Below are positions 1 to 41,210 of a DNA stretch of 41,210 nucleotides, piece by piece (position 1 is the stretch's first letter; each line of letters opens with the position of its first letter). The stretch is from a virus, in the IMG/VR virus record IMGVR_UViG_3300031507_000020, positions 1 to 41,210 of that record; one strand, written 5' to 3'. The translations under genes were made by a program, and so were the position numbers. Below the pieces are notes generated by a model. That model saw nothing but the letters and a program-made list of their open reading frames with translations, had not been told where the DNA came from and did no database searches.

Positions 1-28
1 GTCTGCAGCAAAAAATTTCCAGGGATTT

Positions 29-421
29 TCACCCCCCTACGCCCCTTGCTGGTGCATGTCCGAAGCCACCATCTTCGAGGGCTGTTTTCTTGTCGTGGCA
101 CACCTTGGCCATGCTTTGCCAGTTGTTCCGGTCCCAGAAGAGCGCCATGTCGCCCTTGTGCGGCACCTTGTGGTCGACGACAGTCGCCAGTGTGATGCGC
201 TTGCGTCCTTCCTCACAGTCAGGGCAGGCACACAGCGGGTGTGATCTCAGCCAGCCCTTGCTGGCTTTCTGCCACCGTGCACCATAGCCACGCTTGTGCG
301 CGCTCTCGCGCTGCGCCTCAGCCTGGCGCTGGTGCTGCAGGCGATGCTCTTCGCATCTGCCGCCGCCGCCCAGCTTGCCGCACCCTGGCGTACTGCATGG
401 CCTCAGTGGGGCGAATGGCAT
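29..421 (-). CDS. HNH endonuclease, first gene of the late operon
   Basis: 130-residue protein of the phage HNH family that lies next to terminase genes and assists DNA cleavage during packaging. Cysteine pairs near the N-terminus (PCSTPGC) and in PLCACPDC look like zinc ligands. The core reads VVDHKVPHKGD, then LFWDRNNWQ, then a CHDKKT segment, the usual H-N-H order. The start is the ATG at 421; an upstream in-frame ATG at 478 would run through the terminator hairpin and is less likely. If the molecule is circular, this gene ends about 100 bases before the small terminase gene at 41132 on the same strand, the normal order. Family assignment is strong; the packaging role is by analogy with HK97-type phages. 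Confidence 0.85.
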   Translation of the reverse strand: MPFAPLRPCSTPGCGKLGGGGRCEEHRLQHQRQAEAQRESAHKRGYGARWQKASKGWLRSHPLCACPDCEEGRKRITLATVVDHKVPHKGDMALFWDRNNWQSMAKVCHDKKTALEDGGFGHAPARGVGG

Positions 422-436
422 TCCGGATTCCCAAAT

Positions 437-468
437 GAAAAGCCCGCCGGGCTTTCGCCGGGCGGGCT
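437..468 (-). terminator. Intrinsic terminator, tR'-like
   Basis: An 8-bp perfect stem (441-448 with 461-468) closes a loop that holds a further GGC/GCC pairing. On the minus strand it is followed by TTTTC. It lies between the late promoter (503-532) and the HNH gene, so late transcripts must read through it. That is the position of tR' in lambdoid phages. Confidence 0.75.
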
Positions 469-477
469 GTTGACGCA

Positions 478-494
478 ATGACCCAGTAGGTCAT
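478..494 (-). other. Small hairpin at the start of the late transcript
   Basis: Six-base inverted repeat ATGACC / GGTCAT with a 5-base loop, placed just downstream of the predicted transcription start of the late promoter. The sequence TATGAC next to it resembles a -10 element and could act as a sigma-dependent pause, as at lambda pR'. Inference only. Confidence 0.35.
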
Positions 495-502
495 AGAACG
501 GC

Positions 503-532
503 ATTCTATTCGGATTGAATTCCGAATGTCAA
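503..532 (-). promoter_or_regulatory. Late promoter, pR'-like
   Basis: On the minus strand TTGACA (527-532) and TAGAAT (503-508) are separated by 18 bases, a strong sigma-70 match. The spacer holds a perfect inverted repeat TTCGGA-N6-TCCGAA filling 509-526, a candidate protein-binding site. The -35 box overlaps the stop codon of the upstream Q-like gene. Transcription would start near 496 and meet the terminator at 437-468 within about 60 bases. Confidence 0.65.
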
Positions 533-1116
533 GCTGTCGTTGAAACTATACGGGCCGCCTGCAGCGCGGATTCAAGTTCCATCATCGCGCTTTCCTCTAA
601 TTGCTCGAGGAGTGCGCGAATCTGTTTGTAGTGGTTCGTCACGGTGTCAGCGTCGACATCATGCCTCTGCGCCAATTCGCCCATTTTCACCTGAACACCG
701 AAGAATCGCTCCACCAGCGCGCGGCGCATTTGGCGCGGCGAAATACCGTTGAAGCCGATCAACACGAATTCGGTCAATTCGTCACGCGCGTCACGCCAAT
801 GCTGTGCCAGGACCGACCCGCCGCACGACGGACAGTGCGCGCCTCGATCGCCGTACCTGCAGGTAATCACTGCTCGCATCGCCTGCCCGCGAACGCCTTC
901 ACCGAGTCTGTCTACCTCGGCCAACACCATCCCAGCCTGTGCCGCGCCGTCATTGCCTCGCAAGCCCTTGCCGGAACCGGACTTGCGGCTTTCATCCTTG
1001 ATCCACGCTGCCAGAGCATTTTTGCCAAAATCCGTCGAGCGAAAATTGAACGCATAACGCACCGCGGTGTGCGCGCTGGTGAACAGCGGCTCATTGTCTA
1101 TTGCGACTTCCATCAT
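529..1116 (-). CDS. Putative Q-like late gene regulator
   Basis: 195-residue protein not assigned to a named family with certainty. Visible features are one CPSCGG motif near residue 97, which could form half of a zinc site, and a C-terminal segment MGELAQRHDVDADTVTNHYKQ typical of a helix-turn-helix, followed by a short glutamate-rich helix. It has a good ribosome-binding site (AGGGAG) and overlaps the upstream gene by 4 bases (ATGA). It is the last gene before a strong promoter and terminator that lead into the late operon, the place of lambda Q. The antiterminator or late-activator role is therefore inferred from position and the DNA-binding motif, not from clear sequence similarity. Confidence 0.5.
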   Translation of the reverse strand: MMEVAIDNEPLFTSAHTAVRYAFNFRSTDFGKNALAAWIKDESRKSGSGKGLRGNDGAAQAGMVLAEVDRLGEGVRGQAMRAVITCRYGDRGAHCPSCGGSVLAQHWRDARDELTEFVLIGFNGISPRQMRRALVERFFGVQVKMGELAQRHDVDADTVTNHYKQIRALLEQLEESAMMELESALQAARIVSTTA

Positions 1117-1352
1117 TTCACTCCCTTTCTCATTGCCTGCTTGACCAACTCCCGAATCCGAATCCGTTTCATCAGCCGCCTGGTGATCGGCGACAGTGGC
1201 GTCTGCTCGACCACCCGCGCTGCCTCAATCGCCTGATCCGCCTCGACCCTGGCCACCTTCGCCAGCTCGCGCGCCTCGGCTTCATCTTCCCTGCGCTCCA
1301 GCACTTCCGCCGGATCGCGGTATTCCCATTCGCGCAAAATCAGCGCTTTCAT
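1113..1352 (-). CDS. Small charged helical protein, unknown
   Basis: 79 residues, rich in arginine, glutamate and alanine and predicted mostly helical (EDEAEARELAKVARVEADQA). I do not recognise a family. It is coupled by 4-base ATGA overlaps to both the upstream gene (1349-1603) and the downstream Q-like gene, so it is probably translated as part of the same leftward early operon. No membrane segment or cysteine motif is visible. Confidence 0.6.
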   Translation of the reverse strand: MKALILREWEYRDPAEVLERREDEAEARELAKVARVEADQAIEAARVVEQTPLSPITRRLMKRIRIRELVKQAMRKGVK

Positions 1353-1603
1353 TTCCTGCCACCAGCCGAAGTCTTTTTCACGTGCGCCGGCGCCTCACAC
1401 GGTCCCAGCCGCGGGTAATGGCAAAACGGCATGCCGACGACCTGGTCACCTTCCACAGCCCAGAACGTCCCATCCTTCAGCCCGTTGCGAATCGCACCGT
1501 TGATCAATTCGGCGCCAAACGCTTCGCGCATCGAATCGATGAACGCCGTCACCTGCGGCATCGCCTCGCGCATCCCGCCGTCCTTCGCCTTGCCATCTCC
1601 CAT
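1349..1603 (-). CDS. Small hypothetical protein
   Basis: 84 residues with no recognised domain. The middle part (TAFIDSMREAFGAELINGAIRNGLK) looks helical, followed by a short strand-rich part (FWAVEGDQVVG) and a basic tail. The start ATG at 1603 lies just downstream of the iteron region. It ends in an ATGA overlap with the next gene. The context, between the candidate origin and the late regulator, suggests an accessory early function; nothing more specific can be said. Confidence 0.55.
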   Translation of the reverse strand: MGDGKAKDGGMREAMPQVTAFIDSMREAFGAELINGAIRNGLKDGTFWAVEGDQVVGMPFCHYPRLGPCEAPAHVKKTSAGGRK

Positions 1604-1912
1604 TTCCCAACCTCCTGCCCAACCTCAACCCAAAAACCGCCGAGGTTGGGAAGCTGAAAGCCGCTCCCAGAGCCATTCTTCCTAACCTCCTAACCTTCCT
1701 AACCTGAAAAACGACATCCACGCGCGTGCGCGGGCGTGCATGCGCATGCACGCGTCCACGTGTGCGGGCGTGGAAAATAGGTGGGGAAGGTTAGGAGGTT
1801 AGGAAGCCCCTTTCAAATCAATTGCATAGGCTTCCTAACCTCGCTGGAAAAACGCGCGAGGTTAGGAACCCAGGTGCGGAAATCGCCGCCCGGCGCACTG
1901 CGTGGTGCAACC
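1604..1912. other. Iteron-rich intergenic region, candidate replication origin
   Basis: This 309-base non-coding stretch holds seven copies of CCTAACCT or its complement AGGTTAGG. Forward copies are at 1681, 1689, 1698 and 1834; inverted copies are at 1788, 1796 and 1859. A perfect 22-base inverted repeat pairs 1678-1699 with 1785-1806. Between the arms lies GC-rich sequence with a perfect 20-base palindrome at 1734-1753. Degenerate copies occur at about 1609-1629 and 1642-1650. The region directly follows the primase/helicase gene. Dense phased repeats beside a replication gene are typical of a phage or plasmid origin; an operator cluster is the alternative. Confidence 0.55.
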
Positions 1913-4282
1913 CTAAAAAGGAATCGAGTCGTCATCGACCTGCCCTCCTCTGTGTTCGGGTTGCCGTTGAGCGCGCAGGATGGGGTCGCTGGACGTTGCC
2001 GATTTCTCGGGCGGCTTGTACCAATAGCGAGTCATGCCGTTGCGCACCTCGAAGCGGGTGCAGCCCAGCTTGCGCAAGGCCGTCCCGATCCGTGTGGATA
2101 TGTCGCGGGTGATCTTCCCCGCCTCGATCTTCAGTCCGTTGATTGCCGCGTCGGCCAGCGAGAAATCACCGACCCGGGCGTAGACCCAGTCGTGCAGCGC
2201 ATCGACGAAGGCCTCCTGCTGCTCACGCCTCAATTGCTCCGGATCGAACAATTCCCGCTGCTGCTCCTGAATTGGCCAGAAGCGCTCTTTGCGCAGGTAG
2301 ATCTGCAGCGCCTCCGCGAACAATTGCTCGCGCACGTGCCGCAACCCGTCCAGGTCCATGTCGCCGACCTCGATCGGCCAGAAACGCCGCCCGCCGGTGG
2401 GATCCTTGTTCCACTCCCATTCGTTGGTCGACCCGCCGAACACACACTGGCGCGGCACGGATATCTCGCGCCGCCCATACACCGGCCGGTAGTGATCCAC
2501 CTGGCGCGACAAAAAACTCTTCTGCTTCACGGATTCCGCCCTGGCCAGCGCGCCCAGCTCCGCAAACTCGTAAAGCCATTTGCCGGCCAGCGCCGACATC
2601 GAATCCTTGTTCGATAGGTCCAGGTCGGTGTCGCCGAACCATTCGCCGGCGAGAATACCCAGCGCGCTCGACTTGCCCTTGCCCTGCGTCCCCTCCAGCA
2701 CCAGGCAATAGTCGAATTTCACCCCTGGCTGCATCACCCGCGCCACCATACCCACCAGAAACCAGCGCGCCACCAGGCGGACGTAGGGCGTCGACGCCGC
2801 CCCGCAAAAATCCTCCAGCCAGTTGTCGACGCGATCGGTCCCGTCCCAAGTCAGCCCGCGCAGCCAATCGCGCACCGGGTGGTACGAAAAGCGCCGCGCC
2901 AGCGCCTCCACGCTCTCAGCCACAAGCGAGGACGACGGCGTGAATGAATGCCTGCGCGAAAGCCACATGCTGGCGCTGGTATCGTCGAACGCCTCCCAGT
3001 GCCCCAGCGTCGCCCCGTGGAAAGGCGGCAATTTCACCTTGATCGTGCGCTGCGCAAACTCGTCGAAGGCCAGCACGCCATCCCAGGGTGGTTCGTGCAG
3101 CAGGATGTCGTAGCAGTTGGCCACGCATACCGCCAACTCGCCCTTCTTGTAGATCAGCGCCTTGTCCCAGTCATCATCGCCCGGTGCCGGCCGGGACTTT
3201 GGTTCGGCGCGCTGCGCCTGCGGGCGCAGGTTGCGCATGAACGCCAGCAATTGCTCGCCAGTCATGCCCTCCGCGATCGCGTCGGCAATGTCCCAGCCAT
3301 CCGGCTTCTCGTTCGGAGCCGGGATCTTGATCATGCTGAATTGCGCGCCGCGCGCCGCCAGCGCCGTCGCCACACTTTCCATCGCCTTGATGCCTGGCTG
3401 CTTTTCCTCCGGCAGCGTCTCCTCGGTCTTTTTGTCGCGCTTGGCGTCGCAGTCCGGCCAGCCGAATGCACGTCGGCCGGCGAGCAGCCCCCAGTTGGCC
3501 TTCGTTACCGCCTTGCCGCCGCCTGGCCAGCTGACCACATCAAGTTTGGCCAGGATCTCCGGCACCGCACGTGCGGCGTCGACGCACTTCTCCCCCTCGA
3601 CCACCAGCACCGGGAAACCTTCGCGCAGGTGCTCGATGCCATATAGCGGCCGCGGCTCCGGAAACGACATCCAGCGCCACTCGCGTTTTTTGGTTTTCTC
3701 GTGCTCAGCGTAGACGTGCGGCAGCACTTCCTTGCCGCCGTCTGATGTCCGAAAGCGATAGACGTAGCCCAGCACCGTGCCAGACGCATCGCGATAGCAC
3801 CAGGTCGCCTCCGGCTTGCCGCGTACCTGGTGGGCCGCGTGCGGCGGCGGCGCGCCTTCCGGCACTGGCAGGATTGGCCGCCACGGTGATTTCGCCTCAC
3901 TCTTTTCAGCGGAAGGCGCTGGCTCGGTCGCCGCCTTTTTCGGCGCCGGTCGCGCCGGCTTGCGCGCCGCGCCCTTCGCCGGCACGTCGATGCCTAGTTG
4001 CGCGCCCAGCTCGCGCGCCGCGGCCGCCTGGTCCAGCCCGTAGATCGCCGCATACAGGCTGATCAGGTCCGCGCCGCCGTTGCCCTGCACATCCGCGAAA
4101 TCCGACCACACCCCGGTACGCAGGTTGATCGCCAGCGACTGCCCCGGTGCCCCGGAGAGATCGCCGACGCGCCACTCGACGCCGTCGCGCTTGCCCGCCG
4201 GCAGCCAGGCCGGCACGAGCTGTTCAGCCTGGTTCAGGGCCGCCTGGGCGATTCGTTGGAAATCAATCTTCGGCGCTGGCAT
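1913..4282 (-). CDS. Primase/helicase with TOPRIM-like and VirE-type ATPase domains
   Basis: 789 residues. The N-terminus (to about 100) resembles the region before phage primase TOPRIM domains (LRTGVWSDFADVQGNGGADLISL). A proline- and lysine-rich linker follows. A TOPRIM-like core lies at about 225-280 (PVLVVEGEKCVDAA, then FGWPDCDAKRDKK). The C-terminal half is a virulence-associated E type P-loop ATPase: LRGLTWDGTDRVDNWL, Walker A GTQGKGKSS at 531-539, and FGGSTNEWEWNKDPTGGRRF. The protein would prime and unwind DNA at the phage origin, which probably lies directly downstream at 1604-1912. Its start overlaps the upstream gene by 20 bases. Family assignment is firm; the exact biochemical split is inferred. 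Confidence 0.85.
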   Translation of the reverse strand: MPAPKIDFQRIAQAALNQAEQLVPAWLPAGKRDGVEWRVGDLSGAPGQSLAINLRTGVWSDFADVQGNGGADLISLYAAIYGLDQAAAARELGAQLGIDVPAKGAARKPARPAPKKAATEPAPSAEKSEAKSPWRPILPVPEGAPPPHAAHQVRGKPEATWCYRDASGTVLGYVYRFRTSDGGKEVLPHVYAEHEKTKKREWRWMSFPEPRPLYGIEHLREGFPVLVVEGEKCVDAARAVPEILAKLDVVSWPGGGKAVTKANWGLLAGRRAFGWPDCDAKRDKKTEETLPEEKQPGIKAMESVATALAARGAQFSMIKIPAPNEKPDGWDIADAIAEGMTGEQLLAFMRNLRPQAQRAEPKSRPAPGDDDWDKALIYKKGELAVCVANCYDILLHEPPWDGVLAFDEFAQRTIKVKLPPFHGATLGHWEAFDDTSASMWLSRRHSFTPSSSLVAESVEALARRFSYHPVRDWLRGLTWDGTDRVDNWLEDFCGAASTPYVRLVARWFLVGMVARVMQPGVKFDYCLVLEGTQGKGKSSALGILAGEWFGDTDLDLSNKDSMSALAGKWLYEFAELGALARAESVKQKSFLSRQVDHYRPVYGRREISVPRQCVFGGSTNEWEWNKDPTGGRRFWPIEVGDMDLDGLRHVREQLFAEALQIYLRKERFWPIQEQQRELFDPEQLRREQQEAFVDALHDWVYARVGDFSLADAAINGLKIEAGKITRDISTRIGTALRKLGCTRFEVRNGMTRYWYKPPEKSATSSDPILRAQRQPEHRGGQVDDDSIPF

Positions 4283-4646
4283 TCCCTCTCCGAATCTCGC
4301 CGAAGAATGTTTCCAGCCCGCGCGCCGCGGACGACGCTGTCGCCGCCGGCGCCACGCTCGCTACCGGCACCCTGAAAAACGGCTTGTCAGGCAGCGGCCC
4401 GTCCGTGGGTGTCTCGACGTTCGGCAGCGCATATTTCCGGATCATCTTGCGCGTCGTGCCTATCCAGGCCAGCCGCGACTTGCATTTGCCTCCTTGCTGC
4501 AGCCGCGCCAAGATCCTCAAGGCCGCCGAAAAGCTGACGCTCAGCTCCTGGGCAATCTCGTCCGTCGTGCACTCACCGTCTCGCCTGAGCACGGCCAGCG
4601 CCCGGACCTCATTGCCCCGGGCCTCCTCCTTTTTCCAGTGTGGCAT
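4263..4646 (-). CDS. Winged-helix DNA-binding protein, possible replication initiator
   Basis: 127 residues. The N-terminal half reads as a winged helix (NEVRALAVLRRDGECTTDEI, then LSVSFSAALRILARLQQ, then a basic wing). The C-terminal half is proline- and alanine-rich and probably disordered. The start codon overlaps the stop of the CII-like gene (TGATG), and the end overlaps the primase/helicase gene. Directly before the primase, this is the place of lambda O, so an origin-binding protein recognising the CCTAACCT repeats is a reasonable guess. A simple transcription regulator is the alternative. Confidence 0.6.
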   Translation of the reverse strand: MPHWKKEEARGNEVRALAVLRRDGECTTDEIAQELSVSFSAALRILARLQQGGKCKSRLAWIGTTRKMIRKYALPNVETPTDGPLPDKPFFRVPVASVAPAATASSAARGLETFFGEIRRGNASAED

Positions 4647-5038
4647 CAGACGACCGATTTAAGCGGCACTGCGCCCAGTTCGCCGAGCCGATCGAGCATC
4701 CGGCGCTGCACCTTGACCGATTCGATGAACTGCCGTTGCAGATTGGCGGCCTCTTCGACCGGATCGACCGGCTTGCATTCATAGCCGGCACTGTCGGCGA
4801 TGAAATCCATCGCCGCGTGGCAGTTGGCCTTGCGCCCTTCACGCATCAGCCAAAGCACATGCTCCGGCTCGAAACGCTCCCGCCTGTCCGCGTTCAAGCA
4901 ATCCCGCACCCAGCGCGCCGCCTCGTCAACCGTTTTCTCAGGGCGGATTGCCGCCCCCACTTTCTTCGCGCCGCCCAGCGCGCCCACCAGCTCAACCAGC
5001 GCGTCGTTCAACGTCTCATGGAACAGCTTTGGCTGCAT
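4646..5038 (-). CDS. CII-like phage regulatory protein (CP76 type)
   Basis: 130 residues resembling the phage CII/CP76 regulatory family: LVELVGALGGAKKVGAAIRP, a PEKTVDEAARWVRDCLN segment, EPEHVLWLMREGRK, then PVDPVEEAANLQRQF. Such proteins set the lysis-lysogeny choice by activating repressor and integrase promoters. I chose the ATG at 5038. Its ribosome-binding site is an unusual run of eight G residues (complement of 5040-5047) one base before the start, and a 16-bp perfect hairpin sits just upstream. The gene follows the Cro-like gene and a terminator, as cII does in lambda. A longer reading from 5167 would run through both hairpins and is unlikely. Confidence 0.65.
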   Translation of the reverse strand: MQPKLFHETLNDALVELVGALGGAKKVGAAIRPEKTVDEAARWVRDCLNADRRERFEPEHVLWLMREGRKANCHAAMDFIADSAGYECKPVDPVEEAANLQRQFIESVKVQRRMLDRLGELGAVPLKSVV

Positions 5039-5048
5039 TCCCCCCCCT

Positions 5049-5087
5049 TGTCCGCGCGTGTCCGTAATTTGCGGACACGCGCGGACA
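5049..5087. promoter_or_regulatory. Perfect 16-bp inverted repeat upstream of the CII-like gene
   Basis: TGTCCGCGCGTGTCCG (5049-5064) and its exact complement (5072-5087) flank a 7-base AT-rich loop. There is no T-run on the minus-strand side; instead it is followed by the G8 tract and the start codon. It could be a translational control hairpin or a protein-binding palindrome. Confidence 0.55.
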
Positions 5088-5138
5088 GACAAAAATTGTT
5101 TAAAAAAAGAGACTTGTTCTTGTTTACGGAATAAAGGG

Positions 5139-5164
5139 CCGGGATGCTCTTTCAAGCATCCCGG
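5139..5164 (-). terminator. Terminator after the Cro-like gene, tR1-like
   Basis: Ten-base perfect stem (CCGGGATGCT / AGCATCCCGG) with a 6-base loop. On the minus strand it is followed by GCCCTTTATTCC. It lies between the Cro-like and CII-like genes, the position of tR1 in lambda. The T-run is short, so partial read-through is likely. Confidence 0.55.
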
Positions 5165-5206
5165 CAATCCAGCACCAGGAGGCGGACTGCTGGAGGAGAC
5201 AAATCG

Positions 5207-5428
5207 TTAGATAGCGACATCAGCAACCATCGTTTTTGACCGGCGAATTCCCTTGAAATGGTCGTAAAGCATTTGAATTTTGTTTACCGAGGGATCTTTG
5301 ATGCGACCTTGCGTGAGCTTTGCAAGCCATGAGTAGTCGATGCCCTCAACAGCCGCACAGATATCAGGCAGGCGCCCCTTCCTGCGCGCGAGTTCGGCCA
5401 GGACAAATTCGAGCATTGCTGGTTCCAT
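5207..5428 (-). CDS. Cro-like helix-turn-helix repressor
   Basis: About 73 residues. The segment LPDICAAVEGIDYSWLAKLTQGRIKDPSVNKIQMLYDHF fits a small XRE-type helix-turn-helix protein (helices, then the PSV...L..Y pattern). It is transcribed away from the CI-like gene under the leftward promoter at 5437-5476, whose inner operator touches its start region. Starts at 5437, 5428 and 5416 are possible; 5428 lies close to the predicted transcription start and no clear ribosome-binding site exists, so the message may be nearly leaderless. The role as the early switch protein follows from position opposite the repressor. Confidence 0.65.
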   Translation of the reverse strand: MEPAMLEFVLAELARRKGRLPDICAAVEGIDYSWLAKLTQGRIKDPSVNKIQMLYDHFKGIRRSKTMVADVAI

Positions 5429-5436
5429 GGGCGGCA

Positions 5437-5476
5437 TTAGGCAATAAATTGCCCGCTGCTGTCAAGCAACTTATTG
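5437..5476 (-). promoter_or_regulatory. Leftward early promoter (pR-like) with two operators
   Basis: On the minus strand TTGACA (5460-5465) is followed 17 bases later by GCCTAA (5437-5442). One operator, GGCAATAAATTGCC (5440-5453), covers the spacer and -10 box. A second, CAATAAGTTG (complement of 5467-5476), sits one base before the -35 box. The same layout recurs at the rightward promoter near 6797-6836. Confidence 0.65.
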
Positions 5477-5490
5477 ACGGATTTTTTTCA

Positions 5491-5496
5491 TATGAT
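5491..5496 (+). promoter_or_regulatory. Possible -10 box of the repressor maintenance promoter
   Basis: TATGAT, a near-perfect -10 box, lies 7 bases before the ATG at 5504. The matching -35 position (about 5468-5473) is poor and lies within the outer operator, as in lambda pRM. This would give a leaderless repressor message. Inference from spacing. Confidence 0.4.
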
Positions 5497-5503
5497 TAGC
5501 AAT

Positions 5504-5998
5504 ATGTTGCCAACTGCCGCGAAAACTATCCTGGCGACCAAGGTTAAGGCCTTGGTCGAGGCGTCTGAACTTACGCGAGAGGAAATCGCGCGTCGTGCCG
5601 GCGTCGGCGACGGGACCCTCGGCTATATCATGTATGGGAACGGCAACCCAACGATCGACAACATCGAGAAGGTGGCCCGGTTTTTCCGCCGATCCGCAGC
5701 TGACTTGCTCAGCCACGAAGAAGCCACCGCGGGCGAGCCGCTAATTGCTCAAGAAAATCTCGCGCTCTACAACGAGGACCCGAGAATTAATAGACTGATC
5801 GCTCTTTTTCACCGCCTGCCCACCGCCGATCAAGAGGAATTGCTCGAGGAGATGAGCGCTCGCGCGACGAAATATGAGGGCATCATTGCTGAATTGACTG
5901 AACGAAAATCTAGCGCAGTGCATGCATTCAAGCCTACGATCTCAGACGGTGATACAGAGAAAAAATTGAACCTGCCGAAAAAGGGGAAGCGAAGCTAG
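5504..5998 (+). CDS. CI-like repressor, XRE helix-turn-helix
   Basis: About 164 residues. The helix-turn-helix spans roughly residues 10-65: KVKALVEASELTREEIARRA, then VGDGTLGYIMYGNGNPTIDNI, then VARFFRRSAADLL. A short C-terminal part (NRLIALFHRLPTADQEELLEEM) is probably for self-association; there is no LexA-like peptidase domain, so induction cannot work by RecA-stimulated self-cleavage. The start at 5504 fits a TATGAT -10 box and a leaderless message; 5492 (four residues longer) and a TTG at 5474 are alternatives. It faces the Cro-like gene across the operators, which supports the immunity repressor role. Its stop overlaps the stop of the convergent lipoprotein gene within a GCTAGC palindrome. 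Confidence 0.8.
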   Translation: MLPTAAKTILATKVKALVEASELTREEIARRAGVGDGTLGYIMYGNGNPTIDNIEKVARFFRRSAADLLSHEEATAGEPLIAQENLALYNEDPRINRLIALFHRLPTADQEELLEEMSARATKYEGIIAELTERKSSAVHAFKPTISDGDTEKKLNLPKKGKRS

Positions 5999-6726
5999 CT
6001 ACCGCTCGGCATCTCTAGTTTGGTCCCATCCGAAAAAACTACGGCGTCGGGCTCAAACTTGGTTTTATACTTTCCGTCTTCCAGGCGCGCCATAGCCTTA
6101 TCTCCCTCGTCGAATTGATTTAGCTCTCGACTGGCAATCCATTGGATCGATTCGCCTGGCTTGATTCCTTTGTCATACGCAAAAGAAATTCTGCCGACAG
6201 CCTCCCCGAACATATCAATAAATATTAATGTTCCTTTGACCCCGGCAATTTCCCTTGGCGTCTTGTTCTGAAAGCCCAGAGTAATCACCTGTTGGTCCCG
6301 ATAACGTCCGGCCTTCACATCCTGCGGCCGAATGGCATTCGAGACCACTGTGACGACCACCGCATCGTCCAGAACCTTCCGAGCCGCCGAAGCTTGCGCC
6401 AATAGCTTGGCCTTCAGGAGCTGCGCCTCGCCCTCGCGTCTCGTCTGGTCATCCTGCCACTGCTTCTGCTGGGCTATCGCCTCGCGAATGGTCATGGCAC
6501 GCGCCGGAATATCACCGGCATTTGATGATTTCAATCCCTCGATGAGGACTCTACGCATCATGTAGCTGGCGAAAAGCTTTCGATCTTCTTCTGACAGTTT
6601 TTTAATCGGCTCTTGCAGCTGGTCGATCTTGGTCAGGTCTGCCGGAATCGAGGCATCTTTGGGATCGGAACATCCTGCCAAGAGCACCGCCAAAATAATT
6701 GCTTTCTTGTTCATTTTCTCTCTCAT
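5995..6726 (-). CDS. Prophage-encoded lipoprotein, probable lysogenic cargo gene
   Basis: Signal peptide with lipobox LLAGC (NKKAIILAVLLAGCSD), so the protein should be lipidated and membrane anchored. The middle is helical and charged (residues about 40-110). The C-terminal part looks like an FxLYD-type beta domain (VTLGFQNKTPREIAGVKGTL, then FIDMFGEAVGRISF). It is transcribed alone between the CI gene and the rightward promoter, tail to tail with CI and sharing a 4-base overlap (CTAG). The ATG at 6726 has GGAGG 10 bases upstream; 6714 is also possible. Position and envelope targeting suggest expression from the prophage, perhaps for superinfection exclusion. The exact function is unknown. 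Confidence 0.7.
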   Translation of the reverse strand: MREKMNKKAIILAVLLAGCSDPKDASIPADLTKIDQLQEPIKKLSEEDRKLFASYMMRRVLIEGLKSSNAGDIPARAMTIREAIAQQKQWQDDQTRREGEAQLLKAKLLAQASAARKVLDDAVVVTVVSNAIRPQDVKAGRYRDQQVITLGFQNKTPREIAGVKGTLIFIDMFGEAVGRISFAYDKGIKPGESIQWIASRELNQFDEGDKAMARLEDGKYKTKFEPDAVVFSDGTKLEMPSGS

Positions 6727-6796
6727 AGGATGCGGTCCTCCGCAGCAAATTACACAATACACCAAAGGTCTAGTTTCAAAAAGTAAACAAATCGCT

Positions 6797-6836
6797 CAAT
6801 TTATTGCTTGACAAAAAGGCAATACATTGCCTAAGC
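6797..6836 (+). promoter_or_regulatory. Rightward early promoter (pL-like) with two operators
   Basis: TTGACA (6808-6813) and CTAAGC (6831-6836) are 17 bases apart. Operators are CAATTTATTG (6797-6806), one base before the -35 box, and GGCAATACATTGCC (6818-6831) in the spacer. The shared string TTGCTTGACA and the operator placement match the leftward promoter at 5437-5476, so one repressor should control both. It drives the operon from 6865. Confidence 0.65.
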
Positions 6837-6864
6837 TGCCGCCAATTAATTGAACGGAGGTAGC

Positions 6865-7170
6865 ATGCAACACCCCACCCGCACCCGCCTGCTCGCACTG
6901 CCGAGCTACCGCGCGCGCATCCTCACCGGCCCCTGGGACATGGCCGCGCCGGATGCCAACACTGAGATCATCGGCCTGCACGCCGCCTCGCATGCACACG
7001 CATGTATGGCGCTCGCCTGGCTGACCGACAAACCGATCATCGAGGTCTGGCGCCAGGAAAAGCAGCCTGGCCAATTCATCGGCAACGTCGAGCCCGTTGA
7101 CCAGGCTGGCGCCGATTGGCTCTTCGAGGAGCAGATCGCAATGGCGCTTCTGTTGCAAGAAGCGCAATGA
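6865..7170 (+). CDS. Hypothetical early protein
   Basis: 101 residues, first gene after the rightward promoter, with an excellent ribosome-binding site (GGAGG, 4 bases before the ATG). No family recognised. It contains HAASHAHACMALAWLTDKPIIEVW and an acidic helical C-terminus, with no membrane segment. First genes in pL-like operons often act on the host, but nothing in the sequence shows this. It is coupled by an ATGA overlap to the next gene. Confidence 0.65.
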   Translation: MQHPTRTRLLALPSYRARILTGPWDMAAPDANTEIIGLHAASHAHACMALAWLTDKPIIEVWRQEKQPGQFIGNVEPVDQAGADWLFEEQIAMALLLQEAQ

Positions 7171-7397
7171 ACGCCCTCTCCACCCTCCAGGCCGAGCAAT
7201 TCCTCCCGCAGGAGCGCGTCATCGCCAAGGCGTGGCCGCACGCGCATTCCGATGCCTTGCGCAAGGGTGGCCCTGGCGTCGTCACGCGGACCTCGGCCGC
7301 CGGCGCCGGCGATCACTGGATTTGGGTGCGCCTCGACGGCAGCCTGATCGACCACCCCTTCCTCGCCAGCCACCTGCGCCGGGAGCCGACGGTGTGA
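7167..7397 (+). CDS. Small hypothetical protein
   Basis: 76 residues. The C-terminal half looks strand-rich (DHWIWVRLDGSLIDHPFLASHL). No known domain recognised. Its ATG overlaps the preceding stop (ATGA) and its stop overlaps a GTG start downstream (GTGA), so it is translated within a tight string of small genes behind the rightward promoter. Confidence 0.6.
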   Translation: MNALSTLQAEQFLPQERVIAKAWPHAHSDALRKGGPGVVTRTSAAGAGDHWIWVRLDGSLIDHPFLASHLRREPTV

Positions 7398-7627
7398 CCG
7401 CGCCCATTCTCGAACTCGACGCCGAGGAAACTGCGCAGCTGCGCGCCCTGCGCCAGGACGTCACCACCAACCCGGCCGTGCTGGACAACGTCCTGGCCGA
7501 GTTGATCTTGTTCCGCAAGGTCGCGCCCGCGATCAAGCGGCTGCAATACCTGCGCACCGCACCATCCGTCAACGCCATCGTGCGCCGCCTGCCCGGGCCG
7601 CGCGGGCACACCAGGGGGAAACCATGA
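7394..7627 (+). CDS. Small hypothetical protein, GTG start
   Basis: 77 residues starting at a GTG that overlaps the upstream stop. Sequence is mostly helical (LDAEETAQLRALRQDVTTNP, then VLAELILFRKVAPAIKRLQ) with a basic, proline- and glycine-rich tail. No domain recognised. Member of the coupled run of small early genes between 6865 and 8332. Confidence 0.55.
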   Translation: MTAPILELDAEETAQLRALRQDVTTNPAVLDNVLAELILFRKVAPAIKRLQYLRTAPSVNAIVRRLPGPRGHTRGKP

Positions 7628-8022
7628 AGCTTCCGTCGCACCCGCCGGTCAAGCCGGCGCCGCGCGTCCCGCGCAACGAACCGTTGTTCAGCCTCGGCGA
7701 CGGCGTCGGCGATCCGCCGGACCCGCTCAGCCGCGGCGAGCGCATCCTTCGCCTGATTATCGTCGGCATCGCCGCCATGGTCGTCAGCGTGGCCATTGCG
7801 TTCAGCGTGCGCCGCCTGGCCGAGGCCGCGCCGATAGCCGTCCCGCCAGCGGCGACCATTCCGGTCGAATTCAGTTGCCCAGCGCCAGCGCGCGGCGGCG
7901 ACGTGACGTCGATCACGTTCACCCACGATGGCAAGACCATCGTCACCCGCTGCCAGCTCACCCGCGACTGGCAACTGCTCAACCCGCGCGGGCAGAACAT
8001 CCCAAAGCCGGAGGGCAAATGA
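7624..8022 (+). CDS. Single-pass membrane protein, unknown
   Basis: 132 residues. A proline-rich N-terminal part of about 40 residues is followed by one clear membrane segment (ILRLIIVGIAAMVVSVAIAF, about residues 41-60), then a segment that should lie in the periplasm, containing two cysteines (EFSCPAP and VTRCQL) that could form a disulfide. The ATG overlaps the previous stop (ATGA). An early-expressed inner membrane protein in a pL-like operon could affect superinfection or host physiology. That is a suggestion from topology and position only. Confidence 0.65.
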   Translation: MKLPSHPPVKPAPRVPRNEPLFSLGDGVGDPPDPLSRGERILRLIIVGIAAMVVSVAIAFSVRRLAEAAPIAVPPAATIPVEFSCPAPARGGDVTSITFTHDGKTIVTRCQLTRDWQLLNPRGQNIPKPEGK

Positions 8023-8237
8023 AAGCCGCCGTCATCACCCTGCCGCGCCGCCTGCCGGACTCGGCCAATTTCCACGACGCGGCCTTGCATGCGCATGCAC
8101 GCGGCCAGCACCTGGTGCACCGGGGAGACGGCGACGTATTTGTCAGCCCTCAGGTGCTGCCCGGCTGGTTCAAGGTCGGCATTCGCATCAAGCCTGCTGC
8201 ACCGGCGCCGGATGCACTGACGATGGAGGCAGCGTGA
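8019..8237 (+). CDS. Small hypothetical protein
   Basis: 72 residues with no recognised family. The segment LHAHARGQHLVHRGDGDVFV holds one copy of the repeated DNA motif ATGCGCATGCACGCG (8089-8103). The rest (LPGWFKVGIRIKPAAPAPDA) is strand-like with a proline-rich end. It overlaps both neighbours by 4 bases (ATGA, GTGA). Confidence 0.55.
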   Translation: MKAAVITLPRRLPDSANFHDAALHAHARGQHLVHRGDGDVFVSPQVLPGWFKVGIRIKPAAPAPDALTMEAA

Positions 8238-8332
8238 TCCGCCGCGTCCTATACACCTTCCGCTTCTGGCGCGACCCCGCGCTGGCCTTCACCTGGCGCC
8301 GGGCCTGGCGCACCGCTCGCCGTTATTCCTGA
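8234..8332 (+). CDS. Very small arginine- and tryptophan-rich protein
   Basis: 32 residues from a GTG that overlaps the previous stop (GTGA). Composition is striking: eight arginines and three tryptophans (RFWRDPALAFTWRRAWRTAR). It could bind membranes or nucleic acid. Support for coding is the tight coupling and even spacing to the next gene; size makes this uncertain. Confidence 0.4.
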   Translation: MIRRVLYTFRFWRDPALAFTWRRAWRTARRYS

Positions 8333-8343
8333 AAGGAATCCTG

Positions 8344-8820
8344 ATGTCGCTCTCCGAAGAACTGCGCACCGCGCTTCAATATAAGCCGGATTCCACCGCC
8401 AAGGAACTGGCAGAGCTTTGCCCGACCGCGCGCGACGCCAACCACATCGCCACCAACCTGAGCGCGTTTGTCAGCCGCGGCGAAGTGGTCAGCACCAAAC
8501 ACCCTGGCGGCGCCAACACCTACGCCTTCAACCTCTCCTATACGCCGAAACGCAGAACACCAGGTGCTGCCGCCGACAAGGCCCCCCCCCAAGCCGGCAA
8601 GAAAAAGCCGACGAAAAAGACCGCGAAGAAACCGCGGCCGCCGCGCACCGCCCTGGCGCCGATTCCCCTAGTCGAGGAAGACACGCACATCGTCGCGCTG
8701 CGCCCCAACGGCGCGATCTTCGTCCTCGACAAAGCCGAGGGCACCTACAGCGAGCTGCCGCCCAACGTCGCGATGCAACTGCGGGAGCTGTTCGCCGCGG
8801 GCACGCGTACCACCACCTGA
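8344..8820 (+). CDS. Possible DNA-binding protein with basic linker
   Basis: 158 residues. The N-terminal 60 residues resemble a winged helix (ELRTALQYKPDSTAKELAEL, then NHIATNLSAFVSRGEVVS, then a strand wing). A lysine- and proline-rich linker follows (GKKKPTKKTAKKPRPPR), and a C-terminal domain of about 55 residues (THIVALRPNGAIFVLDKAEG). The linker is encoded next to a run of nine C residues (8582-8590), a place where slippage could occur. A helix-turn-helix plus basic linker suggests nucleic-acid binding; target unknown. The ParB-like gene follows 16 bases later. Confidence 0.55.
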   Translation: MSLSEELRTALQYKPDSTAKELAELCPTARDANHIATNLSAFVSRGEVVSTKHPGGANTYAFNLSYTPKRRTPGAAADKAPPQAGKKKPTKKTAKKPRPPRTALAPIPLVEEDTHIVALRPNGAIFVLDKAEGTYSELPPNVAMQLRELFAAGTRTTT

Positions 8821-8836
8821 CCCACTGAGGAACTCC

Positions 8837-10513
8837 ATGACCACTGAAACTCTCGACAAGCCGGCCGCCGCGGCCGCGCCCGCTGCGCCCACATCCACCA
8901 TCCTCCCACTCGACCAGCTTTTCGCCAGCCCCACCCAGCCCCGCAAGACCTTCAACGAGCAGGCGCTGCGCGAGTTGGCCGAATCGATCAAGGTCGATGG
9001 CGTGCTCCAGGCCATCCTGGTGCGCCGCGTCGACGGCCACAAGCCGCCCTTCGAGATCATCGCCGGCGAGCGCCGCTGGCGCGCCTCCAAGCTGGCCGGC
9101 GTGGCCACCATTCCCGTCACAGTCCGCGAACTCAGCACCGCCCAAGTGGTGCGCCTGCAGCTGATCGAAAACCTGCAGCGCGAGGATCTGCACCCGATGG
9201 AGGAAGCCGAAGGCTACCAGCGCATGGTGCGCGACCACGGCTATACGGCGCCGGCACTGGCCAAGGAAATCGGCAAGAGCAAGGAATACATCTACGGCCG
9301 CATGAAACTCACCGCGCTCTGCCAGGGCCCCCGGGCGGCCTTCCTCAAGGGCGATCTCGCGTTTTCCAACGCGCTGCTGCTGGCGCGCATTCCGGTCGAG
9401 AAGCTGCAACTCAAGGCACTCAAGGAAGTCCTGGACGGCGACAACACCGACTTCTACACCAACGGCGAGCCGCTCTCGAACCGCCAGGCCTCCGAGCACA
9501 TCCGCGACAACTACATGCTCGAGCTGAAGGGCGCGCCCTTCGACCACAAGGCCATCTATTTCCGCGACCCGACCGGCCTCAAGCCGATCGACTCTTGCGA
9601 GAAATGCCCCAAGCGCACCGGCAACCAGCCGGAATTGTTCTCCGACGTAAAAGGCGCCGATATCTGCACCGATCCGGAATGCTTCGGTGTCAAGCGCGAC
9701 GCGCACTACACCAAGGTGCGCGAGGAGGCCAAGCGCGAAGGCAAGAAGGTGATCGCCGGCGCCGAGGCGAAGAAGCTGATTCCATATGAAAACAGCCGGG
9801 TCCAGGGCGGCTATGTCTCGCGCGATTCGCTCGGTGAATTCTGGGACGGCGACAAGCACATCAACCTGATCAAAAAACTCGGCGACAAGCTCCCGGCGCC
9901 TGCATTGATCGAGAACCCGCACAGTCATGCCCTGGTCGAGGCCTATGACGAGGCGCTGATCAAAAAGGCCGCCAAGGACGCCGGCATCGAGCTCGGCCGC
10001 AGCAGCTCAAGTTCCAGCTCAAATGACACCCAGAAGGCCGCCGAGAAGCGCGCGCGCCTGGAAACCGAGATCCGCCTGGCCATCCTGGGCGGCATCATCG
10101 CCGCCCCCCCGCTCGACTTCGAGTCGCTGCGCCACATTGCCGATCACGCCTTCCACAGCATCGGCCACGACAACATGAAGCGCCTGTGCAAGGTCTATGG
10201 CTGGGAAATGCCGGGTTGGAACGCGCCTGTAAAGGAACTCGAAGCCTTCGACGCCACGCAGCTCGGCGCGCTGATCCTCTCCTGCTCGCTGATCGGCCAT
10301 TGTCACGTCAACAGCTACGGCAACGACGGCAAGCCGGAGATTCTCCACGCGACTGCTGCGCGTGCCGGCGTGGATTTTCAGCGAATTCGCGACGAGATGA
10401 AAGCCGCGGCGGCGGCAAAGGCCAAACCCGCTGCGCGCGCGGCCGGAAAAACCGCCGCGAAACCCAAGGCAAAACCAAAAGTGAAGCCCGCTAAAGCGGC
10501 CACGAAAAAGTAG
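8837..10513 (+). CDS. ParB/RepB/Spo0J-family protein
   Basis: 558 residues. The N-terminal ParB domain is clear: LPLDQLFASPTQPRKTF, the GERRWRA box at 77-83, ENLQREDLHPMEEAEGY at 111-127, and a helix-turn-helix at about 137-160 (TAPALAKEIGKSKEYIYGRM). A middle region carries several cysteines (CEKCPKRT, CTDPECFG) that may bind zinc. The C-terminus is an alanine-, lysine- and proline-rich tail. No ParA ATPase gene is visible, so this is an orphan. It may act as a DNA-binding CTP switch in regulation or replication rather than in segregation, although a plasmid-like state cannot be excluded. Confidence 0.85.
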   Translation: MTTETLDKPAAAAAPAAPTSTILPLDQLFASPTQPRKTFNEQALRELAESIKVDGVLQAILVRRVDGHKPPFEIIAGERRWRASKLAGVATIPVTVRELSTAQVVRLQLIENLQREDLHPMEEAEGYQRMVRDHGYTAPALAKEIGKSKEYIYGRMKLTALCQGPRAAFLKGDLAFSNALLLARIPVEKLQLKALKEVLDGDNTDFYTNGEPLSNRQASEHIRDNYMLELKGAPFDHKAIYFRDPTGLKPIDSCEKCPKRTGNQPELFSDVKGADICTDPECFGVKRDAHYTKVREEAKREGKKVIAGAEAKKLIPYENSRVQGGYVSRDSLGEFWDGDKHINLIKKLGDKLPAPALIENPHSHALVEAYDEALIKKAAKDAGIELGRSSSSSSSNDTQKAAEKRARLETEIRLAILGGIIAAPPLDFESLRHIADHAFHSIGHDNMKRLCKVYGWEMPGWNAPVKELEAFDATQLGALILSCSLIGHCHVNSYGNDGKPEILHATAARAGVDFQRIRDEMKAAAAAKAKPAARAAGKTAAKPKAKPKVKPAKAATKK

Positions 10514-10567
10514 CCGTACCACCCTCTCGCATTTCAACCCGCTGCGTCAATGAACAGGAGCAATAAA

Positions 10568-11182
10568 ATGAATGCACCAGAAACCAAAATCGCCCTTCCG
10601 GCCATCGGCGCTCCGTTCGCCGGCGGCTTCTTCATCGGCGTCCTTGAGGTCGGCGGCACCAGGTTCGCTCAGATCTGCGCGCCCAAGGCCGAAGGACTGG
10701 CCAAGCCGGCGACCTGGAACGAGTCCTGGAAGGCCATCGAAGGCGCCATGAGCCATCACGACGGCCTGGCCAACACCGAGGCGATGGCGGCCGCCGGCAG
10801 CGAACTGGCGCGGTGGGCGCGCGCCCAGACTATCGGCGGTTTTTCGGACTGGGCCATACCGGCGATCGACCAGCTGGAGCTGCGCTACCGCATCGGCAAG
10901 CCCACGACCCGGCCGAACGCCTGCTGGTATCGCTCCGGCATCAACATCAGCGCCTGCCCGCCCACACCGCCCTATACGCCGGAATTCCCGGCGCAAAGCG
11001 AGATCGCGATCTTCCGCGAGGGCGGCGCCGAGGCGCTCGAAGAGGAATGGTATTGGACCTCTACGCAGTACGCCGGCGGCAGCGACTGTGCCTGGGTTCA
11101 GCTCTTCGGCTACGGCGGCCAGGACGGCGTTCTCAAGTCGCGTTCCTACCCGGCCGTCCTCGTCCGCAGCCAGATCATTTAG
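10568..11182 (+). CDS. DGR target protein 1 (DUF1566-like variable protein)
   Basis: 204 residues. The second half has the DUF1566 / C-type-lectin-like pattern used by many DGR targets: DGLANTEAMAAAGSELARW, EEWYWTSTQYAGGSD, AWVQLFGYGGQ, then SYPAVLVR at the end. Residues 166-201 are encoded by variable repeat 1. The variable positions match AAC, AAT and other A-containing codons of the template. The ATG at 10568 has AGGAG 7 bases upstream; 10550 lacks this. There is no signal peptide or membrane segment. It is paralogous to the next gene. Ligand and location are unknown; known relatives are displayed on virions or cell surfaces. Confidence 0.85.
   Translation: MNAPETKIALPAIGAPFAGGFFIGVLEVGGTRFAQICAPKAEGLAKPATWNESWKAIEGAMSHHDGLANTEAMAAAGSELARWARAQTIGGFSDWAIPAIDQLELRYRIGKPTTRPNACWYRSGINISACPPTPPYTPEFPAQSEIAIFREGGAEALEEEWYWTSTQYAGGSDCAWVQLFGYGGQDGVLKSRSYPAVLVRSQII
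11063..11169 (+). repeat. DGR variable repeat 1 (VR1)
   Basis: 107 bases, the same length as the template at 12350-12456. By direct alignment there are 17 differences, and all 17 lie at template A positions (to T, G or C); non-A positions are identical. The last 26 bases match the template exactly and would hold the initiation site for mutagenic homing. Confidence 0.95.
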
Positions 11183-11185
11183 TCC

Positions 11186-11198
11186 TTCAACCCTTCGA
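11186..11198 (+). repeat. 13-base motif downstream of VR1
   Basis: TTCAACCCTTCGA begins 17 bases after the end of VR1. The identical motif begins 17 bases after VR2 (11741-11753) but is absent after the template. It may be a target-only cis element of the DGR or a scar of target-gene duplication. A partial copy (TTCAACCC) is at 10533. Confidence 0.5.
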
Positions 11199-11215
11199 TC
11201 ATTCGGGAGATTTTG

Positions 11216-11740
11216 ATGAGCAAAAAACCAGCGCCGGCGAAGCCGGCCGAAAAAAATTTCGAGCGCCTTTCCACGCCGCGCATAGGCGCCGCCTGGAAAG
11301 GCCAGGGCGGCTTCCTGCTCGGCGTCGTCCGCGGCGAAGGCGAGCAGCTGGACTACTGCCTGGTCAAGCCGCCGGAAGGCGTCGCGGCGATCGCCGGCGT
11401 CTGGGGCCAGACCACGCGCCTCGCCGGCGCCAAGAGTGAATACGACGGCATGGCCAATACCCGCGCCATGGCCGAGGCCGGCAGCGAGATCGCCAAGCAG
11501 GCCCTGGCACTCGAATTCGAAGGCCACCGCGATTACTACATCGCCGCCAGGCACGAGGCCCGCATCGCCTACGCCAACTGCTCCAACCTCTATGAGAGCC
11601 GCTGGTACTGGACGTCGACGCAGTACGCCGGCGACAGCGTCTATGCCTGGATTCAGCGCTTCGGCAACGGCGGCCAGTACGACGTTCACAAGTCGTATTC
11701 CTACCCGGCCGTCCTCGTCCGCAGAATTCCCATTCGCTAA
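11216..11740 (+). CDS. DGR target protein 2 (DUF1566-like variable protein)
   Basis: 174 residues, paralogous to target 1 in the C-terminal half: YDGMANTRAMAEAGSEIAKQ, SRWYWTSTQYAGDSVYAW, then SYPAVLVRRIPIR. Residues 135-170 are encoded by variable repeat 2. The N-terminal part differs from target 1 and begins with a lysine- and proline-rich stretch. The ATG at 11216 follows GGGAG with good spacing. VR2 is closer to the template (11 changes) than VR1 (17), so it was either rewritten more recently or under less selection. No secretion signal is seen. Confidence 0.85.
   Translation: MSKKPAPAKPAEKNFERLSTPRIGAAWKGQGGFLLGVVRGEGEQLDYCLVKPPEGVAAIAGVWGQTTRLAGAKSEYDGMANTRAMAEAGSEIAKQALALEFEGHRDYYIAARHEARIAYANCSNLYESRWYWTSTQYAGDSVYAWIQRFGNGGQYDVHKSYSYPAVLVRRIPIR
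11618..11724 (+). repeat. DGR variable repeat 2 (VR2)
   Basis: 107 bases aligned to the template at 12350-12456. There are 11 differences, all at template A positions; the other bases are identical, including the last 26. Confidence 0.95.
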
Positions 11741-11753
11741 TTCAACCCTTCGA
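11741..11753 (+). repeat. 13-base motif downstream of VR2
   Basis: Second copy of TTCAACCCTTCGA at the same 17-base distance from the end of its variable repeat as the copy at 11186-11198. Confidence 0.5.
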
Positions 11754-11777
11754 CAGAATTAGAAAAATTTTTTCAGC

Positions 11778-12179
11778 ATGGCTCTCCATACCGACACCCA
11801 GATTTACGGCGCCTGCATCGAGCTTTTCGGCGCCGCCGTCGACGTGATCTTGAATATGCGCAGGGACGTGAAGCACACCCTGGGCGGCAAGATCATCGAC
11901 GCCTGCACCGACCTCGACAAGCACATCCGCCGGGCCAACATGGCCAGCGACAAGGTGCCGCACATCGAGGCCTTGCTCGAGCGCCTGGAAGAGGTTGAAT
12001 TCGTAACGCGCATGTGCCGCGATCGGCGCTTCATTCCGACCACCGGCTACGCGAAACTGATTCTCCGCACCCAGTCAATTGGCAAGCAGGCAAACGGCTG
12101 GAAGAAGTTGGAGATGGCGAAGCGGCAAGAGCAACCTGGCCTGTTCCAGTATCGTCAAGGCGACCCTGGCCGTGCCTGA
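11778..12179 (+). CDS. avd: DGR accessory variability determinant (Avd-like)
   Basis: 133 residues, helical throughout: CIELFGAAVDVILNMRRDVK, IDACTDLDKHIRRAN, HIEALLERLEEVEFVTRMCR, then AKLILRTQSIGKQANGWKK. Size, basic helices and position between the target genes and the template match the Avd four-helix-bundle proteins, which form a pentameric barrel and bind the DGR reverse transcriptase and template RNA. No strong ribosome-binding site precedes the ATG at 11778. The 3' end overlaps a possible upstream extension of the reverse transcriptase frame. Confidence 0.8.
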   Translation: MALHTDTQIYGACIELFGAAVDVILNMRRDVKHTLGGKIIDACTDLDKHIRRANMASDKVPHIEALLERLEEVEFVTRMCRDRRFIPTTGYAKLILRTQSIGKQANGWKKLEMAKRQEQPGLFQYRQGDPGRA

Positions 12180-12333
12180 TTTTAATCTGGTCACGCCGCT
12201 GGCCACCAGCTCACCGGTGACCACCGACATGCGCACCACGGATACCACCGGCCAGCTGGATCTATTCAGCCACCCGGCCAGGTCTGGCGCAGTTGCCCCG
12301 CTGACAGGCGATTTCGGCCCTCGGCGCGGCGAC

Positions 12334-13572
12334 ATGGATAGCGTGAATGACGCAGAACGCCGGCAACAGCGACTATGCCTGGATTCAGAACTTCGGCAAC
12401 GGCAACCAGAACAACGATCACAAGTCGAATTCCTACCCGGCCGTCCTCGTCCGCAGATTGAACCGCCCACCCCGCCTGCTGATTTTTCTTTCGACCTCCT
12501 GGTGCAGGCATATCTCGACTGCCGCCGCAACAAGCGCACCAAGCCCAGCGCGCGCGACTTCGAGATCGGCCAGGAGGCCAACCTGTGGCACCTATATGCG
12601 GCGCTGCGCGATGGCACCTACCAGCCCGGCCGCTCCATCTGCTTTGTCATCACCAGGCCGAAGCCGCGTGAGGTCTGGGCGGCGCCGTTCACCGATCGCA
12701 TCGTCCACCATCTGCTCTACAACAAGGTGGCGCCGCGCTTCCATGCCGGCTTCATTGCTGACAGCTGCGCCTGCATTCCAGAGCGCGGCACCATGTACGC
12801 CGGCGGCCGCCTTGAGGCGAAGATCCGCAGCGTCACCCACAACTGGGCGCGGCCGGCGTGGTATCTCAAGTGTGACCTGGCCAACTTCTTCGTCTCGATC
12901 GACAAGCAGGTCCTGTTCCGCCTGCTGGCCAGGCGCATCAGTGAACCGTGGTGGCTGGCGATCGCCGGCGCCATCCTGTTCCACGATCCACGGCCGGACG
13001 TGCGCCTGCAGAGCCGCCCGGCCGCGCTCGCCCTGGTGCCGCCGCACAAGAGCCTGATGAACCAGCCGGCCGGTTTCGGCCTGCCGATCGGCAACCTCTC
13101 CAGCCAGTTTTTCGCCAACGTACTGCTCGACGCCCTGGACAAGCACGTCAAGCACCAGCTGCGAGCCCGGCACTACATCCGCTACGTCGACGACTTCCTG
13201 ATCCTGCATGAATCGAAGGCCCAGTTGCTCGCCTGGCGCGACGAGATCACCGCCTGGTTGCCGCGCGAACTCAACCTGCGCCTCAACCCGGCCAAGACCC
13301 TGCTGCACCAGATCGACCGCGGCGTCGACTTCGTCGGCCATTGGATCAAACCCTGGTATCACACCACCCGCCGGCGCACCCTGCGCAGCGCCCTGCAGCG
13401 CCTTGCGTCCGCCGACGCCGGCGACGTGCACACCACGGCCAACAGCTACTTCGGGATGTTGCGCCAGGTCCCGCATGGCCACCGCGACCGCGCGCGGCTG
13501 GCCAACCTGGTGCGCGATCGCGGACACGCGGTCGACGGGGCACTGACCAAAACCTATCGGAGGTATCCATGA
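12334..13572 (+). CDS. DGR reverse transcriptase
   Basis: 412 residues from the ATG at 12334. Landmarks are: PKPREVWAAPFTDRIVHHLL and FIADSCACIPERGT in the fingers; YLKCDLANFFVSIDK carrying the first catalytic aspartate; IGNLSSQ at 252-258, the DGR-type form of motif 4; and YVDD at 284-287 with the other two aspartates. It copies the template RNA with errors at adenines and feeds the cDNA into the variable repeats. The start is uncertain: the frame is open back to 12079, GTG at 12172 and ATG at 12229 are possible, and the template lies inside the first 42 codons. The conserved protein begins only near DFSFDLLVQAYLDCRR. Confidence 0.92.
   Translation: MDSVNDAERRQQRLCLDSELRQRQPEQRSQVEFLPGRPRPQIEPPTPPADFSFDLLVQAYLDCRRNKRTKPSARDFEIGQEANLWHLYAALRDGTYQPGRSICFVITRPKPREVWAAPFTDRIVHHLLYNKVAPRFHAGFIADSCACIPERGTMYAGGRLEAKIRSVTHNWARPAWYLKCDLANFFVSIDKQVLFRLLARRISEPWWLAIAGAILFHDPRPDVRLQSRPAALALVPPHKSLMNQPAGFGLPIGNLSSQFFANVLLDALDKHVKHQLRARHYIRYVDDFLILHESKAQLLAWRDEITAWLPRELNLRLNPAKTLLHQIDRGVDFVGHWIKPWYHTTRRRTLRSALQRLASADAGDVHTTANSYFGMLRQVPHGHRDRARLANLVRDRGHAVDGALTKTYRRYP
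12350..12456 (+). repeat. DGR template repeat (TR)
   Basis: 107 bases that align without gaps to VR1 and VR2. Read in the target frame it contains seven AAC codons and one AAT codon, the usual design because mutation of both A positions gives many residues and never a stop. It holds 30 A residues, of which 17 are changed in VR1 and 11 in VR2. It lies between avd and the reverse transcriptase core, overlapping a possible 5' extension of the latter in another frame. Confidence 0.95.
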
Positions 13573-14000
13573 GCACCAGACCAGACGGCTTTGCTGTGAC
13601 GATGGCCGACGGGTGGTTCGTCGGCATCTGGGACGATCGCCAAAACGCAGATCTCATCGTCGCCAAGGGCAAGCCAGCGGACGGCAGAGTCGTGCGGCCG
13701 ATGGTGTTCGCCGATGCGTTGCCGACGCACATCATCCATTTCAGCGGCGAGGGCGCTGAGGTGATCCTCTGCTTCGGATGGGAGGATTGCAAGGCGAAGT
13801 TTTTCGCCGGCATTTACGGCCACATCGACGAATTTGACCAGGAGGAAGTGAAATTCTGGTGCGCGCTTTTCGCCAATCCTGACGAATGGACGCGCGATGA
13901 GGCCGGTAACCTGTTCAGTTGGGGCAATGATATTGGCGAGATCTCGCACGCCTGCATCCTGCAGGTCACGCCAACGCCCGAGCCGCCGGAGCGTCCATGA
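13569..14000 (+). CDS. Hypothetical protein downstream of the DGR reverse transcriptase
   Basis: 143 residues with no recognised family. It looks globular and mixed alpha/beta (GFAVTMADGWFVGIWDDRQN, then HFSGEGAEVILCFGWED, then EEVKFWCALFANPDEW). No signal peptide, membrane segment or nucleotide-binding motif is visible. Its ATG overlaps the stop of the reverse transcriptase gene (ATGA), so it is translationally coupled to it and may be a DGR accessory gene or simply the next operon member. Confidence 0.65.
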   Translation: MSTRPDGFAVTMADGWFVGIWDDRQNADLIVAKGKPADGRVVRPMVFADALPTHIIHFSGEGAEVILCFGWEDCKAKFFAGIYGHIDEFDQEEVKFWCALFANPDEWTRDEAGNLFSWGNDIGEISHACILQVTPTPEPPERP

Positions 14001-14296
14001 CCACCTCCATCGCCCGCAAGATCGCCTACGTCAAGAGCCAGGACCAGACTCGCGCGCACCATTGCCACTGGCCCGGCTGCAGCAAGCAGGTCCCGCCGGC
14101 AAAGTGGGGATGCTTCGAGCATTGGAAGAAGCTCCCCAAGCGCATCCGCGACCGGATCTGGGCCGCTTATCAGCCTGGCCAGGAAAAGACGCTCACGCCA
14201 TCGGCCGAATACCTGGCGGCCGCGCGCGAGGCCAAGGCGTGGGTACTGGCCAATCACCCGCCGGCGACGACACCGCAATCGAACCTGTTCGCATGA
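13997..14296 (+). CDS. Small protein with a probable zinc-binding cluster
   Basis: 99 residues. The segment HHCHWPGCSKQVPPAKWGCFEHWKKLPKRIRDRIW holds three cysteines and several histidines spaced like a small zinc site. I recognise the pattern as common in betaproteobacterial phage genes of unknown role. It overlaps both neighbours by 4 bases. A nucleic-acid-binding function is plausible from the basic helix after the cluster. Confidence 0.6.
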   Translation: MTTSIARKIAYVKSQDQTRAHHCHWPGCSKQVPPAKWGCFEHWKKLPKRIRDRIWAAYQPGQEKTLTPSAEYLAAAREAKAWVLANHPPATTPQSNLFA

Positions 14297-14499
14297 ATCC
14301 CGACCAGCCACCCATCACCTGCGTCAAGCTGTCGAAGTGGTGCGCCACCACCGACGACACCTCCGACGCCGTCCACGCCAGACGCAAGCGCCGCGAGTGG
14401 GTCGATGGTGTACATTGCCACCTCCGCGGCGGCGTGCTGTGGATTGATACCGTGGAGGCGCAAAAATGGATCAAGGGACAAGACAAAATCGCGGCGTGA
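14293..14499 (+). CDS. Possible excisionase (Xis-like)
   Basis: 68 residues. VKLSKWCATTDDTSDAVHAR followed by a basic helix and WVDGVHCHLRGGVLWIDTVE fits a small winged-helix excisionase, in which a final tryptophan/aspartate strand is common. It starts in an ATGA overlap with the preceding gene and overlaps the integrase start by 34 bases, as xis and int genes often do. Excisionases bend attachment-site DNA and direct integrase toward excision; the role here rests on position and size. Confidence 0.6.
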   Translation: MNPDQPPITCVKLSKWCATTDDTSDAVHARRKRREWVDGVHCHLRGGVLWIDTVEAQKWIKGQDKIAA

Positions 14500-15677
14500 C
14501 GGTCCGGAAGTTCAAGACCGAGCAGCGCATCCAGATTGCCTTCAGCTACCGCGGCGCCGAGTGCCGCGAGCTGATGCCGCCCTGCAAGATCACCGAGGCG
14601 GCCAAGACCCACGCGGCAGGCCTTCGCGCCGAGATCCTGCGCAAGATCGCGGCCGGCATATTTGTCTATGCTGACTATTTCAAGGATTCGCCGCGCGCGG
14701 AGATCTATGGCACCAACCCGTCACGCCAGACCGTCGGTGAGCTGCTGCGGGCCCAGCGCACGACCTACCGGCACCAGGCCGCCAACGGCACGCTCTCCCC
14801 ATCGACCCTGGCCGGCTACGAGAAGGCCATCAAGGGCAAGCTGCTCGGCCGCTGGGATCAGACGCTCCTGGGCGACGCGACGCCGGCGGCGCTGCGCGAC
14901 TGGATTGGCGGCCTGGGCATCACCGCCAAAAGCTCGAGGAATATCCTGACGCCGCTCCGGTCGGTGTTCGAGGACGCGCTCAATGACGGGCTGGTCCTGT
15001 TCAACCCCTTCGATCGGATATCGCTCAAGAAGCTGCTGAAACAGACCGCCAAGGCCAGCGAGTATGAGGTCGACCCGTTTGACCACGCCGAGCGCGACGT
15101 GCTGCTGCGCGCCTGCAGGAGCGACGAGCGGGCCATGCTGCAGTTCTGGCTCAACACCGGCCTGCGCCCGGGCGAGCTGATCGCCCTGGAATGGCCGAAG
15201 GTAGACTGGGTGCATACGTGCGCACGCGTCGACCTGAATCGCGTGGCCAAGGTCGACAAGGCGCCGAAGACCGAAGCCGGCATCCGCGACGTCGAGCTGA
15301 ACGAGCCGGCGATCGCCGCCTTGACGGCGCAGAAGGAAGCGACCTTCCTGGCCAACGGCCGGGTGTTTCTCAACCCCAGGACCGGCGAGGCCTGGGACAC
15401 CGATGCCCAGCTCCGGAAGACCTTCTGGGAGCCGCTATGCAAGCGCGCCGGCGTGCGCTACCGCAACCCCTACCAGGTGCGCCACACCTACGCCAGCGCG
15501 GCCCTGACGGCCGGCGCCAACCCATTCTGGCTGGCCAACCAGCTCGGCCACGTCGACGGCGAGATGGTGTTCAAGATCTACGGCAAGTGGATCCCGGCCG
15601 ACTACAAACAGGCCAAGTTTGCACGCGCATCGGATGCTGTAATCGAGACGGCTAAGCTGGCGCTGGTAAAGACTTAA
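14466..15677 (+). CDS. int: Tyrosine recombinase integrase
   Basis: 403 residues. An N-terminal arm-binding domain (RIQIAFSYRGAECRELMPPC, DUF3596-like), a core-binding SAM-like domain at about 88-190, and the catalytic domain. Catalytic landmarks are R234 (NTGLRPGEL), R339 (YQVRHTYAS), H362 (LGH) and the probable nucleophile Y372 (IYGKW). The first box-II residue is Y rather than H, as in several phage integrases. It integrates and excises the phage at attP just downstream (core near 16064-16088). Its last 20 codons are duplicated at 15960-16022. Confidence 0.93.
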   Translation: MDQGTRQNRGVTVRKFKTEQRIQIAFSYRGAECRELMPPCKITEAAKTHAAGLRAEILRKIAAGIFVYADYFKDSPRAEIYGTNPSRQTVGELLRAQRTTYRHQAANGTLSPSTLAGYEKAIKGKLLGRWDQTLLGDATPAALRDWIGGLGITAKSSRNILTPLRSVFEDALNDGLVLFNPFDRISLKKLLKQTAKASEYEVDPFDHAERDVLLRACRSDERAMLQFWLNTGLRPGELIALEWPKVDWVHTCARVDLNRVAKVDKAPKTEAGIRDVELNEPAIAALTAQKEATFLANGRVFLNPRTGEAWDTDAQLRKTFWEPLCKRAGVRYRNPYQVRHTYASAALTAGANPFWLANQLGHVDGEMVFKIYGKWIPADYKQAKFARASDAVIETAKLALVKT

Positions 15678-15708
15678 AGCTACTCAAATTGCTCGAATTG
15701 GAGGCGTG

Positions 15709-15987
15709 ATGAATGACAAACTAAAATCAATGGCGAAGAAAGCCGGCCTTTGGGAAACAGATGGCAGCAAAGGTGGCCATGGCTACGTCGGCGGGAATGA
15801 TGCGGCGCTCGAGGCGTTCGCCAAATTGGTGGCGGAGGACTGCGCAAATCGCGCCGAGTTTGCCGAAGCTGATCCAACGGTGATTTGGTCCGACATCCGC
15901 AAAATGTCCGCCAATGCCATCCGGGTCGAGTACAAAATTGCGCCCAATCCAATCAGATCAAATTCGCACGCGAATCGCACGCAGTGA
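15709..15987 (+). CDS. Small hypothetical protein inserted beside attP
   Basis: 92 residues from an ATG 5 bases after GGAGG. The pattern MKK-GLW..., DAALEAFAKLVAEDCANRAE resembles a widespread class of small phage proteins with no known role. It lies between the intact integrase and a duplicated integrase tail, and its last codons overlap that tail and the integrase arm sites in another frame. The arrangement suggests insertion into the 3' end of an ancestral integrase gene. Confidence 0.6.
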   Translation: MNDKLKSMAKKAGLWETDGSKGGHGYVGGNDAALEAFAKLVAEDCANRAEFAEADPTVIWSDIRKMSANAIRVEYKIAPNPIRSNSHANRTQ

Positions 15988-16022
15988 TCGAGACGGCCAA
16001 GACAGCATTGGTAAAGACTTGA
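15960..16022 (+). pseudogene. Duplicated C-terminal tail of integrase
   Basis: In one frame this stretch encodes KFARESHAVIETAKTALVKT followed by a stop; the integrase ends KFARASDAVIETAKLALVKT followed by a stop. Seventeen of 20 residues are identical, while the DNA has drifted mainly at third positions. It is a remnant or donor copy of the integrase 3' end separated from the full gene by the small gene at 15709-15987. Confidence 0.8.
15963..15981 (+). repeat. Left pair of integrase arm-type sites
   Basis: TTCGCACG (15963-15970) and ATCGCACG (15974-15981), 11 bases apart, repeat the motif found three times on the other side of the att core (16170-16200). Helical spacing and position support integrase arm binding. 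Confidence 0.6.
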
Positions 16023-16063
16023 TCCGCCAAGGTTTTCTCTCAGGGACGCAAGGGCCGGACGCC

Positions 16064-16088
16064 GGTTCAATTCCCCCCGGCTCCACCA
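16064..16088 (+). other. Candidate attP core, tmRNA/tRNA 3' end
   Basis: From GGTTCAATT to the terminal CCACCA the sequence has the shape of the T-loop, acceptor strand and CCA end of a tmRNA or tRNA gene. The 5' side of the T-stem just upstream does not pair, and no upstream RNA gene body is present. So only the 3' end is carried, as in attP of phages that restore the host gene on integration. The broader similarity from 16057 resembles the ssrA 3' end. Confidence 0.65.
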
Positions 16089-16102
16089 TCATAGACGGTC
16101 AC

Positions 16103-16154
16103 TGACAATGACAGACGGTATAGAAGCACGAGACTAAACCGTCTGTTGTTGTCA
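16103..16154. repeat. Imperfect inverted repeat in the att region
   Basis: TGACAATGACAGACGGT (16103-16119) and ACCGTCTGTTGTTGTCA (16138-16154) pair at 15 of 17 positions around an 18-base spacer. Extra GACGGT copies lie at 16094 and near 16206. These may be excisionase or host-factor binding sites. Confidence 0.5.
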
Positions 16155-16169
16155 GGTTTTGTCTACCGT

Positions 16170-16200
16170 TTCGCACGTGATTCGCACGGCAATTCGCACC
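16170..16200 (+). repeat. Right triplet of integrase arm-type sites
   Basis: TTCGCACG at 16170 and 16181 and TTCGCACC at 16193, spaced 11 and 12 bases, i.e. one helical turn each. Together with the left pair they flank the att core, as arm sites of tyrosine integrases do. Confidence 0.65.
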
Positions 16201-16266
16201 TGACCGACGGTCAATTTGCAGCGCCTGGCTGCAATTTCATCTGGGATTTGCTACAGGATGATGCAC

Positions 16267-16283
16267 CCCGGCATTGCGCCGGG
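16267..16283. terminator. Hairpin at the end of the late operon
   Basis: CCCGGC / GCCGGG stem with a 5-base loop, just beyond the last late gene (stop at 16292). There is no clear T-run on the minus strand, and a short ATTT on the plus strand. It could end either convergent transcript weakly. Confidence 0.35.
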
Positions 16284-16291
16284 ATTTGCTG

Positions 16292-16807
16292 CTATTTCTG
16301 GTCCTGCGCCTGCCGCACCAGCTCGTAGGCTTTCCTCAGTCCGAGGGCTTGCTCTTTCCACTGGAGGCAGGCGCCGGCGTTTGCGGCGACGGCCTCTTCA
16401 ACCCCAGAAAGCGGAACTCCGGAGGGTCCGTGGTCAGACTCGCTGGGAGTGGGGGGATCGACCCCGGCCCAGGCTGCGTCGTGAACGCGCACGAAGCCAG
16501 CATTGACAGTGCAGCGATCATCATCAGCCTTTGAAACATAGACGGGCACCTCCTTGATCAGCGTTTCGGTTTTCCCCTGGATGATGCGCACGCGGTCGAC
16601 GTACTTGACCTCGATCTCGTGCAGCACCTGGACCTGTTGTTTGAATATCTTCACGGCCGCCAGGGCCTGCTTGGCCTTGTAGTCGTTGAATACCAGCTGA
16701 TCGTGCTGGTGCATCTTGACTGCCGAGACGCCGGCGATCGCGGCCGCCAGGATGGCAAGCGCCGCCCATTTGGCCCACCAGGGCAATACCAGGCCGAGCA
16801 GTCCCAT
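16292..16807 (-). CDS. rz: Rz-like inner membrane spanin
   Basis: 171 residues. An N-terminal membrane anchor (WWAKWAALAILAAAIAGVSA) is followed by a long helical periplasmic part (KQALAAVKIFKQQVQVLHEI and onward), the layout of i-spanins. i-Spanins bridge to the outer membrane lipoprotein Rz1 and fuse the envelopes at the end of lysis. The Rz1 gene is nested inside in another frame. It is the last gene of the late operon. Confidence 0.75.
   Translation of the reverse strand: MGLLGLVLPWWAKWAALAILAAAIAGVSAVKMHQHDQLVFNDYKAKQALAAVKIFKQQVQVLHEIEVKYVDRVRIIQGKTETLIKEVPVYVSKADDDRCTVNAGFVRVHDAAWAGVDPPTPSESDHGPSGVPLSGVEEAVAANAGACLQWKEQALGLRKAYELVRQAQDQK
16336..16539 (-). CDS. rz1: Rz1-like outer membrane spanin, nested in Rz
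   Basis: 67 residues. Signal peptide with lipobox LASC (MMIAALSMLASCAF), then a proline-rich mature part (PGPGSIPPLPASL, PSPQTPAPAS), as expected for an o-spanin. It lies wholly within the Rz gene in another frame, a known spanin arrangement. Confidence 0.8.
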   Translation of the reverse strand: MFQRLMMIAALSMLASCAFTTQPGPGSIPPLPASLTTDPPEFRFLGLKRPSPQTPAPASSGKSKPSD

Positions 16808-16817
16808 GGGCGCGACC

Positions 16818-17150
16818 TCAGGTCGACGCCGTCGGCGCCGAGGTGTCGGCGGCCGGAGGCGCCGCGGCTGGCGCCTGGCTCTCCAGGTGCGCCTTCAGCC
16901 AGCCGACAACCTGGCTTTCCACGTCGGCGATCTTGTGCGCTTCCTGGACGAAGAAACGCTCGACGGCGACGACACCGTCGCTGATATCCTGCATGAGGTG
17001 ACCGCCGCCGGCAGCGATGTGCGAGCGGATCTCGGCCGCCTCGGCCGCCAACTTGTCGCGCACCGCCTGCGCTGCCTTGGAAGCTTCCGCCTCGATGCTC
17101 TCCTCGATCGCCTTGGCCCGGGCTTCGAGTACTTCTTGCACTGTGCTCAT
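16818..17150 (-). CDS. Helical protein in the lysis cassette, unknown
   Basis: 110 residues, almost entirely helical and alanine-rich (AIEESIEAEASKAAQAVRDK, then AVERFFVQEAHKIADVE), ending in a proline- and alanine-rich tail. No membrane segment. It sits between the holin-like and spanin genes. It may be a structural or lysis accessory protein; no family is recognised. Confidence 0.55.
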   Translation of the reverse strand: MSTVQEVLEARAKAIEESIEAEASKAAQAVRDKLAAEAAEIRSHIAAGGGHLMQDISDGVVAVERFFVQEAHKIADVESQVVGWLKAHLESQAPAAAPPAADTSAPTAST

Positions 17151-17200
17151 GTCCTGCTCCTTCGTTATAGGGCGCTCTGCCCCGTTGATGGCGCCGGCGA

Positions 17201-17761
17201 CTAGGCCGGTGTGTTTCCCTTGTTGACGGCGCTGTCCAGGCTATAGCCGGCCAGGAAGCCCACGGAAAGGATCGTCTGCAGCGACGCGACATCGAGCGTG
17301 CTGGTAGCGAAGGCCGTGGCCTCGGCAACGGCCAGGCTGATCAGCGTGGCCACGGTGCGCCGGTTGTAGACCTTGAAGAAATAGCCCATCAGGCTGTCGG
17401 TGATCTCGCCGCGAAACCATTTGGACATGTAGTGGGCCACCATGCCGACCAGGCCGGCGCCGTAGAACGCGCCATAGTCCATCACCACTGCCGGCACCGC
17501 TAAGCCTCCATCGGCCGCGAATGCCGTCCCGCAGCTGAGCAGGATCAACCCCAGCGCGCCCAGCATGCACATACGGGAGACCACCGCGCCGCGGCCCTCC
17601 GGGTCCACCGCCGCCACCAGGCCGACGATTGCGGCGACCACGGCGCCCAGCAACGCCAGCGCAGAAATGGCCAGCATGTCGTGGCCGGTGGCCATAGCCG
17701 TAACCATGCCGACTATCAGAAAAATTCCCGCGATCGCCGCGAACGTGATGAGCCTGCGCAT
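17201..17761 (-). CDS. Multi-pass membrane protein, candidate holin
   Basis: 186 residues. Segments that should cross the membrane include residues about 3-25 (LITFAAIAGIFLIVGMVTAM), 31-54 (LAISALALLGAVVAAIVGLV) and 68-85 (LGALGLILLSCGTAFA), with more hydrophobic stretches later (AVVMDYGAFYGAGLVGMVAH and VATLISLAVAEATAF). It lies between the M15 peptidase and spanin genes, so a holin is the natural reading. It is longer than most holins, so another membrane role remains possible. The start at 17761 is chosen because upstream sequence (to 18055) overlaps the peptidase gene. Confidence 0.55.
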   Translation of the reverse strand: MRRLITFAAIAGIFLIVGMVTAMATGHDMLAISALALLGAVVAAIVGLVAAVDPEGRGAVVSRMCMLGALGLILLSCGTAFAADGGLAVPAVVMDYGAFYGAGLVGMVAHYMSKWFRGEITDSLMGYFFKVYNRRTVATLISLAVAEATAFATSTLDVASLQTILSVGFLAGYSLDSAVNKGNTPA

Positions 17762-17813
17762 GGTGTTCCCCCTAAAAAGAAACAGCGCCGATTGGCGCCG
17801 CCGCTGTGGAAAA

Positions 17814-18263
17814 TCAGTGCCGCACTTCCTGCAGCCCGACGTGATCACCGTACTTGTCGATTGTGATGATCCGGTTTTCCGGCTTGGGCACGGGCATGAT
17901 GCTGATGTGGCACCAGCTGCCGTATTCATGAATGATCTGGCCGAACGCAATGCCCGATGCCACGATCGCGCGGCAGACCTGCAGCGGAGTTCCGTATTCC
18001 GGGACTTCGATGTCAGCCGCGGCGCCGAAGCAATGATGCGATGTTGGCACGCCACCTACGGCGACATTGAGTGCAGGCGACCTATAACCACTGCTGATGT
18101 GGATCGGCTTGCCGCCCAATTGCGCACGCACCTTCTCCAGCATGACCGCCAGCTTTGTAAGGTTGACAATCACCTCGCCGCTGGGCGTATTGTCGATGCC
18201 GCGCTGGATGGCTGTTTCACTCCTGGTCAATTCCTCCAGCGTGAAGTGTTCGGTGAGATTCAT
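17814..18263 (-). CDS. Endolysin, M15-family peptidase
   Basis: 149 residues. M15A motifs are complete: HISSGYRSPALN at 55-66, the zinc motif SHHCFGAAAD at 75-84, and the last ligand H119 in WCHIS. These enzymes are zinc peptidases that cut peptide cross-links of peptidoglycan. There is no signal peptide, so release depends on a holin. Its start overlaps the upstream gene by 4 bases (ATGA). Confidence 0.88.
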   Translation of the reverse strand: MNLTEHFTLEELTRSETAIQRGIDNTPSGEVIVNLTKLAVMLEKVRAQLGGKPIHISSGYRSPALNVAVGGVPTSHHCFGAAADIEVPEYGTPLQVCRAIVASGIAFGQIIHEYGSWCHISIMPVPKPENRIITIDKYGDHVGLQEVRH

Positions 18264-18493
18264 TTGTCAGCCTTTTTGTCGAGTTTGTCCTCGATGCGAT
18301 CAAGACGCGCGAAGAGCGCATCGGACAGTCGATTCAAGTCCGCCTTTTGCGCGTAGGTGTTTGCCTGGCCGCCGATCAGCGCATTGAGAGTCGTGCGCAG
18401 ATCCTCGATGGCCTTGTCCTGGCGCGACATCTGGTACATGCAAAAGGCCACCAGCGCGTTGGCGAGAATGGACAGGATGGTCTGCAGTTCCAT
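18260..18493 (-). CDS. Small membrane protein with coiled coil, lysis cassette
   Basis: 77 residues. An N-terminal hydrophobic segment (ILSILANALVAFCMYQM) is followed by a heptad-like charged helix (LNRLSDALFARLDRIEDKLDKKADK). It directly precedes the endolysin gene and overlaps it by 4 bases. Such proteins are often annotated as holin partners. A holin or antiholin role is possible but not shown. Confidence 0.6.
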   Translation of the reverse strand: MELQTILSILANALVAFCMYQMSRQDKAIEDLRTTLNALIGGQANTYAQKADLNRLSDALFARLDRIEDKLDKKADK

Positions 18494-18542
18494 TAGGCAA
18501 ACTCTTTCGTAAGTTGCATCAGAGAATCACTGCACGAGTGCC

Positions 18543-19007
18543 CTACCAGGCGATAGCGTCGATCTGCTCCGCAGTTGTAGCGGCGCCCACCGCGGCCTTG
18601 AGTTGCTGCGCTTTGCCGAAGTTCGTGATGCCGGCGGCCACCATGGCCGCGTGCATCGCCTTGAAGGTGGCGACATCCGTCATCGGAACCTGGCTGTTGT
18701 CGGCGGCCTTCCAGTAGCCCGGGAAGCCCGGCGGCAAGGCGCTGTTGAGCGCCACGTAGATGCCCACCTGGCTGATGTTCTTGCTGCCGATCGCATCCGC
18801 CTGGATCTGCGCGCCGGCGAACAGGAAAGTGCCATTGTTGGCCGCCAGCCAAGCGGCGTCGATCTCGCTACGCTTCATCACCTTCAGGCTGACGATCGAA
18901 GGCGGAGGTGGCGTCGGCGAGTCGCTGTAGTCCTCGTCGTTGCCGCAATCCTCGGCCGAGTCGACCGCGCGCATGCCGGTCCCATCCTGCTTTATCGCGT
19001 AACCCAT
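18543..19007 (-). CDS. Tail fibre assembly-like protein (DUF4376-like)
   Basis: 154 residues. The N-terminus (MGYAIKQDGTGMRAVDSAED) and the proline run before VMKRSEIDAAWLAANNGTFLF resemble phage proteins placed after tail fibres, with a DUF4376-like C-terminal domain. These are thought to be fibre chaperones or small fibre subunits. It lies 14 bases after the tail fibre gene, which supports that reading. Confidence 0.55.
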   Translation of the reverse strand: MGYAIKQDGTGMRAVDSAEDCGNDEDYSDSPTPPPPSIVSLKVMKRSEIDAAWLAANNGTFLFAGAQIQADAIGSKNISQVGIYVALNSALPPGFPGYWKAADNSQVPMTDVATFKAMHAAMVAAGITNFGKAQQLKAAVGAATTAEQIDAIAW

Positions 19008-19021
19008 TGCGTCTCTCCTTT

Positions 19022-20029
19022 TTAGGCGTCGACCCAGCCATAGCAGAAGGCGGTGCCTCCGGCGTGGTTGCTGGCGTAGTACACGTTGGTGCTTTCCAGC
19101 ACCATGGAACCGAAGGCGTTCACGGACAGCTGGTTGCCGCCGCCGGCCTGCAGCGGCGGCGGGCTGGTGGTGCTGCCGTATGCACCGTACTGGTTGTTTG
19201 GCGCCAGCAGTGCCACACCACCGACGGCCACCTGGTTCTGCGCCGACGCGATGATTTCCGTTGCAGTCGTCGGCACCAAGCTCGAGACGGATGCCGATAC
19301 CCAGGTCGGCACCGTAATGCTGCCCTGGGAGCCGCTAGCGATCTGCGGTGGCGCCGTGAGGTTGGAGCCGGAAAGCGGCACGTAGACGGCCTTCCTGCCC
19401 AGCTGAAGGGTCTGCAGCAGGTATTTGGTGCCGCTGCTGTCCGTGCGCACCGCGCCGGCCCGAGCCTTGTACGTATAGCCTGAAGGCATGGCCGGCGCGG
19501 TGGCGCTGAGCGAGCGCAATCCGGCCACCGTCACCGTGGTCGGGTTGTAGATGATCCAGTCGTAATACCAGGTGTTCGCGGCGATCGCGCCAGTATCCAG
19601 GCCATTGGCACCGGACGCGGTGCTGACAATGGAGACGTTGACGCTGGAAACTTTGACGCCAGTGCCACCAGCGTTTTCCAGCGTCGCCTTGTCGGCGGTC
19701 CAGACGGCGGTGTGGTTGTTGATGCCGCGGGCATCGCCCTTGAGGTTCTTGAACGCGCCGGGCAGCGCGGCCGAGCCGATGGAGGCGGCGATCATCGCGC
19801 GAATCGCATCGCGCACCTGCGTCAGCGGCGATGTATCGTCCGGCGTGATGCCGCCATCCACCTGCACGGCCCGCAGTTCCTCGCCGATCTTGTGGTACCA
19901 GAACGCGCCCGGCTTGGTTGCCGGCGTCGGGCCCGCCGGATCTCCCGGCTGCGGATAACCGGCAGAGGGAGAAACGGGCGCCGTGGGCGGCGTGCCGGAT
20001 GCGCCAGATTTCCAGTTTCGATTGTCCAT
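19022..20029 (-). CDS. Tail fibre protein
   Basis: 335 residues. A proline-rich N-terminus (SGTPPTAPVSPSAGYPQPGD) is followed by a short baseplate-attachment-like part (KIGEELRAVQVDGGITPDDT) and then strand-rich, serine/threonine-rich sequence. It directly follows the gp48-like baseplate gene, the normal place of the fibre in Mu-like tails. I searched it by eye for a copy of the DGR template and found none, so the host-binding part is not a direct DGR target. Confidence 0.7.
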   Translation of the reverse strand: MDNRNWKSGASGTPPTAPVSPSAGYPQPGDPAGPTPATKPGAFWYHKIGEELRAVQVDGGITPDDTSPLTQVRDAIRAMIAASIGSAALPGAFKNLKGDARGINNHTAVWTADKATLENAGGTGVKVSSVNVSIVSTASGANGLDTGAIAANTWYYDWIIYNPTTVTVAGLRSLSATAPAMPSGYTYKARAGAVRTDSSGTKYLLQTLQLGRKAVYVPLSGSNLTAPPQIASGSQGSITVPTWVSASVSSLVPTTATEIIASAQNQVAVGGVALLAPNNQYGAYGSTTSPPPLQAGGGNQLSVNAFGSMVLESTNVYYASNHAGGTAFCYGWVDA

Positions 20030-20038
20030 GGTTCTCCT

Positions 20039-20614
20039 TTAAGAGTAGGCAAACAGCGCAATCGTGTGCGCCGGCTTGTAACGGTTGATCACGCATTCCA
20101 GGACCTGGTTGCCCCAGACCGAGAGAGCGGTCTCGACGTCGTCTTCGACGGTGATCTCGATGACGGTGTTGAGCGGCGCATTGACCGTGAAGGTGTAGGC
20201 CCATGCATGGCCGGTCAATGGATCCTCGACGTCGTCCTCGACGGAATGCTCATGACCTTCGGTAATGGTGATGGTGAAGCCCAGGGCCGCGGCGATGGCG
20301 ATGTAGTACGCCACCGTCTGGCCGCCCAGGGACGCCAGCTTCGCCACCAGTGAGGCACGGCGTTGCGCCACCGTCTGGTCCGGCCCGACGCATGAATCCG
20401 GCAGCCCGGCCACGCGCTCCCAGTCGGCCAGGAGTTCGTCCGTGGTGCGTGGGTTCGCCTCGTCCGTCAGCGCGATCGCGCGCGCGTCGATGCGCGCCAG
20501 CTCCTGCGCCCACGCATCGAGCTGCTTCGTGAAGGTAGCGCCCGGATCCGTGGTCCACGCCGGGCCCGGCGGCAGCAATCCCTGCAGATGCTGCAGGTAG
20601 TCGTCGGCGTTCAT
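20039..20614 (-). CDS. Baseplate protein, Mu gp48-like (DUF2313)
   Basis: 191 residues. MNADDYLQHLQGLLPPGPAW and the later GHAWAYTFTVNAP segment fit the DUF2313/YmfQ family, which in Mu links the baseplate wedge to the tail fibre. It overlaps the upstream baseplate J gene by 4 bases and precedes the fibre gene. Confidence 0.75.
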   Translation of the reverse strand: MNADDYLQHLQGLLPPGPAWTTDPGATFTKQLDAWAQELARIDARAIALTDEANPRTTDELLADWERVAGLPDSCVGPDQTVAQRRASLVAKLASLGGQTVAYYIAIAAALGFTITITEGHEHSVEDDVEDPLTGHAWAYTFTVNAPLNTVIEITVEDDVETALSVWGNQVLECVINRYKPAHTIALFAYS

Positions 20615-21654
20615 ACCCAGGTGATCACGCCCAGGGTCGACATATGGCCGGTGCTGTTGGTGACGTCAGCCGCCGGCACCGTCAGCGTGTGGTCGACCTC
20701 GCCGGCGGCGATGCTGATCGCCTCCTGGATGTGCGACAGCAGGATGGTGCCGCCCGGGATCGCCTCGCGCATCAGCAGGTCCGTCAGCTCGGCCGTTACC
20801 GCGGTGCGGATCCCGGCGGTGTCCGGGCTCAGATGGATGGTGAAGGCGATCGGCGCAGCCGTCGGCGCCGCCACCGTCACCGCCGCGGTCACCGGCCGGC
20901 GCGCATCGATGTACGCCTGCACGGTGGCCACCTCGCCGGAATCCGGGATGATCGTTCCGGCGTCGTTGTCGCGCACGAAACGGACCACCACGGTCCCGGC
21001 GCCCAGCTCCAGCGGGTAACACCAGGCACGCGTCACGCCGGCGACTTCTTCCGCCCAGGCGACATAGTCGCTCGCGGCACCGCCCTGGGGCGGTTGGCGG
21101 ATTCGCGTCAGCAGACGCCCGCGCAGGCTGTCGTCGCTTTCGATGTCGGCACCGCCGGAAAGCTCGCCGGCCGTAGCAGCCGATTGCACCCCGGCCACCG
21201 GCGACACCAGCGTGAGCGTCTGCCCGGTGGTGCGGTTGCCGGCGGCGCCGGCGACGATCGCCACCACTGGCGCGGTAAAGGTCGGCACCACGCCGCTCGC
21301 GTCGGCCGTGGTCTGATATTGCTGACCGTCGAAGGCGTTCAGCACCGTGCCAGACAGGACCACCGCGCCCAATGTCACCGTGAAGTCGACGCTGCCGGTA
21401 GCCGCGGCCGCCGGCTTGCGGTTGATGCCCCAGATCGCCGCCCAGCGCTCGAGGAACTCGACGTCGGCCGTGTCGATGATCACCTGGCGCGCCAACCACG
21501 CGATGTAGCCGTATAGCGAATGCGCGCTGCCGGCGTTGACCAGCGCATAGGCCTCAGCATCGGAGCGGCGCAGCGGATCATCCAGCGACAGGCGCGAAAG
21601 CAGATCCTCGCGGACGCGGACGACCAGCTCCGCTAAGGTCGGGCGGCTAAACAT
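20611..21654 (-). CDS. Baseplate J-like protein (Mu gp47)
   Basis: 347 residues. The order RPTLAELVVRVREDLLSRL, HSLYGYIAWLARQVIIDTAD, and the repeated strand-rich middle (GTVLNAFDGQQYQTTADASG) match the baseplate J/gp47 family, the main wedge protein of contractile tails. It overlaps the upstream gp46-like gene by 8 bases. The length is typical. Confidence 0.85.
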   Translation of the reverse strand: MFSRPTLAELVVRVREDLLSRLSLDDPLRRSDAEAYALVNAGSAHSLYGYIAWLARQVIIDTADVEFLERWAAIWGINRKPAAAATGSVDFTVTLGAVVLSGTVLNAFDGQQYQTTADASGVVPTFTAPVVAIVAGAAGNRTTGQTLTLVSPVAGVQSAATAGELSGGADIESDDSLRGRLLTRIRQPPQGGAASDYVAWAEEVAGVTRAWCYPLELGAGTVVVRFVRDNDAGTIIPDSGEVATVQAYIDARRPVTAAVTVAAPTAAPIAFTIHLSPDTAGIRTAVTAELTDLLMREAIPGGTILLSHIQEAISIAAGEVDHTLTVPAADVTNSTGHMSTLGVITWV

Positions 21655-22096
21655 TGGTCAGGAAGTCCCATACATTGGCGAAGCGGACGTTGATCGGATT
21701 GCTGCCGCCGGTCTTGTAGACCTGCGTGGCCAGGGCAATGGTGGAAAGGCCCTGGCGCTCGGCCTGGGCGTCGACCCGGCTGGCCACGCCGTCGTCGACC
21801 AGCCATTGCAGCGCCTCCAGCGCGTACTCTTTTGCCTTGGCCGGCGTGTCGTTCAGGATCTTGGCGCGCGAGAGCAGCCAGAGCCGGGAGCCGATGCGGT
21901 CGTTGCGGACCGTGGCGTAGGTATCGCCCCACCAGCCCATGCGCTCGGTGCCCGGCAGCACGTCGTCCGGCCGGGCCCGGCGCCAGGTGAACAGCGAAAT
22001 CAGCACCGCGCGCACCAGCGGCTCGCGCGACGCCATGTCGAGCGAGACCACCTGGCCGTTGATGATGACGGACAGCGGCTGGTCGTTGAACGGCAT
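21647..22096 (-). CDS. Baseplate protein, Mu gp46-like
   Basis: 149 residues. GWWGDTYATVRNDRIGSRLW followed by KEYALEALQWLVDDGVASRV is the hallmark of the phage GP46 family, a small gp25/W-like baseplate protein that connects wedge and sheath. It lies between the spike and J genes in the standard Mu order. Confidence 0.82.
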   Translation of the reverse strand: MPFNDQPLSVIINGQVVSLDMASREPLVRAVLISLFTWRRARPDDVLPGTERMGWWGDTYATVRNDRIGSRLWLLSRAKILNDTPAKAKEYALEALQWLVDDGVASRVDAQAERQGLSTIALATQVYKTGGSNPINVRFANVWDFLTNV

Positions 22097-22654
22097 TTAG
22101 GGGATTTCCGGAGGTGCGTGGTTGTGGTGCGGCTTGACCGTGTCGTCGTCCTGCCAGGTCTCGACGCCGGCGCCGTCCCATTTCTGGCCCTGGCCGTTGC
22201 AGTCGAAGGCGTACTGTGTATGCGCATGCACGCGCACCACGTCGCCCTCCAGGCGCAGGGTCTCGCCGGCCTTGACGCTGATATTTTTCGCGTGCACTTC
22301 GATCGACTGATCGGCCTTGAAAATGATGTGGTGGCCATCCGTCTCGCCGTCGAACATGGTGTACATCGCCACCTCGCCGGTGGCCAGGTTCTTCAGCCGG
22401 TAGCGCTTGTCGCCAACGACGATCGTCACGCCGTGCGAGCGGTCGCCGTCGAAAAACACCGCCACCACCTCGGCGCCGGCGGGCGCATTGGCGGTGAAAC
22501 CGTATGGCTCGATGTGCTCGACGTTGTCCTTCTGCTCGTCGGCCAGCAGCTTCATTTGCAGGCGCTGCGTGCGCTTGGCCGAATCGACCAGCACCAGGGT
22601 GCCGCGCGCCAGCATGCCCGTGAGCTGGCGGCGCATTTCGCTGATCATGCTCAT
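22097..22654 (-). CDS. Baseplate spike, Mu gp45-like
   Basis: 185 residues. The N-terminus (RRQLTGMLARGTLVLVDSAK) and the OB-like part (MKLLADEQKDNVEHIEPYGF) fit the gp45/baseplate V spike family. A beta-helix-like region (SIEVHAKNISVKAGETLRLE) leads to a C-terminal HHNH motif, which resembles the metal-binding tip of puncturing spikes. It pierces the outer membrane on tail contraction. It carries one copy of the repeated 15-base DNA motif at 22220-22234. Confidence 0.82.
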   Translation of the reverse strand: MSMISEMRRQLTGMLARGTLVLVDSAKRTQRLQMKLLADEQKDNVEHIEPYGFTANAPAGAEVVAVFFDGDRSHGVTIVVGDKRYRLKNLATGEVAMYTMFDGETDGHHIIFKADQSIEVHAKNISVKAGETLRLEGDVVRVHAHTQYAFDCNGQGQKWDGAGVETWQDDDTVKPHHNHAPPEIP

Positions 22655-23730
22655 GCCTTGATGTCCGCCCAGAGGTTGCCGCCGGCGCCCTTGGATTTCT
22701 TCGCAGCCTTGGTGACGTAGCCGTCCTTCGGCCCAACCGTGATCTCGGTCAGCAGGCCTGACGCATCGAGCCGGAACGCCGTCTCGGCCACCAGCATGTC
22801 CTGGTCGAAGCCGATCAGCGGGTCGCGCACCCGCACCGTCTGGTTCGGCAGCCAGAGCTGCCCGCTATCCTGCCGCCAGCCATTGACCAGGTAGGCGGTC
22901 TGCAGCGCCTTGGCGGCGCGGTGCGCGCGCTCGTATTCGACGCGGTCCTTGCAGGTGCCCTCGTTCGCCTGGCCGGACTGCTTGAGCACCAGCACACGGC
23001 GCCGGCCGGTGGTGGCATCCGACACGCTGGCCTCCTCGCCGGTGTATTCGATGGCCTCCTCGTCGTCCTCGCCGGTGCGCTGGCCCTTGCAGACGTATTC
23101 GCTGTAGACGCCCTTGTAGTCCAGGGCAGCGTTGCCGGTGAGGAGGTTCTTGCCCAGCTCGAGCGCGGTGCTGGCGCGGCCGCCGGAGCCGACGTCGATG
23201 AACACCAGCTCGCCCTTTTCGTTATCCGTCGCCAGCACGTGGCGCAGGCGCATCATGCGGTCGATTGACTCGAACACGCTTTCGCCCTGCTGGATCTGGT
23301 GATCGCTGATCGAGTCGCCCGTATCGGTCTGGGTGACCACCGAAATGCCGTAGGGCGAGCAAAGCGAGCCGCAGATCGCCTCCATCTTCAGCCCGCGCCA
23401 TTGTCCCGGCTTGTTGATGGCGCCGCAGTCGACCAGGTCCGCGGTCTTGCTGCGGCCCTTGATGCCGGTGCTGACGCTGTGCGCGTCATAGCGAATCGGC
23501 GTCGCGTCGACGTAGCCGGTGCACACCAGGTCGTCGCCGATATACACCTGGCACAGGTCGCCCTGGTGAATCCGCGTGGCCACGCCGGTGCTGCCGGGCC
23601 ACTTGTCGGTCACTTCGAGGTCGAAGCTGCGGGCGATCCGCTCGATGCCGGCTTCGATGCGCACCGATTTCCAGCCGCCGAATTCCTTGCCGCCGCTGAC
23701 CACGCGCACCAGGTTGCGCGGATCGCTCAC
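22651..23730 (-). CDS. Baseplate hub protein, Mu gp44-like (gpP/D family)
   Basis: 359 residues. FGGWKSVRIEAGIERIARSF, DDLVCTGYVDATPIRYDAHS and KGRSKTADLVDCGA are typical of Mu gp44 and P2 gpD hub proteins, which sit above the spike and hold the end of the tape measure. It overlaps the spike gene and the upstream DNA-circulation gene by 4 bases each. Confidence 0.82.
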   Translation of the reverse strand: MSDPRNLVRVVSGGKEFGGWKSVRIEAGIERIARSFDLEVTDKWPGSTGVATRIHQGDLCQVYIGDDLVCTGYVDATPIRYDAHSVSTGIKGRSKTADLVDCGAINKPGQWRGLKMEAICGSLCSPYGISVVTQTDTGDSISDHQIQQGESVFESIDRMMRLRHVLATDNEKGELVFIDVGSGGRASTALELGKNLLTGNAALDYKGVYSEYVCKGQRTGEDDEEAIEYTGEEASVSDATTGRRRVLVLKQSGQANEGTCKDRVEYERAHRAAKALQTAYLVNGWRQDSGQLWLPNQTVRVRDPLIGFDQDMLVAETAFRLDASGLLTEITVGPKDGYVTKAAKKSKGAGGNLWADIKA

Positions 23731-24938
23731 CGCGTCAGCACCTGCAGCGGCACCGGCGGCACGAAGCCCGGGTGGCGCAGGCGGTTGCGTGCGACGATCT
23801 CCAGATCGCGGCCGGCGTCCTCGTAGCGGTCATAGGCCAGCACGATCGCCGGGACCGTGTCCGGCGGCGTGATCGTCACCAGCCGGGCGCTGTCCCTGGC
23901 GCGGTCGGTCAGGTCGCGCCAGACGGCCGAACGGGCCGCCTGCAGGGCCAAATAGACGTCGTCCGGCGCGGTCTGCGACTCGGTGTCCAATGCGGCGGTG
24001 AGGGCCAGCCGCACGCTCACCGCGTCGTCGTAAACCACGGTCTGGATCTCCGACGAGATGCCGACCGCCTGCGTGAGCAGCGCCTGGCGCGTCAGCGCAT
24101 TGATCTGCGCGATATTCTCAGTGTATTGCACCCGCGCCGGCGTGACGTAGACACCGGGCGCCGGCACAAAGGGCGCTGCCAATACCGGGCTGGCCGCCAG
24201 GTCGATGAATGCGCGCGCCAGGCCCAGCAAGTTCATGCTCGAGCTGATCACGCCCTGGACGCCGAAAAAGCTCAGCATGTAGCTGCCCAAGGCAAGCGGG
24301 TTGGACATCAGCCCCACCGCCGCGCCAAACGCGCCCGCGGCGCCGCTGGCATAGCCCAGGACCGCCAACGGCGAGGCAGCCGCGCTCCCCATAAGCGCGA
24401 ACACGCTGCCCAGTTGCGCGGTGGCGCCAAGGCTCACGAAGTTCGGGAAGCCGACGATATTGAAATTGCTGCCGAACTGAGCGCCCACGGCCGCATTGAT
24501 GCCGTCCGCGGCGATGCGCGACTGCGCCGGCGTCGAATCCTCCGCGTCCGGAAACTCCAGCTCGCCGGCCTCGATGAACGAAAAATCTATCGTCGCCTTG
24601 CCCAGCTTCGCGCTGTATAGCACCTGCGCCAGGTCCTTGACGCTGACCTCCATGCTGCCGAGCCATGGATGCACCAGCGTGCCTTCGCCCTCCTCCTCCA
24701 GAGCCGCGATCAGGTTGCTCGCCTGCTGGATGTAGTCCAGGCCGATGACAAAGCCGGTGATCCGCAGCTCGCGCGTCGCCCGGCCGAGATCCTCGACGTA
24801 AGGCTTGTCGCGCTGCGGATACTCGTGCACCATCTTGCGCCGTCCGACCGCGATCGGCGCGCCGCCAGACTCAGGCTCGACGTAGAACGGCACCCCGCGG
24901 AACGAAGCCTCCTGCAGCTGGTCTTGCAGCTGGCTCAC
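23727..24938 (-). CDS. DNA circulation N-terminal protein, Mu gpN-like
   Basis: 403 residues. The N-terminal 100 residues (SFRGVPFYVEPESGGAPIAV, then HEYPQRDKPYVEDLGRATRE) match the DNA-circulation N-terminal family; Mu gpN (gp43) is a baseplate component. The middle is alanine- and glycine-rich. It lies between tape measure and hub genes, the Mu order, with 4-base overlaps on both sides. Confidence 0.82.
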   Translation of the reverse strand: MSQLQDQLQEASFRGVPFYVEPESGGAPIAVGRRKMVHEYPQRDKPYVEDLGRATRELRITGFVIGLDYIQQASNLIAALEEEGEGTLVHPWLGSMEVSVKDLAQVLYSAKLGKATIDFSFIEAGELEFPDAEDSTPAQSRIAADGINAAVGAQFGSNFNIVGFPNFVSLGATAQLGSVFALMGSAAASPLAVLGYASGAAGAFGAAVGLMSNPLALGSYMLSFFGVQGVISSSMNLLGLARAFIDLAASPVLAAPFVPAPGVYVTPARVQYTENIAQINALTRQALLTQAVGISSEIQTVVYDDAVSVRLALTAALDTESQTAPDDVYLALQAARSAVWRDLTDRARDSARLVTITPPDTVPAIVLAYDRYEDAGRDLEIVARNRLRHPGFVPPVPLQVLTR

Positions 24939-26575
24939 GTCGGCCCGCCCATGGCGAAGGACCGATAGCCCACGCTCGGGTTGAGCGAGACGTCGCTGTC
25001 AGACCGGATCGACTCGACCTTGGTGCCGGCCGGCGCATTGCCCAGGGTGATCTTGATCTCGCCACCCACATGCGCCGTCTGCGGATTTATCAGGGCCCGG
25101 CCGGGTGATTGTCCAGCCGAGCCGATCGCACCACCTGCTGCAGGCTGCCCGACCATAAGACCGGCGGCGGAAGAGATCACACCGCTGATCAAATCTGCCG
25201 TGGCCTTGATCAGGTCAAAAAACTGATTCCATTTACCAAAGACCCATTCGAAGTAATCTGTGAACCAACCCTTTACTTTTTCCCAGGCGGCGATGACGCG
25301 CTCGGTGCTGCTTTCCACCTGGTTGTATATCTCGGCGCCAAGCGACCTGTCGCCGCCCATAATCATCGACAGCCCCTTGTCGATGCCCTTGGCCAACAAC
25401 ATGCCCAAGCCATAGCCGGCTGCGGCTGCAGCGGCCACGGCTAGCCCGCCAGACGCCAAGCCGACCAAACCTTTCGCCGCCATTGCACCAAGCGTAGTGC
25501 CGGAAAAAGCCGCGCCCAATCCCGTTAGGAGCGGGCCTCCGATGAATAGCACCAACCGGCCCAATGCCCCTATTAAGGAAAATACCGCCGAAATTGCCCC
25601 TACGTTCATGAACAGCACCAAACCTATTAGTGCGTTCTGAGCGCCGCCAAACATATCCACAACCTTCCCGATCGCGTCCGCGATCTTCCCCATGTCCTTC
25701 GCGAAACCCTTCCAATCAAAGCTTTTGACCGCGGCCACCACGTCCTTAACCAGCTCCTTCACCTTGGTCCCGACAAGTTTCTTGTTTGCGCTCCACCAAA
25801 GAATCAGTTCGTCGATCAACGGCGTTAAGACCGGAACCAGTTCGCTGGCAATAGTCATCTGAAAACCCTTCATGACAATGTCCAGGTCTTTTAGCTTGTC
25901 TGCGAATTCTTTCGCGCCATCAACTACTTCCTTCGGCATAACGCTTTTTAATTTCGAAAGGCGATCGAGGCTCTTGTTGATGCCGGCGGCGCCCACGTTT
26001 AGAAGTGGCAACATCTCGCCGAACGTCTTTCCAAACAAGGCCGTGCCCATCCGCGCCTGTTTTATCGGATTGTCGTTTCGGACAAATGCATCAGCTAATT
26101 GCGGGAGGATATCCATCCCGGTCCTGAGTTCGCCGTTTGCTCCCTTTGTGTCGATTTTCAGCTGCCGTAACAGACCAGCCAGTCCCTTGTTTTTTCCAAG
26201 ATCGCCCAGACGCGAATTCAATTTCAACATCGCGCCTTCCATGGATTCGATCGGCACCCCAGCTTGTTCGGTGACGTATTTCATCCGCTGAAAATTCTCG
26301 ACCGACTGACCGGTCTTCAACGCGCCCTTTTGGATCGTTTCTCCAAGTTCGGCGAATGAGACGACCGCATTTTTGATTGCCATTGCAGAAAAGCCAGCGG
26401 TGAGACCAGATAGCGCCGCAATAGGCAGCCCCAATTTTCCGCCGATCGAACTCGCGGCGGTCCCAAGATCAGCCAGATGCTTGTGCGTCGCCTTCGCGAC
26501 GTTTTGCACGTTCTTCAATACCGGCGACATTTTGTCGACGGCACTGAGGATCGCCTTAAGTTGCATATCGGCCAT
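24935..26575 (-). CDS. Tape measure protein
   Basis: 546 residues. MQLKAILSAVDKMSPVLKNV at the start, a helical N-terminal half with many lysines, and hydrophobic segments in the middle (QNALIGLVLFMNVGAISAVF; SGGLAVAAAAAAGYGLGMLL). These features and the place after the frameshifted chaperone genes identify the tail length ruler, which also enters the host membrane. It is short for a tape measure, so the tail should be short. Base composition is visibly more A+T-rich than in the surrounding baseplate genes, hinting at a separate origin. Confidence 0.82.
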   Translation of the reverse strand: MADMQLKAILSAVDKMSPVLKNVQNVAKATHKHLADLGTAASSIGGKLGLPIAALSGLTAGFSAMAIKNAVVSFAELGETIQKGALKTGQSVENFQRMKYVTEQAGVPIESMEGAMLKLNSRLGDLGKNKGLAGLLRQLKIDTKGANGELRTGMDILPQLADAFVRNDNPIKQARMGTALFGKTFGEMLPLLNVGAAGINKSLDRLSKLKSVMPKEVVDGAKEFADKLKDLDIVMKGFQMTIASELVPVLTPLIDELILWWSANKKLVGTKVKELVKDVVAAVKSFDWKGFAKDMGKIADAIGKVVDMFGGAQNALIGLVLFMNVGAISAVFSLIGALGRLVLFIGGPLLTGLGAAFSGTTLGAMAAKGLVGLASGGLAVAAAAAAGYGLGMLLAKGIDKGLSMIMGGDRSLGAEIYNQVESSTERVIAAWEKVKGWFTDYFEWVFGKWNQFFDLIKATADLISGVISSAAGLMVGQPAAGGAIGSAGQSPGRALINPQTAHVGGEIKITLGNAPAGTKVESIRSDSDVSLNPSVGYRSFAMGGPT

Positions 26576-26577
26576 AG

Positions 26578-26766
26578 CTAAGGCTCCTGGAGCTCCGCGA
26601 TACGCTCCGCCTGCGCTTCAAACATCGCGAAGCGCGTCAACGAGAGACGTAAAATTCCCATTGGATCGGCGCGAAGAAAATAGGCTACTTCGAAGGCTCT
26701 GTCGGCGAGGGCTCGTTCGTCTCGCCATCGCCCTGACCGAAAAAACCCATCACCGCCGCTTGGCAC
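26578..26766 (-). CDS. Frameshift extension of the tail assembly chaperone
   Basis: This frame continues the upstream gene after a -1 shift at 26739-26745. The fused product would switch from ...MGFF to RSGRWRDERALADRAFEVAY and end in FAMFEAQAERIAELQEP. The frame is one base back from the upstream frame and shows no good independent start, so it should be made mainly as the longer fusion. Such long forms chaperone the tape measure protein, whose gene starts directly after. Confidence 0.7.
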   Translation of the reverse strand: MPSGGDGFFRSGRWRDERALADRAFEVAYFLRADPMGILRLSLTRFAMFEAQAERIAELQEP

Positions 26767-27011
26767 GCGAAGAGATCTTTGATCGTCATCATCTTGACTG
26801 TGCTCATCGGCACCTTCGCCAATCGAACCACGTATTCCGCAATCACTTTTGGGCGAAGTTCGACCGCGGACTTCGACGAGTCGTCTTGGACTACAAGGAA
26901 CGGGTGCCCCAACTCGAGCACGTCCTCGACGGCCGGCTCGCGCAAGGTGATCTCGGTGATCTCCTCGCCATGCGCCTTAATTGGCTTCGAAAGCTTGACG
27001 ACGGCGCTCAC
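26685..27011 (-). CDS. Tail assembly chaperone, Mu gp41/gpE-like
   Basis: 108 residues: KPIKAHGEEITEITLREPAV, DVLELGHPFLVVQDDSS, then a helical end. This is the pattern of the phage tail assembly protein family (P2 gpE, Mu gp41). It lies between the tube gene (4-base overlap) and the tape measure, and carries a slippery heptamer near its 3' end that yields a longer fusion. Confidence 0.8.
   Translation of the reverse strand: MSAVVKLSKPIKAHGEEITEITLREPAVEDVLELGHPFLVVQDDSSKSAVELRPKVIAEYVVRLAKVPMSTVKMMTIKDLFACQAAVMGFFGQGDGETNEPSPTEPSK
26739..26745 (-). other. Programmed -1 frameshift site
   Basis: On the minus strand this reads TTTTTTC, with zero-frame codons GGT TTT TTC, i.e. the canonical slippery heptamer U UUU UUC. 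A -1 slip opens the frame ending at 26578. A G+C-rich stretch follows and could form a stimulating structure. Confidence 0.75.
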
Positions 27012-27367
27012 AGGTAGAAGCCCCGCAGGCCGCCGAATTCCAGGTCGATGGTGCCGTCATCGGCCTTGCGAGCCGGCTCGCCTTTGATGAAGGCATTGGA
27101 AAGCACGTAGACGTCGCCATTGGAGAGTTCGGCGGTGACGGTCATCGACGTCGAGCTTTGGAGCATCGCAATCGGAAAGCCGGGCGGCACGATCGCGGTC
27201 ACCTTGACATATTGCTCCTGCGCGGTTTCCTTGTAGCCGACGGCGCCGGCCAGCGCCATGACGGTCTCGCGCTTGACCTTCATGAGCGGTGTTTCCACGC
27301 CGCCAGATATGTCGAATTGAACCCCGTCCGCCTTGATATAACAGATTCCCGCGACACGACTCGCCAT
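27008..27367 (-). CDS. Tail tube protein
   Basis: 119 residues. GGVETPLMKVKRETVMALAG, then strand-rich sequence ending in LEFGGLRGFYL, matches the Mu gpM-type tail tube family. It forms the inner tube inside the contractile sheath. In Mu-like phages the tube gene directly follows the sheath gene; here an HNH gene lies between them. Confidence 0.82.
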   Translation of the reverse strand: MASRVAGICYIKADGVQFDISGGVETPLMKVKRETVMALAGAVGYKETAQEQYVKVTAIVPPGFPIAMLQSSTSMTVTAELSNGDVYVLSNAFIKGEPARKADDGTIDLEFGGLRGFYL

Positions 27368-27370
27368 GAT

Positions 27371-27991
27371 TTACTCCTCGAAAATGAAGCTGTTTGACTT
27401 CGCGCGGTTAATTGCCTGGGGAACCACCCGCAAATTGAAATGGACGTGCAGCCCGCAAACTCTCGGGTTACGCAAAGGAATCTCGTGATCAACTTCGTGA
27501 GGCACGCCGGTTTCTTCGGTCAACCTGGCCGCCTCGAAATACCGCTCCTTAATTTTCTCGAGATCGGCCCAGGGAGGCGTGGCTTTCAGTTTGTCGGCCG
27601 CGTACCGCATTGCGTAGTGCGCGCGAATCGGCTTCGCGCGACTCGGCAGTTGATTAACACGATCCCTGTTGTTTCGGAACCACCCGCGCACCTGAGCTCG
27701 GTGCTTTTCGCGCTCTGTAGGATCCTTAAGGCGCTCGCGGGCGGCAAGTTTGCTTGCTACGTTTTCTGTCGCCCGTTTTGCAGGATCCAGTCGACGCTCC
27801 CTAGTCGTCTCCGTCGAGCGTGCAATCAGCTTGTCTCGGTGCCGTTCATACTGGACCTGCCACATCTTTTTGCGACATTGCTTGCATTGAGAGGTAAATC
27901 CTTCAATGCCGCGCCGCCGCTGCCGCGAGAAATATTCCGGCGTTGCCGGAAATTCAGTGCGACAGCGACAGCACCTTTTCACGTCGTTCAT
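27371..27991 (-). CDS. HNH endonuclease inserted between sheath and tube genes
   Basis: 206 residues. The N-terminus holds a zinc cluster (KRCCRCRTEFPATPEYF and CKQCRKK). A long basic helical linker follows. The C-terminal HNH core reads VPHEVDHEIPLRNPRVCGLH, then HVHFNLRVVPQAINRAKS. This is the make-up of a free-standing phage homing-type endonuclease. Its start overlaps the sheath stop by 4 bases (27988-27991) and it ends 3 bases before the tube start. It should be mobile cargo rather than a tail part. Confidence 0.85.
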   Translation of the reverse strand: MNDVKRCCRCRTEFPATPEYFSRQRRRGIEGFTSQCKQCRKKMWQVQYERHRDKLIARSTETTRERRLDPAKRATENVASKLAARERLKDPTEREKHRAQVRGWFRNNRDRVNQLPSRAKPIRAHYAMRYAADKLKATPPWADLEKIKERYFEAARLTEETGVPHEVDHEIPLRNPRVCGLHVHFNLRVVPQAINRAKSNSFIFEE

Positions 27992-29484
27992 GCATTGGCA
28001 GGATACTGGAGCCTGAACTGTTGGAGAAGAGCGAAGATCCGCAGCTGGTTGACGTAGTCCGGCGGGAACAGGACATCCAGGCGGTTCGGGTTGTCGACGT
28101 TCCGCTCGACGATCAGGTATTTGGCGAACAGCGTCGCGTTCTCGACGATGCCGTTGGCCTCCATGTCGGCGTAGGCGCTGATCATTTCCGAGCGCACCAC
28201 GCTCGGCGTGACGATGGCCTGGCCGGCGCCGAAGCGTGTGCCATCGTCGGCCAGCTTGTGGCGAGGGTATTTCTGGGTGATGCGCTGCCGGATGAAGCGG
28301 ATCACGTATGCGGACGTGTGCAGCGTCTCGCTGTCCAGGTAGCTCGGGTCCGGCTGGCTCTGGGTGTTGACCTGGTAGGTGGTGATCGCGCGCTCGATGC
28401 GCAGCGACCCGCCTGAAATGTAGCTGGTGGCGATGCCCTTGTTGAGCAGGCTCTGCCGCTCGGTCAGGATGAAACGCTTGCCCGGCCGCGGGATCATGAT
28501 GCCGGTCAGCTCGCCGCTTTGCGTGGGCCGCGCCACGTCGACATTGATGAACACGGCGTTGCGCGCACCGTAGGCGGCCGCATATTCCCAGTTCGGCGCC
28601 TGGGTATCGGCGTCGATGCCGGCGATGGTGTGGTGCTGGTCGTTGCGCAGGCCGCCGGCGGTGATCAGGGCGGACAGGATGCCGCGCAGCGCCGTGTAAC
28701 AGTGGCCGTAGACGCCGCGGCTCCAGGCCCAGCGGCCGGCGCTTTCGTTGAACTCGGTGGCGAAGGTGTCCAGGCTGGCCGAATCGTTGTATGGATGGAT
28801 GACGTAGTCGTATTCCTCGTCACCCATCGCCGTGATCGCGGCCGCAAGCGACGGCGCGGTGGTGCCGCTGGCCATCGCCACGTAGGCCAGGGCGACGCCG
28901 GCGGGCAGCGACTCGCCGCCCGCATTGCCGCGGTAGCTGTCGCTCACCTGGATGTCGTTACCGGAAAGGCCCTTCCAACGGCAGGTGAGGGTCACCACCG
29001 CGCTGGCGACGCCGGAAGTAACCGGCAGGTCCGACGCTGCGTTGACCGCGGCATTTATCGCCGTGGCGATCGCAGTGGCGGCGTCACCATTGGCCACGGC
29101 AACCTGCACCTTCTGGCCAGCGATGTACAGATTGATGGTGCCGGCGGCGGTGGCCGGGCCGGTCACGGTAATGGTGCCGGTGGCCTGCACGCCGGCGCCG
29201 TTGTCGGCCACCGCGATGCACCAGACTTCGCCGATCGGATCGGATAGGCGGTACATGGCATGCATGCGCGCCAGCATCGAGCCCTGGCCGAAGAGCGCGA
29301 TCGCCTGCGACGTGGTCGAGACAATGTAGGGCGTGGCGGCCGCGGCGCTACCGGTCGACAGTTTCTGGCCGATCAGCAGCGAGCGATGCGGCTGGGCGAA
29401 ATAGCTGGCCTGGCTGTTGTCCATTTCCGCGTAGAACAGCGGCACACGGATGTTCGCCGGCAAGGTGTTGAAGGAAATGGTCAT
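27988..29484 (-). CDS. Tail sheath protein
   Basis: 498 residues. The N-terminus (PANIRVPLFYAEMDNSQASY), the domain YDYVIHPYNDSASLDTFATE and the C-terminal part (NPNRLDVLFPPDYVNQLRIF) fit the subtilisin-like sheath family, Mu gpL type. It proves that the tail is contractile. The length is typical of Mu-like sheaths. Confidence 0.9.
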   Translation of the reverse strand: MTISFNTLPANIRVPLFYAEMDNSQASYFAQPHRSLLIGQKLSTGSAAAATPYIVSTTSQAIALFGQGSMLARMHAMYRLSDPIGEVWCIAVADNGAGVQATGTITVTGPATAAGTINLYIAGQKVQVAVANGDAATAIATAINAAVNAASDLPVTSGVASAVVTLTCRWKGLSGNDIQVSDSYRGNAGGESLPAGVALAYVAMASGTTAPSLAAAITAMGDEEYDYVIHPYNDSASLDTFATEFNESAGRWAWSRGVYGHCYTALRGILSALITAGGLRNDQHHTIAGIDADTQAPNWEYAAAYGARNAVFINVDVARPTQSGELTGIMIPRPGKRFILTERQSLLNKGIATSYISGGSLRIERAITTYQVNTQSQPDPSYLDSETLHTSAYVIRFIRQRITQKYPRHKLADDGTRFGAGQAIVTPSVVRSEMISAYADMEANGIVENATLFAKYLIVERNVDNPNRLDVLFPPDYVNQLRIFALLQQFRLQYPANA

Positions 29485-29487
29485 GGT

Positions 29488-29670
29488 TTAAACCTTGCCT
29501 TTCACGGTGGTTGCCGGCTCAGCGGCAGGGTTGGTGGATTCGGCCACATCCTTGTCGGCGATGCGGCGCATCCAGTACTGGTTGAACTCGACCTCGCGGC
29601 CCTCGGGCGGCAGCTGGTCGCCGCGCGCCGGATCCGGCACCTGGCGGCCGTTCTGTGGTTTGACGTACAT
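29488..29670 (-). CDS. DUF2635 protein, Mu gp38-like
   Basis: 60 residues: MYVKPQNGRQVPDPARGDQL, LPPEGREVEFNQYWMRRIAD, matching DUF2635. The gene is always found directly before the sheath in Mu-like tails; its role is unknown. It lies 3 bases before the sheath start. Confidence 0.78.
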   Translation of the reverse strand: MYVKPQNGRQVPDPARGDQLPPEGREVEFNQYWMRRIADKDVAESTNPAAEPATTVKGKV

Positions 29671-29685
29671 GCTTCGCTCCTCGCG

Positions 29686-30288
29686 TTAGATGGAAAAGTC
29701 GCCGTCTTGATGATTGACAACGGGAATGTGGGACTCGAATTCGATGCGGCCGTCCGGGCCCGGATAACGCAGATTCGGGTCAGCAATCGGGTCGATGACA
29801 TCGACGTTGATGTTCACGCCCTCGAAACCAGGCAGGCCGGCCAGCTCGGTCTCCTGCCAGCCGTCCGTGCCCTGGATCTCCATCAGAGCCCCGAACTCGA
29901 ACTGATACCAGACACGCGCGCGGTCGATCTGCAGCAGCGAGCCGCCTTCATAATTGATGCCGTTGTAGCGCAACGTCGGCCGCCAGCCCAGGAGCGCGCC
30001 CCAGAGGATCGCCCGCATGCCGTCGATGGTGTGCGCCGCGGTCTGGCCTTTCTCGTCCGGCACGTTGGAGATCGCCACCACCACCGCGAAGCTGTCAGTC
30101 ATCGCCTGGCGCACCACGTTCTGGCCGAGCGCTTCCTGCGGCGAATCGTCGAGCGGCAGCACGTAGGCCGCCGGCAGCGGCAGCATCACCGATTCCGGCA
30201 GGATCTTGAACTGCATGCTGCCGGCGACGCGATTGGAGAACACCGCGCACCGATCGCGAAGCGCCTGGATAACCAATTCGAGCTGCAT
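29686..30288 (-). CDS. Mu gp37-like tail terminator protein
   Basis: 200 residues. LALRDRC-like start (MQLELVIQALRDRCAVFSNR), then DSFAVVVAISNVPDEKGQTA and LGWRPTLRYNGINYEGGSLL, fits the gp37 family, thought to end the tail tube and join it to the head. It lies between the gp10-like protein and DUF2635. Confidence 0.75.
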   Translation of the reverse strand: MQLELVIQALRDRCAVFSNRVAGSMQFKILPESVMLPLPAAYVLPLDDSPQEALGQNVVRQAMTDSFAVVVAISNVPDEKGQTAAHTIDGMRAILWGALLGWRPTLRYNGINYEGGSLLQIDRARVWYQFEFGALMEIQGTDGWQETELAGLPGFEGVNINVDVIDPIADPNLRYPGPDGRIEFESHIPVVNHQDGDFSI

Positions 30289-30290
30289 GG

Positions 30291-30725
30291 CTACCTCGGC
30301 TTGATCGCGCTGTCGAGCCCGGCGCGGATCGCCGCGCGCGCCGGCGCGCGCCGCTGGTCCAGCGCCTCGATCATGTAATTGGCGCGCTTGGCCATGCGCG
30401 GCGTGCCGTAGAACAGGAAGGCCGGATAAAAATCCTTGCCCATCTCGGCCGTCTTTTGCGGCGCGATCTTCACCCAGAAGCCGCCGCTCGACACCTTGCT
30501 CTTGATCGAACGGAATAGCGCGCCCGAATCACGTCCAGGAAAATCCCCCGGCGAGCTGATGCCGCGCCGCGCCACCAGGCGGCGCGCGATCTTGCGCACC
30601 TCGCCGCCCTCCTTGCGTAGCACCTTGCGGATGATGCGCTTGTCGAAGTCGATCTTGCTGTGCCCGATGATCGTCGCATTGACCTCGATGCCGCCGATAT
30701 CGCCGTGCGTGGTCGTCGTTTCCAT
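30291..30725 (-). CDS. HK97 gp10-like tail completion protein
   Basis: 144 residues with a basic, helical N-terminal half (RIIRKVLRKEGGEVRKIARR), GDFPGRDSGALFRSIKSKVS and FYPAFLFYGTPRMAKRANYM. The pattern of an alternating basic helix and the Y-P-F-L-x-Y-G-T segment is typical of gp10-type neck proteins. It overlaps the head closure gene by one base. Confidence 0.75.
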   Translation of the reverse strand: METTTTHGDIGGIEVNATIIGHSKIDFDKRIIRKVLRKEGGEVRKIARRLVARRGISSPGDFPGRDSGALFRSIKSKVSSGGFWVKIAPQKTAEMGKDFYPAFLFYGTPRMAKRANYMIEALDQRRAPARAAIRAGLDSAIKPR

Positions 30726-31069
30726 CAGGGAATGGCACCCAGGTCGGTCGCCTCGATCATCACGAAGCGGTTTTTGTCGTTGAAATCGCTGGCGCGCCGG
30801 ATCCGGTAGCGCCGGCCGTCCCAGTCGATCACGTGCTGCTCATCCAGCAGCGCGGGCTTGGTCGCCAGGCTGTAGCGGATCCAGAACCGGTGCGTGATGT
30901 CCTGGCCCACCTGTTCCGCGCCGAAAAACATGCCCCCGCTCACCGGCTGCACCTTGGCCCAGGCAGGGATGCCGGTGTCGAAGGTCTGGTCGATCCCCAG
31001 GCTGCCGTTGGCGACGTCGGTCTGCTTGCGGATCTGCACCTTGCGGGTGAGGTCGCTGGCGGTAATCAT
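30725..31069 (-). CDS. Head closure / head-tail adaptor protein
   Basis: 114 residues. MITASDLTRKVQIRKQTDVA, then PAWAKVQPVSGGMFFGAEQV and THRFWIRYSLATKPALLDEQ, fits the SPP1 gp16 / HK97 head closure family, small beta-barrels that seal the portal channel. It lies between the spike-like genes and gp10-like gene. Confidence 0.8.
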   Translation of the reverse strand: MITASDLTRKVQIRKQTDVANGSLGIDQTFDTGIPAWAKVQPVSGGMFFGAEQVGQDITHRFWIRYSLATKPALLDEQHVIDWDGRRYRIRRASDFNDKNRFVMIEATDLGAIP

Positions 31070-31077
31070 GGCCGCCT

Positions 31078-32634
31078 TTAAGTGCCCATCGGCGCGAAGC
31101 CGCTCGGCACCGCGTCGCTAAAGTCGCCGGTGTTGGTATGCAGACGCCACTTGTTGCCTGCACCATTGAAGATGGAAACGGCCAGGGCAATGCGATGCTT
31201 GGCGTCGATGCCTGTGATCCACGGATTGGTGCCGCTCGCCGGATCGCCGGAATTTGGCCACGCGGCGCCGGTCTTGCCGACCCATGCCTTGCCTGTGGTC
31301 TGATCGACCGCGAATTTGATACGGGTGCCGGCAGTGATCGTGCCGATAGAAACCGCGTTCGCCACGGTCCAGCCCGTGACACTGTTCGGTTGTCCGCCCC
31401 AAACGGCCGCGCCTTTGGTTCGGGCTCCAAATATGGCGCCCGAGTTTCCCATATAGGTCGAGCTGTCCAGAAAAGGCGCGGTGATGCCTGCCATCATGTT
31501 GGTCTGGCTGGCAACGGCAACTGCCTCCATCTCGGCATAGAATTTTTCGCCGATGCGCCCACCATTGGCGATGGCGCTCTTCCAATTGCTGGCAGCGCCG
31601 CCCGTGATATCGAGATTGCTGTTGCTCACTACAAAATCGCTAACCGGCACGTCGATGGCCGGCCAGGTCACGGCGCTGCGCGTGTTGAGCAGCGCCGCCT
31701 GATAGGCAATCCAATATTGCGCCGCGAACAAACGTTGCTCGGCGGCGGTGTAGTGGACGTTGCTGGTCCCCATGCCATTGTTGACGGCAAAGCCGGTGTA
31801 GGGGACGCGGTTCACCAGCTCCTGGTTGACCTTGTCCTGGATGACGCCTTCGGTCCCGAAGTTGGCACCGCCGGCATCCACGCTCCAGACGGTTACCTGT
31901 CCTTGCACCCACGGCAGATTCGGCACGCTCAGCCCCGAGGAAGAGCGCACCAGATCGATCAATGCGGCGAGATACGCCCGCCGGATGTCTTGCCTGTTCT
32001 GGATCTGAAGCGCTGTCGGATTGGGTGGTACGAACGGCGGTACCCAGTTGATCTGATAGTCACCCTCGCCCTGGTGAAACAACACTGCCTTGTATTGCGA
32101 GCCGGCACCGGCAGCAGCCAACGCGAGCGGTGCCCGGGTAATGAAATCGGTCCAGAGAAAGCCATCGGTGCCGCCGTTGATGGTGCTTGGCACTAACTTG
32201 TCTATGCCCTGGCCACCGTAGGAGTTGCCGCACAGCAGCATCCTGCGGCCACCCGCCGCGTTGGGCTTGTAGTAGTCGCGCAGGAAATGCATGTCGTGCC
32301 CGATGTAATTTCCGGGCGGCGTGTTATTGACGCCACCGACGTGATTGCCGTCATCCCGAAAATCGAGCGGCTCCTGCGCGGCGAAGATCGCATTGGCGTG
32401 CGGCGCGTTGTAACCGAACTGGAAGATGCTTGGGTCGGTCAGGTCGATCGACCCATCGTAGAAACCGCCGAAGAAAATGTTCGACTGGCCGTAGGGCATG
32501 AAAATATCGTAACCCGCCGGGGCGCCAAATGGACCTCCGGTGCCCGGTACGCTGACGCTCGGACCAACAGATAGTTCGCAGGCACCGCGCCGGATGGGCT
32601 CACCAATCCAGCGACGACCTGAGGCGCGAGACAT
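31078..32634 (-). CDS. SGNH-type carbohydrate esterase, candidate head spike
   Basis: 518 residues. The N-terminal domain shows the sialate O-acetylesterase-like SGNH blocks: GQSN at 49-52, HQGEGD at 187-192, and H294 in SNVHYTA. Such enzymes remove acetyl groups from glycans. The C-terminal part from about 370 is strand-rich, with IKFAVDQTTGKAWVGKTGAA like a SPRY or lectin-type fold. The ATG at 32634 sits 3 bases after a gene resembling the RcGTA head-spike base protein. Both lie among head connectors, not with the tail fibre, so this is probably a virion-mounted esterase acting on the host capsule or O-antigen. The location on the head is inferred. Confidence 0.75.
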   Translation of the reverse strand: MSRASGRRWIGEPIRRGACELSVGPSVSVPGTGGPFGAPAGYDIFMPYGQSNIFFGGFYDGSIDLTDPSIFQFGYNAPHANAIFAAQEPLDFRDDGNHVGGVNNTPPGNYIGHDMHFLRDYYKPNAAGGRRMLLCGNSYGGQGIDKLVPSTINGGTDGFLWTDFITRAPLALAAAGAGSQYKAVLFHQGEGDYQINWVPPFVPPNPTALQIQNRQDIRRAYLAALIDLVRSSSGLSVPNLPWVQGQVTVWSVDAGGANFGTEGVIQDKVNQELVNRVPYTGFAVNNGMGTSNVHYTAAEQRLFAAQYWIAYQAALLNTRSAVTWPAIDVPVSDFVVSNSNLDITGGAASNWKSAIANGGRIGEKFYAEMEAVAVASQTNMMAGITAPFLDSSTYMGNSGAIFGARTKGAAVWGGQPNSVTGWTVANAVSIGTITAGTRIKFAVDQTTGKAWVGKTGAAWPNSGDPASGTNPWITGIDAKHRIALAVSIFNGAGNKWRLHTNTGDFSDAVPSGFAPMGT

Positions 32635-32636
32635 TT

Positions 32637-32906
32637 CTACCACTCCGCGATCAGATTTGTCGCGGTCGTTCCGGACGCATTGACTTTTTTCGCGCGGCAA
32701 CCGATATAGCTGCCGGCCACGCAATTTTTGTAGAGCAGGGTCGTGCCGGCCTTGGTGACCAGCGAGACATCGCCGGCGACACCGACATAGATGCGGCGGC
32801 TGAAGTAGGCGAACTCGACGTCATTCACGATCGCCGCGGCGTCGTCGCCGACCAGGTTGCCCAGCGCCGGCGGCGTGCCCTGCGGCTGATACTCGACAGC
32901 GGCCAT
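32637..32906 (-). CDS. Spike base protein, RCAP_rcc01079-like
   Basis: 89 residues. The C-terminal two thirds (RRIYVGVAGDVSLVTKAGTT, NCVAGSYIGCRAKKVNASGT, then TATNL) match the small proteins that anchor head spikes in the Rhodobacter gene transfer agent and in many phages. It directly precedes the esterase gene, so the two probably form one surface spike. Confidence 0.7.
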   Translation of the reverse strand: MAAVEYQPQGTPPALGNLVGDDAAAIVNDVEFAYFSRRIYVGVAGDVSLVTKAGTTLLYKNCVAGSYIGCRAKKVNASGTTATNLIAEW

Positions 32907-32930
32907 GTTCTTTTCCTCGGTGTTGGTGGA

Positions 32931-33857
32931 TCAGTTGAACCAGAAAACGCGGTACGGATCGAGCAGGCCGTCGACGTAGGCCGTCGGCATGACTACCATC
33001 GTGGCGCCCTTGTCGATCACCAGGCCTGGGCGGTTTTCGTACAGCGTGTCCATGTGCAGGAGCATCCACTGCAGGATGCCTTCCGGGATCTCGCCGATCG
33101 GCATGGGCCCGACGAAATTGTTGCCGGTGCCTGCGTCGGTCAGGTCGATCGCCGAGCCGCCGGACGTCGCGGATACCTGGAAGGTGGCGCCGGCAGGATT
33201 GACGACGAAGTAGTCGGTCTTGATTTTCAGCGGCGCCGGCGGCGCGCCGCCACTGTTGGACAGGCGCACCACGTCGCCGGCGGACCAGACCTTGCCGAAG
33301 CTGCGCGCGGTCAGGGTGTTGGCCGTGGCATCAGCGACCAGGCTGGCTGTATAGCCGGCAGTGAAGGTCAGCTCGACGCTGTTGAAGTCGTTGCGCGCCG
33401 TAGGCCAGCTCGTGCCCCAGGCCGGCGTGATGCGCGGCGGCTCGCTGACGTTATCCACCTTGTAGGCGGACGGCGCAAGCGTCTGCTGGATGCCGTCGTT
33501 GTCCAGGTACTTGATGCTGTCGACGCTCTGCAGGCTGGACACCGGCAGCACGATCTCGAAGCCGGTCTTGCCGCGCGGCATCTGCACCGTGAGCGGACCC
33601 GGGCCGCTGCCCCAGCTCGGGCCGTACCAGTTCGATGCCGCGTATTCCATCGACGGCGTCGGGAACCTGTCCAGCACCAGCTTGTACTGCCCCATCACCA
33701 GCGCCCGGCGCAGGATTGTCTCGGCGGCGCGCGCAGCAGCCGGGATCAGGCGGCTGATCAGCTGGTCGTCGTCGCTGAACGAGACGCGCAGGTGCGTCTT
33801 CGCCTCCGTCAGGTGCAGCGGATCGAGCGTCGGCGCCAGGAGCTGGATGGTGGGCAT
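32931..33857 (-). CDS. Head-tail connector (gp6-like) with an inserted domain
   Basis: 308 residues. HLTEAKTHLRVSFSDDDQLI, IPAAARAAETILRRALVMGQ and ITPAWGTSWPTARNDFNSVE at the start, and PEGILQWMLLHMDTLYENRP at the end, match the HK97 gp6-type connector. That family is usually about 190-220 residues. Here about 90 residues rich in G, S, A and T (roughly 178-265: TANTLTARSFGKVWSAGDVV onward) sit between the two conserved halves, a probable extra beta domain that may face outward. Confidence 0.78.
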   Translation of the reverse strand: MPTIQLLAPTLDPLHLTEAKTHLRVSFSDDDQLISRLIPAAARAAETILRRALVMGQYKLVLDRFPTPSMEYAASNWYGPSWGSGPGPLTVQMPRGKTGFEIVLPVSSLQSVDSIKYLDNDGIQQTLAPSAYKVDNVSEPPRITPAWGTSWPTARNDFNSVELTFTAGYTASLVADATANTLTARSFGKVWSAGDVVRLSNSGGAPPAPLKIKTDYFVVNPAGATFQVSATSGGSAIDLTDAGTGNNFVGPMPIGEIPEGILQWMLLHMDTLYENRPGLVIDKGATMVVMPTAYVDGLLDPYRVFWFN

Positions 33858-33869
33858 TGAAGGCCGGGG

Positions 33870-34175
33870 TTACTTGTTCTCGGGCGCGTTGCCCTTGTCT
33901 TTGGTGGCGCGCTCGGTTTTGGCCTTGGCCAGCAGCTGGGCGGCTTCATTTTCGTCGGCCAGGCGGTCCGCTTCGGCGCGCGCGGCGGCTTCGGCCGCGG
34001 CCGCCGCTTCCTTGTCGGCGGCGAGCTGCTCGTCGCTCAGCTTGGCGGCCTTTTGCGAGAGGAAATATTCCGCGGCTTCATCGCTCACGGTCGGCTTGTC
34101 GCCTTTCTGGTACACGCTGACATGGATGCCGCCTTCGGCCCAGTCGCAATCCTTCAAGATCTCGACGTTTTTCAT
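33870..34175 (-). CDS. Small head-region protein with helical tail
   Basis: 101 residues. A short strand-rich N-terminus (KDCDWAEGGIHVSVYQKGDK) is followed by a long alanine- and glutamate-rich helix (EAAAAAEAAARAEADRLADE). It sits between the connector and the MptE-like gene. Such proteins are common in HK97-type head clusters and have no known role. Confidence 0.6.
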   Translation of the reverse strand: MKNVEILKDCDWAEGGIHVSVYQKGDKPTVSDEAAEYFLSQKAAKLSDEQLAADKEAAAAAEAAARAEADRLADENEAAQLLAKAKTERATKDKGNAPENK

Positions 34176-34187
34176 CTGATTCTCCGG

Positions 34188-35009
34188 TTAGCTCGCCACC
34201 AGGGGCGAGGGATGCTTGCTGTGGTCGTAGCGGGCTTCGATTTCGTCGGCGGTGGGCAGCGCTTCCACTTCGGTGAAGCCCAGGGCAATCGGGCCCTTGG
34301 CCTTTGGCACCTTGATGTCAACCGTGAGAGTGTCGTAGCCGTAGAGCCGCTCCTGCTGGGTGTACAGCGCGTCCATCAGGCTGGTGCGCTTGGACATGCC
34401 GATGCGTATGCCGCGGCCGCGGGCGATGCCGAGCCAGAATTCCACACAGGCGCGGCCGCGCTCGGCGTCATGCGCATTCGGGTAGGTGAAATCCATGCCA
34501 AACAAGCTGATTTTCTCGACGCCGAGCAGCACGGCGAACGCCACGGCGTAGGCGGCCGTCGAGTTGAAATAGCCGCAGGGCTCCATGTTGAGCACCGCTT
34601 CGAGCGGAAACGGCACCAGGCCCGGATAATCCGGGTGCGCGCGGCTGGTATAGACCGGGCCAGGCGCGGTTTTCAGCCACTTGAGCATGGCGGCGATGTT
34701 GCTGTCGGGCCTGGCCGCCGCGCGGATGGCCTGGATGCGCACGTCGTCCATGTGGAAAACGCGGTCGCACTGCAAAACGTTGCCGGCGGCGTTGATGCCC
34801 CAGGTTTCATCACAGTAGGCATGGCGGCCGCCCATGCTTTTGCAGAGGTCGGTGTAATCGTTGAGCGACGGGCCCAGGCCGAGGATGGCGACATGGGCAA
34901 TGCTGCCGAAGGCCGGCCATTTCACGCCTTGCGGCAGAGCTGGCGCACGCTTGGCGCGGACGTGTGCATGCGCATGCACGCGCTTCGCGGCTTTTATCCT
35001 GGCGGTCAT
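34188..35009 (-). CDS. MptE-like protein (DUF115 type)
   Basis: 273 residues. AHVAILGLGPSLNDYTDLCK, WGINAAGNVLQCDRVFHMDD and ISLFGMDFTYPNAHDAERGR resemble the 6-hydroxymethylpterin diphosphokinase MptE-like fold found in phage head clusters. The N-terminal 30 residues are basic and histidine-rich. Its role in phages is unknown; relatives are suspected of sugar or nucleotide transfer. The N-terminal region carries a copy of the repeated 15-base DNA motif at 34968-34982. Confidence 0.7.
   Translation of the reverse strand: MTARIKAAKRVHAHAHVRAKRAPALPQGVKWPAFGSIAHVAILGLGPSLNDYTDLCKSMGGRHAYCDETWGINAAGNVLQCDRVFHMDDVRIQAIRAAARPDSNIAAMLKWLKTAPGPVYTSRAHPDYPGLVPFPLEAVLNMEPCGYFNSTAAYAVAFAVLLGVEKISLFGMDFTYPNAHDAERGRACVEFWLGIARGRGIRIGMSKRTSLMDALYTQQERLYGYDTLTVDIKVPKAKGPIALGFTEVEALPTADEIEARYDHSKHPSPLVAS
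34968..34982. repeat. Dispersed 15-base motif, one of four copies
   Basis: ATGCGCATGCACGCG occurs here and at 1740-1754, 8089-8103 and 22220-22234, all four seen as the same plus-strand string. The copies lie in the candidate origin and in three genes, two of which are read from the minus strand. The core TGCATGCGCATGCA is palindromic in three of them. Function unknown. Confidence 0.7.
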
Positions 35010-35031
35010 GGCACTCCGGCGAAAATTCTGG

Positions 35032-35061
35032 AAAAACGCCGGCGGCGTTGCCGCCGGCGTT
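35032..35061 (-). terminator. Intrinsic terminator after the capsid-accessory gene
   Basis: Twelve-base perfect stem (35035-35046 with 35050-35061) and a 3-base loop, followed on the minus strand by a run of five T residues. It lies 14 bases after the stop of the gene at 35076-35507. Confidence 0.75.
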
Positions 35062-35075
35062 GATGGGGCTGGGGC

Positions 35076-35507
35076 TTAGGGGTTGGTGGTCGGCGCCAGC
35101 ACCGGCGAGTGCAGGATGGCCACCGCCGAGATGATCGGCACGGCGGTGACCGTGGCCGAGATGCTGACGTTGACGTAGCGCTTGTTGCCTTTGTAGCCGA
35201 TGCGCCGCGTGCAGTTTTTGCTGACGGCCGAGGTGCGGGTGGCCGCGGCGGCGACGCCGGCGGTCACTTCCAGGCCGATCAGGTCAGCATCGGCCACCGA
35301 GGTCATGGTGCCGGTGACGTCACCCTCTTTCACCACCGGGGTGATGACAGCGTTGGTGGCGGTGATCGAGCCGTAGGCCAGCGCGAACTCGACGCCGCCG
35401 TAGCCCTGCGTGTCGATGATTTTGCCGGTGCGGCCCACGCCGGTGGTGCCGACCGCCTGCGGGTCGATCACGCGCTGGACGCTGATCTTGGTGTGGAGGT
35501 CTTTCAT
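35076..35507 (-). CDS. Structural protein next to the capsid gene, possible decoration protein
   Basis: 143 residues. VQRVIDPQAVGTTGVGRTGK, IDTQGYGGVEFALAYGSITA and RRIGYKGNKRYVNVSISATV form a strand-rich protein of a type often found just after HK97-fold capsid genes. A capsid decoration or head completion role is likely by position. It is flanked by hairpins and followed by a strong terminator, so it may be expressed at a high level with the capsid. Confidence 0.6.
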   Translation of the reverse strand: MKDLHTKISVQRVIDPQAVGTTGVGRTGKIIDTQGYGGVEFALAYGSITATNAVITPVVKEGDVTGTMTSVADADLIGLEVTAGVAAAATRTSAVSKNCTRRIGYKGNKRYVNVSISATVTAVPIISAVAILHSPVLAPTTNP

Positions 35508-35578
35508 GGATGGATCCTTTCAGGTTGCCAGACGTGCCTGGCGAATTTTGGAAAATGGTTTGCGCGCCGGAAGCGATG

Positions 35579-35607
35579 CCCGGTCCGCTCAGTTGCGAGC
35601 GGCCGGG
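35579..35607 (-). other. Hairpin between capsid and decoration-like genes
   Basis: An 11-base stem with one bulge: CCCGG + CCGCTC pairing with GAGCGG + CCGGG around a 6-base loop. No T-run follows on the minus strand. It may protect or process the capsid message. Confidence 0.4.
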
Positions 35608-35614
35608 CGCCCGA

Positions 35615-36844
35615 TCAGATGAATTTGATGAGCTTGATCGCCTCGGAATTGACCACCGCGCCGCCGACGCGCTTGGTGGTGTAGAAGCCGACGTAGGGCT
35701 TGTTGCTGAACGGGTCGCGGATCACCCGGGTGCCGACGCGGTCGACGATGACGTAGCCACGCTTCATGTTGGCGAAGGCCACCGAGTAGCTGTTGGCGGC
35801 CATCACCGGCATGTCTTCAGCTTCGACCACCGGATAGCCGAGTACGCTGTCCGGCACGCCGGGCGCCGAGGTCGGCACGAAGATGTAGCGGCCCTGGTAG
35901 TCCTTCATGCCGGCGACGGTGAAGAGCGTCGACTTGGCCATCAGCCAGGCTGCGCCGTCGCGGTAGGCCTTTTTCATCTTGCCGACGACGGTGATGAGGG
36001 TGTCGGCCGGCGCGACGGTGGAGCTCACGGTCGGGAAGGCGCCGGACGCGCCGGTGCCGACAAATTCGAGCTGCCCGAAGGTGCGGGTCGCGTCGCCGGT
36101 GGCCACGTTGGTGTAGGAGAGGAAGCCCATCGGCTGGTTGACGCCGGTGCCGACGCAGAAGGCGGCGCCTTCAGCCCGCGCGAACTCCGTGCCGACTTCT
36201 TCGGCCAGCCACGATTCGGCGTTGAAGAAGACGTCGTCGAGCATCTGCTGGGTGACCTGCGGATTGGCGTACAACTCGCCCATCGGAGGGGTGATTTCCG
36301 CCAGGGTCGGCGTATTGGTCGAGGTGCGCGCTGCCGCTTCACCCACCCAGCCGGAGCTGGTGCCACGAACGTTGACCAGCTTGCGGTAATCGCTGGTCGA
36401 GACCTGCACGACGTTGGCGACCGAGCGGATCGGGCTGATGTTGACGGCGACCTCGTCGATCATGCCGTCGATCACCTTGGGCACAGCGTAGCCGCCGTCC
36501 GAGCCGGTGCCGATGTTCAGGGCCTTGGCTTCGATCGCCTTGTCGAAATCGGTTCCCCTGCGCAGGTAACCCTTGAACAGGTCGCGGTGCTGCTTGACTT
36601 CCGCGCTCTCGTCCTCGCTGCCGCCGCCGAGTTTCGGGCGATTGAGCTTGGCCTGCAGGCCGAGAATGACTTCCTTGGCTTCGGCCATGTCCTTGAAGGC
36701 CTTGTCCATCGATTCTTTCAGTTCGTCGGCGCCGCCCAAGCCCTTTTCCATCTTTTCCAGGCGCGCGTCGTTGATTTTCTTGAATTCCTCGAAAGCCTTG
36801 TTGCTGGCTTCGATAGCATTGAGAACTTCCTTGGTTTCGCTCAT
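35615..36844 (-). CDS. Major capsid protein, HK97 fold
   Basis: 409 residues. A helical N-terminal delta domain of about 100 residues (EASNKAFEEFKKINDARLEK) precedes the mature capsid part: IGTGSDGGYAVPKVIDGMID, NPQVTQQMLDDVFFNAESWL, and AEEVGTEFARAEGAAFCVGT. Cleavage should fall near residue 100, by the protease encoded just upstream. The ATG at 36844 has AAAGGA 6 bases before it, and is preferred to 36862. A strong terminator lies just before the gene. Confidence 0.92.
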   Translation of the reverse strand: MSETKEVLNAIEASNKAFEEFKKINDARLEKMEKGLGGADELKESMDKAFKDMAEAKEVILGLQAKLNRPKLGGGSEDESAEVKQHRDLFKGYLRRGTDFDKAIEAKALNIGTGSDGGYAVPKVIDGMIDEVAVNISPIRSVANVVQVSTSDYRKLVNVRGTSSGWVGEAAARTSTNTPTLAEITPPMGELYANPQVTQQMLDDVFFNAESWLAEEVGTEFARAEGAAFCVGTGVNQPMGFLSYTNVATGDATRTFGQLEFVGTGASGAFPTVSSTVAPADTLITVVGKMKKAYRDGAAWLMAKSTLFTVAGMKDYQGRYIFVPTSAPGVPDSVLGYPVVEAEDMPVMAANSYSVAFANMKRGYVIVDRVGTRVIRDPFSNKPYVGFYTTKRVGGAVVNSEAIKLIKFI

Positions 36845-36863
36845 CGCGAGTCCTTTCGGCAAT

Positions 36864-36888
36864 AAAAAAACGCGCCGGCGGCGCGTTT
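36864..36888 (-). terminator. Intrinsic terminator between protease and capsid genes
   Basis: Stem AAACGCGC / GCGCGTTT (with one more pair in the loop), followed on the minus strand by seven T residues. It lies inside the head gene cluster just before the capsid ribosome-binding site. Either it limits transcription into the capsid gene unless antitermination occurs, or the capsid has its own promoter nearby. Confidence 0.8.
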
Positions 36889-36908
36889 CGTTGTGGGGTT
36901 CGGGCTGT

Positions 36909-37559
36909 TCAGGCTTTGAGCAGCTCGGCTCTGCGGCTAAGTGCGGCGATCAACTGCTTGACTTCATCGTCAGCGACAGACTCCCTCTGTGCCAGACCTT
37001 TGATGCGCGCCACAAGGGCGGTTGCCTCCGAACGCGACAGGCTGCCTGAGTCCCTCAGGTAACGCTCCGCGTCCCTTACAGTTGCAATTTCTTCGATGGA
37101 TTTGACGGCGGAGACGCGCGCCGAATCGTTGGCCGGGAAGGTAACCAGGGAAACCTCCCAGAGATCGGCCTTTTTGATCGTGCGCACGCCGAGCTTCTGG
37201 TCGTAGCTGTCTTCGCGCGTCATGAAGCCGATCGACAGGCCGGAGATCGCCTTCATCTGCAGCAGCTCGTAGGCTTCAGCGCCGCGCTGGGTCTTGAGGG
37301 CCAATTTGCCCTCGACCACCAGGCCGGTGCTGTCTTCCTTCATGTCTGTGTAGACGCCGCAGGGCTCGGAGCTGCGGTGTTGCCATAAAAGGGCGGGCAT
37401 GACGCCCTTTTTCGCGCATTCGGCCAGGCTTTCGGTGAAGGCCCCGGCCTGGACGACATCGCTGTAGTCGTCCAGAACACCGAAAACGGAGCCGTAGCCG
37501 CTGAACGTGCCGGCAGCGGTGACTTCCTTGATCTCGAAGCGGGCGTCGAAATGGTTCAT
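36909..37559 (-). CDS. Prohead protease, HK97 family
   Basis: 216 residues. GTFSGYGSVFGVLDDYSDVV, LLWQHRSSEPCGVY with the catalytic histidine, SGLSIGFMTREDSYDQ with the serine, and WEVSLVTFPANDSARV are the S78-type motifs. It trims the capsid delta domain during maturation. It overlaps the portal gene by 4 bases. Confidence 0.9.
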   Translation of the reverse strand: MNHFDARFEIKEVTAAGTFSGYGSVFGVLDDYSDVVQAGAFTESLAECAKKGVMPALLWQHRSSEPCGVYTDMKEDSTGLVVEGKLALKTQRGAEAYELLQMKAISGLSIGFMTREDSYDQKLGVRTIKKADLWEVSLVTFPANDSARVSAVKSIEEIATVRDAERYLRDSGSLSRSEATALVARIKGLAQRESVADDEVKQLIAALSRRAELLKA

Positions 37560-38830
37560 TTTGCGGCTCCAGGAGCGGGATTTGCGGGTGTGGGCTTCGG
37601 TTGCGGGGCCGGCGGCTTGGTGCCGTCGCCCATATTCAGGGGCGCCAGGGGCAAATCGAGGCCTGCCAGCGGGTTCAGTACGATGCCGATATCGCTTTCC
37701 ATGCGCCGCGCTTCATTGCGGGTGAGCCAGCCGGACTGGATGCCGCCCTGGTAGTACGCGGTGCGTGCGGCGCCATCGCCGCGCAACATGCCGGCAGGGT
37801 TGAAGCGCACCTCGAGCGATTTCTTGTCGTCGTTGCTGAACAGGTCGCGCTTGATCGCCTTTTCCAGGCGCACAAACCACGGCATCATGGTGAACTGCAC
37901 GAAATCGAGGCTCTGCTGCTCGATATTCGAGAACGTGGCGCGCTCCAGATCGCCGATCATGTGCAGCGGAACACCGTAAAAGCCGGCGATATCGCTGCGC
38001 TGGAACTTGCGCGTGTCGAGAAACTGGCTGTCTTCCGGCGTAATCGACATTGGCGTGAACTTCATTCCCTCCTCCAGGAGGGCGGTTTTGTGGGCGTTTT
38101 CGCCGCTGGTGGCCTCGTCGAAGCTATCCTTGAGGCGCTTGTACGCTTCCGCACCAACTTTTCCAGGATGTTCGAGCACACCGCCCATTTTTGCGCCGTT
38201 GCGGAAGAGCTGGCCGCCGAATTTCTCGGCCGCCAGCGCCAGGCCGATCGATTCGCGCGCGTAGGCGATTGGCGAAATGCCGAGCCATCCGTTCACAGTC
38301 ATGCCACGCAGGTGCATGATCTCGCCGAGGCTGTATTGCTTGAAACTGCCGTCGTTGAGCGTGCAGTTGTAGATGATGGTGAAATCAGCGCGCATTTCGG
38401 GCCGCACCATGTCCGGGTGAAGCGGCAGCAGCTCGACGACACGGCCGGATTGCGTCCGGTTGACGTAGGCGTAGCCGTTCCCTCGCAGCGCCAGCGAGAC
38501 CATCATCATTTCCCAGAACTCGGTGCTGGTCTGGTAGTCGTTCGGCTGGTCATGCAGTATCGGCCAGAGCGAATGGCCGCGCGCCGTCGTTTTCGCGCCG
38601 TCGCTGCCGACGCTATACAGGTTCAGCGGCACCATGCCGAGCGTCTGCGTGAGCACGCGCACGCAGGCGAACACGGCGCCAGCCTGCAACGCTGTCTGCG
38701 GGTTGACGATGACGCCGCTCGATGCCGCGCCGCCGCCGAACGCCCAGGCCAGGTAGCGCTCCAGCGTTCCCCAGTCCGGGTTGGCGGACTTGCGCAGCCA
38801 CCCGGTGGCTCTCGCCAGAAAACCCGCCAT
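37556..38830 (-). CDS. Portal protein, HK97 family
   Basis: 424 residues. QTALQAGAVFACVRVLTQTL, NDYQTSTEFWEMMMVSLALR and the motif FQRSDIAGFYGVPLHMIGDL are typical. It forms the dodecamer at the packaging vertex. The C-terminus is proline-rich. It follows the large terminase gene by 20 bases and overlaps the protease gene. Confidence 0.9.
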   Translation of the reverse strand: MAGFLARATGWLRKSANPDWGTLERYLAWAFGGGAASSGVIVNPQTALQAGAVFACVRVLTQTLGMVPLNLYSVGSDGAKTTARGHSLWPILHDQPNDYQTSTEFWEMMMVSLALRGNGYAYVNRTQSGRVVELLPLHPDMVRPEMRADFTIIYNCTLNDGSFKQYSLGEIMHLRGMTVNGWLGISPIAYARESIGLALAAEKFGGQLFRNGAKMGGVLEHPGKVGAEAYKRLKDSFDEATSGENAHKTALLEEGMKFTPMSITPEDSQFLDTRKFQRSDIAGFYGVPLHMIGDLERATFSNIEQQSLDFVQFTMMPWFVRLEKAIKRDLFSNDDKKSLEVRFNPAGMLRGDGAARTAYYQGGIQSGWLTRNEARRMESDIGIVLNPLAGLDLPLAPLNMGDGTKPPAPQPKPTPANPAPGAAK

Positions 38831-38850
38831 GAAATCTCCTGTTGAAACGG

Positions 38851-40584
38851 TTAGAGCGCGAGGACGCCGCGCTCTTCGTACACGCTGGTGCTGTCCGCGA
38901 CGTAGCAGCGCGACATGGCCACGATGGTGGCGATCGCGGCGTCGATTTTCTTGGCCGGGCCGCCTTTGCGCGGGAAAATGTTCTCGTTTCGGTCTTCAAA
39001 GCACTCGACATTCGAGAGCATCCAGACGTAGGCAGGGTTGCCATCGTGGTGAAACCGGCCGCCGTTGACCAGGGCGCGGATGTTTTTCATCGGTTCCGAC
39101 AGGTGCTTGACGTTCATCGGCACCGAAACGACGGTGAAACCCTTCTCCTGCAGGTCCGGCGCGATGGCCGCGGCGCCCCATTCGTCGATCGCGATCTCGT
39201 GGATGACGTGATTTTCCGCCGTGGCCTCGACGTCTTCGCCGATCTGGTTGATGTTGATCATGTTGCCGGCGGTCTGCGTGATGTGGCCGTTGGCCACCCA
39301 GCCCTGGTAGACCTTTTTCTTCGGGTCCTTGACGGCCTCTTCGGGCACGTAGTTTTTCGAGAAAGCGTAGTAGTGCGAGAGGCCTTCGATCTCGCGACGG
39401 AACAGCATCACGTCGCTGGCGATGTCTTCCTTGCTAGCCAGGTCCAGGCCGTGGTCGCAGACCTCGCCCTTGAAGCCCTCCAGGCAAAGCGTCGGGTCCC
39501 CCAGGGCCTGCAGCTTCTCCAGGTTGAGCCAGGGAGAGGCGGCGCCGACCCACACGTTCAGGTGTTTGGTCTTGAACGTGTTCTGCTTCTGCGCGTCGGC
39601 GATGGCTTCGAGCTGCTGGGCGCGCAGGAATTCGGCGTTGATCGAGACGCCGTAGTTCGGGTTGGCCTTGATCAGGGCCTCGACGGTGGTCCAGTCGTCG
39701 GTTTCGTCGATGCCGTAGATGATGCCGAAGCGCTGCTCGTTCTCGATTACGCCTTCGAGGATCTTCTGCAGCTCCTGCTGGTGCAGATAACACGGGCCGC
39801 CGACGTTGTCGCCGGAGGTGGTGATCATCACCATCATCGGCTGCGAGCGCGCGCCCATGCCGGTGCGCATGGTGTCGTACAAATTCGAAGTCTTGTGCTC
39901 GTGGTACTCGTCGACGATGGCACAGCTGGGCGACGCGCCGTCGCCCGGGTCGCCGATGATCGGCTCGAACTTGCTGTTCGTGTCCATCACGGACATGTTC
40001 GAAGGATTGAGCGCTGACGGCACGTACACACCGTAGCGTGAGCAATACTCCGGGCTGGCGCGCGCCATCAGGAACGCCGGGCGGAAAACTTCGCGCGCCT
40101 GATCTTCCGAGGTCGCGCCGCTGTATATCTCGGCGCCGAATTCGCCGTCCGCGGCCAGCATGAAGTTGCCGATGCCGGCGGCCTTGGTCGATTTCGCGTT
40201 TTTTCGCGGCACGAAAAGGTCCAGCATCGTGAAGCGGCGCTTTTTTGTCTCGCGATTCACCCAGCCGAAGGCGACGCAGAGAATGAAAATCTGCCATGGC
40301 TCGAGGCGGATGCGCTCGCGGCGGCCGGCCCAGTCGCCCTTAACGTGCGGCATGAGCTCGATAAAGCCGCAGATCCGGCTCCCTGGGCGGTACTTTTTCG
40401 GGTTCTCCGGGTCCGCCAGATCGTCGAGCTCGGGGTTGAACTCGTAGATCCAGCCGATTGCGGCGCGCGCCAGGTCGTTCAGCTGGCGCTGGCATGCGAG
40501 GCGCGTCCACTTGCAGGCCGGAATGATGCCAGCGACGACGTCCTGGGCGTACTGCAGCGCGATCGCCGCGTAGTCCTTTTTCAT
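38851..40584 (-). CDS. terL: Large terminase subunit
   Basis: 577 residues. The ATPase part has an adenine/Walker A-like segment VPRKNAKST at 125-133 and Walker B CAIVDEYHEHK with D225-E226; a coupling motif MITTSGDN follows. The C-terminal nuclease domain should lie from about 350 on, with aspartates in CDHGLDLASKED. It powers DNA packaging and cuts genome ends. The ATG at 40584 overlaps the small terminase stop (ATGA); sequence upstream in this frame is a shadow of the small terminase gene. Confidence 0.93.
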   Translation of the reverse strand: MKKDYAAIALQYAQDVVAGIIPACKWTRLACQRQLNDLARAAIGWIYEFNPELDDLADPENPKKYRPGSRICGFIELMPHVKGDWAGRRERIRLEPWQIFILCVAFGWVNRETKKRRFTMLDLFVPRKNAKSTKAAGIGNFMLAADGEFGAEIYSGATSEDQAREVFRPAFLMARASPEYCSRYGVYVPSALNPSNMSVMDTNSKFEPIIGDPGDGASPSCAIVDEYHEHKTSNLYDTMRTGMGARSQPMMVMITTSGDNVGGPCYLHQQELQKILEGVIENEQRFGIIYGIDETDDWTTVEALIKANPNYGVSINAEFLRAQQLEAIADAQKQNTFKTKHLNVWVGAASPWLNLEKLQALGDPTLCLEGFKGEVCDHGLDLASKEDIASDVMLFRREIEGLSHYYAFSKNYVPEEAVKDPKKKVYQGWVANGHITQTAGNMININQIGEDVEATAENHVIHEIAIDEWGAAAIAPDLQEKGFTVVSVPMNVKHLSEPMKNIRALVNGGRFHHDGNPAYVWMLSNVECFEDRNENIFPRKGGPAKKIDAAIATIVAMSRCYVADSTSVYEERGVLAL

Positions 40585-41132
40585 ATGTCGCCGAAACTGG
40601 ACGGCGCGTTCGGATCGTCGAACAAGCCGCGCTGGCGCGTGTTGCTGGCGTTCACGCGGCCGCGCGAGCTGGGCGACATGCCGAACGCGGCCAGGAACTT
40701 GTCGACCTGGTCGGCGGCCTTGTTCTTCATCACCCAGTAGGGCGAGTAACCGAGGTGGCCGTTGGGCGTGAGGATGGTGTAGCCGTCGCCACCAACGTAG
40801 GCGACGTTTCTTTCCTCCGCGGCAGCTCGCGCTTTTTCGGCCGCGGCCACCGCGCGCTGCAGCTGCAGCTCGGCGTAGACCATGTGCGCCCACGCCTGGC
40901 AGTAGAGCGCAAGCGCGGCGCGGTCGATTTTCGAGATCAGGCCATAGCGCTCCAGCTCCGGCGTGATGCGCTTCCACTCTTTGCGCGCCTCCTTCAGGAG
41001 GTGCGGCGGGCAGCCCGGAATCTCGACTTCGGGCTGCAGCGATTCGGTCAGTTCATGCAGCGGCCGGTGGCCAGGATTGTCGCGCAGCCGATGCACGTTC
41101 GCCGGCAGCGGCTTCGGTCCACGTTGGCCCAC
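40581..41132 (-). CDS. terS: Small terminase subunit, P27 family
   Basis: 183 residues. MGQRGPKPLPANVHRLRDNP, then PGCPPHLLKEARKEWKRITP and a helical middle (QAWAHMVYAELQLQRAVAAA), match the P27 family of small terminases. It recognises the packaging site, often in or near its own gene. If the genome is circular the HNH gene lies about 100 bases upstream across the window ends. Confidence 0.9.
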   Translation of the reverse strand: MGQRGPKPLPANVHRLRDNPGHRPLHELTESLQPEVEIPGCPPHLLKEARKEWKRITPELERYGLISKIDRAALALYCQAWAHMVYAELQLQRAVAAAEKARAAAEERNVAYVGGDGYTILTPNGHLGYSPYWVMKNKAADQVDKFLAAFGMSPSSRGRVNASNTRQRGLFDDPNAPSSFGDI

Positions 41133-41210
41133 AATTCACCTCTTGAAAATGACCAGGCGGGAAGCCCGGGATACCCCCTCCCCCAAAACCTGCGCGAAAA
41201 AAAATCTGGC

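Follow-up and report, generated by a model that had tools for sequence, protein, structure and literature searches.

A diversity-generating retroelement (DGR) with one template repeat (TR), two target genes, an avd gene and a reverse transcriptase (RT), all parts present, lies in the viral record IMGVR_UViG_3300031507_000020, the first 41,210 nucleotides of which were analyzed (the window). The cassette (10568-13572) opens with the first codon of target 1 and closes with the RT stop codon, with all of its features on the + strand, and the coordinates given in an earlier note, made from the sequence alone, proved right throughout. The TR (12350-12456) aligns without gaps to variable repeat 1 (VR1, 11063-11169) and to variable repeat 2 (VR2, 11618-11724). 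VR1 differs from it at 17 and VR2 at 11 of 107 positions, and all 17 and all 11 mismatches fall at TR adenines, as the note had read them. The TR has 30 A in 107 positions, such that mismatches confined to A would arise by chance with a probability of about 5e-12 for VR1 and 2e-7 for VR2. The record holds no further variable repeats; only two additional, weak matches of 17-19 nt turned up.

The first target, T1 (204 aa, 10568-11182), carries VR1 at its C-terminus and matches phrog_4245 (6e-24) and PF07603 (3e-7, under the curated cut-off). Its paralogue T2 (174 aa, 11216-11740) carries VR2 at its C-terminus and matches phrog_4245 (6e-26) and Lcl_C (3e-4, under the cut-off). AlphaFold models have a mean pLDDT of 93.8 for T1 and 91.8 for T2, and the closest PDB match to T1 is 8q4e, the C-terminal domain of Legionella Lcl. 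Both are modeled as small proteins of the Lcl_C/C-type-lectin-like fold and are presumed to be binding proteins, in keeping with the claim that such a system rewrites the C-termini of binding-type proteins. The same fold is also seen in tail-fibre-like proteins. No tail role or tropism switching is assigned to T1 or T2, because their genes are free-standing and outside the tail module, in the early/lysogeny region and on the strand opposite to the tail genes.

The product of avd (accessory variability determinant, 133 aa, 11778-12179), previously described as an Avd-sized helical protein, matches the family "Avd protein of DGR" (phrog_3206) at 5e-21 and NF033474 at 2e-12, the latter under the cut-off, with a bAvd match just under the cut-off. 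The conserved part of the RT (12484-13572) matches phrog_1423 (8e-108), with homology beginning at query residue 49-51 (12478-12484). The best solved relative by sequence is the DGR RT 8ub7, of the BPP-1 RT structure family (1e-47). Both motifs reported earlier, YVDD and IGNLSSQ, are present, and by these matches and its YxDD and IGxxxSQ-type motifs the RT is assigned to the DGR type. Because the TR and VRs differ at template adenines only, with Avd and a DGR-type RT flanking, the locus is identified as a DGR. The RT frame also stays open across the whole TR, which the earlier note overlooked, and its in-frame start candidates are ATG 12229 (inside the RNA RT-15 described below), ATG 12334, GTG 12343 and GTG 12502.

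Divergence among relatives and elements past the variable repeats

About 160 related cassettes were found; when the genome collection was queried with one RT sequence no relatives came back, and a query with an alignment returned 80. Across 323 TR-VR pairs, 4004 differences fall at A and 53 at non-A positions. In a neutral ungapped alignment of 206 pairs from the related loci, the mismatch rate is 39.7% at A and 0.4-1.0% at C, G and T. Since the neutral alignment gives the same bias, the search did not create it, and together with the odds of A-only mismatches this rules out a chance resemblance of TR and VR. A signal due only to an A-biased finder was rejected as well: with the mutable base set to C or T the finder returns 0 matches, with G 5 and with A 71.

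Three pairs of near-identical relatives suggest that rewriting is recent. Differences are found at 14 of 95 VR-A sites and at none of 2936 other sites in L051/L054, at 14 of 35 compared with 1 of 2048 in L043/L044, and at 17 of 33 compared with 1 of 1878 in L031/L041. Because near-identical relatives differ almost solely at template-A positions, the lineage is judged from its sequences to be active, with the A-limited differences as an indirect sign of retrohoming. This is the outcome expected from the comparison across related phages that had been proposed as a check, and with the protein families and the repeats it backs the reading of the locus as a complete DGR in which a single TR serves two targets.

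Tandem octamers follow both variable repeats, CATTTAGT CCTTCAAC CCTTCGAT CATTCGGG after VR1 (11176-11207) and (AATTCC) CATTCGCT AATTCAAC CCTTCGAC after VR2 (11725-11754). They belong to a 27-nt motif of phased TT that recurs over 199 VR flanks (lag-8 autocorrelation, z=36). In the family this element trails VRs but not the TR, and no octamer chains occur in 102 TR flanks. The octamers could be a recognition site for cDNA integration, or they could serve to place stop codons in more than one frame, an alternative that is given somewhat less than an even chance. Stops shut all three frames inside 30 nt in 76 of 199 flanks, compared with 10 when shuffled and 23 when columns are permuted, and a period of 7 or 8 shifts the frame at every unit. 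The phased TT dinucleotides, however, are conserved at 93-98%, far above the stops.

Structured RNA at the edges of the template

A structured RNA between avd and the TR was also overlooked in the earlier note. It matches the Rfam family RT-15 (RF03018) at 12135-12353 with 134.3 bits, compared with a gathering score of 82, and is proposed to be a 5' scaffold of the template RNA. The RNAs of the window and of every tested relative score well over the gathering score. Eight helices of RT-15 show covariation in 84 sequences. The RNA is found in the window and in all seven first relatives, and all 11 matches, in 10 genomes, sit just upstream of DGR RT loci; with stricter filters it was not found in 368 other genomes drawn from the class of genome G003. 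The literature searched, with partial coverage, does not mention the RT-15 RNA or RF03018, and an earlier link between RT-15 and DGRs is possible. The Rfam model stops 4 nt into the TR and leaves the element AAUCUG unpaired; it does not extend to the partner of AAUCUG at the TR 3' edge.

That partner forms helix PL, which joins a conserved RT-15 element (UUUAAUCUG, 12181-12189) to a 3' strand that straddles the TR 3' edge (CAGAUUGAA, 12454-12462), and which ranks second among all column pairs when covariation is scanned without bias. Across the family, 85.1% of PL cells are paired, compared with 26-45% when the strands are slid. Independent compensatory double changes number 14, compared with no more than 6 after shuffling and 1-2 in controls set out of register; the alignments behind these pair counts contain related sequences. 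These slid, shuffled and tree-based controls rule out PL as an artefact of alignment or tree. One position, 12184-12459, is paired in only about half of the sequences. A junction helix of RT-15, PJ, pairs 12191-12196 with 12341-12346, with compensatory changes and 98.6% of cells paired.

The bounds of the TR follow both helices. In the family, TR homology starts a median of 6 nt past the PJ 3' strand (+4 to +7 nt, 5-95%) and stops a median of 4 nt into the PL 3' strand (+1 to +6 nt, 5-95%). From the TR end to the RT domain anchor the median is 10 nt (5-95%, -7 to 18). Folding of the window as a single sequence yields neither PL nor PJ (minimum free energy -118.4 kcal/mol, compared with -114.9 kcal/mol with both forced) and was dropped as support; the case for the RNA therefore rests on covariation.

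A proposed mechanism and its alternatives

The best explanation, which is considered probable as a whole, is a working DGR of a temperate, contractile-tailed phage in which RT-15 and the TR form one template RNA, with PL and PJ bracketing the TR. In short, Avd and the RT would make adenine-mutagenised cDNA from the TR, and this cDNA would take the place of the two C-terminal repeats of the targets, VR1 and VR2; the mutation pattern shows the rewriting, and retrohoming is presumed from known DGR biology. Covariation shows that RT-15, 5' of the TR, folds as a conserved multi-stem scaffold, that AAUCUG and the bases upstream pair with the TR 3' edge as PL, and that PJ ends just ahead of the TR. 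By covariation and position, the TR is a loop held between PL and PJ. PL could set the TR 3' end at the RT active site and thereby the start of the cDNA, and PJ/RT-15 could halt its synthesis. The proposed single template RNA with its 5' scaffold probably places initiation and termination, with priming a supposition drawn from this layout. The A-limited rewriting is the firmest part of this account, the RNA architecture comes next and the priming role last.

A different account would retain an ordinary DGR of the BPP-1 type, with priming RNA 3' of the TR in the RT coding sequence and RT-15 as a separate regulator, for example a translation leader of the RT mRNA. A conserved AUG within RT-15 is in the RT frame in 69 of the 88 loci that have it, with the frame open in 65 of those 69; the RT of phage Magia is annotated from this AUG, and 48 of 99 loci have no ATG, GTG or TTG in the RT frame past the TR. 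Against this, PL links RT-15 to the TR edge and the TR bounds follow both helices, and the leading covarying pairs belong to RT-15 and PL, with none of them in a helix 3' of the TR inside the RT coding region. This account is judged unlikely, although RT-15 may serve as both leader and scaffold, and the RT coding sequence directly after the TR could also be structured. That the DGR is decayed or silent, with VRs that record former activity, is less likely still: a second isolate of the window phage was not found and the RT start codon is uncertain, with no ATG directly after the TR, but the ORFs are all intact, the catalytic YVDD is present, 9 of 9 PL and 6 of 6 PJ pairs are formed in the window sequence, and the relatives show recent A-only change.

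Comparison with known systems

The six named phage cassettes most like that of the window, from Pseudomonas phages Cruim01, Haboob, LPPA56 and SC_8_H2H8_2017, Burkholderia phage Magia and Shewanella phage vB_Sb_QDWS, share the order T1-T2-avd-RT-15-TR-RT with one TR and two A-only VRs, and their RTs are 56-62% identical to the window RT. Their deposited annotation names at most the RT, Avd, a lectin-fold target and Rfam RT-15, with RT-15 unlinked to the TR. RT-15 is here tied to a DGR template, unlike in the bare RF03018 entry.

The start and stop of DGR reverse transcription were worked out in BPP-1, whose RNA is 3' of the template (this and other BPP-1 statements are from PMC12875486 and PMC3240598). 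The description of the locus as BPP-1 type stands for the overall logic, and fails for the side of the TR on which the RNA lies, for the GRNA-loop hairpin and for the placement of the targets. The BPP-1 DGR (mtd-avd-TR-brt; RF03022, Phage_DGR) shares with it the A-only TR/VR differences, Avd, a DGR-type RT and a target of the C-type-lectin fold whose C-terminus holds the VR. In BPP-1, avd abuts the TR and a 144-nt spacer with RNA follows 3' of it, whereas the window has about 170 nt with RT-15 5' of the TR, and a TR that ends against the RT domain with almost no 3' spacer. The gap from TR to RT is about 100-300 nt in BPP-1, BalMu-1, ZX4290, ARM81mr, Lagaffe, VHML and ANMV-1, and in both BPP-1 (Phage_DGR) and BalMu-1 (RT-14) the Rfam RNA is 3' of the TR; the window family lacks a structured spacer RNA of this type between TR and RT. 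The roles held in BPP-1 by the spacer 3' of the TR and the avd end would here be taken by PL and PJ/RT-15. BPP-1 also needs a GC-rich hairpin of 7-10 bp with a GRNA loop 4-34 bp past the VR (PMC3240598). No such hairpin or cruciform is present downstream of the window VRs, where the best perfect stem is 5 bp; stems of at least 7 bp occur in 30 of 208 family flanks, with no GRNA among the loops listed. Mtd is a tail protein, and T1 and T2 are outside the tail module.

A layout that differs from that of textbook BPP-1 may mean that copying starts differently. If so, a widespread family with its RNA on the opposite side and a clamp, backed by covariation, on the template edge would be a second solution to initiation, one that single base-pair swaps would test. 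It would also give a role to Rfam RT-15 and supply a further compact cassette with which proteins could be diversified in a targeted way. The phased octamer past most VRs is a candidate target element and equally testable.

The more specific proposal, to which slightly less than an even chance is given, is a DGR lineage in which an RT-15 clamp on the TR 3' edge primes or positions the RT from upstream in a retron-like layout, with the TR bounds set by two helices and the TR serving as both template and RT coding sequence. As in the msr-msd RNA of retrons, the reverse-transcribed part has on its 5' side a structured RNA that may prime, and the whole is closed by a helix in which the 5' part pairs with the 3' edge. 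The window RT, however, is a DGR RT, accompanied by Avd and VR rewriting, and the RT families favor a DGR over a retron (phrog_1423, 8ub7). The resemblance to retrons is topological only.

Repeats, targets and gene setting

The earlier note placed a template repeat (TR, 12350-12456) and two variable repeats (VR1, 11063-11169; VR2, 11618-11724) in the window, with every difference at a template adenine, and both coordinates and counts prove correct. VR1 differs from TR at 17 positions, 17/17 of them TR adenines (chance about 5e-12), and VR2 at 11, likewise 11/11 (chance about 2e-7). At the protein level, 12 residues inside VR1 are altered, as is one more at its boundary, and nine in VR2, mostly in AAC or AAT codons; by computation, about 7e17 protein variants are reachable if every TR adenine is free. 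The reverse transcriptase (RT) of the same note is also upheld, with a match to phrog_1423 (8e-108) and, at the profile level, to the RT in DGR structures 8ub7-8ube; its Avd-sized helical protein matches phrog_3206 and is the accessory variability determinant (Avd). The locus is a real diversity-generating retroelement (DGR).

The two target proteins, T1 and T2, which carry VR1 and VR2 at their C-termini, match phrog_4245 strongly and Lcl_C/DUF1566 under the Pfam cut-off. Their AlphaFold models are confident (mean pLDDT 93.8 for T1 and 91.8 for T2). In the PDB, the T1 model best matches the C-terminal domain of Legionella Lcl, ahead of weak matches to C-type lectins. Its matches among viral models are to DUF1566 domains, some of which belong to tail-fibre-like proteins. 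Targets are small in all relatives (medians 164 and 197 aa). Nine related loci (L016, L035, L049, L063, L115, L118, L127, L139 and L154) have third (and fourth) targets 3-5 kb upstream of the cassette, likewise small lectin-fold-like proteins.

The DGR is encoded on the plus strand, with a ParB-like gene on one side and an integrase on the other, and the minus strand carries head, sheath, tape-measure and baseplate genes at about 16-41 kb. A 59-nt direct repeat, 76% identical (15597-15655, the 3' end of the integrase gene, and 15942-16000), is possibly an attachment-site or integrase remnant. An 18/19 match to the first TR bases within the terminase gene (39261-39279, minus strand) is probably due to chance. 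The window spans the entire 41,210-base virus record, in which no terminal repeat was found. Given that the HNH and terminase-small-like genes at its ends (1-478 and 40581-41210) become neighbors once the ends are joined, the sequence may represent a nearly complete genome that is circularly permuted.

Activity of the lineage and sequence after the VRs

RT searches identified seven first relatives and, in a further step, 160 loci in collections of viruses and genomes, with named hosts mainly in Pseudomonas, Burkholderiales and Rhodocyclales. A Sterolibacterium genome (G001) holds two different cassettes (L093 and L094) with RT-15, the structured RNA Rfam RF03018. A TR-VR pair is present in 161/168 loci, and 136/168 have at least two VRs. 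Over 323 pairs, 4004 differences fall at A and 53 at non-A positions; neutral scoring gives 39.7% mismatch at A versus 0.4-1.0% at other bases. Template A is replaced by G:T:C at 1298:881:379. The comparison of related VRs proposed in the earlier note yields the expected pattern, with three near-identical cassette pairs (L051/L054, L043/L044 and L031/L041) differing almost solely at template-A VR positions. Such a pattern is the trace of an active DGR, shown for the relatives rather than for this phage.

BPP-1 requires a GRNA hairpin (PMC3240598), and a hairpin of that type was not found in the window. The VR flanks have an 8-nt period, with lag-8 identity of 0.467 versus 0.274 in shuffled sequence (z=36) and 0.214 after TR; at least two phased units occur in 147/199 VR flanks versus 0/102 TR flanks. 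The motif, of about 27 nt with four phased TT dinucleotides, most commonly starts directly after the last shared base. Stop codons are enriched in three frames, and TT is conserved more strongly than the stops. Such phased repeats may be general among DGRs, since 7-8 nt tandem repeats directly follow the VR in other phage DGRs (flanks of L185-L191; BPP-1, L173, was also examined), such as Lagaffe (AATCTGGC AATCTGAA AATCTGGC), BalMu-1 and ZX4290.

A structured RNA and two helices around the template

RT-15 (12135-12353) begins in the last part of avd and reaches 4 nt into TR. It was found in 7/7 of the first relatives and, by coordinate comparison in ten whole genomes, 11/11 hits lie just upstream of DGR RT loci; a search with stricter filters gave no hit in 368 further genomes belonging to the class of one genome (G003).

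Every column pair in 105 non-redundant regions was scanned for covariation with no structure assumed. Helices of RT-15 come out on top, and pair 12183-12460, separated by 246 alignment columns, ranks second. This pair belongs to a long-range helix, PL, formed by UUUAAUCUG (12181-12189) with CAGAUUGAA (12454-12462), for which 9/9 pairs are standard in the window. When 84 sequences were aligned independently by a tool, PL by itself was 85.1% paired, versus 76.4% after shuffling (0/500) and 26-45% with the helix slid out of place. Mapped on an RT tree, the key pair has undergone 14 compensatory double changes, versus at most six with shuffled tips and 1-2 in misregistered controls. The covarying bases lie directly 3' of TR, past the end of TR/VR agreement. 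TR homology starts a median of 6 nt (5-95%, 4-7) after PJ, the RT-15 junction helix that ends just before TR, and ends a median of 4 nt (1-6) into PL, such that the TR edges keep to both helices despite variable TR length. Energy folding of the window alone found neither PL nor PJ, so the claim rests on evolution rather than thermodynamics. For the family, adenine-limited rewriting, a conserved RNA and a TR bracketed by PL and PJ are shown.

A leader role for RT-15 is a fair rival, or addition, to a scaffold role, because the RT may be translated through its own template. The RT frame lacks ATG, GTG or TTG after TR in 48/99 loci and is open through TR in 89/99, and a conserved AUG within RT-15 is in frame with RT in 69 of the 88 loci that carry it. 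The RT of Magia is annotated from this AUG. In the window (12079-13572), the frame is open through TR back into RT-15, with no ATG after TR.

Proposed mechanism and comparison with known systems

In BPP-1, the spacer 3' of TR recruits RT-Avd and primes, and cDNA synthesis is stopped by a motif in avd (PMC12875486). By analogy, the scaffold role would have RT-15 recruit RT-Avd, perhaps with one of its own nucleotides as primer, PL keep the TR 3' edge in place for initiation, and PJ mark the stop of synthesis. The RT-15/TR layout resembles retrons in topology only.

Among the seven phage DGRs used for comparison, TR comes close behind avd wherever avd is annotated and lies roughly 100-300 nt from the RT domain, whereas the median gap in the family of the window is 10 nt. 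The Rfam RNAs of BPP-1 (Phage_DGR) and BalMu-1 (RT-14) sit in the spacer 3' of TR. RT-14, at 3798-3941 of BalMu-1 (L186) and directly 3' of its TR, likewise looks like a DGR template RNA. Bacteroides phage F2 (L185) is intermediate, with 129 nt from avd to TR and 39 nt from TR to RT, and is possibly another 5'-scaffold lineage. With its RNA 5' of TR and a short 3' gap, versus a 3' spacer RNA in BPP-1, the window family is therefore a mirror image of the BPP-1 layout, and this RNA architecture is the new part of this DGR, judged against the literature searched.

Follow-up and report, generated by a model that had tools for sequence, protein, structure and literature searches.

Two targets of one phage DGR template, each followed by a phased octamer array: a candidate mark of recipient repeats

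Introduction

The diversity-generating retroelement (DGR) of Bordetella phage BPP-1 (mtd, avd, TR, brt) has the order target-Avd-TR-RT, changes confined to template A positions and a GC-rich VR end, and it serves one target, the Mtd tail protein. BPP-1 targets need a hairpin or cruciform behind the VR, and sites of this type are described as a GC-rich hairpin that has a 4-nt GRNA loop and lies no more than about 35 nt from the VR (PMC3240598). In BPP-1, a 4-bp spacer tolerates sequence changes without loss (PMC3240598), an argument against its sequence having a role there. A recent study of BPP-1 places the target in a single-stranded state during lagging-strand synthesis, with the stem-loop prolonging this open state; how the DGR cDNA finds its target is incompletely understood (PMC12875486).

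DGRs with more than one VR are already known, 271 of 948 in one survey (PMC6642488) and about a seventh in another (PMC3521204), and both describe single templates with several targets, DUF1566-type targets included, as here. A TR overlapping the RT is likewise a described layout (PMC3521204). The two-target phage DGRs of the tentaclin type (nd4, nd12; PMC10743442) also combine one TR with two C-lectin targets that have different VRs; their target1, however, carries its VR near the N-terminus and has Ig-like domains, whereas in the present locus both VRs are C-terminal and both variable proteins (VPs) belong to one family. Burkholderia phage Magia carries a DGR of the same clade as ours by RT (61%), with two adjacent targets, genes 047 and 046. 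In the Magia paper, the possible targets are genes 47 and 57 (PMC7883833); in the sequence record, 047 is noted for a lectin fold and 046 is annotated as hypothetical.

Here we analyse a window of 41,210 nt, the IMG/VR record IMGVR_UViG_3300031507_000020, which by gene content comes from a contractile-tail phage. What is new in it is a recurring pair of long-type (L) and short-type (S) targets and, above all, a phased array of octamers behind the VRs. Neither was found in the available parts of PMC6642488 and PMC3521204. For repeats behind VRs, we found no description in the literature, including what was accessible of PMC3240598, PMC12875486, PMC3521204 and PMC5006420; a 2018 survey (PMC5758913) may hold one.

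Results

Genes for terminase, portal, protease, capsid, sheath, tape measure and a Mu-like baseplate lie on the minus strand of the window; ParB-like and integrase genes, from a Pfam search, are carried by its plus strand. The DGR lies between these two groups, away from the tail genes, with all its features on the plus strand in the order VP1-VP2-Avd-TR-RT. VP1 (10568-11182, 204 aa) and VP2 (11216-11740, 174 aa) both match phrog_4245 (E 5.6e-24 and 6.2e-26) and are of the L and the S type, respectively. They are followed by the accessory protein Avd (11778-12179; phrog_3206 'Avd protein of DGR', E 5.2e-21; PF22296 bAvd, E 8.1e-10 and 39.6 bits, just below the cut-off of 40), by a structured RNA between Avd and TR (RT-15, Rfam RF03018, 12135-12353, 134.3 bits, E 1.2e-31), by the TR (12349-12457, from an ungapped TR/VR search) and by the conserved part of the reverse transcriptase (12490-13572; phrog_1423, E 1.2e-106; PF00078, 54 bits, cut-off 29.6). 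No sigma-70-like promoter was found in 10400-14500. Amid the structural genes, a 548-aa open reading frame on the minus strand (31078-32724) matches the Pfam family SASA, a carbohydrate (sialic acid) esterase family.

VR1 (11063-11169) aligns to template positions 12350-12456 and VR2 (11617-11725) to 12349-12457. The original prediction had counted 17 and 11 changed A positions, and these numbers hold exactly: of the template A, 17 of 30 differ in VR1 and 11 of 31 in VR2, with no change elsewhere. Also as predicted, the two proteins end in the common frame WYWTSTQYAG...SYPAVLVR and differ in their N-terminal parts, the bodies being 38% identical here and 33% on average across 31 loci. With an RT, TR/VR pairs that differ at A only and an Avd, the element is almost certainly a two-target DGR. 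A tentaclin-type N-terminal VR is not present in the window, where both VRs lie at gene ends.

To place the locus among its relatives, we collected 29 loci by VP2, 1 by VP1 and 33 by RT from viral contigs, 7 more by RT from genomes, and phage records. An ungapped, A-biased TR/VR finder, which recovers the BPP-1 pair (17 of 23 A changed, no other change), was run on 78 records, leaving out L001, a piece of the window itself. Because the family HMM drifted into wrong-frame reading frames of the RT region, only VPs with a VR ending no more than 70 nt from the stop codon were retained. In 61 loci we found VPs that carry VRs, and 46 of these loci have two or three targets (copies included); two targets per template are usual in the clade of the window. 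Identical copies (L003/L004, L012/L013, L020/L047, L045/L063/L068) were removed for the dereplicated counts. Across the 40 two-target loci left after dereplication, 1,057 of 2,544 A cells depart from the template as compared to 17 of 5,582 non-A cells, a pattern that is not due to chance.

The reading frame of the RT is open through the RT-15 RNA and the TR (12061-12490 in the window), and near the conserved RT start an in-frame ATG, GTG or TTG is found only before the TR or at +12. Counting copies, 43 of 45 loci keep the frame open across the TR, and 38 of 45 have no such codon between the TR and +6 of the conserved RT. Since a usual start codon is missing there, the TR is probably translated in part as a leader of the RT. 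Stops in the Avd-TR gap number 18 in the RT frame as opposed to 92 and 84 in the other two (39 loci). Conserved dual coding of the TR as an RT leader is nevertheless not supported, because substitutions in this gap are not codon-like (0.26/0.29/0.33 by codon position, against 0.25/0.22/0.51 in the RT control) and a quarter of the aligned columns are out of phase; codon-wise constraint on the putative leader appears weak.

We then compared VPs of the same type whose bodies are at least 80% identical. Of 20 such comparisons, 14 involve identical copies, and differences are seen in the other 6. Two pairs of related loci, with bodies 91–98% identical, differ at A sites in both VRs, in agreement with the proposal that one template serves two targets: 13/32 and 12/34 A sites and no others between L076 and L078 (Pseudomonas phages Haboob and phPA-G), and 16/32 and 17/30 A sites, with 1 and 2 non-A differences, between L019 and L021. 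Invariance of one target among relatives, the finding that the original prediction had set against itself, is thus contradicted. The S type differs between L040 and L041 (14/35 A sites, no others, beside an identical body of 299 nt) and the L type between L055 and L071 (14/32 A sites, 4 non-A). By these sequence comparisons, which bear indirectly on active mutagenic homing, both targets appear to be live in the relatives; a close relative of the window phage itself was not found among the related loci.

The lower number of changes in VR2 of the window (11 vs 17) would fit a second target that has decayed or is no longer used. This reading is very improbable, as the S-type VRs (the second figure of each of the first two pairs, and L040/L041) differ between close relatives at 12/34, 17/30 and 14/35 A sites with only 0, 2 and 0 differences elsewhere. 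Nor does the unequal degree of change stand as a meaningful feature, as had been proposed. The window is the most unequal of the 40 dereplicated two-target loci (10 A sites are changed in both VRs, with 7 more in VR1 alone and 1 in VR2 alone; exact McNemar p about 0.07), but across these loci neither order nor type biases the change: the fraction is 0.422 in the target farther from Avd and 0.410 in the nearer one (p = 0.45), and 0.409 in long and 0.416 in short types (n = 30, p = 0.57). The contrast of 17 and 11 is therefore best read as a snapshot.

Independent searching by the two receptors, which the prediction had raised, is borne out in its outcome. Where the same template A is changed in both VRs, the two carry an identical base in 141 of 329 cases (42.9%), compared to 41.9% expected from composition, indicating that each VR is written separately; copying between VR1 and VR2 is rejected by the same figure. 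The choice of sites changed in both VRs is correlated (odds ratio 4.5, 40 loci). Within codon and position the odds ratio drops to 1.61, so the correlation is mostly codon context; the highest of 500 permutations gave 1.41, which leaves a small excess beyond codon context.

As VRs are overwritten from one TR, bodies without VRs were used to classify the VPs; a tree of whole proteins, which put some VPs next to their locus partner, was not used. VP1 falls in the L class with 234 vs 75 bits. Long and short types occur together in 36 of the 46 multi-target loci (30 LS, 3 SLS, 2 SL, 1 LLS; copies included), and 30 of 40 adjacent pairs after dereplication are LS or SL. In L064, the long-type domain stands at the end of a 643-aa protein that looks like a candidate tail fibre.

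Modelled alone, VP2 reaches a pLDDT of 92.6 and a pTM of 0.85, and is predicted to adopt a C-type lectin fold whose C-terminal strands are spanned by VR2. Its best structural match, and the closest solved fold, is the C-terminal domain of Legionella Lcl (8q4e; Z 12.7, rmsd 2.6 over 120 residues, 19% identity over the aligned part), which is also the sole sequence match under E 0.01 and, unlike VP2, is not known as a DGR target; 4eps follows with Z 11.7. Against Pfam Lcl_C (PF07603, formerly DUF1566), VP1 scores 31.1 bits (E 3.2e-7) and VP2 21.6 bits, both under the curated cut-off of 34.9. VP1 was modelled as the first half of a read-through VP1-VP2 chain (mean pLDDT 82.4, pTM 0.69), whose structural matches fall mainly on residues 223–390, the VP2 half. 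VP1 shows the same C-terminal strand order as VP2 in this model, and its lectin fold is suggested by homology (phrog_4245, Lcl_C). Both VPs are very probably lectin-like binders; their ligands would most likely be host-surface receptors, or other surface ligands if the proteins are made by the lysogen.

The pairing of types raises the possibility that VP1 and VP2 form one two-part receptor, a heteromeric lectin in which co-diversification searches paired binding faces. The recurrence of the L and S pair is consistent with this, as is covariation of the two bodies over and above that with the RT (31 loci; partial r 0.27, permutation p 0.0005), although linkage also explains such covariation. 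A natural VP1-VP2 fusion (L058:1841-3067, a 408-aa reading frame with two VRs and a VP2 without its own start) hints at a common complex, but it comes from a single metagenomic contig and may result from an indel error. Loci with a single type, 10 of the 46 with several targets (7 SS, 2 LL, 1 SSS; copies included), argue against it, independent A-site outcomes require no matched faces, and the pTM of the read-through chain is neutral. We therefore regard the two-part receptor as somewhat doubtful, and a physical complex of VP1 and VP2 as a possibility that the balance is tilted against to the same degree.

An 8-nt rhythm was first noticed in the 3' flanks of the VRs. Behind VR1, the octamers ATTTAGTC CTTCAACC CTTCGATC (11177-11200, 27.8 bits) and, behind VR2, the octamers ATTCGCTA ATTCAACC CTTCGACA (11732-11755, 23.0 bits) both start 8 nt past CCGCA. 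The TR ends in CCGCAG as the VRs do and has no octamer array behind it.

The same feature recurs throughout the clade, where the loci are related and the counts hence not independent. Period-8 self-match in the 45 nt behind 98 VRs is 0.425 vs 0.260 in shuffled sequence (z 23); it is 0.224 behind 55 TRs and 0.256 in the DNA 60–105 nt behind the VRs. At least three in-phase [AC]TT[CTG] units are present in 64 of 98 VR flanks, in none of 55 TR flanks and in none of 98 control stretches (0.12 expected). A weight matrix built from these arrays, and thus partly circular for them, gives 98 matches of at least 18 bits in 69 loci, none of them on the minus strand although both strands were scanned. Of these matches, 74 are located no more than 60 nt behind a matched VR, 21 others follow CCGCA and a VP-like end, and 3 are stray. 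Conversely, 17 of 98 VR flanks score below 14 bits.

The array is locked to the end of the VR. It starts 8 nt past CCGCA in 51 of 70 cases, and in 88 CCGCA-anchored flanks a TT pair stands at +9/10, +17/18 and +25/26 (74–91% per base), with column information near zero beyond +32. TT is in register in all three units in 56 of 88 anchored VRs and in none of 47 TRs; 17 of the 88 have no unit in register. In L016, two VP-type reading frames (4728-5237 and 5268-5753) bear the IMH and the array and have no matched VR in the TR/VR scan, and a third beside them has one; they may be targets of another or changed template, or their VR was missed.

As a stand-alone detector, the array fails. The bare motif ATTYARTM in three copies occurs at 40 sites in all viral contigs of IMG/VR; 2 of these are DGRs, copies of one locus, and the other 38 are AT-rich tandem repeats unrelated to DGRs. 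Anchored to the IMH, the motif matches at least 120 stretches, of which 80 were analysed, and the specificity of this search owes much to the IMH letters. The matches listed contain 87 anchored sites, 55 of them with a TR/VR pair in the locus (mean 13.2 A changes, and 8 non-A changes overall). Counted by another key, a VP-type reading frame precedes 83 of 85 sites among the matches listed, 6 of the 85 coming from the earlier loci and 79 not among the first loci; of the remaining two, one is truncated at the end of its contig and the other (L270) matches no VP profile but has a TR/VR pair.

By its position, the array is where the GRNA-loop hairpin of BPP-1-type targets would lie. No BPP-1-type hairpin is present in the 60 nt behind either VR of the window (stem of at least 5 bp, 60% GC, loop of 3–8, 10 or 12 nt); the VR2 flank holds an AT-rich inverted repeat of 7 bp with a 12-nt loop. 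Hairpins with a stem of at least 6 bp and a 4-nt loop within 70 nt occur in 7 of 98 flanks of the clade, none with a GRNA loop, as compared to 31 of 63 flanks of other DGRs, 26 with a GRNA loop (63 flanks from 102 loci scanned, L079-L180). The GRNA-loop hairpin of BPP-1 was recovered by the same approach; the BPP-1 VR flank has an 8-bp hairpin with a GAAA loop and no octamer array (-25 bits). Hairpins as such are not absent from the clade: with loops of 3–6 nt and stems of at least 7 bp they are found in 16 of 98 flanks, far above the 0.3 in shuffles.

Behind the VRs of the other DGRs a rhythm is also present (period 8, z 8.1; period 7, z 7.3; period 15, z 6.0). Lying at the same place, it suggests that the array may be the strong form of a wider feature.

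Discussion

Our data raise the question of whether the array has a function at all. As the loci are homologous, shared descent or replication slippage beside the VR could have left it there, and the units within an array are slightly more alike than units of different arrays (0.66 vs 0.60). Against such an origin, L and S bodies are only 0.33 identical and both bear the array, targets kilobases away bear it as well (L054, L070), the column profile shows three sharp TT pairs and is flat elsewhere, and other DGR clades have a periodicity of 7–8 nt at this place with other letters. We consider an array of this kind, with no function, unlikely.

A second possibility is that of an ordinary multi-target DGR with duplicated targets, where the array is a safety stretch of stop codons for rewritten VRs that have shifted frame. 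Stops in all three frames result when every unit of an 8-nt repeat contains one, and such stops are found within 34 nt in 34 of 88 flanks (6.4 in shuffles) and in 23 of 56 in-register arrays (6.7 in column shuffles). The first unit often contains the stop of the gene itself, which ends 14–20 nt past CCGCA in 78 of 88 flanks. The number of stops per flank, however, is barely in excess (2.18 vs 2.01, sd 0.10), and 26 of 56 in-register arrays keep their TT pairs and have no stop in the last two units, nor have the window arrays in units 2 and 3. A fixed register to CCGCA would also be unnecessary for stops. We rate this explanation as rather unlikely, if a little less so than an array with no function.

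Whether the array takes part in target recognition, as a tag of recipients, we consider an even question. Weighing against it are the VRs that lack any unit in register, the poor specificity of the bare octamers and the tolerance of BPP-1 for changes in its 4-bp spacer. The more specific proposal, that phased octamers locked to the IMH end address the targets of this clade in place of the hairpin, perhaps as a general feature of recipients and perhaps read on single-stranded DNA, is tentative and stands just short of even. In the mechanism that we propose, the DGR would sit on the early or lysogeny side of a temperate contractile-tail phage genome, and the TR would be transcribed together with the RT-15 RNA. 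The RT with Avd would copy the template, erring at template A as in BPP-1, and the copies would overwrite the 3' ends of the adjacent VP1 and VP2 genes in separate events. A recipient would be marked by the shared GC-rich end (IMH, ...GTCCGCAG) and by an in-register 32-nt set of four octamers, GATTNNNN followed by three NTTYARYM-like units. With its own octamer set at each target and none at the TR, which has the same IMH letters, a single template could act on two or three targets in one direction. The T-rich octamers could, speculatively, bind a protein on single-stranded DNA, in a role like that of the stem-loop. For the account as a whole, comprising a two-target DGR, lectin-type targets and an IMH plus array that mark the recipients, we lean cautiously towards acceptance.

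If the array is an address, DGRs with several targets are simply explained by each target bearing its own tag, and the direction from TR to VR gains a second mark besides IMH/IMH*. Any gene could then in principle be made a target by adding an IMH and an array. Compared to BPP-1, the DGR of the window differs in its RT-15 RNA and its two L and S targets. Both members of such a lectin pair are diversified in sequenced phages, which makes it directly testable why phages diversify two proteins.

Outside the clade, the periodicity of 7–8 nt lies between the VR and the hairpin, for instance as AATCTGGC-like units in Faecalibacterium phage Lagaffe. Finally, gene 046 of phage Magia (L074:4897-5361) carries a VR in which 11 of 27 template A are changed, with no other change.
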